A stretch of DNA of 64,000 nucleotides from Prosthecobacter debontii (GTDB lineage Bacteria > Verrucomicrobiota > Verrucomicrobiia > Verrucomicrobiales > Akkermansiaceae), in assembly GCA_945869465.1 (NCBI GenBank), contig CAMBPB010000003.1, positions 1 to 64,000 of the forward strand, given 5' to 3'. Position numbers and translations under genes: made by a program. The notes under the pieces were generated by a model. It was not told the origin of the DNA and searched no databases. It saw only the letters and a list, made by a program, of their open reading frames with translations. Every line of letters begins with the position of its first letter. Positions within the stretch are counted from its first letter, which is position 1. This document shows, in pieces, positions 1-64,000 of this stretch.

Positions 1-2124
1 GAGGCGTGTAGGGGGGGGGGGCGGAGCGGGCCGATCCTTGGACGACCTGGAGCGAGATGATCCAGCCACGCTTGAGAGGTTGCCACGGAAGGTGGCGATT
101 CCGGCGATGAGGAAGGAGAAACCGGCGAGAAAGAAGGCACCTTGGGGGCCGATGATTTTGGCGGCCGCCACGGCGACGATGCCGACGAGTGCGGCGGCGG
201 CGGCGATCCAGCGGGCGCGGGATTTTCCGTGGCGGATGATTTCCCCGGTGCCGGATTCGAGGCGCAGGCTGGCGGAGCGTTTCGCCTGGCGGCGGGTGAC
301 CAACCAGATGGTCGTCATCATCAAGAGGATGAATCCTAACAGTCCTCCGACGATCGAAGCGTGAGCGGCGTGGAAGCGGAAGAGGGGTTCGCCGCCGCGA
401 TTCCAGATGGATTCGAGGAATAACAGGAGGCCGCGGGTGTAGGCGAAGGCGAGCCCCGTGCCGAGGGCGCCGCCGAGGGTGACGACGACGAGGCCTTCCA
501 GCAAACGCCAGCGGAGGATTATTTTCGCGGGGATGCCGAGGGCGGCGAGCAGGCCGGACTCATGGTTGCGCTGCTCGACATTGAAGCGGAACAGCATGGC
601 GGTTAGAGCGACGGCGGCGAGAATGAGGAAAAACGACATGCTCAGGAACAGGCTGGCGATATCGACCGGAGAGGCGGCGGCGCGCAGGCTCTCGGAGCGG
701 AGGTCGCGGACTAGCAGGCCGGCGTCGGCGGGGGTGAGGGATTCGAGGATCTGCTTTTGGAGGCTGGGAACGGGAATATCCCCGCTTCGGATGCGCAGAG
801 AGGTGGCATTACCCCAGCGGTTGCTCCACATGGCGCGGGCGGCGGAATAGGTGATGAAGGCTTTCGGCGTGCCGCGATGATCGTCCCAGTAAGTTTCGTC
901 CTTCGGACGGATCCGGGAGAGGTCGAGCGGCAGGCCGGGTGTCCAGTCAGCCGAGTTGTCGGCTTCCGCGATGCCGGGGAAATCGGGCATCCAGAGTTTG
1001 TCGGCGGCGGCACCTTCTAGCTGGACGATGCGGTGGACGGTAAAGGCGGAGGATTGTTCGACGAGTTGGTTGCCGCCGCCCAGAGTGAAGTATTTCAGCG
1101 TGACGGTGTCGCCGGGTTTTGCGGTCAGGTCTTCCGCTTCCCAGGAGTTGAGGACGATTTGGTTAGGAGCGAGATCGCCTGGCAGGAAGGAAACTGTGGC
1201 GGGGTCGATGCCGGTGACCATCGAATAGGGAGTTTCCCGACCGTTGGCGGCGATGGTGTTGGCGAGGTAGGTGACGACCGGGCGGGCGTCGGGGAGGAGG
1301 GCGCGGAGTTTCGACTCGATGACTGGAGGGAGGAAGATGCGGTCGGTGCGGATCTCGGTGACGGAGGAAAGCGGGACATCCTTTAGAGAGAGACCGTAAT
1401 CGGCAAGCTGCGCGGATTTCCGGATGAGAGCGGTGGCCTCGGAGGTGGAGATCGGGTTTTGAAAGAGGAGCAGGTTGGCGCGGTCGCTGCGTTCGATGGC
1501 GGCGGCGAGACGTTCGATGGGCAGGAAGATGGCGGGCGCGGGGAGTTGGGTGGCTTCGAGGTTGAAGCGGCCCATGGCGTCGTCGTCGCGGATTTCTGCG
1601 ACGGTGCCGCGGAGGGTGATGAGCTCCTCGGGTTCGCCGGAAAGCGGGGCGTCACGCGAGGCGAGTCCGGGTTTGCCGAGGCGGATGACGACGGTATCGC
1701 CGGGTGAGAGGTCGAGGGTGCGGGCGAGTTCGCGGTTGATGGCCCACGAGCGTTCGTCGAGGGTGGGCGGAGTGGTGCTGCCGGGCGCGAAGTTCCAGAA
1801 GGCTGGGGTGATGCCGAAGAGGTTGACCTGGCCGGTCGAGCGGCCGGAGGGGGTATCGACCTGGCTGCGGAGTTGGAGGACGGGAGCAGTGTTAGGGAGG
1901 TCGTTGGCGAGGCTGGCGCGGAAGAAATTTTCACCGCCTGCCAAAACGAGGGTGGTGCGGCCGGCGCGCTGTTCGGCGATCCGGCGGAGGGTGGATTTGA
2001 CCGAATCGCCGGAGAACAGCGCGCCTAACAAAACCATCGCGCCGAGAGCCGAGCCGAGCAGGACGCCGAAATAGGCGCTGCGGTAGTGGCGGAGACCGCG
2101 GAGGATGAAGAACCTGGAGGTCAT
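1..2124 (-). CDS. FtsX-like ABC transporter permease (partial, 3' end beyond window)
   Basis: The reverse frame is open for 708 codons from the ATG at 2124 to the window edge, so the C-terminus is missing. The N-terminus (RGLRHYRSAYFGVLLGSALG) is the first membrane helix. A long extracytoplasmic region of about 450 residues follows, then a helix block (about residues 490-600) with the FtsX-type pattern: a helix, a loop with FNVEQRNHESGLLAALGIP, and further helices. This is the architecture of MacB/LolC-type permeases, which act mechanically with a cytoplasmic ATPase on lipoproteins, lipids or peptides. It starts 13 bp after the stop of the ABC ATPase gene, so it is almost certainly that ATPase's partner. 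The last residues are read through a G11 run at 11-21, so the frame at the edge is less secure. Confidence 0.82.
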   Translation of the reverse strand, partial: MTSRFFILRGLRHYRSAYFGVLLGSALGAMVLLGALFSGDSVKSTLRRIAEQRAGRTTLVLAGGENFFRASLANDLPNTAPVLQLRSQVDTPSGRSTGQVNLFGITPAFWNFAPGSTTPPTLDERSWAINRELARTLDLSPGDTVVIRLGKPGLASRDAPLSGEPEELITLRGTVAEIRDDDAMGRFNLEATQLPAPAIFLPIERLAAAIERSDRANLLLFQNPISTSEATALIRKSAQLADYGLSLKDVPLSSVTEIRTDRIFLPPVIESKLRALLPDARPVVTYLANTIAANGRETPYSMVTGIDPATVSFLPGDLAPNQIVLNSWEAEDLTAKPGDTVTLKYFTLGGGNQLVEQSSAFTVHRIVQLEGAAADKLWMPDFPGIAEADNSADWTPGLPLDLSRIRPKDETYWDDHRGTPKAFITYSAARAMWSNRWGNATSLRIRSGDIPVPSLQKQILESLTPADAGLLVRDLRSESLRAAASPVDIASLFLSMSFFLILAAVALTAMLFRFNVEQRNHESGLLAALGIPAKIILRWRLLEGLVVVTLGGALGTGLAFAYTRGLLLFLESIWNRGGEPLFRFHAAHASIVGGLLGFILLMMTTIWLVTRRQAKRSASLRLESGTGEIIRHGKSRARWIAAAAALVGIVAVAAAKIIGPQGAFFLAGFSFLIAGIATFRGNLSSVAGSSRSRSSKDRPAPPPPPTRL

Positions 2125-2126
2125 GG

Positions 2127-2154
2127 GTGCCGAGCGATCATTGATCAGTGATCA
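2127..2154. repeat. Heptamer repeat (GTGCCGA + three xxGATCA units)
   Basis: Four consecutive 7-bp units read GTGCCGA, GCGATCA, TTGATCA, GTGATCA on the plus strand. They fill the spacer between the ABC ATPase and the permease and run into the last codons of the ATPase gene. The same design recurs at 4625-4652. Confidence 0.75.
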
Positions 2155-2824
2155 GAGGTTGGAGTTTGCCAGCCCGGAGTTCGAAGGTTTTGGACATGCG
2201 GCGGGCCAGGGCGGGGTTGTGGGTGACGACGATAAGGGTGACGCCCTGGGTGCAGTTGAGGTCGAGGAGAAGGTCGGCGATGGTGTCGGTGGAGGCGGGA
2301 TCGAGGGAACCGGTGGGTTCGTCGGCGAGGATGAGTTTGGGTTGGTTGATGAGGGCGCGGGCGACGGCGGCGCGGAGTTTTTCGCCGCCGGAAAGTTGCC
2401 AGGGCAGGTGGTCGAGTCGATCCGTCAGGCCGACGGTTTTGAGCAGTCCGAGGGCGCGTTGTTCGGTATCGGCGGCGGGTTCCAGCCAGTCGCCGGCGAG
2501 GCGGGGGACGAGCACGTTTTCGAGCACGGTGAGTTGGGGCAGCAGGTGCTGCTGTTGGAAAATGAAACCGAGCGAGTGGTTGCGAAAGTTGGCGGCCTGT
2601 TCTTCGGTGAATGAGGCAATGTCTTGATCGCCGATTTTGATGGAACCGGACGTCGGGCGATCCAGGGCACCGAGGAGGTTGAGAAGCGTGGATTTCCCAC
2701 AACCGGAGGGGCCGACGATGGCGGCGGTTTCGCCAGCGGCGAGCGCGAGGTCGAGGTGATCGAGCACCCGGATGTCTTCGCCCGGGGTTGCGAAGGTTTT
2801 GGAGAGTTGGCGGACGTTGATCAT
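2138..2824 (-). CDS. ABC transporter ATP-binding protein (LolD/MacB type)
   Basis: This 228-residue ABC ATPase powers the neighbouring FtsX-like permease by ATP hydrolysis at the inner membrane. Walker A is GPSGCGKST near residues 39-47, the Q-loop lies in IFQQQHLLPQLTVLENV, the signature is LSGGE near 144, and Walker B is LILADEPTGSLD with the downstream switch histidine in VVTHNP. Size and motifs match the LolD/MacB/FtsE group. The ATG overlaps the stop of the ligase gene upstream by 4 bp (2821-2824), which implies translational coupling. The C-terminal residues (LITDQ) are encoded by the heptamer repeat at 2127-2154. The substrate cannot be read from the ATPase. Confidence 0.9.
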   Translation of the reverse strand: MINVRQLSKTFATPGEDIRVLDHLDLALAAGETAAIVGPSGCGKSTLLNLLGALDRPTSGSIKIGDQDIASFTEEQAANFRNHSLGFIFQQQHLLPQLTVLENVLVPRLAGDWLEPAADTEQRALGLLKTVGLTDRLDHLPWQLSGGEKLRAAVARALINQPKLILADEPTGSLDPASTDTIADLLLDLNCTQGVTLIVVTHNPALARRMSKTFELRAGKLQPLITDQ

Positions 2825-4035
2825 CGGAGAATATTCCAGCGTTTGGCTTTGACGTCGAAGGTGGGTAGGGTGCCGGGAGTGACGGCGGCTACGGGGATGC
2901 GGAGGCTGAAGGAGGAGCGGAGTTTCTGCGCGAGGGCGGCGGCGGTGTGCTCGGGAGCTTCGACAGTTAGACGGAGTTCGGCGAGGGCCGGGCGCTGGTC
3001 GATTTCCACCTGATACTCGGCAATGTTAGAAAACGAGCGGACGATCGAGTCGATCGAGCTCGGGTGGATGTTGATGCCGCGGATGACGACCATGTCGTCG
3101 GTGCGGCTGAGCACTCCGCCGCGGAGAGCGAAATGGCCGGGTTCCGCAGTGGCGACGGGTCGGACCAGATCGCCGGTGCGGTAGCGTAGCAGGGGAGAGC
3201 CATGGCGGCCGAGGGTGGTGAGGACGAGTTCGCCGGTTTCGCCTTCGGAAACGGGTGTGCCGGTGGCGGGATCGATGACTTCGCACAAGTAGGAGGCATG
3301 CCGGAGCAGGAGCAAATCGGGATCCGTTTCCGAGCTAACGGAAATCGGGCCGATCTCGGTCATGCCGTGGTGGTCGTAAACGCGGGCCTGCCAGGCGCTC
3401 TCGATGCGGTTGCGGACTTCGGGGATGCTGCCGCCGGGTTCGCCACAGACGATGATTTTGGTGACGCCAAGCGAGGAGACCGGGAGTTTGATTTTCTCGC
3501 CCACCTCGGCAAGGCGCAGGGCGTAGGTCGGAGTGCAGCAGACGATGGAAGACTGGCTGCGTAACATGAGGTGGAGTCGGTTTTCCGACGAGAGTCCGCC
3601 GCCGGGGACGGCGCGAACACCCATGCGGGTGGCGGCTTCGAAGCCGGCCCAGAAGCCGAGGAAGGGACCGAAGGAAAACGGGAAGAAGGCGGTATCGCCG
3701 GGGTTCACGCCGGCGCCGCGCCAGACCCATTCCCAATTATCGAGGATCCACGACCAGCCGGCGGGATCATCGAGCCAGATGAGCGGCTTGCCGCGGGTAC
3801 CGCTGGTCTGGTGGAAGCGGTGGTAGCTGGCGAGGGGGAATGAACGATGGCTGCCGTAGGGAGGGTGCCGCTGGTGGTCGGCGGCGAGCTCCTCATTGGT
3901 GGTGAAGGGGACCTTGTTGGTGAAGTCGGCAAGGCTGGTGAATTCGGGGAGGGTGCCAAATTTATGATGATAAAAGGCGTTCGCCGGAAGGATGGCCGCG
4001 AGAAGCTGGTTGAGGGATTCGAGCTGCGAAGGCAT
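2821..4035 (-). CDS. Phenylacetate-CoA ligase-like AMP-forming acyl ligase
   Basis: This 404-residue member of the adenylate-forming family activates a carboxylic acid as acyl-AMP and usually transfers it to CoA. The P-loop-like motif is HQTSGTRGKP near residues 74-83, the aromatic/ATP region is YDHHGMTEIGP, and the hinge region is YRTGDLV. The C-terminal lid has the PaaK-type segment RTDDMVVIRGINIHPSSID. The length is close to PaaK relatives (about 430). It sits between a small membrane protein (28 bp upstream) and the ABC ATPase (4-bp overlap), in one operon with a thioesterase, so it may activate an acyl or aryl group for an exported product. The substrate is unknown, and a genuine phenylacetate pathway is not visible here. 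Confidence 0.82.
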   Translation of the reverse strand: MPSQLESLNQLLAAILPANAFYHHKFGTLPEFTSLADFTNKVPFTTNEELAADHQRHPPYGSHRSFPLASYHRFHQTSGTRGKPLIWLDDPAGWSWILDNWEWVWRGAGVNPGDTAFFPFSFGPFLGFWAGFEAATRMGVRAVPGGGLSSENRLHLMLRSQSSIVCCTPTYALRLAEVGEKIKLPVSSLGVTKIIVCGEPGGSIPEVRNRIESAWQARVYDHHGMTEIGPISVSSETDPDLLLLRHASYLCEVIDPATGTPVSEGETGELVLTTLGRHGSPLLRYRTGDLVRPVATAEPGHFALRGGVLSRTDDMVVIRGINIHPSSIDSIVRSFSNIAEYQVEIDQRPALAELRLTVEAPEHTAAALAQKLRSSFSLRIPVAAVTPGTLPTFDVKAKRWNILR

Positions 4036-4063
4036 CGGTCTAATGAGTCCTAGCGGACTGATG

Positions 4064-4615
4064 TTAGCGTTCCAGCACGCTGGCTCGGGCCTTTTGCGGC
4101 GGCGTTGGAGCGCTCCCCGGTTTGAATTTGGTGACCATGAATCCGCCGAGGGCGGCGAGCAGGATGCCGAGGATGAACGGGATGGGGATGGCGGAGAAGC
4201 CGCCTTTGGGCGGGTGCATGGCGATTCCGACGATGGCGTTCACGATCGGGGCGCCGGCGAAGATGATGGACATGACCGAAATGGCGACGACGGCCGGGTT
4301 CATGCCGGATTTCGCGCCGGAGGCCATGGCGAGAAGCACGAAGAAGGCACCGATCGCCCCGAGGATGCCCGCGAAGAGTGAGATCCACATGCCTTTGGGC
4401 GGCATGGCCCAGTTCATGTTCTTCGACATCAGGAGGATCACCAGCGGGGCCAGCACGGCAGTTAGAAAATAGGCGATGCCGACGAAGAGGAAGGCCTTGT
4501 AGCGGCCCAGTTCCTTGTCGGCCATGGCGACCTGACCTTGATGGAGGAAGATGCCGTAGAGGCCCCAACAGGCGACGGTGACGAGGGCAAGATAGAACCA
4601 ATTCATAGATTTCAT
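4064..4615 (-). CDS. Small multi-spanning membrane protein, DMT/EamA half-size type
   Basis: This 183-residue very hydrophobic protein has five likely membrane helices. The first is NWFYLALVTVACWGLYGIF, and others lie around residues 42-62, 74-95, 105-127 and 146-163. The repeated small-residue helices resemble half of a drug/metabolite transporter (EamA) fold. The tail after FMVTKFKPG is charged and proline-rich. An alternative ATG two codons in (4609) would give nearly the same product. It lies 20 bp downstream of the thioesterase gene and 28 bp upstream of the ligase gene, within the operon, and may move a substrate or product of that pathway. No specific function can be assigned. Confidence 0.72.
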   Translation of the reverse strand: MKSMNWFYLALVTVACWGLYGIFLHQGQVAMADKELGRYKAFLFVGIAYFLTAVLAPLVILLMSKNMNWAMPPKGMWISLFAGILGAIGAFFVLLAMASGAKSGMNPAVVAISVMSIIFAGAPIVNAIVGIAMHPPKGGFSAIPIPFILGILLAALGGFMVTKFKPGSAPTPPQKARASVLER

Positions 4616-4624
4616 TTTGAGGAA

Positions 4625-4652
4625 GTGCCGAGTGATCAGTGACCAGCGATCA
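4625..4652. repeat. Heptamer repeat (GTGCCGA + three variants of xxGATCA)
   Basis: Units GTGCCGA, GTGATCA, GTGACCA, GCGATCA follow each other exactly on the plus strand, overlapping the 3' end of the thioesterase gene. The order begins with the same GTGCCGA unit as the copy at 2127-2154. Confidence 0.75.
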
Positions 4653-5061
4653 ATGTGGAGAGCTTTTGTGCGAGAGCTGGGGGGAGGGGGACGGCTTTGA
4701 TGCCTGCGGGGGTGATGGCGACATGGGCGGCGGCGATGGAGCCTTCGGCGATCAGGGTGTCATCGCGGGTGATTTCGAAGCGGTAGCGCACGGAGCGGGT
4801 GCGGACTTCGGCGATGAAGAGACGGATGGTTAGAAGGTCGCCGAAGCGGGCGGGGGCGCGGTAGTCGCAGGCGGCATTGACGCGAGGCCAGCCGGTTTCC
4901 AGGCCGTCGAGCATGCCGTGGAGTTCGTGGTCGAGGCTGCGAACGAAGGCGTGCTCGCAGGTTTCCATGAAGCGGAAGAAGTTCGAAAAATGGACGATGC
5001 CCGCCATGTCGGTTTCATAGAACTCGACGTGACGTTGGATTTCGAAGGCGGGCTTGCTCAT
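4636..5061 (-). CDS. 4-hydroxybenzoyl-CoA thioesterase-family (hotdog) acyl-CoA thioesterase
   Basis: This 141-residue single hotdog domain begins MSKPAFEIQRHVEFYETDMA. The segment VEFYETDMAGIVHFSNFFRFMETCEHAF contains the 4HBT/YbgC pattern with the catalytic aspartate (TDMAGIVHFSN). Such enzymes hydrolyse acyl- or aroyl-CoA thioesters in the cytoplasm. The open frame runs further upstream to 5136, but those 25 codons are not family-like, and the ATG at 5061 places the conserved strand at the expected position. It is the first gene of the five-gene minus-strand operon ending in the ABC permease. Its C-terminal residues are encoded in a heptamer repeat. Confidence 0.85.
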   Translation of the reverse strand: MSKPAFEIQRHVEFYETDMAGIVHFSNFFRFMETCEHAFVRSLDHELHGMLDGLETGWPRVNAACDYRAPARFGDLLTIRLFIAEVRTRSVRYRFEITRDDTLIAEGSIAAAHVAITPAGIKAVPLPPALAQKLSTLIAGH

Positions 5062-5265
5062 GAGAGTCGGGAATTGGCGAGGGCTGGGAGTTGCTCGCGC
5101 ATGTCTTGGACATGCTAGGGGATTGATCGGCGGCAAAGCGATCCTTTTTCACGAAGCGCTTGAGGATTGGCCAAACCTCGAAGACGGCTGTTTCCAACGC
5201 ACGTTTGGCCGATTATGATGGAAGGAAATGGAATGGCTGCGTGGCGGATGGCTGCGGTTTAAGTG

Positions 5266-6495
5266 TTACGGGGCGAGGATTTTCAGGATCGCGAAGAGTG
5301 CGGCGGCGATCAGGATGGCAAGCGAGGCGGCACCGGCGATGCGGTCGGTGAGGGTGGAACCGGGGCGGTTCGGCGAGGCGGATTTCGGGAAAACGATCGC
5401 GGCATAGAGCATGCCGGCGAACATGCCTCCCAAGTGGGCGGCGTTGTCGATGAAACGGTAACCGATGACTCCGATGAGGCCGGTGAGCAACACGCCGGCA
5501 AGCAGGCGGCGTCTGGCCTTGAGTGGGACCAGGCGGCCGTGCAGGGATTCAAACACCAGCAGGAATCCAAGCCATCCCATCAGGCCGCCGGAGGCGCCGA
5601 CCGAAGTCGCCTGCAGGAAGCGGGCCGACGCTTCGCCGCCGACGCAGGCGGAAAACAGGAACACGAGAGGCAGGTGCGGCCAGCGTGCGAAGACCTCCAG
5701 GCGTTTGCCCAGATAGGCCAAGGCGGCCGCGTTCATCAGGAAGTGAATCAGATTGCCGTGCAGGAATGCGGAGGTTAGAACCCGCCACCATTCGCCGTCG
5801 TTCAAATAACGATTCTTCACCAAACCTGCCGCGGAGATGCCATCGCCGGGCATCCACTGCGCCAGACCGACCAATCCGATCAAGCAGAGAAACAGGCGGG
5901 TCACCGGGGCTTTCTGCCATTCCAACCAGGTTTCGAAACGCAGCAAGGGCAAGGCGTCGGCGAGTTCCCCCTCGCTCCAGCGACCGAGTTCGCCGAAACG
6001 TTTGCGTGCCTGGTACCACGGGATGAACGCGAACATGAGCAGCATCAGCAGGGCGATGCCCATCGACATCGAGCTGAGCATGGCACGCAACGCGAAATCC
6101 AATCGATCCGCGGGCGCGGCGATGCGCGGGGCAAACGTCCATCCCTGATAGAGCGTGTAACCGGCGAGTCCGACGATTAGATAGCCGAACCAGCGGAGTT
6201 TTCCGATCGCGTCCAACAGATCTCCGGCGGCGCGGCGTTTGCGCGAGGCCAGCACGGCAGCGGCGGCACCTGGCACCTCCTCGGGCAGGATCATGTGTTC
6301 GTGCTCCGGCGTCCATGCCAGCACCACGCCGGCGTCGGTGTCCGCGCGGATGGCGGAAATCAGCGTGGCAGGCGAGTCACAGGGGAGGATCCTGCCTTTG
6401 ATGTCCACCCAGCCCCAGCCAATCGGGGCGATTGGGAATGCATCATCGCGTGCCCAGACTGGCACGTCTTGATCTTCGCGGGCGGCTTCCGTCAC
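5266..6495 (-). CDS. Rhomboid family intramembrane serine protease with N-terminal cytoplasmic domain
   Basis: This 409-residue protein has a soluble N-terminal domain of about 110 residues (PIGWGWVDIKGRILPCDSPA onward), two extra helices, then a rhomboid core. Core signatures are GEWWRVLTSAFLHGNLIHFLMN (helix 2 with its HxxxN pattern), VGASGGLMGWLG with the nucleophilic serine in GASGG, and DNAAHLGGMFAGML with the catalytic histidine. Both dyad residues are present, so it should cleave transmembrane substrates within the inner membrane. It stands alone, 12 bp upstream of nothing coupled (secG starts beyond). A second rhomboid with a different N-terminal domain lies at 60892-61794. The substrates are unknown. 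Confidence 0.88.
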   Translation of the reverse strand: MTEAAREDQDVPVWARDDAFPIAPIGWGWVDIKGRILPCDSPATLISAIRADTDAGVVLAWTPEHEHMILPEEVPGAAAAVLASRKRRAAGDLLDAIGKLRWFGYLIVGLAGYTLYQGWTFAPRIAAPADRLDFALRAMLSSMSMGIALLMLLMFAFIPWYQARKRFGELGRWSEGELADALPLLRFETWLEWQKAPVTRLFLCLIGLVGLAQWMPGDGISAAGLVKNRYLNDGEWWRVLTSAFLHGNLIHFLMNAAALAYLGKRLEVFARWPHLPLVFLFSACVGGEASARFLQATSVGASGGLMGWLGFLLVFESLHGRLVPLKARRRLLAGVLLTGLIGVIGYRFIDNAAHLGGMFAGMLYAAIVFPKSASPNRPGSTLTDRIAGAASLAILIAAALFAILKILAP

Positions 6496-6507
6496 CCTTA
6501 GGGAGCG

Positions 6508-7008
6508 TCAAGGTTGGCCGGATTTTTCTTCCGGAGTGTCCGCCTTGACCGGCGGGGCTGGACTTGGATCCACCGGGGCTGGACTTGGAGTTTCCGGTTT
6601 GACGGGAGTTTCCGCCGGAGTGCTGTCGTCTCCGGGAAGTTCCTCGCTAAGAGACTTCGGTTTGACGGATTCCGCGTCGGGTGTGGCGGGCTCCGCCGTT
6701 TCCACTTTGGCAGCGGGAGTGGTGGGCTTGAGGTCGATTTTCTTGTTCTTGTGGCCGATCAGGACCGCCAGCGTCAGGGCAATGAGGAAAAACAGAGAAG
6801 CCAGGTAAACGGTGCCGCGCTGCAGGACGTTGGTGGTGCGGGCTCCGAAGACCTGGTCGGTCACGCCTGCTCCGAAAGCGGCACCCAAGCCTTCTTGTTT
6901 TGGGCGCTGCATCAAGATGAGTAAAATCATCAGGAGGCAGACGATAACGAAGATCACCAACAGGAGGTTGATGCTAATGGAGAGCCAGTCAATCGCAGCT
7001 AAATTCAT
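6508..7008 (-). CDS. secG: Preprotein translocase subunit SecG with long C-terminal tail
   Basis: This 166-residue protein begins MNLAAIDWLSISINLLLVIF. It has two membrane helices (residues about 8-30 and 62-82) joined by the diagnostic SecG loop MQRPKQEGLGAAFGAG, with DQVFGARTTNVLQRGT before helix 2. SecG is an auxiliary component of the SecYEG translocon. The first 82 residues match ordinary SecG length. The remaining ~80 residues are a Pro/Ala/Glu-rich, probably disordered extension (pairs of TPE, PAPVDPSPAPP). The frame is open back to 7140, but the ATG at 7008 is the only one placed correctly before helix 1. Confidence 0.92.
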   Translation of the reverse strand: MNLAAIDWLSISINLLLVIFVIVCLLMILLILMQRPKQEGLGAAFGAGVTDQVFGARTTNVLQRGTVYLASLFFLIALTLAVLIGHKNKKIDLKPTTPAAKVETAEPATPDAESVKPKSLSEELPGDDSTPAETPVKPETPSPAPVDPSPAPPVKADTPEEKSGQP

Positions 7009-7097
7009 GGGCGCGGGACTATGGGAGTCGGTTTCCACCTTGTAAAGCGGCGAGTTGCCGCAAATTTTGGGGAGGAAATCTCCTGCCGGCACAGAAT

Positions 7098-7125
7098 GGC
7101 CGGGCGGGAAAAATCCCACCCGGCC
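7098..7125 (-). terminator. GC-rich hairpin between hpf and secG
   Basis: Two 12-bp arms (GGCCGGGCGGGA and TCCCACCCGGCC, 11 of 12 paired) enclose an AAAA loop. The hairpin lies 21 bp after the stop of hpf. No long T-run follows on either strand, so it could be a terminator, an attenuator or an mRNA-stability hairpin. Confidence 0.5.
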
Positions 7126-7146
7126 GGTCTTTGGAATCACGCGGGA

Positions 7147-7743
7147 TCAGGAGTCGCCTTCCTTGATGTCGATCGCGGCGAAATCACCATCCTTGCGGCG
7201 GTAAATAATCGTCAGGCAACCGCGGCGGGCACTTTTGTAAAGCACGAAGGGGCGGTCGGAGAGTTCGAGCTGCATGATGGCATCCTCCTTGTACATGGTG
7301 CGGATGGCAAAATGGTCGGGATGGATGATGTAGGGCACGGGATCGACATCCGATCCTTCCGGATGGTCCAGGGCTTCCTCGGTGAAGTAGCGTTCGTCAA
7401 GGTGCCGAATCGACTCGTTGCGATGCGGGCGGTGCTTTTTCATCAGGCGCGTCTTGTGCTTGCGCATGCGACGGGCGATTTTTTCGATGGTCTCGTCGAG
7501 AGCGACATACATGTCCTTGCCCTCGGTGTGGGCCTCAATGGTGATGTGGTTGGCGCAAAAAAGGATAATTTCGGCGACATGCCGGTTTTTTTGGACGTCG
7601 AGGATGGCTTTTGCCTCAATGATCCGCGGATAGTCGAGATGGAGACTCTCGATTTTCCGGTGGGCGTGGTCACGGAGTGCATCAGTCACTTGCTCGTGCC
7701 TCACCGTGACGGTGATCGGCAGATTGACGTTGGCGGTTTGCAT
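7147..7743 (-). CDS. hpf: Ribosome hibernation-promoting factor, long form
   Basis: This 198-residue protein begins MQTANVNLPITVTVRHEQV. The N-terminal S30AE/YfiA domain (about residues 1-105) has the basic ribosome-binding helix KIARRMRKHKTRLMKKHRP. The C-terminal dimerisation domain (about 140-195) carries YIIHPDHFAIRTMYKEDAI and DRPFVLYKSARRGCLTIIYRRKDGDFAAI, the usual long-HPF signature. Long HPF stops translation in stationary phase by forming 100S ribosome dimers. The frame continues upstream to 7845, but the ATG at 7743 begins at the conserved first strand. A hairpin follows the stop codon, then secG. Confidence 0.93.
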   Translation of the reverse strand: MQTANVNLPITVTVRHEQVTDALRDHAHRKIESLHLDYPRIIEAKAILDVQKNRHVAEIILFCANHITIEAHTEGKDMYVALDETIEKIARRMRKHKTRLMKKHRPHRNESIRHLDERYFTEEALDHPEGSDVDPVPYIIHPDHFAIRTMYKEDAIMQLELSDRPFVLYKSARRGCLTIIYRRKDGDFAAIDIKEGDS

Positions 7744-7925
7744 GGTGTTGGTGGTTTGGTTTGGGTGAATGGATTGCAGGTTCAATTGCTCTATCCGTCG
7801 TACATGATGAACGAGAATCGGGATGAACGCCACGTTCTTTCTCAAAAAAGCTCAGCTTTTTTGCCAAGGTGGATTGTCAGCGGACCTAGTTGGATTGGTG
7901 CCGCCAAAGGCGTCGTCCTGCGCCC

Positions 7926-9467
7926 CTATTTCGGTGCGGTAAGGTCCTCGAAAGTCGGATTTCCGCGGTCGGCATCCGGTTTTTTCGGCTGTTTTGGAGT
8001 GGCTTCGAGCAATTCCTTAAAGTTGTCCGCGGGTGCGGCGGCGGTGCCGCCGATTTTCAGGCTGATCCAGCGAAAACCTTCCATCGACGGGCCGAACATC
8101 GCGTCCAGGCGACGGCTATCGGATGACGGAATGGATGCCCGGATCATCCCTTCCGCGATGCCCACTTCGAGACTGCCGGACAATCTGCGGTCCGCGGCCA
8201 TGGTGACTCCGCCGCGCAAGGCCATGCGTCCTTTGTGTTCAAAGTTAAAATCGCTGATCGCCACGGCACCATCGCCGCGACGGAGCATTCCGGTGACGTC
8301 GCTTTCCGACACCGGGCGTTCGAACCAATCGTCGTCCAAAGTTCTGGCAAGGACGAGAAGGAACGGAAATCCGTTGAGTTCGAAAGGCGTGGTGAGGGTG
8401 TTGCGGAAGGTGACGGCGAGCGAGGTGTTAGGGCGGGGTCCGGGGGTGAACGAGAGGTGATTGGACGTGTCTGAGGGGAGGGTGTCGATTCTTCCGGAGA
8501 AAAGCCGTCCGAGTTCGGGGCCGGCGATGCCGGCAACGAGGAAGGAGTCAAGCTCGACGGCGAGGGTCGAGGGGTGGCCGAAGGCGTAGGGCGCGACGCT
8601 TCCGCTCAGTTCGAAAACGCCGCGGGTGTCGGTATCGTAAGCGAGGCGCATGCCGACGACATCCAGCTCATTGTCGCGGAATTCGATGTGCGAGCGGTCC
8701 AGCCGCAGCTTGGGCCAGCCGGTGATGACGAGATTGCCGCGGCTGAGGAGAAGCTGGGGGCGGCCGTTTGCTTTTACCGGATGAAAGGAACCTTCCGAAT
8801 TTTGGAGGCGAATCAGGGGAGCCGCGGGATCGCCGAGCAGGATATGGAGTTTGGGAATGGCGTAGCGTTTGAAGCGAATCGGCAGGGATTCCGCCGTGGA
8901 GCGGGCATTCTGCGCGACTTTGGCTGGATCCGGGATGCGAATTGTTAGAGTGCCTTCGGATGAAATCGCTTCCTCGCCGGTCATCGACTTCCCGAGAAAG
9001 CTCGCGGGGGAGATCTCGGCTCTGACACTCGTTGCTGATAGGTCCCGGAGAAGATGGGTTTCCGGCCAGGTGAGGACAATTCGTCCGGCGTTGGCGCTGG
9101 TCGGGTTCACTCGGAATTGCTCAAGCTCGACGTTGGCTCCGGTGCTGAGGGTGATTTTTTCGATGAGACCTTTGCGAAATGGAGCGCTGTTGGCAAAGAT
9201 GATGGCGGCACCGGCGGCAAAGATAGCCAGCAGGAGCAGGATGAGTGCCGCGGAAACCTGGACGATGCGGGCGCGGCGCGAGTGTTGGAGTTCCTCCTTA
9301 TGGGGCTGTCGCGACCGGCGTTTGCGCTTGCGCACCCGGATGGCTTGGCTGCCATCGTCGCGGGTCACCAATTGGCCCTCATGGAGCGGGTCTTCCGCAG
9401 GGTGGACTTTCAACCGATCCATCATTTCGTCGATGGAGTATTTTTCCGGCTCGCTGGGGGCGGACAT
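7926..9467 (-). CDS. Membrane-anchored protein of unknown function, downstream of pilus secretin
   Basis: I do not recognise a named family for this 513-residue protein. The first 75 residues are cytoplasmic and highly basic (RKRKRRSRQPHKEEL). A single helix follows (VQVSAALILLLLAIFAAGAAIIFA), then about 400 residues of beta-rich periplasmic sequence. That part has alternating short strands and phrases such as ITGWPKLRLDRSHIEF and MALRGGVTMAADRRLSGSLEVGI, which recall AsmA-like or DUF3971-like lipid-transfer and assembly proteins. It starts 35 bp after the secretin stop, so the two are probably co-transcribed. A role in outer-membrane or pilus assembly is inference from position. Confidence 0.75.
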   Translation of the reverse strand: MSAPSEPEKYSIDEMMDRLKVHPAEDPLHEGQLVTRDDGSQAIRVRKRKRRSRQPHKEELQHSRRARIVQVSAALILLLLAIFAAGAAIIFANSAPFRKGLIEKITLSTGANVELEQFRVNPTSANAGRIVLTWPETHLLRDLSATSVRAEISPASFLGKSMTGEEAISSEGTLTIRIPDPAKVAQNARSTAESLPIRFKRYAIPKLHILLGDPAAPLIRLQNSEGSFHPVKANGRPQLLLSRGNLVITGWPKLRLDRSHIEFRDNELDVVGMRLAYDTDTRGVFELSGSVAPYAFGHPSTLAVELDSFLVAGIAGPELGRLFSGRIDTLPSDTSNHLSFTPGPRPNTSLAVTFRNTLTTPFELNGFPFLLVLARTLDDDWFERPVSESDVTGMLRRGDGAVAISDFNFEHKGRMALRGGVTMAADRRLSGSLEVGIAEGMIRASIPSSDSRRLDAMFGPSMEGFRWISLKIGGTAAAPADNFKELLEATPKQPKKPDADRGNPTFEDLTAPK

Positions 9468-9502
9468 GACAAGGATGCGTGAAGAGCGATGCAGTAGGAC
9501 GA

Positions 9503-11974
9503 TCAGCGATCCCGGTATGGCCGTCCGGTGGGATCAAGGAGTTCGACATTGACGAGGAAGACGATGGCGGTGGAGACCGACTGCCTAGCCTTGGATTGGA
9601 ACAATCGTCCCAAGATCGGGATACTTCCAAAGATCGGAACCTGATCGCTGACATCTTCGACACTGTCTTTGATCAATCCGCCGATGGCGATTGTTGCTCC
9701 GTCAGCGACCGTCAATTGGGTGGCGAGGCGTTGCACGCTGAAAATCGGCATCAGGATGGCGTTCTGGGTGAGTTGCGTCGTTTCCGGACCCAGGATGCCG
9801 GTGGTGGTGGTATTGATCGGGCTGCCGTAGTTGACGAAGCCATCGAAGGCGGTGAACGACGGGTTCAGGGTGACATCGACGTATCGCTTGTTGGCATCCG
9901 CCACGGGCAGCACTTCCAGCGTGATGCCGAGGTCTCTTTTTTCGAACGCCGTTGGGGTTGCGGGAGCCACCGTGGTGCCGCCACCGCCACCACCACCGCC
10001 GCCGCCCACGCCTTGAACCACATTTCCGCCCACGGCGTTTGGCAATTCCGGGGGCTCGTATTCTGTCGGATAGATAAACTCATTGATGATCGTGACGCTC
10101 GATGCCTGACCACTGCGGGTGACGGTGGAAGGACGTGCCATGATATCCACGCCTTTTTTCTGACTCAAGCCGCGCATCAGCATCTGGACCTGACCCTCGG
10201 AGAACAGTCCGGTCAATGCCAGGACGCCGGGTGCCACCGAGCTTTGTTGTGCGTCGCGATTCGGATTATTGATCAGGTTGTCGAGTCCATCGGCGGAAAT
10301 GGCTTGGTCGCCCGAGCGCAATCCGTTCGTGGCGACTCCGGTGTTGACCTGACCCAAGGGGCCCGCAGGGACGCCATCGACGGCGACGCCGCCGACGGGA
10401 GAGACAAAATCGGCGCCGGTGCGGCCCGGGGTGTTTCCGCGGGTCCCTCCGCTGGCGAACAGGTGGTGAGCGGAAAGGCCGAAGGGGTTGACGAGCCAGT
10501 CAAAGCCAAGCTCGTCGAGATTGTTTTTTTCGGTTTTGATCATCGTCACCCGGACGGCCACCATCACGGGTTCCGTCTGGGTCATTGTTTCGACGTATTG
10601 GGCAATAAAATCCTGGTTGGTTGCTGTGTTGACGACCCGCAGGGTGTTAGTTGCCGCGCTGTAGCTCGCGCTGGCACCTTCCGGGAAGGAAACCCCTTGT
10701 TTGGAGAGGGCTTCCTGAGCGGTGAGTCGCTTGGTGAGCAAGCCGCCTTTGGCAGGGGCATCGGAAAACGGACTGTCGTCGGTTCCATTGGCTTCCGTGC
10801 CGTTGCTCAAGCTGGTGATGAAATCCGGCGGCACCCGGTAGGTGCGGGAAATCAACCCTTCCGAGGTGGATCCCAAGGGAGTGATGATGACGGAAAATTC
10901 ATCGGTGGTGAACGCTGTGCGGGTGATGTCCGTGATGTATTTGAGGACTTGCCGAAGCGGAACCTGTGACAGGCGAAGGTCGAATTTCTGGCTGCGGATG
11001 CGTTGGGCGACTGCGGAATCCGCCGGACCGAGATTGACGGTGAAATTCACGCCCTTGCGTGCCGGATCCAGCTCCAGCGCATCGTTTTCCGCCGCGCGGA
11101 CGCGGAGGAAATCAAGCGCATCGTCCAGCGTGGCCTGGTCCAAGGCGATGGTCGGAATGATGATTCGATCCAGTTTAGCGGCGATTGAGACCGGGCCAAG
11201 ATCGAGGGGAGCGGCGCCTGGATCTTCCGGACCGACGCCGAGTTCCGGGGCGGGCACTTGCAGCTCCCAGGCGGCATCCACTTGGGCGAGCATTTCGGAA
11301 CGGGTGTGATCGGAGGCGGCTTTGAAATAGTCGCTCTTGGCGACCGTCACCCGTTCCATTCCGCGGCGGGCAGCGGTGTTGGTGGGATCGAGGCGCAGGA
11401 TTTTCTGATAATGAGTGGCGGCGGCATCGAATTTCCCGAGATCCTGGGCTCCTTGGGCGGTGTAAAGCAGGCGTCGCACGGCATCCACGTGTTTGGCGTG
11501 CTCGGCGGTGAGGGCGGGGTTGGTGCGGATGGGATCGTCGAGTTGGGCGCGGAAGGCGAGGGCTCCGGGGTCCTTGGGAGCCACGCCTTCCCGCAGGACC
11601 TTGTCCACGGTGGCCTTGGCTCCTGCGACATCTCCTTTGCGGGAAAGCAAGCGGGCTTGTTCGACCGCGGCCTGCGCGTAGCGTTCGGTGGCGGCTGTGC
11701 GGAGATCGGCGGAGACGGGCGCATCCGGGATCATTTCACGCGCGCCGGCGTAGGCCTCGAGGGCATCGGCAAAGCGTCCCGCCTGATAGGCCTCATCGCC
11801 CTTGCGGAGCAGTTCCTGGGCTTCTTCCACCGCCTGATTGCGGCGGGAAAGTTCGCGATTGGCGAGTCCGGTGGAAGTCACGGGCTCGCCGGCCGTTAGT
11901 GCAACGGCAAGACAAGCGGTGACCAGCGATGCGGCCCGACCGCAGGTTGAAAGGTTCGGTTTGATAGTCTCCAT
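9503..11974 (-). CDS. Amuc_1098-type type IV pilus secretin
   Basis: This 823-residue outer-membrane secretin would form the ring through which a type IV-like pilus exits. It begins METIKPNLSTCGRAASLVTA with a signal peptide. Residues about 35-190 carry TPR-like helices (RKGDEAYQAGRFADALEAY). A short N-domain (FDLRLSQVPLRQVLKYITDI) follows, then the secretin domain with RVTMIKTEKNNLDELGFDW, a glycine-rich loop near 650, and the C-terminal VPIFGSIPILGRLFQ hallmark. An N-terminal TPR plus secretin is the form found in Akkermansia Amuc_1098. The frame opens at 12100, but only the ATG at 11974 precedes a signal peptide. The other pilus genes of that locus are not next to it here. Confidence 0.88.
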   Translation of the reverse strand: METIKPNLSTCGRAASLVTACLAVALTAGEPVTSTGLANRELSRRNQAVEEAQELLRKGDEAYQAGRFADALEAYAGAREMIPDAPVSADLRTAATERYAQAAVEQARLLSRKGDVAGAKATVDKVLREGVAPKDPGALAFRAQLDDPIRTNPALTAEHAKHVDAVRRLLYTAQGAQDLGKFDAAATHYQKILRLDPTNTAARRGMERVTVAKSDYFKAASDHTRSEMLAQVDAAWELQVPAPELGVGPEDPGAAPLDLGPVSIAAKLDRIIIPTIALDQATLDDALDFLRVRAAENDALELDPARKGVNFTVNLGPADSAVAQRIRSQKFDLRLSQVPLRQVLKYITDITRTAFTTDEFSVIITPLGSTSEGLISRTYRVPPDFITSLSNGTEANGTDDSPFSDAPAKGGLLTKRLTAQEALSKQGVSFPEGASASYSAATNTLRVVNTATNQDFIAQYVETMTQTEPVMVAVRVTMIKTEKNNLDELGFDWLVNPFGLSAHHLFASGGTRGNTPGRTGADFVSPVGGVAVDGVPAGPLGQVNTGVATNGLRSGDQAISADGLDNLINNPNRDAQQSSVAPGVLALTGLFSEGQVQMLMRGLSQKKGVDIMARPSTVTRSGQASSVTIINEFIYPTEYEPPELPNAVGGNVVQGVGGGGGGGGGGTTVAPATPTAFEKRDLGITLEVLPVADANKRYVDVTLNPSFTAFDGFVNYGSPINTTTTGILGPETTQLTQNAILMPIFSVQRLATQLTVADGATIAIGGLIKDSVEDVSDQVPIFGSIPILGRLFQSKARQSVSTAIVFLVNVELLDPTGRPYRDR

Positions 11975-12039
11975 GCGGATGCTTGCTGGGACGTATAGAG
12001 GCGTCGGGCGGAGAGGGTAAGTGCAAAATCTGGAAAATC

Positions 12040-12201
12040 TCATCTTTTTGAATGCCACGTAAACTCCAGTTGGATTTCCATCCGCCGTGGCCGGGTCCAC
12101 CGCCGCCGGAAACAGGCCGGGAATCGTTCCTCCAATAGTGGCATGATTTTTTCAAACAGCGGCTTGATGATGTCCATGGGAAGAGTGTTCGTATGAACCA
12201 T
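12040..12201 (-). CDS. Possible small basic protein, unrecognised
   Basis: A 53-codon frame starts 22 bp after the stop of ribF and points the same way. The product has a helix-like N-terminus (MDIIKPLFEKIMPLLEERF) and a basic tail rich in Arg. No clear ribosome binding site is visible. An internal ATG at 12177 would give 45 residues. It fills part of the 249-bp spacer between ribF and the secretin gene. It may be spurious. Confidence 0.3.
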   Translation of the reverse strand: MVHTNTLPMDIIKPLFEKIMPLLEERFPACFRRRWTRPRRMEIQLEFTWHSKR

Positions 12202-12223
12202 TGCAAGTGTCAAGCGGGGTTTC

Positions 12224-13213
12224 TCAGACGGTTGGAGCAGCGAGCGCCGTGCGGGCGGTTTGGACGTCCTTTTCGATCTGAAGCCGAAGTGCGTCGAGCG
12301 AGGCAAACTTCATCTCTGGCCGCAGGTGTTTTTCGAATCGGAGGTCGAGATTCCGGCCGTAAAGATCTCCGGAAAACCCGAACAAATGCACTTCCAGCAG
12401 CCGGGACGTTGCGCCGAGCGTGGGCCGCACGCCCAGATTGGCGACTCCCTCCCAGAGGTGCCCATCGGTATCGTCAGTGACGCGAACCGCCCAGACTCCG
12501 TCCGGTGGGAGTTGGAGGTCGCCGGTCGCTAGATTCGCCGTCGGGAAACCCAGCGTCCTGCCGAGTTGGTTGCCGTGGATGACCGTCCCGCTCACCGAGT
12601 AAGCCCTGCCGAGCATGCCGGCCGCGGCTTCGAGATTGCCATCGCGGATCGCCTGGCGGATGCGGGTGCTGCTGATCCGGTCACCGTCGAACATGACGGG
12701 CGGCACCGCTTCCAGCCAGAAGCCGCGTTGGTCCGCCTCGCGCATGAGAAACGCCACGTCGCCGCCGCGCTGGTGGCCGAAGCGCCAATCCTCGCCCACG
12801 GCAATGGTGCGGACCGGAGCCGCAGTGAGCCGAGCGATGAATTCGGCGGCCTCCATGGCGGCGAGTTCCGCATCGAAACGCAGGGCGATCAACAGCCGGA
12901 TGCCCAGACCACTCACGATTTGTGCCTTGTGATCCAGCGTTTCCAACAGCGAGGCAGGCGCTTTTTCCGGAGCGATCACCCGGATCGGATGCGGATCAAA
13001 CGTGAGCAAAGCAGCCAGCCCGCCTGCCTGGTCGGCCGCCCGCACGGCCCGCGCGATCACCGCCTGATGGCCCACATGCACGCCGTCAAAGACTCCCATC
13101 GCCAAGTGCAGCGGTTCGCCGAGCGAGGCGAGTTCATCAAGGCGGTTCCGAATCAGCACCCCGCCGCGATAACCCCATGATACCGATCCTTCAAGCCCCG
13201 ATGGTGACTTCAT
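12224..13213 (-). CDS. ribF: Bifunctional riboflavin kinase / FAD synthetase RibF
   Basis: This 329-residue enzyme phosphorylates riboflavin to FMN and adenylylates FMN to FAD. The N-terminal FAD synthetase (nucleotidyltransferase) half shows MGVFDGVHVGHQAVI, LTFDPHP, GEDWRFGHQRGGDV and the ISSTRIRQAIRDG motif. The C-terminal riboflavin kinase half (from about residue 200) shows GNQLGRTLGFPTANL and a terminal EVHLFGFSGDLYG segment. The length is typical. Its ATG region overlaps the stop of the deoR-type gene by 4 bp (13210-13213), so it is probably co-transcribed with that regulator, an odd pairing for a housekeeping gene. Confidence 0.95.
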   Translation of the reverse strand: MKSPSGLEGSVSWGYRGGVLIRNRLDELASLGEPLHLAMGVFDGVHVGHQAVIARAVRAADQAGGLAALLTFDPHPIRVIAPEKAPASLLETLDHKAQIVSGLGIRLLIALRFDAELAAMEAAEFIARLTAAPVRTIAVGEDWRFGHQRGGDVAFLMREADQRGFWLEAVPPVMFDGDRISSTRIRQAIRDGNLEAAAGMLGRAYSVSGTVIHGNQLGRTLGFPTANLATGDLQLPPDGVWAVRVTDDTDGHLWEGVANLGVRPTLGATSRLLEVHLFGFSGDLYGRNLDLRFEKHLRPEMKFASLDALRLQIEKDVQTARTALAAPTV

Positions 13214-13971
13214 GCGCCGATGAGCACTTCGATGCCGCGTCCTTGGAGCTCTTCAATGAATTGCGGGTCCGCCGCCTTGTCGGTGACGAGACAACTCAAA
13301 TCCGCCACGTCGGCGAAGAAAAACGAGGCTTTTTGCCCGAGCTTCGAATGGTCGGCCATGAACACCACGTCCTCAGCGCTGGCGATCACCCGCTCCTTGA
13401 AAGCCGCCTGCCGCGAGTTGCTTTCGCTCACCCCGCGCTCGGGATGCAGGCCGCTGCCGGATAGGAACATCCGGTGGATATTGTAGCGTTGCAGCGATTT
13501 TTCGGCGGTGAGGCCGATGAACGAGCGGGACTTGGCGTCGAACAGGCCGCCGGTACACATCAGGTCGAGATTCGGCCGATCCGAGAGCGCGGTCAGCACG
13601 TTGAGCGCATTGGTGACGACCGTTAGCGGGAGATCGGGCAGAAACTCGGTGAGGGTCAGGACCGTCGAACTCGCATCCAGGAAAATCGTTTCGTTCGCTT
13701 GGATCCGGCTGGCCGCCAACCTCGCGATTGCCTGTTTTTCCTCCCGCCGGATGGCTTGGCGTTCGGTGAATGGAACGTCGCCGCGGATTTTCTCCGGCCG
13801 GCTGGCTCCGCCATGGATTCGGATCAGTTGGCCGCGTTTTTCCAGCCGTTCGAAATCCTTGCGCACGGTCTCGTCCGTCACCCCGAGCGCTTCCGCTGTT
13901 TCGGCCGTCCGCATGGAGCCCGCTCCGTTGAGAAGATCGAGAATCCGGCGTTGGCGTTCGATGGCGAGCAT
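13210..13971 (-). CDS. DeoR-family transcriptional regulator of the microcompartment locus
   Basis: This 253-residue protein has an N-terminal DeoR winged helix-turn-helix (RQRRILDLLNGAGSMRTAETAEALGVTDETVRKDFERL, residues 7-45, with the family's VRKDFERLEKRG helix). The C-terminal sugar-phosphate sensor domain (about 80-245) contains FLDASSTVLTLTEFL and VVTNALNVLTALSD. DeoR repressors normally sense phosphorylated sugars. The gene is divergent from pduL with only 85 bp between the start codons, and that spacer holds a strong palindrome (see 13986-14050). Regulation of the BMC operon by a sugar phosphate such as a deoxysugar 1-phosphate is therefore likely, but the ligand is inferred. Confidence 0.9.
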   Translation of the reverse strand: MLAIERQRRILDLLNGAGSMRTAETAEALGVTDETVRKDFERLEKRGQLIRIHGGASRPEKIRGDVPFTERQAIRREEKQAIARLAASRIQANETIFLDASSTVLTLTEFLPDLPLTVVTNALNVLTALSDRPNLDLMCTGGLFDAKSRSFIGLTAEKSLQRYNIHRMFLSGSGLHPERGVSESNSRQAAFKERVIASAEDVVFMADHSKLGQKASFFFADVADLSCLVTDKAADPQFIEELQGRGIEVLIGA

Positions 13972-13985
13972 GAATCGTGTTTTTT

Positions 13986-14050
13986 CTTTGTTTCGTTGGG
14001 AATTTTTGGGATTTTTGTTGACTTGTCAACCGAATCCCACAAAAACAAAG
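13986..14050. promoter_or_regulatory. Divergent promoter/operator between deoR and pduL
   Basis: The spacer contains a perfect palindrome GTTGAC-TT-GTCAAC at 14017-14030. It is nested in a second inverted repeat TGGGATT (14007-14013) / AATCCCA (14033-14039), and outer arms CTTTGTTT (13986-13993) / AAACAAAG (14043-14050) enclose both. It lies between the divergent start codons (13971 and 14057) and is AT-rich compared with the surroundings. This is what a DeoR operator should look like. The direct repeat TGGGA at 13997 and 14007 may add a second half-site. Confidence 0.65.
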
Positions 14051-14056
14051 CCATTC

Positions 14057-14737
14057 ATGGCCGAAACGCTTACTCAATCCACGCCGCGAGCCGTCATTGA
14101 ACACATGGTTCGGGATCAGGTGTATGCCCGGCTCGGCATCCCGCTGCCGGCCGCCGCCAAGGCTCCCAACGCCCTGCTCGTCAATATTTCCGCCCGCCAT
14201 TGCCACCTGACCCAAACCGCCGTGGAGGCCCTCTTCGGGCCGGGCCACCAACTGGCACCAATGAAAGGCCTCTACCAGGACGGCCAGTATGCCGCCAAGG
14301 AATCCGTCACCCTCATCGGCCCCCGCAGCCGAGTCATTTCCAACCTCCGCATCCTCGGCCCCTGCCGCAGCCTCAATCAGATCGAGCTCGCCTTCACCGA
14401 TGCGGTGTCCCTGGGTTTTGAAATCCCCGTCCGCATGTCCGGCCAGATCGCCGGCACTCCCGGCTGCATGCTGATGGGACCTAACGGTTACTTCCAGCTC
14501 GATGAGGGCGTGATCCGCGCCCAGCCGCACGTCCACATGCATCCCGACGATGCCGCGTTCTACGGCGTCAAACACCTCGACACCATGAAACTCAAGGTCC
14601 ACGGCCCGCTCGGCATGACCTTCGACAAGCTCGTCGTGCGCGTCGATCCTTCCTTCAAACTCGAGGTCCACATCGATACCGACGAAGGCAACGCCTGCGG
14701 CCTCAAACCCGACACTTTCTGCGAACTGATCAATTAA
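14057..14737 (+). CDS. pduL: Phosphate propanoyltransferase PduL (microcompartment phosphotransacylase)
   Basis: This 226-residue enzyme exchanges acyl-CoA for acyl phosphate, recycling CoA inside the shell. It contains the duplicated PduL beta-barrel with metal-binding histidines in NISARHCHLTQTAVEALFG (near residues 48-52) and in QPHVHMHPDDAAFYGV (near 155-165). The first ~28 residues (TPRAVIEHMVRDQVYARLG) form an amphipathic helix of the kind used as an encapsulation peptide. The frame extends far upstream, but the ATG at 14057 is the first after the operator and fits PduL length. It is the first gene of the BMC operon, 31 bp before the first BMC-H. The likely substrate here is lactyl- or propionyl-CoA. 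Confidence 0.93.
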   Translation: MAETLTQSTPRAVIEHMVRDQVYARLGIPLPAAAKAPNALLVNISARHCHLTQTAVEALFGPGHQLAPMKGLYQDGQYAAKESVTLIGPRSRVISNLRILGPCRSLNQIELAFTDAVSLGFEIPVRMSGQIAGTPGCMLMGPNGYFQLDEGVIRAQPHVHMHPDDAAFYGVKHLDTMKLKVHGPLGMTFDKLVVRVDPSFKLEVHIDTDEGNACGLKPDTFCELIN

Positions 14738-14768
14738 TCTCCAATCCAACACATCAACCAACACCACT

Positions 14769-15038
14769 ATGAGCGCACTCGGCATGATTGAAACCAAAGG
14801 CTACGTCGGCAGCGTCGAAGCCACCGACGCGATGGCCAAAGCGGCCAACGTCCAGCTTATCAACCAAATCCAAATCGGCGGGGCTTTCCTCACCGTGCTA
14901 GTCAAGGGCGACGTCGGCAGCGTGAAAGCGGCCGTCGATGCCGGAGCCGATGCCGCCGGCCGTGTCGGCGAGCTCGTTTCCGCACACGTCATCGCCCGAC
15001 CGCACGCCGACCTGCTCAGCCAGTTCGGAATCGCGTGA
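14769..15038 (+). CDS. BMC-H shell hexamer protein 1
   Basis: This 89-residue single-domain BMC protein (Pfam BMC fold) forms hexameric tiles of the compartment facets. It starts SALGMIETKGYVGSVEATDAM, the typical first strand and helix, and the pore-loop region is QIQIGGAFLTVLVKGDVGSVKAAVDAG. It ends VSAHVIARPHADLL, the conserved edge motif. The length is standard. It lies 31 bp after pduL and 51 bp before the second BMC-H. The three hexamer paralogues of this operon differ in the pore loop and in the C-terminus, so they probably form distinct pores. Confidence 0.95.
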   Translation: MSALGMIETKGYVGSVEATDAMAKAANVQLINQIQIGGAFLTVLVKGDVGSVKAAVDAGADAAGRVGELVSAHVIARPHADLLSQFGIA

Positions 15039-15089
15039 GATAGTTCCGACTCTCAAACCTCAACCATCAACTCCCCACTTCCTACCAAA

Positions 15090-15368
15090 ATGGCCAAACA
15101 AGCAATCGGCATCATCGAAACCAAGGGCTTCGTCTCTCTGGTTGAAGCCTCCGACGCGGCGCTCAAAGCCGCCGACATCAAAATGACCGGCTGGGAAAAA
15201 ATCGGCTCCGGCATCGTCACGGGCTTTTTCACCGGCGACGTCGCCGCCGTGAAAGCCGGCCTTGACGCCGCCGCCGCCGCCGCCTCGAGCCTCGGCACGG
15301 TCACCTCCGTCCAAGTCATTCCCCGTCCGCACGACGACCTCTCGAAGCTCGGCGCCTGGATCGGTTGA
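15090..15368 (+). CDS. BMC-H shell hexamer protein 2
   Basis: This 92-residue BMC-H protein begins MAKQAIGIIETKGFVSLVEA. The pore-side loop EKIGSGIVTGFFTGDVAAVKAGLDAA differs from paralogue 1 (GSGIVTGFF in place of GGAFLTVLV). The edge motif VTSVQVIPRPHDDL is present. The N-terminus is almost identical to the third hexamer gene (16680), suggesting recent duplication. It is followed by a 100-bp spacer with the CTGTCTC repeat before ackA. Confidence 0.95.
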   Translation: MAKQAIGIIETKGFVSLVEASDAALKAADIKMTGWEKIGSGIVTGFFTGDVAAVKAGLDAAAAAASSLGTVTSVQVIPRPHDDLSKLGAWIG

Positions 15369-15433
15369 TCTAACCAGACAGAAGCCCCCGAGACAGAAGG
15401 CAAAAGATCAGATTTTCATCTCTCCCTTCTCTT

Positions 15434-15464
<31 letters not shown>

Positions 15465-15468
15465 ACCC

Positions 15469-16644
15469 ATGCTCATCCTCGTCGCCAACCTTGGTTCGAC
15501 CTCCTTCAAATACTGCCTCTTCCGCATGGATGAGAGCGGTGGGGAAGTCGTGGCCAAGGGCGGATACGAGCGGGTTTCGGACCATGCCGGGGTGATTGAT
15601 GACGCGCTCGCCACTCTGCAGCGCGACGGTGTCATCGCCAGCCCGGATGAAATCGCCGCGGTCGGTTTCAAGACCGTGCTCGGCAAGGACCTCAGCGGTT
15701 GTGTCATCGCCGACGAGGCGGTGATCGCCGCGCTGGAAGGCTTTGCCGCGGTGGCTCCGGCGCACAATCCGCCCTATGCCGCGGGCATCCGGCAGTTCGC
15801 CAAGGCACTGCCTAACGCCAAACCCGTCGCCCTGTTTGAGACCGCTTTCTATCAGTGGACCGGCGCCGCCGCCGCCAACTATGCGATTCCCCGCGCGTGG
15901 CGCGACATCGGCATCCGGCGCTACGGATTCCACGGCGCGAGCCACAAGTTCATCGCCGAACGCTCCGCCGAACTCTGCGGCCGCGAGGATGTGGCGCAGA
16001 TCGCCCGCCGCCTCTATCTGGACGGCCCGGCTGCGGTTTCCGGCAAACCCTTGCGCGTCGTTTCATGTCATCTCGGCGGCTCCAGTTCGGTCACGGGCAT
16101 CCTCAATGGCGTGGCCATCGGCACCAGCATGGGCTTTTCGCCCCAGAGCGGCTTGCCGCAGAACAACAGGGTGGGGGACCTCGATTCCGGGGCTATCCCT
16201 TATGCCATGCGCACCCTCGGCCTGTCGCTCGATGAAGCCGAACGCCAACTCACCAAGGAGTCCGGTCTGCTGGGGCTCTCGGGTATTTCCAACGACATCC
16301 GCGATATCCGCGAGGCTGCGGCCGCCGGAAATTCCGACGCCCGACTCGCCGTGGACGCCCTGGTCCACTCGATCCGCCACTGGATCGGCGCGTTCATGCT
16401 CGAACTCGGCGGTCTCGACGCCCTGGTCTTCACCGCCGGGATCGGTGAGAACAACGCCGGCCTCCGCACCGATGTCTGCGCCAACCTGGAAGCCTTCGGT
16501 ATCGATCTTGATCCCGCGAAAAACGCAACCTGTCGTGCCACCGAGGCGGACATCAGCACACCCGTCTCGCCAGTTAGAATTCTCGTCATTCCCGCCAACG
16601 AGGAACTCGTGTTAGCCCGCGAGGTTTTCCGCAAACTTTCCTGA
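15469..16644 (+). CDS. ackA: Acetate/propionate kinase AckA
   Basis: This 391-residue ASKHA-fold kinase transfers phosphate from an acyl phosphate to ADP, giving ATP and the free acid, the step after PduL. Motifs are LVANLGSTSFKYCLF at the N-terminus, GFHGASHKFIAERSA, SCHLGGSSSVTGILNG, PQSGLPQNNRVGDLDSG, SGISNDIRDI and FTAGIGENNAGLR. The length is normal. The frame opens at 15262 inside the previous gene, but the ATG at 15469 immediately precedes the conserved first strand. It sits between the second and third BMC-H genes, as a core BMC enzyme partner. In this pathway lactyl or propionyl phosphate is a plausible substrate besides acetyl phosphate. Confidence 0.93.
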   Translation: MLILVANLGSTSFKYCLFRMDESGGEVVAKGGYERVSDHAGVIDDALATLQRDGVIASPDEIAAVGFKTVLGKDLSGCVIADEAVIAALEGFAAVAPAHNPPYAAGIRQFAKALPNAKPVALFETAFYQWTGAAAANYAIPRAWRDIGIRRYGFHGASHKFIAERSAELCGREDVAQIARRLYLDGPAAVSGKPLRVVSCHLGGSSSVTGILNGVAIGTSMGFSPQSGLPQNNRVGDLDSGAIPYAMRTLGLSLDEAERQLTKESGLLGLSGISNDIRDIREAAAAGNSDARLAVDALVHSIRHWIGAFMLELGGLDALVFTAGIGENNAGLRTDVCANLEAFGIDLDPAKNATCRATEADISTPVSPVRILVIPANEELVLAREVFRKLS

Positions 16645-16679
16645 ATCCATCACATAACTCCATCCAAACCACCACTATT

Positions 16680-16982
16680 ATGGCCAAACAAGCAATAGGA
16701 CTCCTCGAAACCCGCGGGCTCGCCTGCCTCGTCGTCGGCGTTGACGCGATGCTCAAATCCGCAAATGTCGAACTCGTCGGTCCGATGAAACAAATCGGCA
16801 ACGCGCTCTGCAACGCCGTCGTCTCCGGCGATGTCGCCGCAGTGAAAGCCGCGATCGATGCCGGTGCCGCCGCCGCCGCCCAAGCTGGTGGCGAAGTCGT
16901 CAGCGCCCATGTCATCGCCCGCCCGGACGACGCCATCGACGGCGTTTTGCCCAAGGACGCCGCCCGCGCTCCCCGCAAGTGA
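16680..16982 (+). CDS. BMC-H shell hexamer protein 3
   Basis: This 100-residue BMC-H protein begins MAKQAIGLLETRGLACLVVG. The loop MKQIGNALCNAVVSGDVAAVKAAIDAG again differs in the pore segment (GNALCNAVV) and contains a cysteine. The edge motif VVSAHVIARPDDAI is conserved. A charged C-terminal extension (PKDAARAPRK) of about 10 residues is absent from the other two. It lies 35 bp after ackA and 63 bp before the first pentamer gene. Confidence 0.94.
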   Translation: MAKQAIGLLETRGLACLVVGVDAMLKSANVELVGPMKQIGNALCNAVVSGDVAAVKAAIDAGAAAAAQAGGEVVSAHVIARPDDAIDGVLPKDAARAPRK

Positions 16983-17045
16983 TGCACTCACCCCGCGCCC
17001 GTTTGCCTGATAGAGGCGGCGGGCGCGGCCACTCCTGTTATCTCG

Positions 17046-17354
17046 ATGTTCCTCGCTGAAGTCATTGGACAAGTCGTCTCGACCAAGAAGGACGAGCTCA
17101 TGGTGGGAAAAAAACTCCTGCTGCTCCGTCCCAAACTGGTCGATGACAAGGATCCCTCGAAATTCAAGGACGGTCAGAACACCATCGTCGCCGTCGATAC
17201 GGTGGGCGCCGGCGCCGGCGACCTCGTGATGTTCTGCCAGGGAAGCTCGGCCCGCGCCGCGCAGGGTCTCAAGCTGATCCCGGTGGACGCCGCCATCGTC
17301 GCCATCATCGACCGCGTCGAGGTGCACGGGAAAACCCTCTACAAGGGTGGTTAG
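17046..17354 (+). CDS. BMC-P shell pentamer protein 1 (EutN/CcmL family)
   Basis: This 102-residue EutN/CcmL protein caps the vertices of the shell. It begins MFLAEVIGQVVSTKKDELMVGKKLLLL, the family's first strands, followed by TIVAVDTVGAGAGDLVMFCQGSSAR and a final IIDRVEVHGKTLYKGG. The GAGAGD turn and QGSSAR segment are the pentamer hallmarks. It is the first of three BMC-P genes here. Its stop is followed directly by the inverted-repeat-bounded GxxExxY cassette, which separates it from the aldehyde dehydrogenase gene. Confidence 0.95.
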   Translation: MFLAEVIGQVVSTKKDELMVGKKLLLLRPKLVDDKDPSKFKDGQNTIVAVDTVGAGAGDLVMFCQGSSARAAQGLKLIPVDAAIVAIIDRVEVHGKTLYKGG

Positions 17355-17367
17355 CGGAGCAGATAAA

Positions 17368-17860
17368 CCACTGAAACACTGAGAACCACTGAAAACACTG
17401 ATTGGATGAAGAGCTTTGATGAAGGGCAGTATCCGCATTCTGATCTGACATCGGAGATCATTGCTTCCGCGCAGGCGGTTCACGCGGAGTTGCGTCCCGG
17501 TCTCGCCGAAGTGCTTTACGAACGGGCGCTCTGCATCGAGTTCGCTGAGCGCTCCATTGACTTCGCGCAGCAGACTGTCTTTGCGGTCAACTACAAATCC
17601 CGTTATATCGGCGAACTCATTCCGGATCTCATTGTAGATGGGCGCGTAATCGTCGATCTCAAGGTCGTCGAGGCATTCAGCGATACGCATGTCGCCCAAA
17701 TGCTCGGCTACCTGAACATCACCGGTCTCCAAATCGGTCTCCTCATCAACTTCAAACATGCGAAACTCCAAATCAAACGCGTCGCAAACCTGAGGCGGCA
17801 ACCATAGTCCATCCAAGCCTCTTCACTCAGTTCCCTCAGCGGTTCTCAGTGCTTCAGTGG
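17368..17860 (+). mobile_element. Putative inverted-repeat-bounded cassette carrying GxxExxY gene
   Basis: A 20-bp sequence at 17368-17387 (CCACTGAAACACTGAGAACC) recurs inverted at 17841-17860 with one mismatch. Weaker symmetry extends both arms to 37 bp (17368-17404 and 17824-17860, about 30 of 37 matching). The arms closely enclose a single gene: the first abuts its start codon and the second begins 16 bp after its stop. The unit splits an otherwise coherent BMC operon. No obvious target duplication is visible outside the arms. Insertion is the simplest reading. Confidence 0.6.
17406..17807 (+). CDS. GxxExxY protein (PD-(D/E)XK nuclease-fold family)
   Basis: This 133-residue protein contains the family name motif G32-L-A-E35-V-L-Y38 in the first helix and a nuclease-like core: P73-D74, then D84-L-K86 in VIVDLKVVEAF, then QMLGYL. 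Those are the PD...(D/E)xK elements of the PDDEXK_3 family. The family is common in Planctomycetes, Verrucomicrobia and cyanobacteria, and its function is not established. It is embedded in the BMC operon between a pentamer gene and the aldehyde dehydrogenase gene, bounded by inverted repeats, so it is probably a passenger rather than a BMC component. Confidence 0.88.
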   Translation: MKSFDEGQYPHSDLTSEIIASAQAVHAELRPGLAEVLYERALCIEFAERSIDFAQQTVFAVNYKSRYIGELIPDLIVDGRVIVDLKVVEAFSDTHVAQMLGYLNITGLQIGLLINFKHAKLQIKRVANLRRQP

Positions 17861-17919
17861 TTCCTCACGTCCCCAAGTGGTTCCCCACATCCCAACCCCG
17901 AAATCTACCGTTCGCTCGC

Positions 17920-19404
17920 ATGAAAACTCTCGATCCCGAAACTCTCCGCTCCGTTGTTGAATCCGTCGTCGCCCGACTCGCGGCGAGCCAAGGGCTGACT
18001 CCGTCCGCTGCTGCTCCCGCTCCAGCCCCTGCCGCGAAGCCCTCCTGCGGATGCAGTTCCTCGTCCGGTGGCGAACGCGGGGTTTTCAACTGCGTGGAAA
18101 AAGCCGCCGAGGCCGCCAACGACGCCCATCTCAAGTTGAAGAAACTCGGTGTCGCCGGCCGCGCCAAAGTCATCGAGATCGTCAAGTCCCTTGCCGTCGG
18201 CAACGCCGAGCCATGGGGAAAATTTGAAATGGAGGAAACCAAAATCGGACGCGTCGATCACAAGATCGCCAAACTCCAGATCACCAAGGACGTGCCCGGC
18301 ACCGAATGGCTCCAACCCTACGCAATGAGCGGCGATGGCGGCATCACGCTGGAGGAATACGCGCCCTTCGGCGTCATCGGCGCGATCCTGCCGGTCACCC
18401 ATTCGGTGCCCACTCTAACCGGCAACGTCATCAGCATGGTCGCCGCCGGAAACTCGATCGTCTTCAACCCCCATCCCGGCGGTGCCCGCAGTGCCGCGAT
18501 GGCCGTGCGCGCCTACAACGAAGCGATCTTTCGCGAACTCGGTGTCGATAACATCATCACCACCATCGAAAGCCCCTCACTCGAATCGTTCGATGCCATC
18601 TGCAAAAATCCGCTCATTTCACTGCTGGCGATCACCGGCGGACCGGCCGTCGTTGGTGCCGCGATGAAGTCCGGCAAGCGCGCCATCTGCGCCGGTCCCG
18701 GCAACCCGGTGGTCGTCGTCGATGAAACCGCCGACCTCGCGAAAGCCGCGCGCAACATCATCGAGGGCGGCGCGTTCGATAACAACCTGCTCTGCATCGG
18801 TGAGAAAGCCGTCTTCGTCGTCGGTTCGGTTTTCAACCGCTTCTGCGATGAACTCCAAAAGGCCGGTGCCGCGCGCATCAACTCACAGCAACTGGAAAAA
18901 CTCACCGCCTCCGCGTTCACCATCAAGCCCGGCGAGGGCGGCGGTTGCTCGCATGCCGCGGTGAACCGCGCGCTGGTCGGCGCCGACCCGTCGAAACTCG
19001 CCGAACACGCTGGAGTCACGATCCCTAACGGCACGCAACTGCTCTTTGCCGAAACCGACGCCGATCACCCCTTCGTGCAGGAGGAACAGATGATGCCAAT
19101 GATGCCCATCGTTTCCTGTCCGGACTTTGTCACCGCCGTCCGCGAGGCCAAGCGTGCCGAGCACAACTACCGCCACTCCGCCATCATCCACACCAAGGAC
19201 GTGGATCACATGACCTACATGGCCAAGGAAATGGACACCACCATCTTTGTGAAAAACGGCGCGTCCGTCGCCGGCCTCGGCCTCGGCGGCGAAGGTTATC
19301 TTTCCTACTCCATCGCCACCACCACCGGTGAAGGCATCACCACTCCCAAGACCTTCACCCGCATCCGCCGCTGCGTGCTCGTCGAAAACCTCCGCATTAT
19401 TTGA
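17920..19404 (+). CDS. CoA-acylating aldehyde dehydrogenase of the microcompartment (PduP/EutE-like)
   Basis: This 494-residue enzyme oxidises an aldehyde to acyl-CoA with NAD+. The N-terminus (KTLDPETLRSVVESVVARLAASQ) is an amphipathic helix followed by an Ala/Pro linker, the usual encapsulation peptide plus tether, and a short Cys-rich stretch PSCGCSSSSGG. The catalytic domain shows LPVTHSVPTLTGNVISMVAAGN, AGPGNPVVVVDETADL, and the nucleophile cysteine in NNLLCIGEKAVFVV. The frame runs back to 17857, but the ATG at 17920 starts the helix. In the PVC-type pathway the substrate would be lactaldehyde from fucose or rhamnose. Confidence 0.92.
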   Translation: MKTLDPETLRSVVESVVARLAASQGLTPSAAAPAPAPAAKPSCGCSSSSGGERGVFNCVEKAAEAANDAHLKLKKLGVAGRAKVIEIVKSLAVGNAEPWGKFEMEETKIGRVDHKIAKLQITKDVPGTEWLQPYAMSGDGGITLEEYAPFGVIGAILPVTHSVPTLTGNVISMVAAGNSIVFNPHPGGARSAAMAVRAYNEAIFRELGVDNIITTIESPSLESFDAICKNPLISLLAITGGPAVVGAAMKSGKRAICAGPGNPVVVVDETADLAKAARNIIEGGAFDNNLLCIGEKAVFVVGSVFNRFCDELQKAGAARINSQQLEKLTASAFTIKPGEGGGCSHAAVNRALVGADPSKLAEHAGVTIPNGTQLLFAETDADHPFVQEEQMMPMMPIVSCPDFVTAVREAKRAEHNYRHSAIIHTKDVDHMTYMAKEMDTTIFVKNGASVAGLGLGGEGYLSYSIATTTGEGITTPKTFTRIRRCVLVENLRII

Positions 19405-19439
19405 AGACCCAAGACTTCAAGACCCAAGACACAAGACAG
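19404..19439. repeat. AAGACNN heptamer repeat (five units)
   Basis: Units AAGACCC, AAGACTTC, AAGACCC, AAGACAC, AAGACAG follow directly after the dehydrogenase stop codon. The same words in the same order recur inverted at 36093-36120. Confidence 0.8.
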
Positions 19440-19483
19440 GGAGCAGACAAAGCTCTTCAATCTTCAATCCACAATCTTCTTCA

Positions 19484-19738
19484 ATGATCCCCGCCCTCGT
19501 CGTCGGCCATGCCGTTAGCAGCCATTCCCATCCCTCGCTCAAAGGATTCAAGATGCTGCTTTGTCAACCGCTCGGCTTCGAAGGGAAACCGGATGGTTCG
19601 CCCATCGTCGCCATCGACCTGTTTGGTGCCGGCCTGCATTCGAAAGTCTTCGTCTCCACCGACGGCGTCGGCGCCCGCCACCTCGTCCACGATCAGAAAT
19701 CTCCGATCCGCAACTTCATCCAGGGCGTGATTGACTGA
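19484..19738 (+). CDS. BMC-P shell pentamer protein 2 (EutN/CcmL family)
   Basis: This 84-residue BMC-P protein begins MIPALVVGHAVSSHSHPSLKGF. The family strands continue as MLLCQPLGFEGKPDGSPIVAIDLFGAGLHSKVFVSTDGVGARHLV, and the C-terminus is SPIRNFIQGVID. The GAGLHS and GVGAR turns replace the GAGAGD/QGSSAR of paralogue 1. The frame opens at 19328 within the previous gene. The ATG at 19484 matches the family N-terminus, and the upstream codons fall in the heptamer repeat spacer. Confidence 0.92.
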   Translation: MIPALVVGHAVSSHSHPSLKGFKMLLCQPLGFEGKPDGSPIVAIDLFGAGLHSKVFVSTDGVGARHLVHDQKSPIRNFIQGVID

Positions 19739-19842
19739 ATAGAACCTGAAAAACTGAAAAACTTAGACGCTAAAAACAGAGACCATGACTCCTCATTTAC
19801 GATCATCCGCCAAGAATCATCCTCGGAGCCGCCGCTCGTCAA

Positions 19843-19874
19843 TTTCAGCATTTCAGCATTTCAGCATTTCAGCA
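19843..19874. repeat. (TTTCAGCA)4 octamer tandem repeat
   Basis: Four perfect copies of TTTCAGCA end 12 bp before the GTG start of the third pentamer gene, in a 148-bp spacer that otherwise shows no gene. Confidence 0.85.
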
Positions 19875-19886
19875 TCCACCAATTAA

Positions 19887-20207
19887 GTGCGCATCGCCCA
19901 AGTCATCGGCCGGGTTACCCTGAGCGTTCAGGACCCCTCCTACAAAGGAGGCCGGTGGCTGATGTGCAATCCGCTTGAGGCGGAGCATTACAACACCGCC
20001 TGCCAGACTCTGCCGCCGCTTTCCGCGCAGTCCTCCCTCATCGCCTATGACTCACTGGGCGCGGGGGACGGGGACATCGTCGGCATCGTCGAGGGTGCGG
20101 AAGCCACCGCCCCGTTTGATCATGATATTCCGATCGATGCCATCACCGTCGCCATTTTCGACTCTCTGAAATACGAACCACCCGTTTCCACCTCTTCCAA
20201 ACACTGA
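19887..20207 (+). CDS. BMC-P shell pentamer protein 3 (EutN/CcmL family), GTG start
   Basis: This 106-residue BMC-P protein has MRIAQVIGRVTLSVQDPSYKGG at the N-terminus, then SLIAYDSLGAGDGDIVGIVEGAEATAPFD and IPIDAITVAIFDSLKY. The pattern is that of a vertex pentamer with a longer first loop. No ATG fits, and the GTG at 19887 gives the complete first strand. It ends 5 bp before the aldolase gene, so translation of the two is probably coupled. It is the third pentamer paralogue, matching the three-pentamer composition usual for PVC-type microcompartments. Confidence 0.93.
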   Translation: MRIAQVIGRVTLSVQDPSYKGGRWLMCNPLEAEHYNTACQTLPPLSAQSSLIAYDSLGAGDGDIVGIVEGAEATAPFDHDIPIDAITVAIFDSLKYEPPVSTSSKH

Positions 20208-20212
20208 ACCCC

Positions 20213-21292
20213 ATGAGCAAGAAACTCTTCACCGCCGCCGATATCGAAGCCCATTTCAAAGCTGGAAAATCCGCTGCCGATCTGCCGAAGGACGCCGTTC
20301 TAACACCATCGGCCAAAGACGTGCTTCGCGACCGACTCGGCCCGCTCCGGGCCGGCGGCAGCCCCGCGGTGTCGAGCGCTCCCGCGGAACCCATGCTGCC
20401 GGATTACGAATATCACTGGACTCCCGGCAAGGACCCCAAAACTCCGGCGGAAATCCAGGCGTTTTTCGATTCGCCCGCCATCGTCGCCATCAAGCACCGC
20501 ATGGTGGACATCGGCAAACGCATGTGGGCCCGCGAATACACCGATGGCAACGGTGGGAATCTAACGATCAGGGTGGGTGACAATCTCATCTTATGCACTC
20601 CCACCCTGGTCTCCAAGGGTTTCATGGCGATGGAGCAAATGTGCCTGGTGGACATGGACGGCAAACAACTCGCCGGCAAGTTCAAGCGCACCTCCGAGTG
20701 TCTGACGCACATTGCAATCATGAAGCGCCAGCCGAAATGCAAGGCCTGCTGCCATGCGCATCCGCCGCACGGAACCGCTTTCGCCCTGGCCGGTGTCCGT
20801 CCTCCCACCTGCATGATTCCCGAGGCGGATGTGTTCCTCGGTGAGATCGGCCTGGCCGCGTATGGCACTCCCGGAACTCCCGAGGTGGCGGATGCCGTAG
20901 GCATCGCTGGCGTGGATCACATGGCGGTGTTGATGATCAATCACGGGGTCATCACTTGGGGCAAGGACATCGAGGATGCCTATTGGAAAATGGAGAACCT
21001 CGAGGCCTTGTGCAAAATCGTATGGGTCGCCTCACAACTCAACCAGGGCAAGATGCTGAGCATGACCACCGGCCAGGCCAAGGAGCTCATCACGATCCGC
21101 CAATCCCTTGGCATGGACGACAAACGCGCCAATTGGACCGAGTGCCAACTCTGCGACAACGCGGATTTCCAACCCGGCACGGTCTGCCGGATTCCCGATC
21201 AAGCGGCCGCTCCCGACTCCGCGAAACTCGATCCCGAGGCCGAAAAACTCGTCAAGGCTCTGACTGATCAGATCCTCGCTTCATTGAAGTGA
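20213..21292 (+). CDS. Class II aldolase (fuculose/rhamnulose 1-phosphate aldolase-like)
   Basis: This 359-residue protein combines an N-terminal extension (about residues 1-70) with a class II aldolase/adducin domain. Zinc-ligand candidates are in CCHAHPPHGTAFALAG and MINHGVITWGKD, and the phosphate/glycine region is DGNGGNLTIRVGDN. Class II sugar-phosphate aldolases of this family cleave fuculose- or rhamnulose-1-phosphate to DHAP and lactaldehyde. Both ends look like encapsulation signals: FTAADIEAHFKAGKSAADLP at the N-terminus and a C-terminal helix DPEAEKLVKALTDQILASLK. It is the last core gene of the BMC operon, and its 3' neighbour is a transposase remnant. Confidence 0.9.
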   Translation: MSKKLFTAADIEAHFKAGKSAADLPKDAVLTPSAKDVLRDRLGPLRAGGSPAVSSAPAEPMLPDYEYHWTPGKDPKTPAEIQAFFDSPAIVAIKHRMVDIGKRMWAREYTDGNGGNLTIRVGDNLILCTPTLVSKGFMAMEQMCLVDMDGKQLAGKFKRTSECLTHIAIMKRQPKCKACCHAHPPHGTAFALAGVRPPTCMIPEADVFLGEIGLAAYGTPGTPEVADAVGIAGVDHMAVLMINHGVITWGKDIEDAYWKMENLEALCKIVWVASQLNQGKMLSMTTGQAKELITIRQSLGMDDKRANWTECQLCDNADFQPGTVCRIPDQAAAPDSAKLDPEAEKLVKALTDQILASLK

Positions 21293-21333
21293 CGATCAAT
21301 CCCGCTCCAATTCAGAATCGGGAATGCGGGTGA

Positions 21334-21510
21334 AGGTTGCGGCATCTTCACCGCAATGAAACCGTGGAAACGGTCATTGGCAGCATCAAGCAAGCCATCG
21401 ATTTCCGGCGCTTCATGCGGCGAGGCAAGGAAAAGGCCGACCTGGAATCGACGCTGTTGAGCATCAACTACAACCTCAAACGGCGGTTCAATCTGGGCGG
21501 GGAGAGCGGA
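21334..21510 (+). pseudogene. C-terminal remnant of an IS1182-type DDE transposase
   Basis: The frame from 21334 encodes a fragment resembling the end of IS1182-like DDE transposases: VETVIGSIKQAIDFRRFMRR followed by GKEKADLESTLLSINYNLKRRF. Only about 50 residues of the roughly 450 of an intact enzyme are left, with no start codon other than TTG. It lies between the aldolase stop (21292) and the 3' end of the aldo/keto reductase on the other strand, so an insertion sequence was once present at this BMC-operon boundary and has since decayed. Confidence 0.7.
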
Positions 21511-22500
21511 TTATTGGTGCGGGGCGATCGCGGCGATGGCGTCTAGCAGCGCGTCGTCCGGGGCGGGCGAGTTGAGCGCGTCCAGGGTGTCATCGAGTTG
21601 GGCGAGGTTGCGGGCGCCGATGATGGCGGAGGTCACGGTCGGCGAGCGGAGCGCCCAGCGCATGGCGAGGTGGTGGAGCGGCATGCCGTGGGCGGCGGCC
21701 AGATCGCCCAGGGCCCGGATTTTTTCCTGATGGGCGAGCACTTGCTCGACTTTGAGGAATCCCTCGGGCCTGGCGGCGCGCGAATCGTCCGGAATGCCAT
21801 CGAGGTATTTCGGCGTGAGCATGCCTTGGGCGAGCGGGCTGAAGACGATGCAGCCGATGCCTTCGTCGAGCAACCAATCGAGGGTGCCCTCGAATTCCAC
21901 GTCGCGCCGCAGGATCGAATAGGGTGGCTGGTAGATCAGGCAGCGGATGCCCATTTCCTTGAGGATGCGGACCGCCTTTTTGAGGCGCTTGAGCGGGTAT
22001 TTCGAGAGTCCGGCATAGAGTGCCTTGCCGCTGTGGACGGCGGTGGCGAGGGCGGACATGGTTTCCTCAAGGCGCGTGTCCGGGTCTGGACAGTGGGAAT
22101 AGAAAATATCGACGTAGCTCAGGCGCAAGCGTTTGAGGGATTGGTCGAGCGAGGCGAGCAGGTGCTTGCGCGAGCCGTTCAGGCCGTACGGTCCGCTCCA
22201 CATTTCATGGCCGGCCTTGGTGGAGATGACGAGTTCGTCGCGGTGGCAGACAAAATCCCCGACCAGGATGCGGCCGATGTTTTCCTCGGCGGAACCGGGC
22301 GGCGGACCGTAATTGTTGGCCAGATCGAAATGGGTGACGCCGCGGTCAAAGGCGCGGCGCATCATTTTGCGGGCTTCCTCGAAATCGTCCACGCCTCCGA
22401 AGTTGTGCCAGAAACCGAGGGAAATGGCGGGTAGCAACAGACCGGAATCCCCGCAACGCCGATAGGGCATGCGACCATCGTAACGGGCGTTGTCAAACAT
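21511..22500 (-). CDS. Aldo/keto reductase, YghZ (L-glyceraldehyde 3-phosphate reductase)-like
   Basis: This 329-residue NADPH-dependent reductase begins MFDNARYDGRMPYRRCGDSG. The sequence LPAISLGFWHNFGGVDDFE, with the FWHNFG motif, is characteristic of the YghZ branch. The catalytic tetrad is in FDLANNYGP (Asp, Tyr), STKAGHEMW (Lys) and DIFYSHCPD (His). YghZ relatives reduce small aldehydes such as L-glyceraldehyde 3-phosphate and methylglyoxal. It converges on the BMC operon, with only the transposase remnant between. Reduction of lactaldehyde to 1,2-propanediol or detoxification of leaked aldehyde are plausible roles, but that is inference. The start at 22500 is preferred over 22536 because it fits family length. 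Confidence 0.88.
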   Translation of the reverse strand: MFDNARYDGRMPYRRCGDSGLLLPAISLGFWHNFGGVDDFEEARKMMRRAFDRGVTHFDLANNYGPPPGSAEENIGRILVGDFVCHRDELVISTKAGHEMWSGPYGLNGSRKHLLASLDQSLKRLRLSYVDIFYSHCPDPDTRLEETMSALATAVHSGKALYAGLSKYPLKRLKKAVRILKEMGIRCLIYQPPYSILRRDVEFEGTLDWLLDEGIGCIVFSPLAQGMLTPKYLDGIPDDSRAARPEGFLKVEQVLAHQEKIRALGDLAAAHGMPLHHLAMRWALRSPTVTSAIIGARNLAQLDDTLDALNSPAPDDALLDAIAAIAPHQ

Positions 22501-22940
22501 GCCGTGCAAACTGACCCTTTGCGGGCCGCTTGCCAAGCCTCAAGAGTCAAGAGCGGGCGGGAAAGACCTCATTCAGGCGCTTGCCGGCAAGGAGCGGTGG
22601 CCTCCGAAGCGCAGTCAAATGGACCTACCGCGCCATCTACCGCTAGGCCGACTGCTCCGTGGCAAATGGAGCGACGCAGTCTTCATCCCAGTGGTTGGGT
22701 GAGCGGGGGCTTGGTTATTGGATCGAAAAGCCGGAAATCAAAAGGACGAGATTGAAGCCAAAGCCAATGGCAGGAAGCCAGCGCGTAACAATCACCAGAA
22801 TCAATCCGCCAATGGTTTAATTTTCAATATTTTGCTTGGATGTTCCCAGCGTGGCGGGCGGGTGATTATTGGTATATCCGCTTGAGTTGATCAATGGATT
22901 CGCGGCTTGGGTAGCGTGGTTTGGAACATCGAAAAAAACC
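22501..22940. other. 440-bp spacer without a recognised gene
   Basis: The region between the divergent start of the aldo/keto reductase and the 3' end of the M48 gene has only short frames of about 70-80 codons with no family likeness. The part 22800-22850 is AT-rich. I see no tRNA, terminator or insertion sequence ends. Confidence 0.5.
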
Positions 22941-24188
22941 TCAGCGCAAGGCGCGCAGGCGCTGGAGTAGCGGGGGATGCGAGTAGTCCAGCCACACGCG
23001 GAGTTTCGCCGGGGTCGGGTGTGACAGGTGGTCGGCGGTCATCCGTTTGAGGGCGGAGGCGAGCGGGGCACCGTCGCCGGTGACTTCGGCCGCGTAGGCA
23101 TCGGCCTCGAATTCGTGGCGGCGGGACCAGGCGTTCAGCACCACGCCCAGCAGTTTCGAAACGGGTTCCAACAGGATGCTGAAGAGCACCAGCCCGACGT
23201 GCGGGGAGATGGATGTCACGCTAAAGGCATCGAAGAGCAGGCGGGCGAATGCGCCGTGGCGATCGGTGGCCAGACCTAACAAGAAAAAGATCGCAGCGGT
23301 CTGGAGTATTCCCGCGGCGAGGCGTTGCTTGATATGGCCGCGGCGGAAGTGCCCGATCTCGTGGGCCAGCACGCCTAGCAATTCAGGGGTGCTGCTTTTA
23401 TCGACCAAGGTGTCGAAGAGTGCGATTTTCTTTTGTTTGCCGAGGCCGGTGAAAAACGCATTGGCCTTGGTGGAGCGCTTCGAGCCGTCCATCACGAACA
23501 CGCCGGCGAGCGGAAAACCGCAGCGGGTGCCGAGCGCTTCGATTTGCTGTTTCAGCTCGCCGTCGGGCATCGGCGTGAATGTGTTGAACAGCGGCATGAT
23601 CAGCGACGGCGCGAGGTAGGTGAGTATCAGTTGAAAGGCTGTCACCACCGCCCATGCCCACAGCCACGCATGGTCGACGTTGCCGAAGATCCACAGCACC
23701 GCGGCGGCGAGTGGCAGCCCGATCACCGCCGCGAGCAGCAGGCCTTTGACGCGGTCCATGGTGAAGGTGGCGGGCGTGGAGCGGTTGAAGCCGAATTTTT
23801 TCTCAATGACGAAGGTGTCGTAGATTGAAAACGGCAGCGAGACGAGCGCCTGGCCGAGGAACAATGTCGATAGAAAAACCAGACCGGCCGTCACCTCGGA
23901 GGGGGCGAGGGAGCGGGCCCATGCATCCAGCCAGCCGAATCCGCCCGCGAACCAGAACACCAGCAGCACGCTGAGCGAGGCGCAGGATTTCACGATGTCA
24001 AAGCGGGCGTTCACCGTCAGATAAGCGCGTGCCTGGTCGAGTTTTTGGGCATCCATCACGTCGCTGAGTTCGTCCGGCACGCTCGTGGGGAAGGCTTTGA
24101 GGTTGAGCAGGGTGGCCGCGAATTCCAGCTTCCACAGCGCAAACAATGCCACCACCATCACTACCGTCATGAAGTTCCAATCGTTCAT
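22941..24188 (-). CDS. M48 family metallopeptidase, Ste24/CAAX prenyl protease 1-like
   Basis: This 415-residue integral membrane zinc peptidase begins MNDWNFMTVVMVVALFALWK. Several helices precede the active site LLGVLAHEIGHFRRGHIKQR (HExxH), and the third zinc ligand Glu is in RRHEFEADAYAAEVTGD. An N-terminal region like eukaryotic Ste24p is present (DELSDVMDAQKLDQARAYL and YDTFVIEKKFGFNRSTP). Bacterial members are quality-control proteases. The open frame extends to 24503 across the divergent PBP2 start, but the upstream part is low complexity. ATG codons at 24200, 24197 and 24188 compete, and I use the last. It is transcribed divergently from the PBP2 gene. Confidence 0.9.
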   Translation of the reverse strand: MNDWNFMTVVMVVALFALWKLEFAATLLNLKAFPTSVPDELSDVMDAQKLDQARAYLTVNARFDIVKSCASLSVLLVFWFAGGFGWLDAWARSLAPSEVTAGLVFLSTLFLGQALVSLPFSIYDTFVIEKKFGFNRSTPATFTMDRVKGLLLAAVIGLPLAAAVLWIFGNVDHAWLWAWAVVTAFQLILTYLAPSLIMPLFNTFTPMPDGELKQQIEALGTRCGFPLAGVFVMDGSKRSTKANAFFTGLGKQKKIALFDTLVDKSSTPELLGVLAHEIGHFRRGHIKQRLAAGILQTAAIFFLLGLATDRHGAFARLLFDAFSVTSISPHVGLVLFSILLEPVSKLLGVVLNAWSRRHEFEADAYAAEVTGDGAPLASALKRMTADHLSHPTPAKLRVWLDYSHPPLLQRLRALR

Positions 24189-24297
24189 CGCGCCCATCAT
24201 GCACGGCAGACGTCCCGCCGCAAGGGTGGCGCGGCGATCCCGCCCGGATTGAACATTGCGCGGGCCGGGGTTTGGCCCTACGGTTTTCGCCATCCTC

Positions 24298-26418
24298 ATG
24301 GTGAAAACTTCGTTCCTTCGCCGACTCTCGCTGGTTTCCATGCTCGCGGCGGTCCCGCTGCATGCCCAGAATCCCGCCGCACCGCCGCTCGTCGTTGCGA
24401 CCCCGCCCCCCGATGCCACCGCCACCGCTCCCGCCGAAGCCCCCACCGCGCGCGGCGCTGCGGACGGAGCGATCATCACCCGCAAGGACGCCCGCACGAT
24501 CACCTTGAAAATCCCCGCTCCCCGCGGCCAGATCGTGGATCGGGAAGGCGAGCCGATCGCCCAGAACCAGGTCGCCTATCAGGTGGCGCTGCAGTTCCGC
24601 CAGTTTGAAAACGCCGACCGCGACTTCGTGATCAACTGGGCCCGGACCAGGCTCGACCTGCTCCAGACGCTGGTGAAAAACCTGGCGCCCACGACCGACG
24701 ACGAGTTGTATGAGCATTACCGCCACCGCCGCTGGCTGCCGTTGTTAGTGACCGGGCAGATCAGTGAGAAGGAGGCGCGGGCAATCGAGTCCAAGCTCAC
24801 CAGCGGCCTGGTCCTCAACCCGCTTTACCGCCGCTTTTATCCGCACGGCGACATGGCGGCGCACATCATCGGCTATTCCGGCAGCGTCGGCAAATTGCCA
24901 ACCGGACCGATCAATTTCAACGAGCCGATGTGGGAGGAGTCCGAGGGCCGCGCCGGTCTGGAAAAAATCTACAACACTCAGTTAACCGGTGATGCCGGGA
25001 TGAAAAAACTGCTGTTCGACGAGAGCGGCAACAAGCTGCTGGAGGAACAAGTCAAACGTCCGCGTCCGGGCGGCACGCTGGTTACCACGTTGGATTTGGA
25101 TTGGCAGCTTCTCGCCGAGAAAATCCTCCGCAACGGTTGCCGGCGCGGGGCCTTCGTGGTCATCGATGTCGTCACCGGCGAGGTGCTGGTGATGGCGTCG
25201 CGTCCTTCGTTCGATCTGAACCGCTTCACTCCGGGCATCAGCGAAACCGAGTTCAAGGAACTGGAAGCGGATCCTTCCACGCCGTTGTATGGCCGCGCCT
25301 TCCAGTCCGCCTATCCGCCCGCCTCCTCTTACAAGCCGGTCGTTGCCCTCGCAGCTCTCAACAATGGAGTCGTCACCGAAGACTCGACGATCGACTGTCC
25401 GGCGGCCATTTCGATCGGCCGCGCGGTTTTTAACAACTGGAGCAAAATCCCCGAGGGTTCGATCACCGTGAAGCGCGCGCTGGCCCGCTCGTGCAACACC
25501 TGGTTCTATCAGATCGGCATCAAGACCGGGCCGGCCGCGTTCCTGAATCTTTCCCGGCGGCTCGGCTTCGGCGAGCGCACCGGACTGCCATTGATCGGTG
25601 AAACGCCCGGGTTGGTGCCGAGCGACGAGTGGATGCTCAAGCATGAGAAGCGCCGGATCCTCGATGGCGATACGGCGAACCTTTCGATCGGCCAAGGCAG
25701 CCTGTTGGCCTCGCCCTTGCAGGTGGCCCAGGCGATGGCGGGCATCGCCAATGGCGGTGCCCTGCCCAAGCTCCATCTGATGCGTCAGGTGCAGGACACC
25801 CGCGGCCGCGTCATCCAAGCGCCAGTCCCCGAGCGGAAAAACTGGTTGGGAGTCGATGCCAAGGCGGTAGAGATCGTCCGCGAGGGAATGTCCGAAGTGG
25901 TGAACGCGGGAGGCGGCACCGGACAAAGTGCGGGCCTGAGCTACACCACGCTTTGCGGGAAAACCGGGACCGCACAGTGGGGGCCCAAGGCGAAAAACCA
26001 GCGACTCGCATGGTTCGCCGGATTTTTGCCGGAGGACAACCCGCGCTATTCCTTCGCGGTGCTCTACGAAGGCCGGCCGGGGGAAACGGTTTCCGGCGGA
26101 CGCATGGCCGCTCCCATGGTGAAAAAGTTCTTCGAAGGCATCAAAGATGACATCAAGGAAATCATCGCGCCGCCGAAGAAGGCGCTCATCGTGGTGGATG
26201 AAACCCTGGCAGGGGCCAAACCCGCCGTGGATGGCGACCCGGCGGAGGGGGATTCGATCGCCAAGACTCCCGTCGAGGGCCCGCTCAAAGCCCTGCCGGT
26301 CGAAGCTCTCGAAACCGGCGCGGAACCTGAGGAGATAAAACCTGCCACGCCGCGGCCGGTGCGCGCGCTGCCGGTGGGTGAGGACGAGGTGATCGAGGAA
26401 AACGTCGAGGAACCGTGA
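24298..26418 (+). CDS. mrdA: Penicillin-binding protein 2 (peptidoglycan transpeptidase)
   Basis: This 706-residue class B PBP cross-links peptidoglycan during elongation. The N-terminus MVKTSFLRRLSLVSMLAAVP looks like a signal peptide or anchor. A PBP dimerisation domain follows (GRAGLEKIYNTQLTGDAG). The transpeptidase domain has SxxK as PPASSYKPVVALAAL, SxN as RSCNTWFYQIG and KTG as LCGKTGTAQWG, all present, so it should be active. The C-terminal ~85 residues after KKFFEGIKDDIKEII are an acidic, Pro-rich extension. No rodA gene is adjacent. It is divergent from the M48 gene, with 109 bp between start codons, and convergent with the CAP-domain gene 12 bp away. Confidence 0.9.
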   Translation: MVKTSFLRRLSLVSMLAAVPLHAQNPAAPPLVVATPPPDATATAPAEAPTARGAADGAIITRKDARTITLKIPAPRGQIVDREGEPIAQNQVAYQVALQFRQFENADRDFVINWARTRLDLLQTLVKNLAPTTDDELYEHYRHRRWLPLLVTGQISEKEARAIESKLTSGLVLNPLYRRFYPHGDMAAHIIGYSGSVGKLPTGPINFNEPMWEESEGRAGLEKIYNTQLTGDAGMKKLLFDESGNKLLEEQVKRPRPGGTLVTTLDLDWQLLAEKILRNGCRRGAFVVIDVVTGEVLVMASRPSFDLNRFTPGISETEFKELEADPSTPLYGRAFQSAYPPASSYKPVVALAALNNGVVTEDSTIDCPAAISIGRAVFNNWSKIPEGSITVKRALARSCNTWFYQIGIKTGPAAFLNLSRRLGFGERTGLPLIGETPGLVPSDEWMLKHEKRRILDGDTANLSIGQGSLLASPLQVAQAMAGIANGGALPKLHLMRQVQDTRGRVIQAPVPERKNWLGVDAKAVEIVREGMSEVVNAGGGTGQSAGLSYTTLCGKTGTAQWGPKAKNQRLAWFAGFLPEDNPRYSFAVLYEGRPGETVSGGRMAAPMVKKFFEGIKDDIKEIIAPPKKALIVVDETLAGAKPAVDGDPAEGDSIAKTPVEGPLKALPVEALETGAEPEEIKPATPRPVRALPVGEDEVIEENVEEP

Positions 26419-26430
26419 TGCGACCGGAGC

Positions 26431-27486
26431 TCAATAAAGTTCCACCAGATATCCCTCGCTCACTCCATCGCCGGTCACCCGGACCCAATAGACGCCGCGT
26501 TTGTCCGGAGTCTCCGGTTCGAAGTTGATGGCATTCATGCCGGTGGAAACATGATTCACCTGGATCACGCGGCCGGGGATCTCGCTGCGGGCGGGGAAGG
26601 GGTGCTCGGGCGGTTTCTGCAACTTGAAAACCTCCACCTTGAGTTTGTTCGCCGCGCCCGAGCCACCCGCTCCATATAGCGACCAGGCATTCCCGCGCAG
26701 GTAATCCAAGGGGAACAATCCCTTGCCGGGATATGCCCAGGTGCCGGTGATGGATTTGCCGCTGCCATCCATGCACCACATCGCCGAGTAGCTGTCGCCG
26801 CCGGATCCGAAGCCGACTTTCCCCATCGGCGGATTGAGGCACCACGCACGGTGGCCGCGGGCGTCGCGGTTGTTGTCCCCGGAGTCGGCGATGTATTGGG
26901 GGACGCTGGCCACCACATCCCCGCTGCTGGATAGATTGCACTTGTTGGTGGAATGGCCGAGGCGGTGGGAAAGGCCGCCGTTCTCCTTGCAGGCGCGCGC
27001 GGCGGCGGCCGCGTTTTTTGAAAATTCCGGATCCGCCTTGACGTCCGAGGGAACCCCGCAGAGAAATCGATAGATGTTAAGCTGTTGGGTCGCCTGATGA
27101 ACCTCCCTGTTCACCTCGGCGGGCTTCGGGCGTTTCCCGATCTCGCGAATGCCGTCCCGGATTTCGTCCTTGCTGCGCGGATAGAGGGCGTTGCCCGCGG
27201 TTTTTCCCCCGTCGGCGGACGCGTCCGCCGGAGCGTCCGGGTTCGTTGGCTCGGCCGGGCGCTCGAAGCGGTTAACGAAATCCACGTCGCCGTCGCTCAG
27301 TTGGTCGAGATCGAGCGCGATTTGGCGGCCGTCCGCCTTGATTTCGACGACCACCGAGTCACTTTCGACGCTCAGGACTTTGGCCACCAGTTTGCGCCCG
27401 TTGAGGTTCGTGAACGTGTGCCAGACATCGGCGGCGTCGCCCGCCATGGGCATGAGTAAAAACGTCCCGCAAAGCAGACTTCGCAT
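26431..27486 (-). CDS. Secreted protein with SHD1-like and CAP/SCP domains
   Basis: This 351-residue protein has a signal peptide (MRSLLCGTFLLMPMAGDAAD). An SHD1-like module occupies about residues 20-75 (WHTFTNLNGRKLVAKVLSVE ... ALDLDQLSDGDVDFV), a form common on secreted proteins of this phylum. An acidic linker follows, and then a CAP-like domain (LNIYRFLCGVPSDVKADPEF, AAAAARACKENGGLSHRLGH, MWCMDGSGKSITGTWAYPG). Bacterial CAP domains are extracytoplasmic and of mostly unknown function. The start at 27486 gives a clean signal peptide, whereas the frame opens further upstream at 27597. It converges with mrdA. Confidence 0.72.
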   Translation of the reverse strand: MRSLLCGTFLLMPMAGDAADVWHTFTNLNGRKLVAKVLSVESDSVVVEIKADGRQIALDLDQLSDGDVDFVNRFERPAEPTNPDAPADASADGGKTAGNALYPRSKDEIRDGIREIGKRPKPAEVNREVHQATQQLNIYRFLCGVPSDVKADPEFSKNAAAAARACKENGGLSHRLGHSTNKCNLSSSGDVVASVPQYIADSGDNNRDARGHRAWCLNPPMGKVGFGSGGDSYSAMWCMDGSGKSITGTWAYPGKGLFPLDYLRGNAWSLYGAGGSGAANKLKVEVFKLQKPPEHPFPARSEIPGRVIQVNHVSTGMNAINFEPETPDKRGVYWVRVTGDGVSEGYLVELY

Positions 27487-27603
27487 GCCGGTTTTTATCG
27501 CCCGATCCAGTGGCCCGCGCAATCCAAATCCGGGACTCCCACCGGAGCGACTGAAAGGCAAATGGAATGGATTAAACGGCTTCGTTCTGCGTAACAAGGC
27601 TTC

Positions 27604-28164
27604 TCATTGGGTTGGGCTGGATGCTTGCGCCGAAAAAATCGCGGCGACCCGTTCCAGGATCTCCTCCACCGGGGCGAGGCGGCCGATGCCTTCATAACCG
27701 CAGGCCAGATCGCCTTCCGCGGGATCGACGAACTGACAACCGTCTTCCTCGAGGCGGATGACGTTGCGCTGGGTGGCGGGGTGCAGCCACATTTTGCCAT
27801 TCATGGCCGGGGCGATGAGCACCGGCGTGGTGCGGGGCAGCGCGAGGTAAATCGAGGACAGGGGATCGGGTGCCAAGCCGTTGGCGAAGGATCCCAGCAC
27901 ATCGGCGGTGGCGGGAGCGACGAGCAACAAGTCCGCCTGGTCCGCCAGATCGATGTGGCCGGGTTTCCAGGCTTGTTTTTCATCCTCCAGTGAAACGAGC
28001 ACCGGCTGGCGGGTCAGCGTCTGGAGGGTGAGGGGCGTGATGAACTCGGTGGCGGCGCGGGTCATCACCACGTGGACCTCGTGGCCTTGTTTGACCAGTT
28101 GCGAGGCGAGCTCCGCGGCCTTGTAGGCGGCGATGGAACCGGTGATGCCGAGCACGATGTTCAT
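27604..28164 (-). CDS. coaC: Phosphopantothenoylcysteine decarboxylase (stand-alone CoaC domain)
   Basis: This 186-residue flavoprotein decarboxylates 4'-phospho-N-pantothenoylcysteine to phosphopantetheine in CoA synthesis. It opens MNIVLGITGSIAAYKAAELA, has the FMN-binding LLVAPATADVLGSFANGLAPD and the family PAMNGKMWLHPATQRN motif, and ends with LACGYEGIGRLAPVEEIL, whose cysteine matches the catalytic loop. Most bacteria fuse this domain to the synthetase CoaB. Here the gene ends after the flavoprotein domain, so CoaB must be encoded elsewhere. It lies 18 bp downstream of the sufS gene on the same strand. Confidence 0.92.
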   Translation of the reverse strand: MNIVLGITGSIAAYKAAELASQLVKQGHEVHVVMTRAATEFITPLTLQTLTRQPVLVSLEDEKQAWKPGHIDLADQADLLLVAPATADVLGSFANGLAPDPLSSIYLALPRTTPVLIAPAMNGKMWLHPATQRNVIRLEEDGCQFVDPAEGDLACGYEGIGRLAPVEEILERVAAIFSAQASSPTQ

Positions 28165-28182
28165 GGGATTGGGCAGTGGATT

Positions 28183-29400
28183 CTAACCAAGCATGGCGAC
28201 GGCCTTCGCGGTGGCGGTGACGAGGGCCGCGACGTCCTGCGGCGTGTTGTAGAGCGCGAACGAGGCGCGCACGGTGCCGGTGATGCCGAAGCGGGCCATC
28301 AGCGGCTGGCAGCAGTGATGGCCGGTGCGCACCGCCACGCCCATGTGGTCCAACAGCGTGCCGATGTCGTAGTGATGGTGGCCTTCAATTGAAAACGAGA
28401 GCGAGCCGGAACGATCCGCGGGACCATACAGGCGGACGCTGGGGATGCCGCCAAGCGCCTCCGCCGCGGACCGGATCAAGGCCGTTTCATGGGCGTGGAT
28501 GGCGTCAAGGCCGATGGCGTTGACGTAGTCGAGCGCGGCGGCGAGCGCGATGGCGCCCTCGATGTTTGGGGTGCCGGCTTCGTATTTGAAGGGCAGATCG
28601 TTGTAGGTCGTGTGCTCGAAGGTGACTTCCTTGATCATTTCCCCGCCGCCCTGCCATGGCGGGAGTTCGGCGAGCAGTTCGGCGCGGCCCCACAGCACGC
28701 CGATGCCGGTGGGGGCGTAGATTTTGTGACCGGAAAACGCCAGGAAGTCCGCTCCGATGGCCTGCACGTCGGTGGGCAGATGGGCGATGGCTTGGGCGGC
28801 ATCGATCAACACCAGCGCACCCGCCGCTTTAGCCGCGCGGGTCATTTCCGCCACCGGATTGACCGTGCCAAACGCGTTGGAGATCCATGTGAGAGCGAGG
28901 ATTTTCACCCGTCCGCCGAGCAGCGAGTGGAACGCCTGCTGATCGAGAGTGCCATTGTCGTGGCAGGGAATCACCTTGAGGGTGGCTCCGGTTCGCTGGC
29001 AGAGCATCTGCCACGGGACGATGTTCGAATGATGCTCCAAGGTGGAAACGAGCACTTCGTCGCCCGGTCCGATGCGACCCGAGAGGGCGAGGATGCCGGC
29101 CACCAGATTGATGCTGGCGGTGGTGCCGGAGGTGAAGATCACCTCGTCGCCGGATGCCGCGTGCAGGTGCTCGGCCACCGTTTTGCGGGCGTTTTCAAAC
29201 GCTTCGGTGGCCGCGCGGGCGAGTTGGTGGGTGCCGCGGTGGATGTTGGAATTGATCGCCTCATAATAGTGGCGCGATGCCAGCAGCACCGGCATGGGTT
29301 TTTGGGTGGTCGCGGCGTTGTCCAAATAGACCAGGCGCTGGCCATGGATCGATTGGTCGAGGATCAGGAAATCGGAAAGCAGCGATTCAGGTGGGAGCAT
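28183..29400 (-). CDS. sufS: Cysteine desulfurase SufS
   Basis: This 405-residue PLP enzyme mobilises sulfur from cysteine for iron-sulfur cluster assembly. It begins MLPPESLLSDFLILDQSIHG and shows VYLDNAATTQKP, SGTTASINLVAG, LEHHSNIVPWQ, ALTWISNAFGTVNP, the PLP lysine in LAFSGHKIYAPTG, and the catalytic cysteine in RTGHHCCQPLMARFG, which is the SufS (type II) form. The open frame reaches 29574 across the divergent tatC leader, and the ATG at 29400 matches the family N-terminus. No other suf genes are adjacent. It is followed by coaC after 18 bp. Confidence 0.93.
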   Translation of the reverse strand: MLPPESLLSDFLILDQSIHGQRLVYLDNAATTQKPMPVLLASRHYYEAINSNIHRGTHQLARAATEAFENARKTVAEHLHAASGDEVIFTSGTTASINLVAGILALSGRIGPGDEVLVSTLEHHSNIVPWQMLCQRTGATLKVIPCHDNGTLDQQAFHSLLGGRVKILALTWISNAFGTVNPVAEMTRAAKAAGALVLIDAAQAIAHLPTDVQAIGADFLAFSGHKIYAPTGIGVLWGRAELLAELPPWQGGGEMIKEVTFEHTTYNDLPFKYEAGTPNIEGAIALAAALDYVNAIGLDAIHAHETALIRSAAEALGGIPSVRLYGPADRSGSLSFSIEGHHHYDIGTLLDHMGVAVRTGHHCCQPLMARFGITGTVRASFALYNTPQDVAALVTATAKAVAMLG

Positions 29401-29551
29401 GGAGCGGTGAAGTATGCGGTGGCTGAGGCGGAAACCAAGATGGAATATCATGTTCCGCCCCGCAATGGCGGAATTTACGCCGCCAATCCGTTGCCCCCAC
29501 ATCGGCCCTTGCCCTCGGCGCCCGGGGCGGCTTGAATCCCGGCCCGCTGGC

Positions 29552-31063
29552 ATGTATCTGCTGAAAAAAGTCATTCAACTCCGGGAAAAAGCCCACCCGG
29601 ACCACGAAAAACCGTTCCTCGAGCACCTTGAGGACCTGCGGGTCATGATCACCCGCATCGTGATCACGTTGGTGGTTTCGATGGTCATCTGCTTCAGCTT
29701 CCAGAAGCAACTCATGGAAGTGCTGCGGCGGCCCGTCGAGCAGGTCTGGATGACGCAGTTGGAGGCCAAGCTGCCAAAATCCACGGACATCGCGCCGCGT
29801 CCGCTGGACGTGGAGATGTGGGAGAACGCGAAGGCGGTCGAACACGCCGCAGCCGGACTCGATGCGGCGCAGCGGGCGCAGTTCTATCAGGCGCAGGGCA
29901 ACGAGGAGCTGGTGTTTCATGCGAAATCGGCGGGTTTGCTGCGTGCGGCAGCGGCCCTGCCCGAGGACAAACGCGAGGCCTTTCTCGTCGGCCTGGAAGT
30001 GCCCGACGAACTCAAATTGCAGGTCACAGCGCTGTTGATCACCCGCCCGAGCCCGGAGGCCGATACCCGTGGCAACCTCAAGCTGATGTCCGCTCTGAAG
30101 CCGACGGAAACCTTCATGCTGTCCATGAAGCTGTCGTTTTTCGCGGGCATCATCCTGGCGTTTCCGCTGCTGCTGATGTTCTTCCTGCAGTTCGTGTTGC
30201 CGGGCCTGCATGCGAATGAAAAACGCGTGCTGTGGCCTTCGATGGCCGTCGGGTTCGGGTTGTTTATGGGCGGGGTTTGCTTTGCCTACTATGGCGTGTT
30301 GCCACGTGCCCTGACGTTCTTTTATGAATGGAGCGGAAGCCTCGGAGTTTCCAATGACTGGCGGATTGGCGAATACATATCCTTCGCCACCCAATTCACG
30401 CTGCTCTTCGGCTTGTCATTCGAACTGCCGGTGGTGGTCATGGTGTTCGTGAAGCTCGGCCTGCTCAGCTACGAAACCATGTCGCGGACTCGCTCGTATG
30501 CGATTCTCGCGATTTTCGTGACCGCCGCGGTGCTCACGCCGACACCGGACGTGTTCACCCTGTTGCTGATGGCGCTGCCGATGATTATTCTCTATGAGAT
30601 CTGCATCTGGCTCGCATGGTTCGACCGCCGTAAGAACCGCGTGCGGGAGGAACAGGAGGCCCGCGAGCGCATGGAACGGCTGCTGCTGGAGGAAAAACAC
30701 AAACCTGCCAAGGAGGACGCCGGCACCGATGCCTGGCATGACGATCCCTCCCATCATGATTCGTATCATGACTCCCATCATGACTCGTATCATGACTCGT
30801 ATCATGACTCGTATCATGCCTCGCATCATGACTCGCACACGCCCGAGTCCGGCGATGACGGTTGGAAGGAGGAGCATCCGCCGCAGGAGTCTCATGACAG
30901 CACGGAACCGGCCGCTGCCCCGGAAACCGCTTCTTCCGATCCGCCGCTGGATGTGGGGGATGAAACCGCGAAACTCTCCACCTACCCGCCGGATGACGCC
31001 GCCGATATTCCGCCGGAGCAGCCCGAGGACGACGCTACCAAGCGCCGCGGCACGGATACCTGA
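29552..31063 (+). CDS. tatC: Sec-independent protein translocase TatC with insertion and His-rich tail
   Basis: This 503-residue TatC is twice the usual length of about 250. It begins MYLLKKVIQLREKAHPDHEK with the family motif PFLEHLEDLRVMITRIVI. Helix 1 (about residues 32-48) is followed by a charged insertion of some 110 residues before the conserved SALKPTETFMLSMKLSFFAG segment and helices 2-6 (LILAFPLLLMFFLQFVLPGL, GFGLFMGGVCFAYYGVLP, SFELPVVVMVFVKLGLL, AILAIFVTAAVLTPTPD). The remaining ~130 residues are a hydrophilic tail with a repeat of His-Asp-Ser-Tyr units. TatC recognises twin-arginine signal peptides. tatA/B are not adjacent. Confidence 0.9.
   Translation: MYLLKKVIQLREKAHPDHEKPFLEHLEDLRVMITRIVITLVVSMVICFSFQKQLMEVLRRPVEQVWMTQLEAKLPKSTDIAPRPLDVEMWENAKAVEHAAAGLDAAQRAQFYQAQGNEELVFHAKSAGLLRAAAALPEDKREAFLVGLEVPDELKLQVTALLITRPSPEADTRGNLKLMSALKPTETFMLSMKLSFFAGIILAFPLLLMFFLQFVLPGLHANEKRVLWPSMAVGFGLFMGGVCFAYYGVLPRALTFFYEWSGSLGVSNDWRIGEYISFATQFTLLFGLSFELPVVVMVFVKLGLLSYETMSRTRSYAILAIFVTAAVLTPTPDVFTLLLMALPMIILYEICIWLAWFDRRKNRVREEQEARERMERLLLEEKHKPAKEDAGTDAWHDDPSHHDSYHDSHHDSYHDSYHDSYHASHHDSHTPESGDDGWKEEHPPQESHDSTEPAAAPETASSDPPLDVGDETAKLSTYPPDDAADIPPEQPEDDATKRRGTDT
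30755..30838 (+). repeat. Seven 12-bp tandem repeats in tatC (HDSY units)
   Basis: Seven in-frame copies of CATGACTCGTAT and close variants encode His-Asp-Ser-Tyr/His tetrapeptides at residues 402-429 of the TatC protein. The unit length is a multiple of three, so copy-number changes would not break the frame. Confidence 0.9.
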
Positions 31064-31090
31064 AACAGTTTTCGATAGTTCGTTAGATCG

Positions 31091-31936
31091 ATGAATACGC
31101 CAAAGGTCCAAACTGATGACAGCGCCCGCTCGCCGTTTGCGGGGTGTGTCATCCTTATCGGCGCGTTGCTAATGATGGTTTTTCTGATAGGATTCTCGAT
31201 TGTCGCCCTGTTCCGGCAGTTCAACGCGATCTCGAAGTTCACCGCGGAGAAACCCGCAAGTGTCGAGGTGACGTCGATAGAAAATCAGGAAGCGGCCCTC
31301 AATCGCCTCGCCGAACGCATCGAAGCATTCCGCCAGCAACTTGCGGGCGATCAAAAGACGGAGCTCGCGCTGGCGCCGGATGAGATGAATCTGGCGATCG
31401 CCGCTTATGAACCCTTCAGGGATCTCCGCGGCGCTTTCCGGATTTCCAGTGTCGAGAACGACACCTTGCGCATCGCCATTTGCTTCCCGCTCAACGGAAA
31501 GCCCCGCCTGGCCCGCAACGGCGAAGCGGGATGGATCAACTCCGATCCCCGCTTTCTCAATGCAACCCTGATCGCCCGTCCCGCCCTGCTCAAACGCGAG
31601 GTGGTCCTGCAACTGGAGCGCATCGAAGTCCCTGAATCCACCGTGCCACGCGAGTTCATCGAACAAATGTCGCCCTATCGGATCACCGAACGTTATCTCA
31701 CGGATGCGGTGCTGGGCCCCGCGATGGCGAAACTCACGCGGGTTGGCATCGCCGATGGCAAGCTAGTGTTCACGCGCATCCCCGGCGACACGCCGTCCGA
31801 TGAGATCGGCAAGCGGCAGGTGGATCACGCCAGCCGCCGGTTTTTCCTGATTCTGGGCATCGTGGCCTGTGTGTTTCTGGTGTTTGCGGGGATCGTCGTG
31901 TTTTTCGGTCTGCGCGCCAAAGCCAGGCGTTGGTAG
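31091..31936 (+). CDS. Two-TM membrane protein of unknown function
   Basis: This 281-residue protein has one helix near each end: CVILIGALLMMVFLIGFSIVALF (about residues 17-39) and FFLILGIVACVFLVFAGIVVFF (about 252-273). The ~210 residues between would be periplasmic. They contain helices rich in charge (AALNRLAERIEAFRQQLAGD) and a beta-rich stretch (DTLRIAICFPLNGKPRLARN, LKREVVLQLERIEVPE). It lies 27 bp after tatC and 56 bp before the ClpP-fold gene. No family was recognised. It could assist the neighbouring exported protease, but this is only positional. Confidence 0.72.
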   Translation: MNTPKVQTDDSARSPFAGCVILIGALLMMVFLIGFSIVALFRQFNAISKFTAEKPASVEVTSIENQEAALNRLAERIEAFRQQLAGDQKTELALAPDEMNLAIAAYEPFRDLRGAFRISSVENDTLRIAICFPLNGKPRLARNGEAGWINSDPRFLNATLIARPALLKREVVLQLERIEVPESTVPREFIEQMSPYRITERYLTDAVLGPAMAKLTRVGIADGKLVFTRIPGDTPSDEIGKRQVDHASRRFFLILGIVACVFLVFAGIVVFFGLRAKARRW

Positions 31937-31992
31937 GTCTCGATGGATTTCCTGCACAAATGCCCGGGATTGAATCGTTTGAAAGAAGCTCT

Positions 31993-33237
31993 ATGAAACC
32001 ACTGATCACCCGCCCCATATTGCTCGGCCTCGCCATGGCGGCGTGGTCTCCCGCCGAGGAAGCCGCCCCAACCGCGCCGAAGCCTGCCGAAACCGCTCCG
32101 TCCGCCAGTCCGGACGATGCCAAACGCAAGGAACAGGAATCGCTGGCCACCGACAACAAACTCGAAGCCGAACGCCTCACCCAAGCGACCAATGCGATGC
32201 GCGCGGAAATCACTCGTCTTAAGATGGAGCGCGAGCTGATGGTTGAAAAACAGGCGCTGGAAACCGCCAAACGCCAAGTGTCGATCAAGGACGAACTTGC
32301 CAAAATCGAGGCGGAAAAAGACAAACTCGCCCAGGAAGGCGAACTCTCGAAAGTCCGCGCCGAAAAACTCGCCAACGACCTCAAGGCGGTGCAAAGCGAA
32401 GCCGCCTTGGAAATTACCCGGCTCCAGAACGAAATCGCCAGGATCGAGACCACCAAGAAACGCGGCGAATACGCGAATTCAACACCGGTCTATCTAAAAA
32501 CTCCCTTGAAGGAGAACGGCACGGTCGTCATCTCCGATCGCCGCATCCCTCTCAACGGAATGATCACTTCAAGCACCGCGGATTTCATCACCAGCCGCAT
32601 CCAATACTGGAATAACAAGGATCGCACGCTGCCCATCTTCATCGTCATCGACGCCAGCCCGGGCGGCTCGGTGATGGCCGGCTACCGGATCCTCAAGGCG
32701 ATGGAGTCCAGTGACGCGCCGGTTCATGTGGTGGTCAAATCCTTCGCCGCATCAATGGCCGCCGCCATCACCACGCTCGCGACGGAATCCTATGCCTATC
32801 CGAATGCGGTGATGCTTCACCACCAGATCAGCGCGATCATGGCGGGGCAGCTCAATCTGACCCAGCAGCGCGAGTTTCACGAGGAAAGCCAGCGTTGGTG
32901 GGCCCGTCTCGGCACGCCCATCGCCACCAAGATGGGCATCACTACTGACGCACTCATCAAGCAGATGTATGAGCATTCCTCCAGCGGCGATTGGAGCGAA
33001 TTCGGCGAGGATGCCCGCAAGTTGAAGTGGGTGAACCATATCGTCCAGGGGATTGACGAAACCTCGGTCAACAAGGATCCTGACTTCGCGGACGCACCCG
33101 TCCAGGCACCCTCAAAACCCGGCGCGCTCGTTGAGGAAATCGATGCCAACGGCAAGCCCTTCGCGTGGCTGCCACGCATCGATCCGAAGGATGTCTATTT
33201 CATCTATAACCCGGATGGTTACTACCGGGTGAGATAA
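31993..33237 (+). CDS. Exported ClpP/crotonase-fold serine protease-like protein with coiled coil
   Basis: This 414-residue protein starts MKPLITRPILLGLAMAAW, a signal-like helix, after a GAAAGAAG ribosome binding site. Residues about 45-160 are a long charged coiled coil (LKMERELMVEKQALETAKRQ repeats). The C-terminal domain resembles ClpP/SppA-type proteases: IFIVIDASPGGSVMAGYRIL is the oxyanion strand, VKSFAASMAAAI carries the nucleophile serine, and NAVMLHHQIS carries the histidine. ClpP itself is cytoplasmic, so an exported, coiled-coil form is unusual. It ends with a ~90-residue tail (DPKDVYFIYNPDGYYRVR). The preceding two-TM gene is co-oriented. Confidence 0.82.
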   Translation: MKPLITRPILLGLAMAAWSPAEEAAPTAPKPAETAPSASPDDAKRKEQESLATDNKLEAERLTQATNAMRAEITRLKMERELMVEKQALETAKRQVSIKDELAKIEAEKDKLAQEGELSKVRAEKLANDLKAVQSEAALEITRLQNEIARIETTKKRGEYANSTPVYLKTPLKENGTVVISDRRIPLNGMITSSTADFITSRIQYWNNKDRTLPIFIVIDASPGGSVMAGYRILKAMESSDAPVHVVVKSFAASMAAAITTLATESYAYPNAVMLHHQISAIMAGQLNLTQQREFHEESQRWWARLGTPIATKMGITTDALIKQMYEHSSSGDWSEFGEDARKLKWVNHIVQGIDETSVNKDPDFADAPVQAPSKPGALVEEIDANGKPFAWLPRIDPKDVYFIYNPDGYYRVR

Positions 33238-33305
33238 AGGTGGCGCGGACATCTTGCCCGCCGCCAGCCACGGAGCGCCCCGCTCGTTAGGTTTTTCCCG
33301 CCACC

Positions 33306-34079
33306 ATGCTTGAAGACGATTTCACCTACGTCCTGCGCAAAGCCCTGTTGGGCCACGAACTCGCGCCCGCACAAGCCGCGGCACTGGCGGGTCTGCGGGA
33401 AAGCGACGCGCTCGCCTTCCTGCGGGGTGCCTTTTCCGCTGCTAGCGCCCGCAGGCTGGCCTCGGTGTTAGAGTTGAACCCGGATGCTTTCGCCGCCCAC
33501 GCCACCTATCTGCCGCGGACCCTGGCCTTGCCCGGCATCGAACGTCTCGACCTGCCTTTCGACGGGGAACGCGTGAATGCCTGGCTAATCCGCGATGGAG
33601 GTGTCATCATCCTGTTCGACGCCGGGCATGTAACCGGCGATCTGGTGCGGGCGCTTAACGGATGCCTGCCGGACCGGGTTTTCATCACCCACGCGCACCG
33701 GGATCACATCGGCGGGCTGGGGCACCTGCTAGCGGCGGGAATTCCAGTCCATGGAGCGGACATTCCCGGGACCATCGCAATGAAGCCGGGGGAAACCGTC
33801 TTCTGCGGCCCGCTTGTCATCCGCGCCTGCGATCTATCAGGACATGCCGCGCCGGCGCTCGGTTTCCATGTCGATGGACTGTCGCAACCGCTGCTGGTCA
33901 CCGGCGACGCCTTGTTCGCCGGCTCGATGGGCGGCTGCGCCACGCCCGCGATCTATCAACACGCGCGGCGCCGCTTGCGGGAGGTGCTGGGCCGGCTGCC
34001 GGACGCCACCGTGCTGCTGCCCGGCCACGGTCCCGCCACCACGCTGGGCGAGGAACGGGTGGCGAATCCATTTCTGTGA
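33306..34079 (+). CDS. MBL-fold metallohydrolase with N-terminal helical extension
   Basis: This 257-residue protein has about 75 residues of helical N-terminal sequence (EDDFTYVLRKALLGHELAPAQ, resembling a small HTH-like module). A metallo-beta-lactamase domain follows. The zinc motif is VFITHAHRDHIGGLGHLL (HxHxDH), with CDLSGHAAPALGFHVDG (third His), LLVTGDALFAGSM (Asp) and LLPGHGPATTLG (last His). All metal ligands of glyoxalase II-like hydrolases are present. The substrate cannot be inferred. It follows the ClpP-fold gene after 68 bp. Confidence 0.85.
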   Translation: MLEDDFTYVLRKALLGHELAPAQAAALAGLRESDALAFLRGAFSAASARRLASVLELNPDAFAAHATYLPRTLALPGIERLDLPFDGERVNAWLIRDGGVIILFDAGHVTGDLVRALNGCLPDRVFITHAHRDHIGGLGHLLAAGIPVHGADIPGTIAMKPGETVFCGPLVIRACDLSGHAAPALGFHVDGLSQPLLVTGDALFAGSMGGCATPAIYQHARRRLREVLGRLPDATVLLPGHGPATTLGEERVANPFL

Positions 34080-34153
34080 CTGCCAGTCCCACAAGGAGCG
34101 GCGGAAGGTGTCCGCCGATACCGGTGAGAATTCGCGGCAAAGACGCCTTTCAA

Positions 34154-34669
34154 TCACACCGGGCGTTCGAGATACATCCGCGATCCGCGCACATACTTTT
34201 CGGCCCATAACTTGATCTTCGCCTGCTCGTCGAGCGACAGAGTCCTTACCACCTTCGCCGGCGAGCCTAACACCAACGAACCCGGCGGAATCACCGTGCC
34301 GCCGGTGACCAGCGCGCCCGCGCCGATGATCGTGCGCTCGCCGATCACCGCGCCATCCAGCACGATCGCACCCATGCCGACCAACACCTCGTTTTTCACC
34401 GTGCAGGCATGGAGGATCGCCGAGTGCCCCACGGTCACCCACTCGCCAACGTGGCAGCCGAAGTCGTCGGCCAGGTGAATCACCGCGTTGTCCTGAATGT
34501 TCGAGTGCGGGCCGATCACGATCTCGTTGAGATCGCCGCGCAAAGTGGCGTGATACCAAATGCTGGTTTCCTCATGCAAGGTCACCCGGCCAATCACGTC
34601 GGCGCTGGCGGCGATGAAGGCGGATTCATGGATGTTCGGGGCGAATGCGGCGAAATTCTCGATGGCCAT
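34154..34669 (-). CDS. Gamma-carbonic anhydrase family protein (YrdA-like left-handed beta-helix)
   Basis: This 171-residue protein begins MAIENFAAFAPNIHESAFIA and is built of hexapeptide repeats forming a left-handed beta helix. The zinc-histidine pattern of gamma carbonic anhydrases is seen in DNAVIHLADDFGCHVGEWV and TVGHSAILHACTVKNEVL. A C-terminal helix (SLDEQAKIKLWAEKYVRGSR) closes the trimer. Some relatives have no carbonic anhydrase activity, so the activity is not certain. The frame continues to 35083, but only the ATG at 34669 yields a family-like N-terminus. Confidence 0.9.
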   Translation of the reverse strand: MAIENFAAFAPNIHESAFIAASADVIGRVTLHEETSIWYHATLRGDLNEIVIGPHSNIQDNAVIHLADDFGCHVGEWVTVGHSAILHACTVKNEVLVGMGAIVLDGAVIGERTIIGAGALVTGGTVIPPGSLVLGSPAKVVRTLSLDEQAKIKLWAEKYVRGSRMYLERPV

Positions 34670-34995
34670 GCGCGATGCTAGCTGGTGACCTACCACGCCG
34701 CAAGTCAAGCCAGCGCACGCGGGGCAAGGCGAAGCACCAAACGGTTCTGGACCACCGCGCTGAAAAGTTCTGGCACCAAGCCGACAGCAGGATGACATTC
34801 CACCGCGAGGATGTTTCCCGCCGGGAGCGCGGGTTTCCAAACTCGCCCGCCCATGAGATGTGAAAGCGAAGGCCGCGCATGGCGGCTTCTTTCTCAGATC
34901 AGGGTCAGGCGAGTCACCGACTCGCGGTCCCAGGGGAAAAATCCGCCGGGTGTGCGGCCACTCGAGGAAAGATCCTGTCGGTGAGGTCCGTGGTA
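34670..34995. other. 326-bp spacer without a recognised gene
   Basis: Between the carbonic anhydrase start and the cysK stop I see only frames of fewer than 90 codons without family likeness. No repeat, tRNA or hairpin stands out. Confidence 0.5.
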
Positions 34996-35955
34996 TTAGA
35001 TTTCGTGAACCGGCAGGTTGGTCACTTCCTCGCGCACTTTCTCGGCGAGTGGGGTGGATAGATAACGTTCGGTGGATGAGCAACCGATGGTGACGATGCG
35101 TTTGCCTTTGAATTCGGGGCGTTTGGCCACCTGCATGGCGGCCCAGACGTTGGCACCCGTGGAGATGCCGGCGGGAAGCCCTTCCTGTTGGGCCAAGGCC
35201 TGGGCGGTGGCGAAGGCGTCCTCGTTGGTCACTTGGATGACCTCGTCCACGATCCCGACGTTGAGGTTTTTCGGGATGAAACCGGCACCGATGCCCTGAA
35301 TCATGTGCGGGCCGGGAGCGCCGCCGGAAATCACCGGACTGGCCGTCGGTTCAACCGCGAAGCACTTGATATCGCAGCGGGATTTGAGGACTTCCGCCAC
35401 CCCGGTGAGCGTGCCGCCAGTGCCGACGCCGGCGACAAACGCGGCGATCTGTCCATCGGTATCGCGCCAGATTTCCTCGGCGGTGGTTTCGCGGTGGACT
35501 TGCGGGTTGGCGGGATTGTCGAATTGGCCGGGGCCGTAGGCGCCGGGAGTTTCCTCAAGCATTTTTTTGGCCATGGCGATGGCGCCGTTCATGCCGCGGG
35601 CGCGCGGGGTGAGCACGATTTCGGCACCTAGCAGGCGGAGCAGGACGCGGCGCTCGATCGACATGCTCTCGGGCATGGTGAGGATGCAGCGGTATCCCTT
35701 GGCACGGGCGATGAAGGCCAGCGCGATGCCGGTATTGCCGGAGGTCGGCTCAATGATCAGACCGCCGGGCTTAAGCGATCCGTCGCGTTCCGCGGCCTCG
35801 ATCATGGCTTTGCCGATGCGGTCCTTGACGCTGAAGAGTGGATTGAAAAACTCCGCCTTCACGCAGATCTCGGCGTCGAGACCGGCGGTGACGTGGTTGA
35901 GACGGATGAGCGGGGTGTTGCCAACGGTGGCAGCCATGTTTTCGGCGATTTTCAT
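34996..35955 (-). CDS. cysK: Cysteine synthase A (O-acetylserine sulfhydrylase)
   Basis: This 319-residue PLP enzyme makes cysteine from O-acetylserine and sulfide. It begins MKIAENMAATVGNTPLIRLN. The PLP lysine is in NPLFSVKDRIGKAM, the substrate loop is PTSGNTGIALAF, and the phosphate-binding GVGTGGTLTGVAEVL is intact. PTASPVISGGAPGPHMIQGIG supports a CysK assignment. It is the last gene of the cys cluster cysJ-cysI-cysH-cysK, 164 bp after cysH, a spacer filled by AGACGCA heptamers. The frame opens at 36015, but the ATG at 35955 starts the conserved N-terminus. Confidence 0.95.
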   Translation of the reverse strand: MKIAENMAATVGNTPLIRLNHVTAGLDAEICVKAEFFNPLFSVKDRIGKAMIEAAERDGSLKPGGLIIEPTSGNTGIALAFIARAKGYRCILTMPESMSIERRVLLRLLGAEIVLTPRARGMNGAIAMAKKMLEETPGAYGPGQFDNPANPQVHRETTAEEIWRDTDGQIAAFVAGVGTGGTLTGVAEVLKSRCDIKCFAVEPTASPVISGGAPGPHMIQGIGAGFIPKNLNVGIVDEVIQVTNEDAFATAQALAQQEGLPAGISTGANVWAAMQVAKRPEFKGKRIVTIGCSSTERYLSTPLAEKVREEVTNLPVHEI

Positions 35956-36000
35956 GGGAGGTGGTGGATGGTGGTTGTGCAGTGTGTCTGGAAACGACAG

Positions 36001-36120
36001 AGACGCAAGACGCAAGACGCAAGACTCGAAGATTCAAGAAAAGACGGCAAAACCAACATCACAGATGATGGATTCTTGCTCTGGTCTGGTTTCTTGCGTC
36101 TTCAAGTCTTGGGTCTTTTT
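36001..36120. repeat. AGACGCA heptamer repeats and inverted AAGAC family copy between cysK and cysH
   Basis: Three perfect AGACGCA units (36001-36021) and degenerate ones follow the cysK start. At 36093-36120 an inverted stretch reads, on the minus strand, AAAGACCCAAGACTTGAAGA, closely matching the array at 19404-19439. The opposite orientation of the two parts could allow an RNA hairpin in the cysH-cysK transcript. Confidence 0.8.
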
Positions 36121-36854
36121 CAAATCTGGAAATCCGAGGCGCTGGAATCGAAGTGCAGGCCGCATTCGTATTTTTCGCCGTTGAAGCGGGATGCTTCGGC
36201 CTCCTCTTTGGATGCGGGGCGGGTGCTATGCCAGTCGCCCATGGTGACGTAGCCTTGTTCCGCGAGCGGATGCGGCGGCAGATTGTGCGCGCGCAGGTAG
36301 GTTTCCACCTGGATGTCTGCCCAATCGAGGATGGGATAGACTTTCAGGGTTTTCTTCTGGCGCTCGGCGAAACTGCGGGCGGCGCGGGTTTGGGAGTGGC
36401 TGCGGCGCAGGCCGCTGATCCAGACATCGGAGCCGAGCTCGGTGAGGGCGCGGTTCATGGGCTCGATCTTGGTGAGCAGCGCGTAGCGGTCCGCCCCCTC
36501 CTTGCCCTGGGCCCAGAGGTCCCCCCAGAGCGCCTGCATGCGGGCGGCGGAAACTTCGGGTTGATAGACACGCATGTCGAGTTTGAGGAGGCCCATCAAC
36601 TGATCGGCATACTGATAGGTTTCGGGGAAGTGGAATCCGGTATCGAGGAAGACCACGGGCACGTCCGGCGCGTGTTGGTGAAGCAGGTGGAGCATCACCG
36701 CGGATTGGAGGCCGAAACTGGTGCTGGCGACGAGGTTGCCGCCGTAGCGCTCGCGCAGCAGCCGCAAGCGCTCGCCGGCACGCAGCGGCGCGAGATCGAC
36801 GGAGAGGACCTCCGGATCGAAATCGGGTTCGGCATGGAATTTCAAGGCGCGCAT
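36120..36854 (-). CDS. cysH: Phosphoadenylyl-sulfate (PAPS) reductase CysH
   Basis: This 244-residue enzyme reduces PAPS (or APS) to sulfite with thioredoxin. The nucleotide loop STSFGLQSAVMLHLL, the FLDTGFHFPETYQYADQL segment and SGLRRSHSQTRA are present. PPHPLAEQGYVTMGDWHSTRP and the catalytic cysteine in KYECGLHFDSS match the E. coli-type PAPS reductase. The paired cysteines that bind an iron-sulfur cluster in APS reductases are absent, so it belongs to the PAPS-using class. It lies 12 bp downstream of cysI on the same strand, so the two are one transcript. Confidence 0.92.
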   Translation of the reverse strand: MRALKFHAEPDFDPEVLSVDLAPLRAGERLRLLRERYGGNLVASTSFGLQSAVMLHLLHQHAPDVPVVFLDTGFHFPETYQYADQLMGLLKLDMRVYQPEVSAARMQALWGDLWAQGKEGADRYALLTKIEPMNRALTELGSDVWISGLRRSHSQTRAARSFAERQKKTLKVYPILDWADIQVETYLRAHNLPPHPLAEQGYVTMGDWHSTRPASKEEAEASRFNGEKYECGLHFDSSASDFQI

Positions 36855-36866
36855 GAGGGTGGAGTA

Positions 36867-38591
36867 TCAGGCTGTCTTGAAAGCTTCCCGGCTGATGTTC
36901 TGATGGAAATCCCCGCCCTGCACGGTGGCGGCGACGTAGCCGGCGCGGATGCAGAAGTCACCGAGCCGTTCGCCCTCGTTCCGCTCTTTCGCGTAACGGG
37001 AAATGATCGGGGCGAGCAGGGCCTTGATCTCCTCTGCCCTCACGCTTTCCCGATAGAGTTTCGACAGCCGCTGGCCGGCGAAGCCGCCGCCGAGATAGAC
37101 GTTGTATTTTCCCGGCGCGCGGCCGACGAAGGCGATCTCCGCAATGAACGGGCGGGCGCATCCGTTAGGACAGCCGGTCATGCGGATGGTGATGGCATCG
37201 TGGCGGAGGCCGTTTTCCTCGATGAGGTCCTCCAGTTCGGTGAGTAGGTCGGGTAGGTAGCGCTCGGCCTCGGCCAGGGCCAGGCCGCAGGTGGGAAGGG
37301 CGACGCAGGCCAGCGAGTTGAGGCGCAGCGCGCTTTGCAGGTGGCTGTCGCGGATGCCATACTGCGCGAGCAATTCTTCGATCGCCGGGCGCTTCGCCGG
37401 GGAAATGTTGGCGATGATCAAATTCTGGTTCGCGGTGAGCCGGAAGTCCCCGTCATGGATTCTGGCGATTTCCCGTAATCCCGTTAGAAGCGGATAGGAA
37501 GGCGTGTCGAGCACGCGCCCGCCCTGGATGAACAACGTCAGGTGCGAGTTCCCGTTCCTGTCGTCCACCCAGCCGAAGCGGTCGCCATTGTCTTCAAACA
37601 CAAAGGGACGGGCCGGGCCGAGCTGATAGCCGAGGTATTCGTTGAGTTTCGCAAGTATCCAATCCGGACCGTAGTCGTCCACGGTGTATTTGAAACGCGA
37701 GTGCTTGCGGTCCGTGCGGTCGCCGAAATCCCGCTGCACGAGCACGACTTTTTCAGCGACGTCCACGACCTGTTCCGGCGTGCAGAAGCCGATGACATCG
37801 GCGATGCGCGGATAGGTGGCTTCATTCCCGTGAGTGGAGCCCATGCCGCCGCCGACGGCGACGTTGAAGCCCACGAGATTTCCATCCTCGACGATGGCGA
37901 TGAAGGAAAGGCAGTTGGCATAGATATCGACATCGTTCGAGGGCGGCACCGCGATGGTGATCTTGAACTTGCGCGGCAGATAGGTCTTGCCATAGATCGG
38001 CTCCACTTCCTGCTCGCTGGATTCGATTTTTTCGCCATCGAGCCAGATTTCGTGATAGGCGCGGGTCTTCGGCGTGAGGTGGGTGGAGATGTCGTGGGCC
38101 AGCTTGAGGACCTCCGCATGAATTTCCGATAGATGGGGATTCGGATTGCACATCACGTTGCGGTTCACATCGCCGCAGGCGGCGATGGTGTCCATCGCCA
38201 CCTGATTGATCTCCTTGATCGTGCGCTTGAGGTTGCCCTTGATGATGCCGTGGAACTGGAAGGCCTGACGGGTGGTCAGCTTGATCGTGCCATTGGCGAA
38301 GGTGGTCGCCAGCCGGTCGGTTTCCAGCCACTGCGCAGGCGTGGCCACACCGCCCGGCACGCGGACCCGGATCATGAACGAGTAGGCTTTTTCCAGCTTG
38401 GACTTGCGGCGGTTGGCGCGCAGGTCGCGGTCGTCCTGCTGATAGGTGCCGTGGAACTTGAGCAATTGCTGATCGTCCTCCGACATCGAGCCGGTGGCGG
38501 CATCCGCGAGTCCTTCCTCGATCGTGCCGCGGAGGTAGTTGCTGCGGGTCTTGATGTGTTCGTTCGCGGAAAGTTTTTTTTCTTCGGACAT
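36867..38591 (-). CDS. cysI: Sulfite reductase hemoprotein beta subunit CysI
   Basis: This 574-residue siroheme enzyme reduces sulfite to sulfide with CysJ electrons. It begins [20 protein letters not shown]. Repeated ferredoxin-like sulfite reductase domains follow ([20 protein letters not shown]). The cluster ligands are CVALPTC (C-x5-C) and [11 protein letters not shown] (C-x3-C), the arrangement shared by siroheme reductases. The length equals E. coli CysI. It is upstream of cysH (12 bp) and downstream of cysJ (145-bp spacer with heptamer repeats). Confidence 0.95.
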
Positions 38592-38600
38592 GGGAGTGGG

Positions 38601-38737
38601 AGTGAGAAGGTAAAAGTGATCAGTGAGAAGTGATCAGTGGAAGAAATGAGTGGAAGAAATGCGCTGAATGTCTATCGTCAAAAGGTTCGTGAATTGCGCG
38701 ATCGGTTGGCAGGATCTTCAGTGATCACTAATCACTC
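38601..38737. repeat. AGTGATC/AGTGAGA heptamer repeats between cysJ and cysI
   Basis: Units AGTGAGA, AGGTAAA, AGTGATC, AGTGAGA, AGTGATC, AGTGGAA run from 38601 to 38642, followed by a 13-bp repeat of AGTGGAAGAAATG. A second short array, ATCACTA-ATCACTC, is at 38724-38737, next to the cysJ stop. The family is the same as at 2127 and 4625. Confidence 0.75.
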
Positions 38738-40509
38738 TAATACACATCGCGCTGGTAGCGTTTGGCTTTCTTGAGGTCTTCAACGTAGGTTTCGGCGGTG
38801 TCGCGGGATTTTCCGCCTTGCGTTTGCACGATGGAAACGAGGGCTTCGTGGACATCGGCGGCCATCCGGGCCGCGTCGCCACAAACGTAGAAATGGGCTC
38901 CCTGCTCAAGCCAGGCATACAATTGCGCGGCGCGTTCGAGCATCCGGTGTTGGACGTAAATCTTCTCGGGCTGATCGCGCGAGAAGGCGACGTCGAGCCG
39001 GGTGAGCACGCCGTTCCTGAGGTGTTCCTGCCATTCGAGTTGATAGAGGAAATCGTAGAGGTAATGCTGGTCGCCCAGGAAGAGCCAGTTTTTCCCGGTG
39101 CTGCCAAGGGCCGCGCGGTGTTCGACGAAGGCACGAAACGGAGCGATACCGGTTCCGGGGCCGACCATGATCACCGGTGCGGTGCCATCGGCAGGAAGGC
39201 GGAAGTTCTTGTTGGGTTGCACGAAGAGCGGCGTGATGTCGCCGGCTTTCACCAGATCCGCCAGATAGGTCGAGCAGACGCCCTTGCGGTCGCGGCCGTG
39301 GGCCTGATAGCGCACGGCGGACACCGTGAGATGGACTTCATCCGGGTGTGCGAGCGGGCTGGAGGCGATGGAATAGAGACGCGGCGGGAGCTTGCGGAAG
39401 ATCCCGGCCAGGGAGTTCGCGGAGAGGCCGGAGGGGGCGAAGTCGTGGATGGCATCGACGATTTCCCGGCCTGTCACGTATTCCTTCAGGCGCTCTTTGG
39501 CGTCTTCGGCGAGCATGGCTTGCAAGTCGCCGGATGAGGTGGCCTCCGCGAGTTTTGTTAGCACGTTGCGGGACAGGGCGGTGATGTCCAACTCCTCGTG
39601 CAACGCGTCGGCGAGGCGTTTGCGGCCGGTGTTTTTGGTTTCGATCTCTTCGTCGCCGGAGAGTTTTGAGGCGTCGAGCATCGCCTGGACCATATCGGGG
39701 GCGTTGACCGGCAGCACGGCGAGCGCGTCACCCGGCTCGTAGGACATGCCGGACCCGGCAAGGGACAACTCCAGATGCAACGTTTCCTTGGTGGAGCCTT
39801 TGCCATTGAGCGGGACCACCTCAAGAACCTCCGAGGGAAACGGCCGCTTTTTACCGAATTCCAGGGCGGGTGGAGCGGAGGAAATCTCGACGACAATTGC
39901 CGCCGGGGTGTTCGTGGGAGCAAGCGCGGCAAGAGAAGTCCCGAGCCACGCGGTGAACGCGTCCTCATAGTCCACATCGCAGTCCTGACGCACGGTGACG
40001 CGGATGCCTCCGAGTTGTTCCAACCGGGCGTCGATGTCCTTGCCCGTCTGGCAGAATTTTTCGTAGGAGGTATCTCCGAGCGCGCACAGCGAGAAACGAA
40101 GGCCGGTTAGGGAGATCGGTTCGGCCATGAATTCCTTGTGGAACGCCGTCGCGGAATCTGGCGGTTCGCCATCGCCCCAAGTCGAGACGATCACCAGCAG
40201 GTTGGGGACTTTGACAAGGTCCGCCGCCGCGATCTCCGACATGTTTTTCATGACCGCTTGGAAACCGCGTTTTTTCGCCTCTTTGATCGTGCGGCCCGCG
40301 AGGGTTTCCGAGTTGCCGGACTCGGTGCCGTAGAGAACCGTGAGCTTGGCTCCGGGAGCCGGGGGGGCGGCCGGGGCGGTTGAAACAGCGGATCCTGAGG
40401 AAGCGAGGAAACCGCTGAGCCAAGCTCCTTGCACGGAATCAAGGCCTGCAAGCAGCGAATCCAGCGCTCGGCGCTGGTCGAGAGTGAATGGGGCGTGCTC
40501 TGGAAGCAT
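38737..40509 (-). CDS. cysJ: Sulfite reductase flavoprotein alpha subunit CysJ
   Basis: This 590-residue NADPH:flavin reductase delivers electrons to CysI. It has a flavodoxin domain (VLYGTESGNSETLAGRTIKE; WGDGEPPDSATAFHKE), an FAD-binding domain (PRLYSIASSPLAHPDEVHLT, near residues 380-400) and the NADPH motif IMVGPGTGIAPFRAFVEHRA plus FYVCGDAARMAADVHEAL. The length is normal. The ATG at 40509 starts MLPEHAPFTLDQRRALDSLL. The frame extends to 40734, but this region is intergenic. It is the first gene of the four-gene cys operon, divergent from the esterase gene. Confidence 0.95.
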   Translation of the reverse strand: MLPEHAPFTLDQRRALDSLLAGLDSVQGAWLSGFLASSGSAVSTAPAAPPAPGAKLTVLYGTESGNSETLAGRTIKEAKKRGFQAVMKNMSEIAAADLVKVPNLLVIVSTWGDGEPPDSATAFHKEFMAEPISLTGLRFSLCALGDTSYEKFCQTGKDIDARLEQLGGIRVTVRQDCDVDYEDAFTAWLGTSLAALAPTNTPAAIVVEISSAPPALEFGKKRPFPSEVLEVVPLNGKGSTKETLHLELSLAGSGMSYEPGDALAVLPVNAPDMVQAMLDASKLSGDEEIETKNTGRKRLADALHEELDITALSRNVLTKLAEATSSGDLQAMLAEDAKERLKEYVTGREIVDAIHDFAPSGLSANSLAGIFRKLPPRLYSIASSPLAHPDEVHLTVSAVRYQAHGRDRKGVCSTYLADLVKAGDITPLFVQPNKNFRLPADGTAPVIMVGPGTGIAPFRAFVEHRAALGSTGKNWLFLGDQHYLYDFLYQLEWQEHLRNGVLTRLDVAFSRDQPEKIYVQHRMLERAAQLYAWLEQGAHFYVCGDAARMAADVHEALVSIVQTQGGKSRDTAETYVEDLKKAKRYQRDVY

Positions 40510-40697
40510 ATACCTTAGTTTGTTACCTTGTTTTGTGAGGTTTCGGCAAAAATGTGGCGGGATTTCCGCGAAGGGCAACCATTTTTTCCAAAAACCTTGC
40601 GTCGTCGTCCGGTGGCATTGACCGGTTCCAAAGGAAATGGCATGCACTTCGCCACGAGGGTGACCCGGCGGCAACCCGCATTCCAAGATCCGACCCC

Positions 40698-42212
40698 ATG
40701 AGACAGCCCATCGCCCTCGCCATCCTGCTTTCACTGATCAGTCCCTGCCGTGGCGACGTGCGGCTGCCCAATGTTTTCAGCGATCACATGGTGATTCAGC
40801 GCGACAAGCCGATCAAAGTTTGGGGATGGGCCGCTCCGGGGGAGAAGATCCAGGTGCGGCTTTCCGGCAAGGCGGCCGACGCCAGTGCAAATGCCGAAGG
40901 CGAGTGGAAAGTCGAGTTGCCCGCCATGAAAGCGCCGGGGCCGCACGAGATGACGGTGACCGGCAAGAGCACCGTGAAAATCACCGACATTCTGGTGGGG
41001 GAGGTCTGGGTTTGTTCGGGACAGTCGAATATGGAATTCGAGTTGAAACATGCGCTCAACGCCCACCAGGAGCTCAAGGCCGCGGATTTTCCGCAGATCC
41101 GTCTGTTGTTGGTTCCCCGCACCCCTGCCGGACTGCCCTTGAATGATCTCAAATCCCGCTGGTCGGTGTGCGCGCCGGAAAATCCCGCGGTGGCGGATTT
41201 TTCCGCCGTGGCGTATTTTTTCGGCCGTGAAATCCACCAGGCCATCAACGTGCCGGTGGGCTTGATCGCCGCGTCCCAAGGTGCCACCCAGATCGAGTTG
41301 TGGACCGCGACCGAGGGTTTGTCGGGGGTGCCCGCCTTGGATCCACTGATATCCAGCAATCAGGCGGCGGCCGAATCCGCTCGCCGGAAACTCGTGGCAA
41401 ACCTCGACCTGCTGGAAGCCGCAATCCCTGCGGCCCGCGCGGCGCTCGCCACCGGCAGGCCGCTGCCGCCCGCACTCTGGATGCCCAACCCGATGCCCGT
41501 CGAGGGCGGCCCGGTGCTCTACAACGGCATGATCTATCCGCTAGTTCCCTTCGGAATCCGCGGCGCGCTTTGGTATCAGGGCGAATCGAATTGCAGCGAC
41601 GGCATGCTTTATCTGGACAAAATGAAGGCGCTGGTCGCCGGTTGGCGGGAGGTCTGGAACCAGGGCGATTTTCCGTTCTATTTCGTTCAGATCACACCTA
41701 ACAACTATAACGGCGCGTTGCCGCTCCTGCTGGAAGCCCAGGACGCCGCGATGGCCATTCCCAACACCGGCATGGCCGCGTCAACGGATACCTGCGATCC
41801 CAGCGACCATTACGGCGGCGGACATCCGCGCAACAAGCAGGAAATCGGCAGGCGGCTCGCGTTGTGGGCGCTTGCCAAGGACTATGGGAAAAAGGATCTG
41901 GTCTATTGTGGCCCCCGTTTCAAATCCCTCAAGGCGGAAGGCAAACAACTCCGGGTTGCGTTTGACCATGTCGGCGGTGGTTTGGTCACGCGCGACGGCA
42001 AGGTTCCCGACAGCTTTGAGATTGCCGGCGCGGACGGGAATTTCGGCGAAGCCGCCGCGAAGATCGACGGCGCGACCGTGCTGATCGGCAGTGACAAGGT
42101 TGCCAATCCCGCCGCCATGCGCTTTGCTTGGAAGGATTTGGCGCAGCCCAACCTGATGAACCGCGAGGGCCTGCCCGTTTCGGTGTTCCGCGCCGGACTC
42201 GCTAATGAATGA
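40698..42212 (+). CDS. Sialate O-acetylesterase (secreted SGNH/SASA hydrolase)
   Basis: This 504-residue esterase has the signal peptide MRQPIALAILLSLISPCRGD and the N-terminal sandwich RLPNVFSDHMVIQRDKPIKV. The nucleophile is in GEVWVCSGQSNMEFELKHAL, and RGALWYQGESNCSDGMLYL and CDPSDHYGGGHPRNKQEIGR provide the remaining SASA motifs, the last with the aspartate/histidine pair. These enzymes remove O-acetyl groups from sialic acid or xylan-like sugars. It starts 188 bp from the cysJ start on the opposite strand and converges with the MFS gene. Confidence 0.9.
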   Translation: MRQPIALAILLSLISPCRGDVRLPNVFSDHMVIQRDKPIKVWGWAAPGEKIQVRLSGKAADASANAEGEWKVELPAMKAPGPHEMTVTGKSTVKITDILVGEVWVCSGQSNMEFELKHALNAHQELKAADFPQIRLLLVPRTPAGLPLNDLKSRWSVCAPENPAVADFSAVAYFFGREIHQAINVPVGLIAASQGATQIELWTATEGLSGVPALDPLISSNQAAAESARRKLVANLDLLEAAIPAARAALATGRPLPPALWMPNPMPVEGGPVLYNGMIYPLVPFGIRGALWYQGESNCSDGMLYLDKMKALVAGWREVWNQGDFPFYFVQITPNNYNGALPLLLEAQDAAMAIPNTGMAASTDTCDPSDHYGGGHPRNKQEIGRRLALWALAKDYGKKDLVYCGPRFKSLKAEGKQLRVAFDHVGGGLVTRDGKVPDSFEIAGADGNFGEAAAKIDGATVLIGSDKVANPAAMRFAWKDLAQPNLMNREGLPVSVFRAGLANE

Positions 42213-42286
42213 TTGCCTAACAGCCATCGCAAAAAGACAACTGAAACCACTGGCATTCTGCGCGGCTCCGGCAGCAGCGTCTCGCA

Positions 42287-42352
42287 TTCACCATCGGAGC
42301 GGGCGACGGCATGGATCTGATTGACAACGTGGTCATCCATTACGTCTTGTAA
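42287..42352 (+). pseudogene. Possible C-terminal remnant of a secreted protein
   Basis: A frame ending in TAA at 42350-42352 reads FTIGAGDGMDLIDNVVIHYV and looks like the last strands of a beta-sandwich protein. No start or upstream domain exists. It sits between the convergent esterase and MFS genes. Too short for firm identification. Confidence 0.3.
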
Positions 42353-42360
42353 CAGAACTG

Positions 42361-43839
42361 CTACAAGACGATCTTCTTGAACCTCGGCACCAGCAGGTGC
42401 ATCAGAGTCCACGCGGCGATATAGGCCGTGCCGCAGACGACGAAGAGCATGCCATAGCCGACCTCCACCTTGCCGAGCACCTTGTAGTGGTCGAGCAGCA
42501 GGCCGGCGAGCGCCGCGATGAGCAGGCCGCCGATGGCACCCGCCATGCCGCCGATGCCGGTGACGGAGGCCACCGCTTTTTTGGGGAACATGTCCGAAAC
42601 GGTGGTGAAGATGTTAGCCGACCACGCCTGGTGCGCGGCGCAGGCAATGCCAATGACCGTGACCGCCAGCCAGGTGTTGATTTCGCCGAGTTTCATCGCT
42701 CCGAGAACGCTCAGCGGAAACAGCGCGTAAATGAACATGGCGGTTTTGCGGGCCTTGCTCACATCCATGCCACCATCGATGAAACGTTTCGGCAGGTAGC
42801 CGCCAAATACACTGCCAAAGGTGGAAATCGTGTAAACCACGGCAACCGCAACCGGCCAAATGATCAAGCCTGGCACGTTGACGGTTTGAAGCAGTTCCGA
42901 TTCGCCGAACAGATTGGAAAACTGCTTGGTCTCCTTGAGCACGGCATCGATGGTGATGCCGTCCGGCAGGCCGTTCGGATAGACTGCCAGAACCTTCCGC
43001 TTGTTGTCATCGGCGAGGTAAGCCGGCAGCCAGAACAGATAGAACCACCACACCGGATCGGTGAAGAATTTCCCGAAGAAGAACGCCCAGGTCTGACGGA
43101 ACTTGAGCAGTTGGAACCACGAGACCTTTTGCAGCAGAGAATCGGCTTGGTTTTCCGCCTGCTCATCGAGATCGCTATGGATGTAGTCGTATTCCGCCTG
43201 TTTCAGCTTGCCTTGCGCCAATTTTGATTTCGGGGACGCGTAGATCGAATACCAGAAAAACAACCAGAACATGCCGACGGCGCCGGTGATGGCGAACGCC
43301 CATTGCCAGCTCCAGCCGAGGAAATAATGCGCGGCGAGCCATGGGACGCAGAGCGGCGCGATGATGGACCCGATGTTCGCGCCGGAGTTGTAGATGCCGG
43401 TGGCGAGGGCGCGTTCTTTTTTCGGAAACCACTCGGCGATGGTCTTGTTAGCCGCCGGAAAGTTGCCGGCTTCGGTCACCCCGAGCGCCGCGCGCCAGAA
43501 TCCGAAACTGAAGGGTCCGGTGGCGAAACCGTGTCCGATGGCCGCGAGGCTCCAGCCGACGAGTGAAAGGCCGTATCCGTGGCGACAGCCGACTTTGTCG
43601 ATCACGCGTCCGATGCCCAGCAAGCCGGCGGCATACGCGAGTTGGAACGCCATCACGACGCCGGCGTATTCCTTTTCACCGGTGCTCTCGGGGTTCATTT
43701 TCAACAAGGGGAGGAGCGTGTCCTTCAACAAGCCGAGCACGTTCCGGTCGAGGTAGTTGATCGTTGTCGCGAAAAACACGAGCGCGCAAATCGTCCACCG
43801 ATAACGGCCGATTTTTTCATTCACTGAGGGCGATGGCAT
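42361..43839 (-). CDS. MFS transporter, hexuronate (ExuT/ACS family)-like
   Basis: This 492-residue twelve-helix transporter begins MPSPSVNEKIGRYRWTICAL. The first helix and loop (FFATTINYLDRNVLGLLKDT) and VTEAGNFPAANKTIAEWFPKKERALATGI are the signature of the anion:cation symporter (ACS) branch that includes ExuT and glucarate transporters. The central loop between the two halves is about 75 residues. Import of hexuronates such as galacturonate or glucuronate is the likeliest role. It is divergent from the large PVC-type gene (177-bp spacer), consistent with shared control of carbohydrate use. Confidence 0.86.
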   Translation of the reverse strand: MPSPSVNEKIGRYRWTICALVFFATTINYLDRNVLGLLKDTLLPLLKMNPESTGEKEYAGVVMAFQLAYAAGLLGIGRVIDKVGCRHGYGLSLVGWSLAAIGHGFATGPFSFGFWRAALGVTEAGNFPAANKTIAEWFPKKERALATGIYNSGANIGSIIAPLCVPWLAAHYFLGWSWQWAFAITGAVGMFWLFFWYSIYASPKSKLAQGKLKQAEYDYIHSDLDEQAENQADSLLQKVSWFQLLKFRQTWAFFFGKFFTDPVWWFYLFWLPAYLADDNKRKVLAVYPNGLPDGITIDAVLKETKQFSNLFGESELLQTVNVPGLIIWPVAVAVVYTISTFGSVFGGYLPKRFIDGGMDVSKARKTAMFIYALFPLSVLGAMKLGEINTWLAVTVIGIACAAHQAWSANIFTTVSDMFPKKAVASVTGIGGMAGAIGGLLIAALAGLLLDHYKVLGKVEVGYGMLFVVCGTAYIAAWTLMHLLVPRFKKIVL

Positions 43840-44016
43840 GATGGGTATGGGTATTGAGCTTGGTTTTCAGGAGAACCAAGCGGCTTTGAAGAGTCTGGCA
43901 GGCTGGGCATGCCCCGCAAGCGTCATAATTTCCGATGCCGGGATTCATTTCAGTTAGGTCTGAGGCCCCGGTCCGGCGAAAGATCCCGCGATGCCCGGCG
44001 TAAAAGGCAGCTCATC

Positions 44017-47000
44017 ATGATCAAAGTCACCTCATCCAGAACTTTTTTTGTCCCGCTCGCGGCTCTCATGTTCGGCTGCGCATCCGCCCATGCCGCGGAG
44101 TGGCTGACGCTCCCCGCCAAGGCCGGCACCTCCAATGGGAAAAAGGTCGTGCTGGTTTCCGGCGACGAGGAATACCGCAGCGAGGAATCCTGCCCGATGC
44201 TGGCCAAGATCCTCAGCCAGAAATTCGGATTCGACTGCGTGGTGCTCTTCGCCATCAACCCCGACGGCGGGCACATTGACTCCAACCTCCAAACCAACAT
44301 CCCGGGCACCGCGGCGTTGGACTCTGCCGATCTGATGATCATTGGCACGCGCTTCCGTCAGTTGCCAGACGATCAAATCGCCAGGTTCGCGGCGTTTCTC
44401 AATGCGGGAAAACCCGTCATTGGTTTCCGCACCGCCACCCACGCCTTCACCGGAAGTGCCCGCACCGGCGATTTCAAATGGGATGATTTCGGTCTCAAGA
44501 TCCTCGGTGAAAAATGGGTGAGCCATCACGGCAATCACAAGGTGGAGGGAACCCGCAGTGTGGTCGAGGCAGCCAACGCGAAACATGAGATCCTGCAGGG
44601 AGTTGGGGAAATCTTCGCCACCACCGATGTCTATGGCGTTGCCAACCTCGACTCGAAGGCCGCCACCATCCTTCTCCGTGGCGCGGTCACGCAGTCGCTC
44701 GCCCCGACATCGGACACCATCGTGGGGGCCCGCAACAACCCGATGATGCCGCTGGCATGGCTGCGGGAATACACCGCGCCTAACGGAACAGCGAGGGGCA
44801 AGGCCTTCTGCACCACGCTCGGAGCCAGCGTGGATTTCGCCGATGAGGATCTGCGCCGCATGGTGGTCAACACGACGCTTCATCTCACGGGTTTGAAAGT
44901 GCCGGACAAGGCCGAGGTGAGCTTCGTCGATCCGTTCAAGCCGACGATGTATGGATTCATCGAAGACAAGCAGTTTTACCGGAAACGCAATCTCAAGCCC
45001 GATGACTACGCGCTTGGCAAGAGCCCCGCAACCGGCCTGCCGGGCGACGAGGCCAATCAGGGTGAAAAGACCGCGCCCGGAGCACCTCACGCCCCGGCGC
45101 AGGATCCGCCCGCCGCAACGGAAGCCCGGCCCCAGATCGTCGCCCCGCCCGCGCCCGGCGAGCGAATCGTGTTCATCGGCAACGGACTTGCGGAACGGGA
45201 TGTTTATTACAGCCGCTTGGAAGCCGAGTTCCATCTGCGCTATCCTGACCAGAAACTTTTCATCCGCAACATGGGCCGCCCAGGCGACACTCCTGGCTTC
45301 CGCCCGCACCCGGCACGCGCATCACAATGGGCTTTTCCTGACGCCCAAAAGTTCCGCCCTGAGAACGCCAAACACAACGGCAAGGGATTCTTCCCCACGC
45401 CCGACCAATGGCTCACCCACCTGAAGGCGGACACCATCGTCGCGTTTTTCGGTTATAACGAATCGTTCGACGGCCCGCTGGGAGTGGACAACTACGAGGC
45501 CGAACTCGAGGCCTTTGTCCGCCACACTCTCGGCAAGGCCTACAACGGCGCCGCCGCCCCGCGCCTGGTGCTGGCCTCGCCGATCGCCTACGAGGATCTA
45601 TCAAAAACCCGCGACCTGCCGGACGGCTCGAAGGAAAACGCCAACCTCGCGCTCTACACCGCCGCCATGGAACGCGTGGCGAAAAAACATGCGCTCACTT
45701 TCATCGATCTGTTCACTCCGACCAAGGCGCTCTACACCACCGCCAAACAACCGTTCACCGGCTACGGATTCATCCCCGGGGAGACTGGCTATCAACAACT
45801 CGCGGTGCTGCTCGCCAATGGCGTCTATGGTTCGCAACCACGCGTTTCCAAAGCGGATCCCGAAAAGCTGCATGCCGCCCTGCAGCAGAAAAACTGGTTC
45901 TGGAACAACGATTACAACATTCTCAACGGAGTCCACACCCATGGTGGGCGCTACAACCCCTTCGGTCCGCAGAACTATCCGGATGAAGTGAAAAAGACCC
46001 GCGAAATGGCCGCCCTGCGCGACGATCTCGTTCATGCCGTGGCTTCCGGCAAAACCACCAGCCTCAGTGTCGATGACTCCAAGACCCATGCGCTGCCGCC
46101 GGTGAAATCCAATGTCAACCGGGACCCGAAATACCAATACGGCGAAGACGCCGAGAAATCCCTAACCGTGCCGGCGGGATACAAGGTGCAACTGTTCGCC
46201 TCTGAAAAGGAATTTCCCAACCTCGCCAACCCGATGCAGCTCTCGTTTGACGATCGCGGACGGCTGTGGGTCTCCACCATGCCCACCTATCCACACTACC
46301 GTCCCGGTGATCCGCTGCCCGATGACAAGATCCTCATCTACGAGGACACCAACGGCGACGGCCGGGCCGACAAGGAAACCGTCTTTGCCGACAAGCTCCA
46401 CCTGCCCATCGGTTTCGAGTTCGCTCCCGAGGGGGTCTATATCTCACAGGAGCCCAACATCGTCCTGCTGCGCGACACCGATGGCGACGACCGCGCCGAT
46501 GTCCGCGAGATCGTGTTAGGTGGCTTCGACTCCCACGATACCCACCACGCCATCAGCGCCTATTGTGCCGATCCCTCCGGCGCCTTCCTCATGGGCGAGG
46601 GCGTCTTCCTGCACTCCAATGTGGAATCCGCCTACGGCCCGGTGCGCGCCATGGACGGCGGATTTTTCCGCTTTAATCCGCAACGCGCCCATCTCGAACG
46701 CACGGCCCAGCTAAGCATCCCGAATCCCTGGGGCATCGCATTCGATGATTGGGGCCAGGATTTCTTCCTCCACACCTCCGGCACCAGCATCAACTGGATG
46801 CTGCCCGCATCCGTTAGGCCGACCTACGGCAGCCAGTGCCCGTCGTCGCCCGACCTGGCGCCCAAAGGCAATGCGGTCCGCCCGACCTCGGGACTTGAGT
46901 TCGTGTCGTCCCGCCATTTCCCCGACGAGGTCCAGGGCGACATGTTGCTCTGCAACAGCATCGGGTTCCTCGGCATCAAACAACATTCGATCATCGATGA

Positions 47001-48198
47001 CGGCACTGGTTACAAAACCGCCTTCCGCCAGGATTTGCTGAAATCCTCCGACGGCAACTTCCGCCCGGTGGACCTTGAATTCGCTCCCGACGGCTCGTTG
47101 TATGTCATCGACTGGCACAACGCCCTCATCGGGCACATGCAGCACAACGCTCGCGATCCGCTGCGCGACCATGTCCACGGCCGCGTCTATCGCATCACCT
47201 ATCCGTCCCGCCCGCTGGTCAAACCCGCCGAAGTCGAAAAAGCCCCCGCTGCAACTTTGTTAGATAATCTCAAGCTTCCCGAATACCGCACCCGCTACCG
47301 CAGCCGCCGGGAACTTCGTTCGCACCCTGCCGGCGAGGTTCTGCCCTTGCTCAAGGCATGGGTCGCCAAACTCGATCCCAAGGATCTGCGTTACGAACAC
47401 CACCTCGTGGAAGCGCTCTGGAGCACGTGGGCGCTCAATCAGGTGGATGAAACCCTGTTGCGCCAGGTGCTTGAGGCGCAGGACCCCCGCGCCCGCGCCG
47501 CCGCCGTGCGGGTGCTCCGCTACAACACCCATCGCATCGCCACTCATCCGGAACTCCTCACCAAGGCCGCCACCGATCCCCACGGCCGCGTGCGGCTGGA
47601 AGCCATCATCGCGGCGTCATGGCTGAACAATGCCGTTGGCAAAAAAGTGGTGGCCGCAGCCGCCGCCCTGCCGCTTGATGGGTGGAACCAAAACGCGGCC
47701 AACACCGCCAAAACCCGCCTTGAAGGCGCCAAGGAAGCCCTTGTGGATGAACATCCCGCCCCGCCCGCTCCCGAGCACCTAACGGATGCTGCGAAGAAAC
47801 AATTCCTCGCCGGCCACGCGATCTATTTCCGCGACGCCCACTGCGCCACCTGCCACCAAGCCGATGGCAAGGGCCTCGACCCCGCGTTTCCCCCTCTTAC
47901 CAGCAGCCCGTGGGTCGCCGACGATCCGGAACGCCTCATCAAACTCGTGCTGCATGGCATGATCGGCCCCTTCGAACTCAACGGTAAAAAATATCAGGGG
48001 CTCGTCCCGATGACCCCGTTTGGCGGCTTGATGAAGGATGACGAAGTCGCCGCGGTGCTCACTTATGTGCGCAACAGTTTCGGCAACAAGGCCTCCGCCA
48101 TTCAGCCGGAGCAGGTCGCCAAAGTCCGTGAGGCCACCCAATCACGCCAGAGTTTCTATGTCGTGGATGACCTGCTCAAGGAGCACCCGCTGAAATAA
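44017..48198 (+). CDS. PVC-type heme-binding CxxCH dehydrogenase with ThuA and SGNH-like domains
   Basis: This 1393-residue secreted protein (signal peptide ending CASAHA) has four modules. Residues 30-290 are ThuA-like (KKVVLVSGDEEYRSEESCPM; FRTATHAFTGSART). Residues about 380-620 are SGNH/GDSL-like (VFIGNGLAERDVYYSRLE). Residues about 710-1075 are a PVC-type beta-propeller dehydrogenase (AGYKVQLFASEKEFPNLANP; DTNGDGRADKETV calcium-like loops). HEAT-like repeats follow. From 1257 a cytochrome c domain carries the heme site CATCH. Such proteins are abundant in Planctomycetes and Verrucomicrobia and are thought to oxidise sugars outside the cytoplasm. The frame opens at 43909, but the ATG at 44017 gives the signal peptide. 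Confidence 0.88.
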   Translation: MIKVTSSRTFFVPLAALMFGCASAHAAEWLTLPAKAGTSNGKKVVLVSGDEEYRSEESCPMLAKILSQKFGFDCVVLFAINPDGGHIDSNLQTNIPGTAALDSADLMIIGTRFRQLPDDQIARFAAFLNAGKPVIGFRTATHAFTGSARTGDFKWDDFGLKILGEKWVSHHGNHKVEGTRSVVEAANAKHEILQGVGEIFATTDVYGVANLDSKAATILLRGAVTQSLAPTSDTIVGARNNPMMPLAWLREYTAPNGTARGKAFCTTLGASVDFADEDLRRMVVNTTLHLTGLKVPDKAEVSFVDPFKPTMYGFIEDKQFYRKRNLKPDDYALGKSPATGLPGDEANQGEKTAPGAPHAPAQDPPAATEARPQIVAPPAPGERIVFIGNGLAERDVYYSRLEAEFHLRYPDQKLFIRNMGRPGDTPGFRPHPARASQWAFPDAQKFRPENAKHNGKGFFPTPDQWLTHLKADTIVAFFGYNESFDGPLGVDNYEAELEAFVRHTLGKAYNGAAAPRLVLASPIAYEDLSKTRDLPDGSKENANLALYTAAMERVAKKHALTFIDLFTPTKALYTTAKQPFTGYGFIPGETGYQQLAVLLANGVYGSQPRVSKADPEKLHAALQQKNWFWNNDYNILNGVHTHGGRYNPFGPQNYPDEVKKTREMAALRDDLVHAVASGKTTSLSVDDSKTHALPPVKSNVNRDPKYQYGEDAEKSLTVPAGYKVQLFASEKEFPNLANPMQLSFDDRGRLWVSTMPTYPHYRPGDPLPDDKILIYEDTNGDGRADKETVFADKLHLPIGFEFAPEGVYISQEPNIVLLRDTDGDDRADVREIVLGGFDSHDTHHAISAYCADPSGAFLMGEGVFLHSNVESAYGPVRAMDGGFFRFNPQRAHLERTAQLSIPNPWGIAFDDWGQDFFLHTSGTSINWMLPASVRPTYGSQCPSSPDLAPKGNAVRPTSGLEFVSSRHFPDEVQGDMLLCNSIGFLGIKQHSIIDDGTGYKTAFRQDLLKSSDGNFRPVDLEFAPDGSLYVIDWHNALIGHMQHNARDPLRDHVHGRVYRITYPSRPLVKPAEVEKAPAATLLDNLKLPEYRTRYRSRRELRSHPAGEVLPLLKAWVAKLDPKDLRYEHHLVEALWSTWALNQVDETLLRQVLEAQDPRARAAAVRVLRYNTHRIATHPELLTKAATDPHGRVRLEAIIAASWLNNAVGKKVVAAAAALPLDGWNQNAANTAKTRLEGAKEALVDEHPAPPAPEHLTDAAKKQFLAGHAIYFRDAHCATCHQADGKGLDPAFPPLTSSPWVADDPERLIKLVLHGMIGPFELNGKKYQGLVPMTPFGGLMKDDEVAAVLTYVRNSFGNKASAIQPEQVAKVREATQSRQSFYVVDDLLKEHPLK

Positions 48199-48204
48199 CA
48201 GCGA

Positions 48205-48801
48205 TCACCCCTGCAGGACGCGCAGGGCCCCGCGAACCAGCGCTTCGGCAGGAGCGTTGGCTTCGCCTTCCAGCACTTTGCGCAGCGCCTTGCGGGCATC
48301 CACCTGTTTGTAACCGAGGGCCAGCAACGCCAACTCCGCGTCGGCGCCGGCGGCGCTGACCTCGCCGGCGGCGGCATCCTGCCAGGTGTCGGTCACCCCG
48401 ACCTTATCCTTGAGCTCCAGCACGATCCGTTCGGCGGTTTTTTTCCCCAGCCCCTTGATGCGGGAAAGTTCCGCGGTGTTTCCCGCGACCACGCAGCTTT
48501 TAAAACGCGTAACGGGCATCCCGCTCAGCACCGCCATCGCGATCGACGGGCCGATCCCGCTTACGCGCTCGATGAGCATCAGGAACACATCGCGTTCCTC
48601 CTCGGTGGCAAAGCCATAAAGCGTGTGGGCGGTTTCCCGAATGTGGAGGTGCGTCCGCAAATCCACTTCCAAGCCCTCCGCCGCGTGCAGGCGATCAAAG
48701 GTGGAAAGTGGCACGATCACTTCGTAACCGACCCCATGCACATCCACCACCAAGCGGTTCGGATACGCCTCGATCACCTTGCCGCGCAATCTTGCAATCA
48801 T
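48205..48801 (-). CDS. ruvA: Holliday junction branch migration protein RuvA
   Basis: This 198-residue protein forms tetramers that hold Holliday junctions for RuvB. The N-terminal OB domain is MIARLRGKVIEAYPNRLVVD. The two helix-hairpin-helix motifs are ERVSGIGPSIAMAVLSG and RIKGLGKKTAERIVLELKDK, and a linker leads to the C-terminal RuvB-binding domain (ELALLALGYKQVDARKALRK). The length is normal. The stop is 6 bp from the convergent large gene. Its start follows the TIM-barrel gene after 46 bp, so it may be the last gene of a transcript that begins with the primase-like gene. Confidence 0.95.
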   Translation of the reverse strand: MIARLRGKVIEAYPNRLVVDVHGVGYEVIVPLSTFDRLHAAEGLEVDLRTHLHIRETAHTLYGFATEEERDVFLMLIERVSGIGPSIAMAVLSGMPVTRFKSCVVAGNTAELSRIKGLGKKTAERIVLELKDKVGVTDTWQDAAAGEVSAAGADAELALLALGYKQVDARKALRKVLEGEANAPAEALVRGALRVLQG

Positions 48802-48847
48802 TCTGCCGACAGTTTGGCGACACCGCCCCGCCCGTCAATCCCGATCC

Positions 48848-49708
48848 TCACGACGTGCGGCCGGGATCGTTCAGTTCCAGACTGGCGAGAATGATGCCGA
48901 GGTAGGTTCTGGCCTGGCGGGCGCGTTCCATGATGCGATCGGGTGATTCGCCGCTGTCGGCCAGTTCGAGGATGAGCGGGCCGAGAAACCGCCACTGGCG
49001 CAACTGGCGCATGAGGGAAATCCAATCGATGGCACCCTCACCGGGCGGGAGGTGCTGGTCGCGGTCGCCTAGATTGTCATTGACGTGCAGCATGCGGAGG
49101 TGGCCTGACAGTTTGTGAATGACGGTCCGGAGGTCGCCGGATAGAAAGGCATGGCCGGTGTCCAGACAGGTGCCGACGTTGGTTTCGCGGATCGCACCTA
49201 GCAGGTAGAGCATGTCGCTGGTGTGGCCGAACATCAGGTGCGGAAGCATGTTTTCCAACAGCAGCACCAGGCCGAGATCCCGGCAGTGATGGGCCACTTC
49301 GTTGAGCGAGGCGGTGGCGCAGACCATGCGGTGGTACCATTCCTCGGGCCGGGGTTTGCCTTCCTTTTCCGGCCCCGGGTGGAGCACGACGTAGCGCGCG
49401 CCGAGGGCATGGGCGGCATTGCAGGCGACGAATACCTGGCGGACCGAGGATTCGCGGTGCGAGGGATTGAGCGACGAGATGTCGATGACTTCGGCGAACG
49501 GGGCATGGAAGGAATTGGCCACGATGCCGAGGCTTTTCATCAGGTCCGCCGCTTCCTGAACATGGACCGGATCGTGATAGTCGAGGTGGGCGGGAAACGA
49601 GCAGACCTCGATCAGGGTGAAGCCGCCATTGCGCACGATAGGCAACGCGTCCAGGATGTCGGTCCTGTAAAAACAGCCGGTGGAGATGCCGCATGGCCAA
49701 TCGCTCAT
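48848..49708 (-). CDS. Sugar phosphate isomerase/epimerase-like TIM barrel (AP endonuclease 2 fold)
   Basis: This 286-residue protein has the xylose-isomerase-like TIM barrel shared by sugar epimerases and endonuclease IV (AP_endonuc_2 family). Elements are GISTGCFYRTDILDALPIVRN, the strand GFTLIEVCSFPAHLDYHD, HAPFAEVIDISSLNPSHRES, VLHPGPEKEGKPRPEEWYHR, LLLENMLPHLMF (metal Glu) and GTCLDTGHAFLSGDLRT (Asp/His), and a final LGPLILELADSGESPDRI. The first codons overlap the end of the primase-like gene by 4 bp, so the two are translationally coupled. Whether it acts on sugars or on DNA is unresolved. Confidence 0.8.
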   Translation of the reverse strand: MSDWPCGISTGCFYRTDILDALPIVRNGGFTLIEVCSFPAHLDYHDPVHVQEAADLMKSLGIVANSFHAPFAEVIDISSLNPSHRESSVRQVFVACNAAHALGARYVVLHPGPEKEGKPRPEEWYHRMVCATASLNEVAHHCRDLGLVLLLENMLPHLMFGHTSDMLYLLGAIRETNVGTCLDTGHAFLSGDLRTVIHKLSGHLRMLHVNDNLGDRDQHLPPGEGAIDWISLMRQLRQWRFLGPLILELADSGESPDRIMERARQARTYLGIILASLELNDPGRTS

Positions 49709-51174
49709 AAGGGTCGGGGATGGTTTTTCTTTGGCAGATAGATCTTACCGTAGATCGGAGCCAGCGAGCAATCGCAGGGGTTCCAACAGAACTGTTTTTC
49801 CTGTTGGGAGACACAGTTGAAATCGACGCCTGTATCAACGCCCTGGTCGATTTGACCGGCGAACAGGCGGACATAGAATTCCGCGCGTTGGACGGGATCG
49901 TAGTCATCCCACTGGGCACCCCAGTGGTGGGCGGGATCCTGGAATTTGGCGGCCACGAGCGCGGCGATATGTCGCGGATGCCAGCCGCCGGCAAGCAGGC
50001 AGCGGGTGATGAGTTGGATTCCCGAGGGTTTGAGCAGCAGGTCGTTGGGGTTGGCAAGCACATGTTTGGCACAGGGTGGCAGGGTATCGATGGCCGCCGC
50101 GTCGGAGTCGGTTTTCCGCCGGGAGGGGAAACCATGGCCGCGCGAATAGAATTTGCGGTGGAAGTCCATGAGCTCCGAGTTCCGATAGGCATCGAGCAGC
50201 CGCCGGGTGCCTTTTGCTGCCTGCGGGATTCCGGCTCCGGCGCGGTGGGCCAGATCGATGATGGTGGCGGGATTCTGGCGCTGTTCGATGAGTTGAAGGA
50301 TATTCATTTCATGCAAAGGCAGGGTGAAAAACCCCGGCACCTGGTCGGAAATGCCAAGGCGCTCGATCAGTCCGGATATCCAGGGCTTGCGGTAAACGGT
50401 GTAGGGGATGCGGATCATCCGGCTCGGCAGGGGATCGCCATATTCGGAGATATCGATCGAGAGCATTTCCCGCGCGCCGGAGCGGCCGTGGCCGACGTGT
50501 TGGGCGGTGATTTCCACCGGGATTTCGCACACCGCACCCGCTTCCCGCTTGAGCAAGTGGGCGAGGAATTCCATCAGCAGGGCGACGTGCGGAAACAGCG
50601 GGTCTGGCGGGCTTTCGAGCTCCGGCGTGGTGCAAATGCCGAGGCGCGCAATCGCCTCGGCGATCGGAGAAAACCTGCGGATTTTCCACACGAAATGGTG
50701 GCCCTGGCCGGTGACGACGTGGAGATAGTGAATGCCGAAGGCGAGCAAGCGGCTTTCGATCACGCGGACCAGCGGTTCCTGAAGCAGGAACGTCCGCTGT
50801 GGATCCACGAAGGCCGCCGCGGGATCGTCGAAGTTAACATATTCGATGTCCAAGTGAATGAGCATCGACACCCGGTCTTCGAGTGAGCGTGCCAGCTCGC
50901 AACTTTCGTTGAGGATCGAATGGAGATGGGCGGCAGGCTGGCGATCGACCTTGCACGGGTTGGACGGGTCGAGCCGCCCAAGAAACAGGCAGGTGGCGTT
51001 TTTCAGGTGGTTTCCGCCCAGATACTCGATGATCCGTTGTCTAACCATCGAGTTTTCAAGCACCTCCCGGAAGGTGGGAGACGGATTGGGCTCGGCGAGG
51101 AGCGTGCCATGTTTCATCGCGATGGGAGCGGGGGAGTGCGTTGAAAGCGAGGGGAAATCCTCCCTCGCTTTCAT
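49705..51174 (-). CDS. Putative archaeo-eukaryotic primase (AEP)-like protein with Cys-rich C-terminus
   Basis: This 489-residue protein is not an obvious housekeeping primase. Three stretches resemble AEP catalytic motifs: LIHLDIEYVNFD (acidic pair D109/E111), VVTGQGHHFVWKI (residues 153-165, like the sGxGxH motif) and MLSIDISEYGD (D241). The last third has PPCAKHVLANPND (C368), then NCVSQQEKQFCWNPCDC with C454, C463, C467 and C469, reminiscent of the PriL iron-sulfur domain. The start may be 51174 or the internal ATG at 51117. It overlaps the TIM-barrel gene by 4 bp. Identification rests on motif reading only. Confidence 0.55.
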   Translation of the reverse strand: MKAREDFPSLSTHSPAPIAMKHGTLLAEPNPSPTFREVLENSMVRQRIIEYLGGNHLKNATCLFLGRLDPSNPCKVDRQPAAHLHSILNESCELARSLEDRVSMLIHLDIEYVNFDDPAAAFVDPQRTFLLQEPLVRVIESRLLAFGIHYLHVVTGQGHHFVWKIRRFSPIAEAIARLGICTTPELESPPDPLFPHVALLMEFLAHLLKREAGAVCEIPVEITAQHVGHGRSGAREMLSIDISEYGDPLPSRMIRIPYTVYRKPWISGLIERLGISDQVPGFFTLPLHEMNILQLIEQRQNPATIIDLAHRAGAGIPQAAKGTRRLLDAYRNSELMDFHRKFYSRGHGFPSRRKTDSDAAAIDTLPPCAKHVLANPNDLLLKPSGIQLITRCLLAGGWHPRHIAALVAAKFQDPAHHWGAQWDDYDPVQRAEFYVRLFAGQIDQGVDTGVDFNCVSQQEKQFCWNPCDCSLAPIYGKIYLPKKNHPRPL

Positions 51175-51219
51175 GCCGCGTTTTGGGAACCAGACCGGCA
51201 GTGGCCGAGGTTGAAGGAT

Positions 51220-51909
51220 TCAGTGATGGTCGCTCGGATTGCCGAGATGGCCGCGCAGCCAAGCGGCGCTCGGGTGGGCCATGGCTTCGAGTTTTCCGGG
51301 TTCGCCGAACCAATGCGAAGCGCCGGGAACCACCAGCAACTGCTTCTCTCCGCCCAAATGCGGGAGGGCTTCGCGGTTCATCGCGATTCCCCGAGGGTCG
51401 TTTTCCCCGACGATTAACAGCGTGGGACACCTCACATCGGCCAGCACGGGAGTCGCGAGATCCATCCGTCCGCCGCGAGTCACGACGGCGCCCAGTGAGA
51501 TGCCCACCTCGGCTGCGGCGATCAAAGCCGCCGCGCCGCCGGCATTGGCGCCGAAGTATCCGATCCGCAAATCTGCCGTGTCGCGGTTGGCTGCCGCCCA
51601 CTTCGTCACCGCCATCAAGCGTTGTGCCAGCAAGTTGGCGTCGTCGCGATATTGTGCCGTGGCGTCGTCGTCGCTGGCTTCAGCGTCGGTGAGCAGGTCG
51701 CAGAGCAGCGTGCCAAGTCCCTGTTCGCGGAAAATCCGGGCCATGTGCCGGATTCGCGGGTGGTTGCGGCAGCGGCTATCATCGGCAAAAATGACCAGGG
51801 CGGTCGATTCTTCGGGCACTTGAAGATCCGCGAGCAGAAAGACGCCGCCTGCGGCGATCCGTATGCATTTGCTGATCTCACCAGTTGGATTGGATTGGAT
51901 TGAGTTCAT
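51220..51909 (-). CDS. Dienelactone hydrolase-like alpha/beta protein lacking the catalytic serine
   Basis: This 229-residue protein has the alpha/beta-hydrolase order: ESTALVIFADDSRCRNHPRI (first strand/oxyanion), LRIGYFGANAGGAAALIAAA where the nucleophile elbow should be, CPTLLIVGENDPRG (Asp) and VVPGASHWFGEPGKLEAM (His). Relatives carry GxSxG at the elbow, but here the position holds Asn (G-A-N-A-G), so classical esterase activity is unlikely. Aspartate and histidine are retained. It is immediately upstream of the primase-like gene (45 bp) and in the same orientation. Confidence 0.75.
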   Translation of the reverse strand: MNSIQSNPTGEISKCIRIAAGGVFLLADLQVPEESTALVIFADDSRCRNHPRIRHMARIFREQGLGTLLCDLLTDAEASDDDATAQYRDDANLLAQRLMAVTKWAAANRDTADLRIGYFGANAGGAAALIAAAEVGISLGAVVTRGGRMDLATPVLADVRCPTLLIVGENDPRGIAMNREALPHLGGEKQLLVVPGASHWFGEPGKLEAMAHPSAAWLRGHLGNPSDHH

Positions 51910-52152
51910 GTGTATTGATTCCAGTTGAGGTCCCGGGTGAGGTGGCCAGCAGCGCGATTGAGATGCTTTGAATTCGGGCCATAAAGCGTCTGGGAGGAGT
52001 TCAAAGGAAGCAAATCACGCAGTTTTGAATAAAACCGAAGGTCGGCGAATGTCCACACAATAAACGTTTCCACGGATTAAAAAACCTAGGGTTTCAACGC
52101 ATTGATTCCAGATTGCATCTTTTCCCCGGAACTCATTGAATCGTCCACCCCC

Positions 52153-52875
52153 ATGCCCAATCCCGCAACCCATCGTTTGAACCAGGCGCAGCGTGACGAA
52201 CTGACCCGCCGCGTGCTGGCCGGAGAAAAGGCGACCGCGCTGGCGCAGGAATTCAGCATCACCCGGGCCTATGTGGCCTTGCTCAAGGCGCAGGCGCTCA
52301 ATCCGGAACGCTACATCCGCAGGGCGGAGGGCAAGCTGTCGCGAAAGCTCACCCCGGCCGAGGCGGAAAAATTCCGCGAAACGCTGGCAGGCAGCACGCC
52401 GGAGGATCACGATTTGATTCCGACCGCGGAGCGCTGGTCACTGGAGCACGGCCAACAATTGGCGTGGAAACTATTCCAAAAAAAGCTGAGTGTGCGGGCA
52501 CTCACGGACTTTTTGACGCCCTTCATACCCAAGCGCAGCGAGTTCCGTTTTAGCAAACCCAAGCCGCCCAAGCCGCATCACATCAACCAGATTTCGCCGG
52601 AGCTGGCCAAGGATCCGCACTACGTCGCTTACTATCTCTCGCCGATCTGTGAGCAGATCGTCCGCCGTGAATATGAGTTGGCGCTGGCCGATTGGGAGGC
52701 GCGTTTTGCGGACGCCGAGGAGCGGCACCAGCAGGAGGAAAAGGCCCGCCAGGAGGGGACGTCCGCCGGGATTGAGCCGCAAGGCCCGCTCGCACGGGGC
52801 CGGCGGATCGGCAAACATTCGAACAGCAAAGGCAGCCCGTTCACCTCGCCCAAGCGCCGCAAAAAACGCCGCTAG
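52153..52875 (+). CDS. HTH-domain protein of unknown function with basic C-terminal tail
   Basis: This 240-residue protein begins MPNPATHRLNQAQRDELTRR. A helix-turn-helix like those of transposases and sigma-like regulators covers TRRVLAGEKATALAQEFSIT and RAYVALLKAQA (about residues 18-50). A middle region (AERWSLEHGQQLAWKLFQKK, SPELAKDPHYVAYYLSPICE) is helical. The C-terminus is strongly basic (SPKRRKKRR), suggesting nucleic-acid binding. The ATG at 52153 is preferred because the earlier codons from 52102 add nothing family-like. No DDE catalytic residues are visible, so an intact transposase is unlikely. Flanking spacers of about 250 bp hold no genes. Confidence 0.65.
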   Translation: MPNPATHRLNQAQRDELTRRVLAGEKATALAQEFSITRAYVALLKAQALNPERYIRRAEGKLSRKLTPAEAEKFRETLAGSTPEDHDLIPTAERWSLEHGQQLAWKLFQKKLSVRALTDFLTPFIPKRSEFRFSKPKPPKPHHINQISPELAKDPHYVAYYLSPICEQIVRREYELALADWEARFADAEERHQQEEKARQEGTSAGIEPQGPLARGRRIGKHSNSKGSPFTSPKRRKKRR

Positions 52876-53126
52876 TATCGCGTAAAACACCAAGTGCCGG
52901 ACAGGCCAAGGAGGGTGGACATTTGGATGGCTGCATCATTGACAGCAGAATCATTTTTGAAGAGCCATAAAGGGCACCAAGCCACCAATCATCTCTTCAA
53001 TGAAGAAGGCCTCAAATGATGCTGTCAAAAATCTTGCGTGCCCGCGCATCGGCCATGCTTTTCAGGATTGCAATCGTCTGAATTCACGTTCGCATGGGGC
53101 ATGACTCAACCCTCCGCGCTTTCCCG

Positions 53127-54452
53127 ATGAAATCCCCGGCCCGCTGGTTTTTTTCCCTGTTTGCCCTTGCGGCCATCGCGGGTGCGCTTCCGGTCCATGC
53201 GGAGGGAAAGCCGCACATCGTTTTCATTCTTGCCGACGACCTCGGGCTTGGCGATCTCGGTTGTTATGGCGGACGGCAGGCACCCACGCCGCGCCTCGAC
53301 CAGCTCGCCAGGGAGGGCACGCGTTTCATGCAGTATTACAGCGCCTCGCCCGTCTGCTCGCCGTCGCGCACCGGGTTGCTCACCGGCATGTTTCCGGCGC
53401 GCTGGAGCATCACCAATTACCTGCAAACCCGGAAGGGCAACCGCGCCAGCGAACAGGCGGACTTTCTTTCGCTGCAGGCTCCGTCGCTCGCGCGCCAGCT
53501 CAACGCCGCGGGTTACGCTACCGGCCACTTCGGCAAATGGCACCTCGGCGGCGGACGCGATGTGGACGACGCACCGAAGTTCGCCGCCTATGGCTTTGAT
53601 GAAAATGCCAGCACTTGGGAAAGCCCGGAGCCGCATCCGGACCTCGAGGCTCCACCTGCCAAAGTGAAACGCTGGGAGCGCACCGCGTTCTTCGTGGACA
53701 AGACGCTCGATTTCCTCAAGCGCCACAAGGACCAGCCGTGTTTCGTGCAACTCTGGCCGGACGATGTCCACACGCCGTGGGTGCCCAGTGGTCAGGCAAA
53801 ACGCGGCGACACCGCGGAAAATTTCCACCCGGTGCTGCGCGAAATGGACCGCCAACTCGGCCGGCTCTTCGACGGCTTGCGCGACCTCGGCATCGAGGAC
53901 AACACGCTCATCGTCTTCGCCAGCGACAACGGGGCCATGCCGACGTTTCAAGGCGCGCGATCCGCCGGCCTGCGCGGGGCCAAATGGAGCCTCTACGAAG
54001 GCGGCATCCGGATGCCCTTCATCGTCCGCTGGCCCGGCCACGTCCCTGCGGGAAAAACCGACGAATCCACCGTGGTTGCCGCCGTGGATTTGTTTCCAAG
54101 CCTCTGCGCCATCGCCGGTGCCATTCCTCCCAAAGAGGTGGCGCTTGATGGCGAGGATCTGAGTGCGGCGTGGCTCGGCCGGGAAATGCTCCGCAAGCGT
54201 CCGCTCTTTTGGGAATACGGCCGCAACCCCACCGCCTTTCTCTATCCGGGCGGCCGCGATCGCAGCCCGAACGTCGCCATGCGTGATGGCCCGTGGAAAT
54301 TACTGCTCAACGCCGATGGCAGCGGCCCCGAACTTTACGACCTGGCCAGCGACCGCACCGAGCAACACAATCTCGCTGCCGAAAAACCCGCGCTCGCCAA
54401 GCGACTCACCGAAGCCGCCCTCCAATGGCGCGGCAGCCTGCCGAGATTGTGA
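53127..54452 (+). CDS. Secreted arylsulfatase-type sulfatase
   Basis: This 441-residue enzyme has a signal peptide (MKSPARWFFSLFALAAIAGA) and all main sulfatase signatures. These are the metal site IVFILADDLGLGDLGCYGG, the formylglycine motif SPVCSPSRTGLLTG (CxPSR), TGHFGKWHLGG, and SDNGAMPTFQGARS with the Asp/Asn pair. The C-terminal subdomain is short (GPWKLLLNADGSGPELYDLA). It needs a formylglycine-generating enzyme, which is not in this window. Sulfatases are highly multiplied in Verrucomicrobia and Planctomycetes that eat sulfated algal or host glycans. No adjacent glycosidase is present. Confidence 0.93.
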   Translation: MKSPARWFFSLFALAAIAGALPVHAEGKPHIVFILADDLGLGDLGCYGGRQAPTPRLDQLAREGTRFMQYYSASPVCSPSRTGLLTGMFPARWSITNYLQTRKGNRASEQADFLSLQAPSLARQLNAAGYATGHFGKWHLGGGRDVDDAPKFAAYGFDENASTWESPEPHPDLEAPPAKVKRWERTAFFVDKTLDFLKRHKDQPCFVQLWPDDVHTPWVPSGQAKRGDTAENFHPVLREMDRQLGRLFDGLRDLGIEDNTLIVFASDNGAMPTFQGARSAGLRGAKWSLYEGGIRMPFIVRWPGHVPAGKTDESTVVAAVDLFPSLCAIAGAIPPKEVALDGEDLSAAWLGREMLRKRPLFWEYGRNPTAFLYPGGRDRSPNVAMRDGPWKLLLNADGSGPELYDLASDRTEQHNLAAEKPALAKRLTEAALQWRGSLPRL

Positions 54453-54624
54453 TACCGTCAGACATCCTGATGCCGCCGCGGACGGCTCGGGGTTGATCGA
54501 AGGCAACGGCGTCGTGACTCCGCCAGGCGGGAGCACTGATGGGGATGGATTGCGGAGGGGTTGCGTTTGTTTGGGTGAATGGGGTCTGGCTCACCGTTCC
54601 CCATGCCCAAGCATTTTCCCCGCC

Positions 54625-55191
54625 TCAATCGATGATCTTGCGCATCGGGATCATGTGCGAATGCTCGAAGCCCTGTTTTTTGAAAAACTCCTGGGACTCG
54701 GCGCTCATGCGGTCGGTGAGCAAAGTGATGCGTTTGAAATTCTTCTGTTTGGCAAACTCCACGACGTAATCGACGAGCCTCGCCCCGTAGCCCTGGCCGC
54801 GGTGGTCGGGGTGGATCACGACATCCTCCATCAGGATGACAAAGCCGCCGCGGGCGGTGGAAATGGTGAACAACAGGTTCACCATCCCGAAGATCCGGTC
54901 CATGTTGCGCACCACGAAAATCCGCCCGCGGTTCGGTTGTTCGAGGATCAAACGCAGGCCGCGCTCCTGAAGCTCGGGATCTGGGGTGAAGTCCCCGGAA
55001 TCGGAAAGCAGGTTCATCACCAGTTCCGTCAGGGCTGGCAAATCCTCAAGGGTGGCGGGCTCCACACGCGGCGGATCGTCCACCGCGCTGCGGGTCTCCT
55101 GTTTGGCTGGGCTCTTCACTGCGGGATGATTGGCATGATTTTTCTCAGGAGGCACGAATTTTCCCCCGCCCCCGGAAATTCCGTGGTCCAC
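54625..55191 (-). CDS. GNAT family N-acetyltransferase
   Basis: This 188-residue protein (with the preferred GTG start) contains an acetyl-CoA binding GNAT fold: PPRVEPATLEDLPALTELVM at the start, MEDVVIHPDHRGQGYGARLV (motif A with R/Q-x-x-G-x-G/A) and AESQEFFKKQGFEHSHMIPM at the end. The reading frame extends to 55245 inside trmD, with an in-frame ATG there. A GTG at 55191 follows a run of six G residues just after the trmD stop and gives a better-placed start. It is 7 bp from trmD and probably co-transcribed. The substrate is unknown. Confidence 0.78.
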   Translation of the reverse strand: MDHGISGGGGKFVPPEKNHANHPAVKSPAKQETRSAVDDPPRVEPATLEDLPALTELVMNLLSDSGDFTPDPELQERGLRLILEQPNRGRIFVVRNMDRIFGMVNLLFTISTARGGFVILMEDVVIHPDHRGQGYGARLVDYVVEFAKQKNFKRITLLTDRMSAESQEFFKKQGFEHSHMIPMRKIID

Positions 55192-55198
55192 CCCCCGT

Positions 55199-55870
55199 TC
55201 ACTCCAGCAAATCCGGACGGTTCCGACGCGTGCGTTCAAGGGCATTCAAATCTTTCCAGTCCTGGATTTTCCCGTGGTGGCCGGAGCTCAGCACTTCGGG
55301 CACGGTGAGTCCACGAAACTCGATCGGCCGGGTGTAAGCGGGTGCTTCCAGGCGCTTGGGATCGGAAAACGACTCGTCCAGTGTCGAACGCGCGTCGCCG
55401 AGCGCCCCGGGCAACAGACGAATCACGGCGTCGCATAGCACCGCGGCCGCCAGCGCACCGTTGGTTAGAATGTAGTCGCCGATGGAAATTTCCTCATGCA
55501 CCAGCGCCTCGACGACCCGGTGGTCCACGCCTTCGTAGTGGCCGCAAAGGATCAGCAGGTGGGGGGCGGCAGCCAGCTCGCGGGCGACGGCCTGTTTGAA
55601 GGGTTGGCCCTGCGGCGTCATCAGAATCACCCGGGTTTCCGGCCCGCGCAAGGCCTCGACGGCGGCAAACAGCGGCTCGGGTTTGAGCAACATTCCCTGA
55701 CCTCCCCCGCACGGCGAGTCGTCCACCCGCCGGTGTTTGTCTTCCGACCAATCGCGCAATTGGTGGCCGATCACCTCAACGATCCCGGCCGCCCGCGCAC
55801 GCTGGATGATCGAGTCGCTCAGCGGCGCCAGGGCCACTTCGGGAAATAAGGTCACGATATCAATCCGCAT
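55199..55870 (-). CDS. trmD: tRNA (guanine-N1)-methyltransferase TrmD
   Basis: This 223-residue enzyme methylates G37 of tRNAs with SAM, using a knotted fold. It shows MRIDIVTLFPEVALAPLSDS, VDDSPCGGGQGMLLKPEPLF, LLILCGHYEGVDHRVVEALV, SIGDYILTNGALAAAVLCDA and SGHHGKIQDWKDLNALERTR, all characteristic. The length is normal. In many bacteria trmD is next to rpsP/rimM/rplS. Here only an acetyltransferase gene is downstream and carboxypeptidase M32 is divergent, so the usual ribosomal context is absent. Confidence 0.96.
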   Translation of the reverse strand: MRIDIVTLFPEVALAPLSDSIIQRARAAGIVEVIGHQLRDWSEDKHRRVDDSPCGGGQGMLLKPEPLFAAVEALRGPETRVILMTPQGQPFKQAVARELAAAPHLLILCGHYEGVDHRVVEALVHEEISIGDYILTNGALAAAVLCDAVIRLLPGALGDARSTLDESFSDPKRLEAPAYTRPIEFRGLTVPEVLSSGHHGKIQDWKDLNALERTRRNRPDLLE

Positions 55871-56031
55871 GGGAAAACCCTAGCCGCTCGAAGCGCCTTG
55901 CCAACCGTCTTCGCACAGGACGGGAGCAAAAGGGTGCATGACAAAAAGCCAGCGAGCGGCGCAAAGCGCTCGCACCGAGGAAACCGCAATTTCCGGCTTT
56001 GCCCGGCCAGCGGATTTCTCCAGAAACCGGC

Positions 56032-57495
56032 ATGTCGATTTTTGAAAAAGCCCGCGAGCTTGCCGTAATCCAATCGTCCGCCGCAGTGATCGGGTGGGAT
56101 CAGGAAACCTATCTGCCGCCGGATGCGGTGGAGCACCGGGCCGCCCAGCTCGCCTGGCTTTCCTCCCACGCTCACGAACTCGCCACTTCCGAGGCATGGA
56201 AACATGAGCTCGAAGCCGCCCAAGCCGCCAACCCCGGCGATGACCCGAAACTCACCGCCAACCTGCGCGAACTCCGCCGCGAATTCGATCGCGCCACCAA
56301 ACTCCCGGTCGAACTCGTCGCCCGCGAATCCACCGCCTGCTCACTCGCCAAACACGCGTGGGCCGCCGCCCGCATTCGCTCGGATTTCGCCGCCTTCGCC
56401 CCGCATCTGGAAACCCTGCTCGGCATCGCCCGCGAAAAAGCCGATCTCTGGGGCTATTCTGGCGAACCCTACGACGCCCTGCTCGAAGGCTACGAACGCG
56501 GCACCTCGACCGCCGCCGTCGCGGAATTGCTCGACACCCTGCGCCCGGCACTCCGCGAAACCGCTGCCCGGGCTGTGGAAAAATCCGCCTCCCGCGCTCC
56601 CAGTCTGCCGCCCGGACCCTATCCGATCGCCGCGCAGCAACGCCTCAATGCCGAGATCGCCGAGTCCATTGGCTTCGATTTTCGCGCCGGCCGCATCGAC
56701 ACCACCACCCACCCGTTCTGCACCACACTCGGGCCGCGCGATATTCGCATGACCACCCGTTACGACGAATCGGATTTCACCTCCTCGCTCTTCGGCGTGC
56801 TGCACGAGGCCGGCCACGGCATGTATGAACAAGGTGTGCCCGGCGAGGATTTCGGGCTGCCCTCCGGGACCACCGTTTCGCTGGGCATTCACGAATCGCA
56901 ATCCCGCTTGTGGGAAAACCACGTCGGCCGCTCGCGTGCCCTATGGAACCGCTGGTATCCGAAAGCCCGGGAATATTTCCCCCAACTCGCGGAGTTTCCC
57001 CTCGAAAAGTTCCTGGCTTTCCTGTGGCGCGCCGAATTCTCGCCGATCCGCGTGGAGGCCGACGAAGCCACCTACGATCTCCACATCATCCTCCGCTTCA
57101 GCCTCGAACGCCGCCTGCTCAATGGCAGCCTCGCCGTCGCCGACGTGCCCGCCGCATGGAACGAAAGTTTCCGCGAACTGTTCGGCTTCACTCCGGCAAA
57201 CGATCGGGTCGGCTGCCTGCAGGACATCCATTGGTCGATGGGCGGGCTCGGTTATTTTTCCACCTACACACTCGGCAATATTAACGCGGCCCAGCTCTTC
57301 GCCGCCGCCCGCAGGGATCCCGCCATCGCCGCCGCCATCGATGCGGCCGATTACGCTCCGTTGCTCGCCTGGTTGCGCAAATCCGTCCACGCCCACGGCG
57401 CCACGCTCGATCCCGCCGATCTCTTGCAACAGGCCACCGGCAGCAGGCCATCGACCGCCGACTACCTCGCCCACCTCCGATCCCGATACCTCTAG
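56032..57495 (+). CDS. Carboxypeptidase M32 (Taq family)
   Basis: This 487-residue zinc carboxypeptidase begins MSIFEKARELAVIQSSAAVI. The family motifs GWDQETYLPPDAVEHRAAQL, TVSLGIHESQSRLWENHVGR (third ligand Glu) and the metal site SSLFGVLHEAGHGMYEQGV (HExxH) are intact. It ends with GGLGYFSTYTLGNINAAQLF. M32 enzymes trim peptides from the C-terminus in the cytoplasm. The length is typical (about 500). The frame opens at 55999, and the ATG at 56032 fits the family start. It is divergent from trmD (161 bp between start codons). Confidence 0.95.
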   Translation: MSIFEKARELAVIQSSAAVIGWDQETYLPPDAVEHRAAQLAWLSSHAHELATSEAWKHELEAAQAANPGDDPKLTANLRELRREFDRATKLPVELVARESTACSLAKHAWAAARIRSDFAAFAPHLETLLGIAREKADLWGYSGEPYDALLEGYERGTSTAAVAELLDTLRPALRETAARAVEKSASRAPSLPPGPYPIAAQQRLNAEIAESIGFDFRAGRIDTTTHPFCTTLGPRDIRMTTRYDESDFTSSLFGVLHEAGHGMYEQGVPGEDFGLPSGTTVSLGIHESQSRLWENHVGRSRALWNRWYPKAREYFPQLAEFPLEKFLAFLWRAEFSPIRVEADEATYDLHIILRFSLERRLLNGSLAVADVPAAWNESFRELFGFTPANDRVGCLQDIHWSMGGLGYFSTYTLGNINAAQLFAAARRDPAIAAAIDAADYAPLLAWLRKSVHAHGATLDPADLLQQATGSRPSTADYLAHLRSRYL

Positions 57496-57887
57496 CAGCC
57501 TTTCGGCCTTGGAAAAGCCCGGGCCACGATTCATTTTGCCTTTCGTCGTGAAAACCGCCGAGCTCATGGAGAGCGCCTGCCATCGCATCCTCCACGGCAC
57601 GGCATCGCCACGGCGCCACTCGGCGGCTTTGACGGCGGTTCTCCAGCGTTCGGCCATTTGCCCGCCTTGGAGTTGGCCGGTTCCGCTTCCTTGAGCAATG
57701 GTTCTTTGATGAGATGAAAGGGATACGCATTGGATCGCTGCGACGAGTCTTGCAACCTCCAAACTCCGTCGGCCCCGAGCGCGAGACCACCTACAACGGC
57801 GGTCAGTCGCGGACGGCCACCTTCCCCAAAGGGCAGTAGACCGCACCCGGGATTCTACCGAGTATCCCGGGTTGAAAGCCATTTGCC
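57496..57887. other. 392-bp spacer with a hairpin before the next gene
   Basis: The region after carboxypeptidase M32 has no recognisable gene. Short frames on both strands (for example a 63-codon minus frame at 57564-57755) have no family likeness. A perfect 9-bp inverted repeat (ACCCGGGAT at 57845-57853, ATCCCGGGT at 57864-57872) lies 15 bp before the ATG of the next gene and could be an operator, a leader hairpin or an element end. Confidence 0.5.
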
Positions 57888-58826
57888 ATGAAAACATCAC
57901 TCATTTCACTGCTTACCGGGTTTACGCTGAGCGTATCCGCATGGTGTGACGAAGCGGCAGATGCCGCCAACCTCGCAGCCCTGCAAAAATCTGCGGCGGC
58001 CTATGTCGAAGCCTTCAACAAGGGCGATGCCAAGGCCCTCGCCAAAACCTATCTACCCGACGGCGAAATCACCCTCGCCAACGGCACGGTCATCGCCGGC
58101 AGGGAGGAAATCCAAGCCTTTTACGAGGACGAACTGGCAGGCGATGCCAAGTCCAGTGCCGCGATGGAGGCGGACTCCCTGCGTTTCATCACTCCCGGCG
58201 TCGCCCTAGAAAATGGCACCCTGCACATCACGGACGCCGAGGGGAAAGTCTCTTCTCATGACTACACGGCCGTCCAAGTGAAGCAAGAGGATGGTGCCTG
58301 GCTGACCGCCAGTGTGCGCGGCGAGGCCGCCGACAAAGCTCCGCCCGGCGACAAGATGAACGGGCTGGACTGGATCATCGGCGATTGGATCATCCAGATG
58401 AATGACAGTGAAACCAAGCTCTCCTTCGAGTGGAGCAAGCTCGGTCCTTACATCGAAGGCTCTGCCAATCTCGCCCGCATCGGCGGCACCTCCGATCAGG
58501 TGTCGATCCGCATCGGCTGGGATAACGCGCGGAAAGGCTTCGTTTCCTGGAGTTTCGACGGCAACGGCGGCTTCGTCAGATCCGATTGGAGCGCCAACGG
58601 CAACCTGAAATGGCTCATGCGCACCCAAGGCGTTACCGCTGAAGGTGAAGCCAACCAATACAACCAGGTTTGCGAAGTGGAGCCGTCCCGACAGAGTTTC
58701 AAATGGATTATACGCGACCACACCCTCGGTGATGAAATACAGGCGGAGCAGGCTCTAACAGCGGTCAGACGGCCGCCCGCACCCAAAGGAATGAAACCCG
58801 GGACCGCTCCTTCAGCGACCGAATAA
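57888..58826 (+). CDS. Secreted SnoaL/DUF4440-like protein
   Basis: This 312-residue protein has a signal peptide (MKTSLISLLTGFTLSVSAWC). A cystatin-like NTF2 fold follows (AAYVEAFNKGDAKALAKTYL, ITLANGTVIAGREEIQAFYE, HDYTAVQVKQEDGAWLTASV; residues about 25-145). A second beta-rich half of ~150 residues contains DWIIGDWIIQMNDSETKLSF and VSIRIGWDNARKGFVSWSFD. The SnoaL/DUF4440 fold is common in small ligand-binding or enzyme-like proteins, and its role here is unknown. The signal peptide suggests periplasmic location. It is followed by the Gly-rich TPR gene after about 13-70 bp, depending on that gene's start. Confidence 0.75.
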   Translation: MKTSLISLLTGFTLSVSAWCDEAADAANLAALQKSAAAYVEAFNKGDAKALAKTYLPDGEITLANGTVIAGREEIQAFYEDELAGDAKSSAAMEADSLRFITPGVALENGTLHITDAEGKVSSHDYTAVQVKQEDGAWLTASVRGEAADKAPPGDKMNGLDWIIGDWIIQMNDSETKLSFEWSKLGPYIEGSANLARIGGTSDQVSIRIGWDNARKGFVSWSFDGNGGFVRSDWSANGNLKWLMRTQGVTAEGEANQYNQVCEVEPSRQSFKWIIRDHTLGDEIQAEQALTAVRRPPAPKGMKPGTAPSATE

Positions 58827-58839
58827 CCCCGAACCCACA

Positions 58840-60693
58840 ACGAAAAAGCAAACGATTTATCAGATCTTAACGAATGGCTTTATCTCCTGTAGTTTACACG
58901 TGACCGAAGCGATTGCGCGCGGCGTTGGCGGTGGTGGTTCACGAGGCGGCGCTCGCGGTGGGGGTGGCGGTGGCGGCTACCGGAGTTCGTCTTCGAGTTC
59001 CCGCAGTTCCTCTAGCCGCAATCCCATGACCGGCTCTAGCGTGAGTCGGCCTGCAACGCGTCCATCCACGGGTAGCAGCACTTCCCGACCTTCCACCGGC
59101 CCATCGCCCGGTAGCAGTGCCTCCCGTCCCTCGACACTGCCCGCAAGCAGACCCACGATCGGCGGCAGCGCAAGCCGTCCATCCACCAAGCCCGGCAATG
59201 TGAGCTATCCATCCACCAAGCCGATGCCGGGCGTTGGCAGTCGTCCGGGGGACCGTGGCCCGGGTGGTGTCGGTAGCGCGGGACGCCCCGGTGGTGCGGG
59301 CGGAGTGGGCGGAGTGGGCGGAGTGGGCGGAGTGGGTGGAGTGGGCGGAGTGGGCGGAGTGGGTGGTGCCGGACGCCCCGGTGGCGTCGGTGGCGTCGGT
59401 GGCGTCGGTGGTGTTGGCGGAGTCGGACGTCCGAGTGCCGGAGTCGGACGCCCGGGTGCAGGAGTTGGCGGTGTTGGGCGCCCCGGCGGAGTTGGTGGAG
59501 TTGGCGGAGTTGGGCGCCCCGGCGGAGTTGGCATCGGCGGAAACGTTGGCATCGGCGGCGGAGTGAGTGCTGTAGGAATCAGGAACGGCAGTATCAACAA
59601 CGTTTACAACAACAACTGGTATGGTGGATCGCATCATGGCGGCTATTACGGCGGCTATTACGGTGGCCACTATCACCATCATGGTGATGCCTGGGCATGG
59701 GCCTTGGTGGGTTGGACGCTGGGCGCGATGACCTATAGCTCCGGCTACACCACTTACACCAATCCATACCCGACCACCGTGGTGGTGACATCCTCCGGCT
59801 CGACGGTGGCCTACGATCAGCCGATCACCGTAGTCGCCGAGCAAACCACGCCTAAAGATCCTGTGGCGATGGATGCGGTGGCCCAAAAAGCCTCTTCCTT
59901 TGTTGCCGAATCCCAAGCGGCATTCAAGGCACAGAATTACCTCCTGGCTCTGGAAGCCGCAAACAAGGCCGTGGCGGAATTCCCGGGCGATGCCGCCGTG
60001 CATGAATACCGTGCCTTGGTTCTGTTTGTCCTTGGCAAATACTCCGATTCCGCCGGAGTGCTCAACCCAGTGCTCGCAGGCGGTCCCGGTTGGAACTGGA
60101 CCACCATGGTCAAGCTATACGATTCACAGGAAACCTATACCTCGCAGCTGAGGAAGTTGGAGGATTACGTTGATTCCAAACCCAAGGCTGCGGACGGTCA
60201 TTTCCTGCTAGGCTATCACTACATGGTTTGCGCGTATTCCGAAAAAGCCGCCGCGCACTTTAAAATGGCCTCGGAACTGCAACCGGCGGACACCGTCTCC
60301 AAACAACTTCAAAGCCTGTGTGAGGCTGCGGCGAAAGCTGCCAGCGGCGAAACCGGAGACGCGGAGGAACCCGCCGCCAAACCAGAAACCGAAACCGTTC
60401 CCGTGCCATTGGAAAAACTCGGCGGCACCTGGGTGGCGGATAAGGGCAAGGCCGGAGTGATCACCCTGGCATTGCAGAATGACGGCAAGTTTGCGTGGAA
60501 CTATGCCAAAGACGGCAAAGGCCAGGGCTTCGCCGGTGCCTACCGCATGAACGAGGAGGGTCTCCTGGTGTTGGATTCCGATGGCAACCAAATGGTCGCC
60601 TCCATCGCACTGCCCAAGGATAATCAAATGAAATTTGTCGCTGCCGGTGGGCCTCCCGGGGACCCTGGCCTCGAGTTCATCAAGAAGAAGTAG
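58840..60693 (+). CDS. Secreted Gly-rich low-complexity/TPR protein, start uncertain (ACG or GTG)
   Basis: The N-terminus is Gly/Ser-rich and ends in repeated GGV units; histidine/tyrosine-rich (YYGGHYHHHGD) and then TPR-like helices follow (AFKAQNYLLALEAANKAVAE; FLLGYHYMVCAYSEKAAAHF). An ~85-residue C-terminal beta domain (LGGTWVADKGKAGVITLAL) closes it. With the GTG at 58900 the protein (597 residues) has no signal peptide. Upstream in frame, ACG-AAA-AAG-CAA (58840-58851) begins a perfect signal-like sequence KKQTIYQILTNGFISCSLHV, so translation from ACG, or a lost ATG, is suggested. The function is unknown. Confidence 0.65.
   Translation, partial: TKKQTIYQILTNGFISCSLHVTEAIARGVGGGGSRGGARGGGGGGGYRSSSSSSRSSSSRNPMTGSSVSRPATRPSTGSSTSRPSTGPSPGSSASRPSTLPASRPTIGGSASRPSTKPGNVSYPSTKPMPGVGSRPGDRGPGGVGSAGRPGGAGGVGGVGGVGGVGGVGGVGGVGGAGRPGGVGGVGGVGGVGGVGRPSAGVGRPGAGVGGVGRPGGVGGVGGVGRPGGVGIGGNVGIGGGVSAVGIRNGSINNVYNNNWYGGSHHGGYYGGYYGGHYHHHGDAWAWALVGWTLGAMTYSSGYTTYTNPYPTTVVVTSSGSTVAYDQPITVVAEQTTPKDPVAMDAVAQKASSFVAESQAAFKAQNYLLALEAANKAVAEFPGDAAVHEYRALVLFVLGKYSDSAGVLNPVLAGGPGWNWTTMVKLYDSQETYTSQLRKLEDYVDSKPKAADGHFLLGYHYMVCAYSEKAAAHFKMASELQPADTVSKQLQSLCEAAAKAASGETGDAEEPAAKPETETVPVPLEKLGGTWVADKGKAGVITLALQNDGKFAWNYAKDGKGQGFAGAYRMNEEGLLVLDSDGNQMVASIALPKDNQMKFVAAGGPPGDPGLEFIKKK
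59299..59361 (+). repeat. GGCGGAGTG 9-bp tandem repeats in the Gly-rich gene
   Basis: Seven 9-bp units (GGCGGAGTG or GGTGGAGTG) encode Gly-Gly-Val tripeptides. Degenerate copies continue for about 200 bp. The unit is a multiple of three. Confidence 0.85.
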
Positions 60694-60891
60694 CGTCCGC
60701 GTTGCGCGCTGCCTGCTGCTCGATATCCAACTGGAAGGCAGCTCCGGACTGGAACTGCGCACAAGATTTCCACAGTCAAGGATCCCACGCATTGCGACGC
60801 GGTGGCGAGCATCAACCCGGATCTCACGCCGCGGACACTGGGCCAGCTGCGGACACCGGCTGCCGAAGCAAAAGTCCACACATCCCCAAGC

Positions 60892-61794
60892 TCATGACCG
60901 CGAGGCACGTTCCGCCGCCGCACTGCCGGCAGCCGCTGCACCGGCAGTGGCCGGGGCGAGTAGGCCGATTGCCAACCCGGCGGTGAGACCGGCACCGAAG
61001 CCGAAGATGTGGCCGAGCACGTCGGTGTTTCCGCCGACCGCGCCGCCTCCCATCCAGCCTAGCAGGATGATGCCGGCGATCACCGGTGCGGTGATTTTCG
61101 CCCACGGCAGGCGCATCCGGACGCGCAGCATGGAGGAGCAGCCGAGGCCTGATAGAATGCCGAGCGCCGCGAATACCGCGGTGGACGCGCCGATGGAAAC
61201 GAACGATTCCGGCCAGGTCAGCGCCGCAGTCAGGGCGTTGCCGATGGTGCCGCAAAACAGGATCAGCGCCCAACCGCGCAGCGGGCCGATGGACCTCGCG
61301 ACCAGGGTGCCGAAGAACAGTCCGCTGAGCAGGTTGCCGATGAGGTGGGAGGGATCGGCGTGGAGAAACAAACCGGTGAAGGGCCGCCACCACTCGCCCT
61401 GGTCGATCAGCGCGGTGTTGGAGGAGGCCGCCCGCTCGACGAGCGTGGGATCGACGCCCTGCCGGAGGTAGGCCAGAATCAGTGTGATCATCCAGATTCC
61501 ATAAACGCCCCAGCCCGCCGGAAAACGGAACCACTCGCGATCCGCGGAAGGGCAACGCACGGGTTTCTCCTGCTCGCTTGCGTAGGCACAGAGTTCCCGC
61601 TCGATGCCCGGCGCGGCTTCCGGTTCGGCGTGCAGGGTGAATCCGCCTGCGGGTTCCGTTGCGGTGACCCAGCAGGGCTCCCGCATCGCCAGGATCACCA
61701 GGCCATGTTCCTGTGCCTGTTCCAGAGTCGGGTATTTGCCGATCTCGACCAAGCCATCCCATTCGGAGGAGGTGTCTGCGTCCGTGTCAGTCAT
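60892..61794 (-). CDS. Rhomboid family intramembrane serine protease 2
   Basis: This 300-residue rhomboid begins MTDTDADTSSEWDGLVEIGK. A ~75-residue N-terminal domain resembles DUF2007-type signal modules (EIGKYPTLEQAQEHGLVILA). The rhomboid core has GEWWRPFTGLFLHADPSHLI with the family HxxxN-like pattern (HLIGN), the nucleophile in VSIGASTAVFAALG (GAS) and the histidine in DVLGHIFGFGAG. Both dyad residues are present. Helices run from about residue 95 to 280. The frame opens at 61836, but the ATG at 61794 is better placed. It is a distinct paralogue of the rhomboid at 5266-6495, and has no visible partner. Confidence 0.88.
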   Translation of the reverse strand: MTDTDADTSSEWDGLVEIGKYPTLEQAQEHGLVILAMREPCWVTATEPAGGFTLHAEPEAAPGIERELCAYASEQEKPVRCPSADREWFRFPAGWGVYGIWMITLILAYLRQGVDPTLVERAASSNTALIDQGEWWRPFTGLFLHADPSHLIGNLLSGLFFGTLVARSIGPLRGWALILFCGTIGNALTAALTWPESFVSIGASTAVFAALGILSGLGCSSMLRVRMRLPWAKITAPVIAGIILLGWMGGGAVGGNTDVLGHIFGFGAGLTAGLAIGLLAPATAGAAAAGSAAAERASRS

Positions 61795-61893
61795 GGAGGC
61801 GTCGGGCGGCAGAGTTGCTGGCACATCCGCAACCATTCACGGGTTCATCCGCGCGTCAACCGGCGGATGGGCGGTGAAGATTCGTGTGGGGCA

Positions 61894-62739
61894 TCACTTG
61901 ATCTCCATGCTGGTCTTGGGCCAGATCCAGCGCTGCACTTTTCCGTCCTTGATGAAGGCTTTTGCCTGCAGCTCATTGACTCCCAGAATCGTTTCCGCCT
62001 TGTAGGCGGCGGTTCCCGTTTGGAACTCGACCCCGTTCACGGTTTCATCGGCGGCGGCCTTCCAGCCGAGCACTTGATCGAAGGTGAACTCCTTGATCTG
62101 GCCGCTGCGAATGCTTTCCTGCATCACCTTGACCACGTCCACCGGTCCGGCCGCTGGTGCGGTTGGCACCGGCGCAGGTTCCGGAATAGGGGCGGGTTCG
62201 GGAGCGGGAGCGGGCTCGGGGACCGGGGCGGGGACCGGGGCGGGCTGAGGATCCACCACGGTGGCGGGGACCGGAGCGGGCTCCTCGGAGTCGCCGCCTG
62301 GAGCGGGCGTGGGTTTGGGAGCGGGTGGCGGGGTTGTGGCCGGTGGCTTGGCTGCCAGTTGCTCCATCAGGTTGGTCTTGGAAATCGGCAGCACGATCGA
62401 GTAGGCGGTGTCGCCCGGCCGGATCACGGCATTCGCGCCTTCGATGCGCAACAGCTTGCTGCGACTGCCGGGAGCCAAGGTGATCGAAAGACCCGATGCC
62501 TCGTCGGCGAATTTGAGTTCGTCGCTGATGGTGACATTCTTGGGAAGTTGCTCGGGAGTTAGAGCGGTCAAATCGATCGTCGGGGCGGAGCCGGAGGGCC
62601 GAATCCCGAGTGTTTCAAGCGCATTTCCGGAGGTCTTCTTGGGGTTGAGCCCGGTGACTTTGAATCGAAAGGCCGGTTCGGCCACGAAGCCCAGAACGCC
62701 CATCGCGGCTATCCCCACGAGAATCAAAAATGGTTTCAT
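61894..62739 (-). CDS. Membrane-anchored Pro/Ala-rich linker protein, unknown function
   Basis: This 281-residue protein starts with a hydrophobic helix (MKPFLILVGIAAMGVLGFVA). An N-terminal globular part (about residues 25-130) contains APTIDLTALTPEQLPKNVTI and GANAVIRPGDTAYSIVLPIS. A ~70-residue linker of alternating Pro-Ala and Val follows, and then a small C-terminal domain (VDVVKVMQESIRSGQIKEFT; VNELQAKAFIKDGKVQRWIW). The linker suggests a periplasm-spanning tether. No family was recognised. The next minus-strand gene starts upstream of it at 63029. Confidence 0.7.
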   Translation of the reverse strand: MKPFLILVGIAAMGVLGFVAEPAFRFKVTGLNPKKTSGNALETLGIRPSGSAPTIDLTALTPEQLPKNVTISDELKFADEASGLSITLAPGSRSKLLRIEGANAVIRPGDTAYSIVLPISKTNLMEQLAAKPPATTPPPAPKPTPAPGGDSEEPAPVPATVVDPQPAPVPAPVPEPAPAPEPAPIPEPAPVPTAPAAGPVDVVKVMQESIRSGQIKEFTFDQVLGWKAAADETVNGVEFQTGTAAYKAETILGVNELQAKAFIKDGKVQRWIWPKTSMEIK

Positions 62740-62783
62740 ATGACGGCAACGAGGTATCCCCTGACGGGGGCCTTGGAAAGAAT

Positions 62784-63029
62784 TTAAAATTCCCGGTCAC
62801 CCCCGGGAGTTTCCTCCAAATGAGCGAGGGCCTTTTGGAAACTGGCGTTCGCGAGATAGTGGCGCAGCCGGGGATCGATCCGCTGGTGATGGCTCACTGC
62901 CCAATTGGAAATCTCCTGCGAAACCAGCTGCAAGGCGTCCAGATGGCCGGCCGGGTCGCGGTCGCGCCAGGCATGGTCGGCGATGATGGCTTCGCGGCGG
63001 CGGAGAAAATCGATCAGGTCGGCGGTCAT
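62784..63029 (-). CDS. Small helical protein of unknown function
   Basis: This 81-residue soluble protein starts MTADLIDFLRRREAIIADHA and is predicted mostly helical (LQLVSQEISNWAVSHHQRID, RHYLANASFQKALAHLEETP). No cysteine or membrane helix is present. It lies 60 bp after the ArsR-methyltransferase stop and 44 bp before the next gene start, in the same direction, so a single transcript is possible. I do not recognise a family. Confidence 0.65.
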   Translation of the reverse strand: MTADLIDFLRRREAIIADHAWRDRDPAGHLDALQLVSQEISNWAVSHHQRIDPRLRHYLANASFQKALAHLEETPGGDREF

Positions 63030-63089
63030 GGTCAGGGCGCAGTGAAGCAGCGGCTTTGCGCCTCCGCCAGTCGATAGATATTCGAAGAA

Positions 63090-63998
63090 TCAAGGCCGCT
63101 CGCCGATGCCTAACAAGGTCTGGAAATTCGGGCCGGAGGTTTCACGGTCGGCGACGACGGTTTCGACTCGTTGAAAACCGGCTTTTTCCAGCATGGCCGC
63201 GAGGCCGCTTTCGGAGAAGCCGAGCCAGCGGTCGGCATAGAGCTCGCGGGCTTCCTCGAAATGGTGTTGGACAAGATCGAGCACGATCAGGCGGCCGCCG
63301 GGTTTGAGGATGCGGAAGGCGGCGTCGATGGCCCTCTGCGGGTGTTCCGCGTGATGAAGGGCCTGGCTGAGGATGGCGAGATCCAGGGATTGCGCGTCGA
63401 TCGGCGGGTCTTCGATGTCGCCGATCCGGTATTCGAGGTTCGTTAGGCCGTTTTGCACCGCAAGGGATTGACCGAATTCGACCATTTTCGGGGACAGATC
63501 CACGGCGATGACTTTTTCGGCGCGTTGGGCGAGCAGTTGCGCCAAGGTGCCTTCGCCGGCGCCGAGGTCGGCGACGACCCGGTGGTTGAGCACCTTGAGG
63601 AGCGCCTCGGCGAGGGCCTTCCACGATCGGCCGGGGACGTAGTCCTTGCCAAAGCGGCCGGCGAGTTCGTCGAAATAGGCGCGGGCGCTGTCCTTGCGTT
63701 TTCCCAGCAGATGCCGGAGCGACGCCCGGTCCGCGGCGACTTCGGGCACTTCCTCGGCTGCGAGTTGCGCCACTTCCATCAGATCGGGCGCGGCGGTGCA
63801 GGAATACATGTTGTTTTTCCCGCTGCGCTCGTCGGCCACCAGTCCCGCCGTCTTGAGTTGGGAAAGCTGGGTGGAAATCCGGCTTTGGCCCATCCCGAGG
63901 ATTTCCTGAAGCTCCGCCACCGACAGGGCTTCGCTGCCCACCAACATCAGAATCCGCAGGCGGGTGGGGTCGGAGAGCAATTTGAGCGATTTCAGCAT
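63090..63998 (-). CDS. ArsR-family regulator fused to a SAM-dependent methyltransferase
   Basis: This 302-residue protein starts at the window edge with an ArsR winged helix: MLKSLKLLSDPTRLRILMLV, then ALSVAELQEILGMGQSRIST and QLSQLKTAGLVADERSGKNN (residues 1-65). The second half is a class I methyltransferase with VVADLGAGEGTLAQLLAQRA (motif I, about residue 143), AVDLSPKMVEFGQ, ILSQALHHAEHPQRAIDAAF and GGRLIVLDLVQHHFEEA. The fusion is a known but poorly characterised type. Its gene could start beyond the window, although the ATG at 63998 gives a natural N-terminus. Confidence 0.87.
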   Translation of the reverse strand: MLKSLKLLSDPTRLRILMLVGSEALSVAELQEILGMGQSRISTQLSQLKTAGLVADERSGKNNMYSCTAAPDLMEVAQLAAEEVPEVAADRASLRHLLGKRKDSARAYFDELAGRFGKDYVPGRSWKALAEALLKVLNHRVVADLGAGEGTLAQLLAQRAEKVIAVDLSPKMVEFGQSLAVQNGLTNLEYRIGDIEDPPIDAQSLDLAILSQALHHAEHPQRAIDAAFRILKPGGRLIVLDLVQHHFEEARELYADRWLGFSESGLAAMLEKAGFQRVETVVADRETSGPNFQTLLGIGERP

Positions 63999-64000
63999 TG

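Follow-up and report, generated by a model that had tools for sequence, protein, structure and literature searches.

What is the function of a gene for a 489-residue protein in Prosthecobacter debontii whose stop codon overlaps the start of a gene for a TIM-barrel protein, and does the ruvA gene that follows belong to the same unit? In the window, by which we mean the whole 64,000-nucleotide stretch of DNA that was analysed, all three genes lie on the minus strand: the first at 49705-51174 (489 aa as first called), the gene for the TIM-barrel protein of the AP_endonuc_2 fold at 48848-49708 (286 aa) and ruvA, for the Holliday junction branch migration protein, at 48205-48801 (198 aa; TIGR00084 match, E 1.3e-57). 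The stop codon of the first gene (TGA, 49707-49705) and the start codon of the second (ATG, 49708-49706) share an ATGA at 49705-49708, and this 4-bp overlap translationally couples the two genes, while the end of the TIM gene is separated by 46 bp from the start of ruvA. A preliminary description of this DNA had suggested a three-gene module for DNA repair or replication restart; on recheck its coordinates proved exact, as did the 4-bp overlap and 46-bp gap, and D109/E111, TGQGHH 155-160, D241, C368, C454, C463, C467 and C469 all lie at the positions given there (489-aa numbering). Since relatives of the first protein begin there or later, the ATG at 51117, which gives 470 aa, is a likelier start than 51174. 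Residue numbers below refer to this 470-aa start, and adding 19 gives the 489-aa numbering. An alpha/beta hydrolase gene (51220-51909), on the same strand, ends 45 bp upstream of the first open reading frame; it is not kept beside the pair in the relatives' loci that were compared. As argued below, the first protein appears to be an archaeo-eukaryotic primase (AEP), and we propose, with evenly balanced confidence, that the AEP and TIM genes together form a module for DNA gap repair in Verrucomicrobiota, which is independent of Ku and LigD and does not include ruvA.

A peptide-pattern search of GTDB genomes yielded 59 AEP loci (L022-L080), almost all of them in Verrucomicrobiales. At none of these 59 other loci, searched up to 6 kb either side, does ruvA adjoin the pair, and this includes L022, which is 71% identical. 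Judging from gene order, ruvA is therefore a neighbour by chance and lies outside the conserved unit. The 46-bp spacing and the shared strand in this genome would fit a unit that includes ruvA, and the three genes could still be co-transcribed here, but with no ruvA near the pair in any of the other loci we consider a three-gene unit extremely improbable; as a conserved unit, the three-gene module proposed at the outset has to be given up. The other neighbours of the pair vary freely among the relatives, and this variation refutes the earlier proposal only in its ruvA part.

The TIM gene follows directly after the AEP gene in 57 of the 58 testable loci, the exception being L074 (L075 is untestable, as the locus ends at a contig edge). 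Of 56 loci in which the spacing was measured, 44 have an overlap of 4 or 8 nt between the two genes, usually an ATGA. Among 59 related genomes, the 19 that have the AEP gene are the very ones that have the TIM gene, and all 20 copies are paired, with no gene standing alone; one genome (G039) carries two copies of the pair. In L044 (2486-4762), AEP and EndoIV-fold protein form one 758-aa open reading frame. The contig of L044 is labelled Planctomycetaceae and its sequence groups inside a Verrucomicrobiaceae clade, which suggests a binning error or a transfer. An apparent 758-aa fusion in L031 contains ambiguous bases and was left out of the count. Pairwise distances of AEP and TIM proteins correlate (r = 0.79), a correlation that shared descent also explains. 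Taken together, adjacency, overlap, co-occurrence and one fusion bear out the tight coupling of the two genes that the preliminary description had noted. L114 (5759-7595), from a genome of the same class that consists of one contig, has an AEP frame lacking its C-terminus and, behind it, no more than a fragment of the TIM gene; a deletion could have hit both genes.

The 489-residue protein could not be assigned to a family by sequence (Pfam, NCBIfam, PHROG, PADLOC and PDB sequence searches). Its AlphaFold model, built from a 52-sequence alignment (pLDDT 89.4, pTM 0.91), has an N-terminal AEP domain at residues ~7-315 and a C-terminal, helical four-cysteine domain at residues ~315-465. When the model was compared with PDB chains by structural alignment (VIA), the top 49 rows were nearly all AEPs. 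The closest solved structure is Mycobacterium smegmatis Prim-PolC (Z 16.9 over 252 aa, 3.9 A), and LigD polymerase domains (PolDom) reach Z values of about 15 (best 15.5), a CRISPR-associated Prim-Pol 12.8 and PriS about 12. The model thus predicts a true AEP fold, as had been supposed from the motifs. A link to LigD or Prim-PolC at the sequence level was not detected: PF21686 (LigD Prim-Pol/Prim-PolC) matches neither the AEP protein nor anything else in this genome, and hhalign against four LigD domains gave a probability of 0.3 with a narrow profile.

The AEP motifs occur in order, with D90/E92 for motif I (DxD/E), TGxGxH141 for motif II (sxH) and D222 for motif III (hD), and they are followed by an R-x-x-R-x-P...K stretch that is invariant in all 52 aligned relatives. 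Altogether, D90, E92, H141, D222, R233, R236, P238 and K244 are identical in 52/52 sequences. As these relatives keep the catalytic residues invariant at identities of 36-71%, the motifs are not there by chance. Part of the TGQGHH conservation in L022-L080 stems from the search itself, whose patterns included the peptide QGHHFVW. In a cross-check set of 18 sequences from whole-genome searches (A1), which has no pattern bias, the TGxGHH motif and the motif III residues are likewise invariant, and D90/E92 are nearly so, one member being truncated. Sampling the phylum broadly, we found AEP relatives in 10 of 387 genomes.

The cysteines that had been called PriL-like fared less evenly. C368, C454, C463 and C469 (489-aa numbering) are the conserved ones, whereas C467 is not among them. 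All but one of the 52 AEP relatives have four cysteines, the first within LPPC; the exception, L069, lacks one, and L062 has its fourth a little further along. All four are gone in a distant homologue at L113, though the AEP-TIM pair persists there. The C-terminal domain modelled alone (pLDDT 89) has as its top VIA match the 4Fe-4S domain of the human primase large subunit (3q36_B, 110 residues) with a Z of 4.6, a value so low that it proves nothing alone, and the primase RepB' ranks third (Z 3.7, over its C-terminal part). The Pfam family with weak matches in the largest number of members is PF04104 (primase large subunit), at 3/52 (best E 0.01), one of them placed at residues 328-356 of L035. 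An hhalign comparison of the domain with human PRIM2 aligned LPPC with FPPC at a probability of 1.9, which is not significant, and the cysteine spacing is 86-9-6 here and 80-17-40 in PRIM2. The tail is likely a PriL-like metal or Fe-S domain, in line with its weak resemblance to the PriL Fe-S domain, and it may bind an Fe-S cluster. PriS-PriL and PolpTN2 share with our protein an AEP domain followed by a helical four-cysteine domain starting with (L/F)PPC; they differ in that a PriL N-terminal domain is missing here and that the gene is chromosomal rather than on a plasmid or virus.

Such a tail raises the question of whether the protein primes DNA synthesis. The AEP might prime de novo past stalled forks while the TIM-barrel protein deals with abasic lesions or with the ends of primers where synthesis restarts. 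Priming, and not only filling, is suggested by the combination of PriS-like and PriL-like parts in a single chain and by the weak match to the PRIM2 Fe-S domain, and PolpTN2 has an AEP-PriCT-PriL-like order (PMC5862659). Against this, the closest fold is that of Prim-PolC and PolDom and not of PriS (Z 16.9 versus 12), the pair was not seen coupled to a gene for a helicase, SSB or PriA-type protein, and ruvA is not conserved. We therefore regard this repriming or translesion reading as unlikely. Replication restart, as in the preliminary description, has nothing but the fold in its favour, and gap repair fits the nearest structural relative better. A broader formulation, in which a Prim-Pol of PriS-PriL type in one chain, with an Fe-S cluster, and an obligate EndoIV-fold nuclease would constitute a self-contained, chromosomal incision-and-fill system of Verrucomicrobiota for abasic-site repair or repriming, is possible but tentative.

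The TIM-barrel protein belongs to AP_endonuc_2 (PF01261, E 1.6e-38), confirming its earlier fold assignment. Alignment to mycobacterial endonuclease 4 (5zhz) and to MJ1311 (3wqo) revealed that all nine metal-ligand positions of EndoIV are present (H68, H110, E152, D183, H186, H208, D217, H219 and E248), and each is at least 95% conserved in 58 TIM orthologues. This nuclease-type metal site upholds the earlier suggestion that the protein is not simply one of sugar metabolism. Endonuclease IV (Nfo), MJ1311 and TTHB071 (3ayv) have the same fold and the same nine positions. The match to the Nfo model TIGR00587 is 43.1 bits, far below the cut-off of 129.65, and a glutamine stands where 5zhz has the arginine of the DRH metal motif; for these reasons we class the protein as EndoIV-like, and not as Nfo, on sequence grounds. 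It might act instead on a small molecule or nucleotide, as an epimerase or a CbiR-like phosphodiesterase, next to an AEP that would modify RNA, nucleotides or ends by nucleotidyl transfer. The TIM protein matches models of sugar epimerases and of CbiR about as well as that of Nfo, the nearest solved chains include D-tagatose 3-epimerase as well as MJ1311, which is the closest, and the DRH arginine is replaced. Some of the nine EndoIV ligands are absent from epimerases, however, and their near-complete conservation here, together with the strict pairing with a polymerase-fold protein, makes this reading improbable in our view.

Returning to gap repair, we hypothesize that the TIM-barrel enzyme, as a metallo-phosphodiesterase, would incise at, or clean, a 3' end that is abasic or blocked. 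The gap could then be filled by the AEP with one nucleotide or a few, possibly ribonucleotides, and sealed by a housekeeping ligase; no DNA ligase or DNA glycosylase gene was seen to recur beside the pair. The AEP fold with its conserved catalytic residues, the full set of EndoIV ligands and the strict pairing are observed; a DNA substrate, polymerase activity of the AEP and the order of the steps are what we infer. In mycobacteria, Prim-PolC uses ribonucleotides to fill short gaps in BER, and in vitro repair works best if EndoIV has processed the gap (PMC5663958). By analogy, the coupled or fused Prim-Pol-fold and EndoIV-fold enzymes may be regarded as a genetic form of the Prim-PolC/EndoIV partnership. 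Like the Prim-PolC/LigC/EndoIV system (PMC5663958), the pair combines an AEP fold with an EndoIV-fold partner and is independent of Ku. It differs by the lack of detectable sequence similarity, by the extra four-cysteine C-terminal domain and by the absence of a ligase from the operon, and here the EndoIV-like gene is itself in the operon or fused.

Two genomes of the same genus encode fusions of ExoIII, phosphoesterase, ligase and PrimPol, at L125:2664-5816 (+, 1050 aa) and L126:1145-4477 (-, 1110 aa), in which an ExoIII-family domain is located at the N-terminus of LigD (G030, G009). They appear to be an independent joining of an AP-endonuclease-type domain to an AEP polymerase, as in the AEP-TIM pair, from which they differ by the ExoIII fold and the additional ligase and phosphoesterase domains. 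Because of this independent fusion and the Prim-PolC/EndoIV precedent, we favour incision or cleaning followed by filling. Counting against gap repair, the nine EndoIV ligands also occur in MJ1311 and TTHB071, proteins of the EndoIV fold whose substrates are different or not known; the missing sequence link to LigD or Prim-PolC, the Nfo score below cut-off, the glutamine in the DRH motif, the presence of ExoIII, the lack of a LexA box and the lack of a recurrent glycosylase or ligase neighbour count in the same direction.

The genomic background was surveyed for other repair genes. Ku and LigD were not found in this genome; many genomes with the module have no Ku, and some that have Ku lack the module. 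A dependence of the module on Ku was accordingly rejected. Apart from its AEP fold, the pair is also set off from the LigD polymerase domain of NHEJ by having no ligase or phosphoesterase domain. Canonical Nfo is present in only 1 of 59 relatives and in none of the module-bearing ones. ExoIII is encoded in nearly all these genomes, and AP-endonuclease activity is therefore not missing from them. The LexA box has the consensus TGTTC-N4-GAACA. Upstream of the loci, the best sites have two mismatches and are scattered, and SOS control was rejected for want of a good box.

In bacteria, AEPs have been described chiefly from mobile elements, CRISPR loci and the Ku/LigD pathway. The pair might be an anti-phage or mobile-element system like TOTE or the CRISPR-associated Prim-Pols. 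Its patchy presence (19/59 relatives) and the two copies in G039 would agree with this, but searches of phages, plasmids and IMG/VR gave no matches, PADLOC returned only PDC-M70B for the TIM protein at E 0.0069, the GC content of the pair is like that of its surroundings and the recurrent neighbours are housekeeping or stress genes. A mobile or defence origin was rejected in the absence of phage, plasmid or viral matches, and a defence role seems to us very improbable.

The pair often lies near genes for a universal stress protein, a PAS histidine kinase, a LuxR-type response regulator, a PocR-AraC regulator or glycogen synthase (L064, L065, L066, L049, L054, L071, L072 and L079). Lon is encoded near the pair in several lineages, and an Hsp20-like gene in L113. 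These neighbours hint at a role in stress or stationary phase, perhaps within a stress regulon, a picture that shared ancestry may inflate.

Both proteins are built from parts of known superfamilies; what is new is their combination and the chromosomal single-chain AEP/PriL-like architecture. Our literature search, with subscription literature mostly outside it, revealed no description of an operon of an AEP and an EndoIV-like protein. If our proposal is true, the pair would be a new minimal repair arrangement, in which a chromosomal AEP with a PriL-like tail is tied to an EndoIV-fold enzyme without Ku or a ligase. It would also tie an AEP polymerase directly, through its genes, to the processing of AP sites or 3' ends, a connection that, to our knowledge, has so far been drawn mainly from mycobacterial interaction and reconstitution studies. 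With two small proteins, the idea is easy to test.

Distant AEP relatives were also found in another family of the phylum (L115:154-1443; L116:6148-7512, +; L116:7843-9156, -), with an hhalign probability of 99.3%. They have no TIM partner, no cysteines and no Pfam match of any kind. Because these homologues lack both the cysteines and the partner, the AEP-TIM pairing appears to be a later addition. The two relatives in L116 lie close together in opposite orientation.
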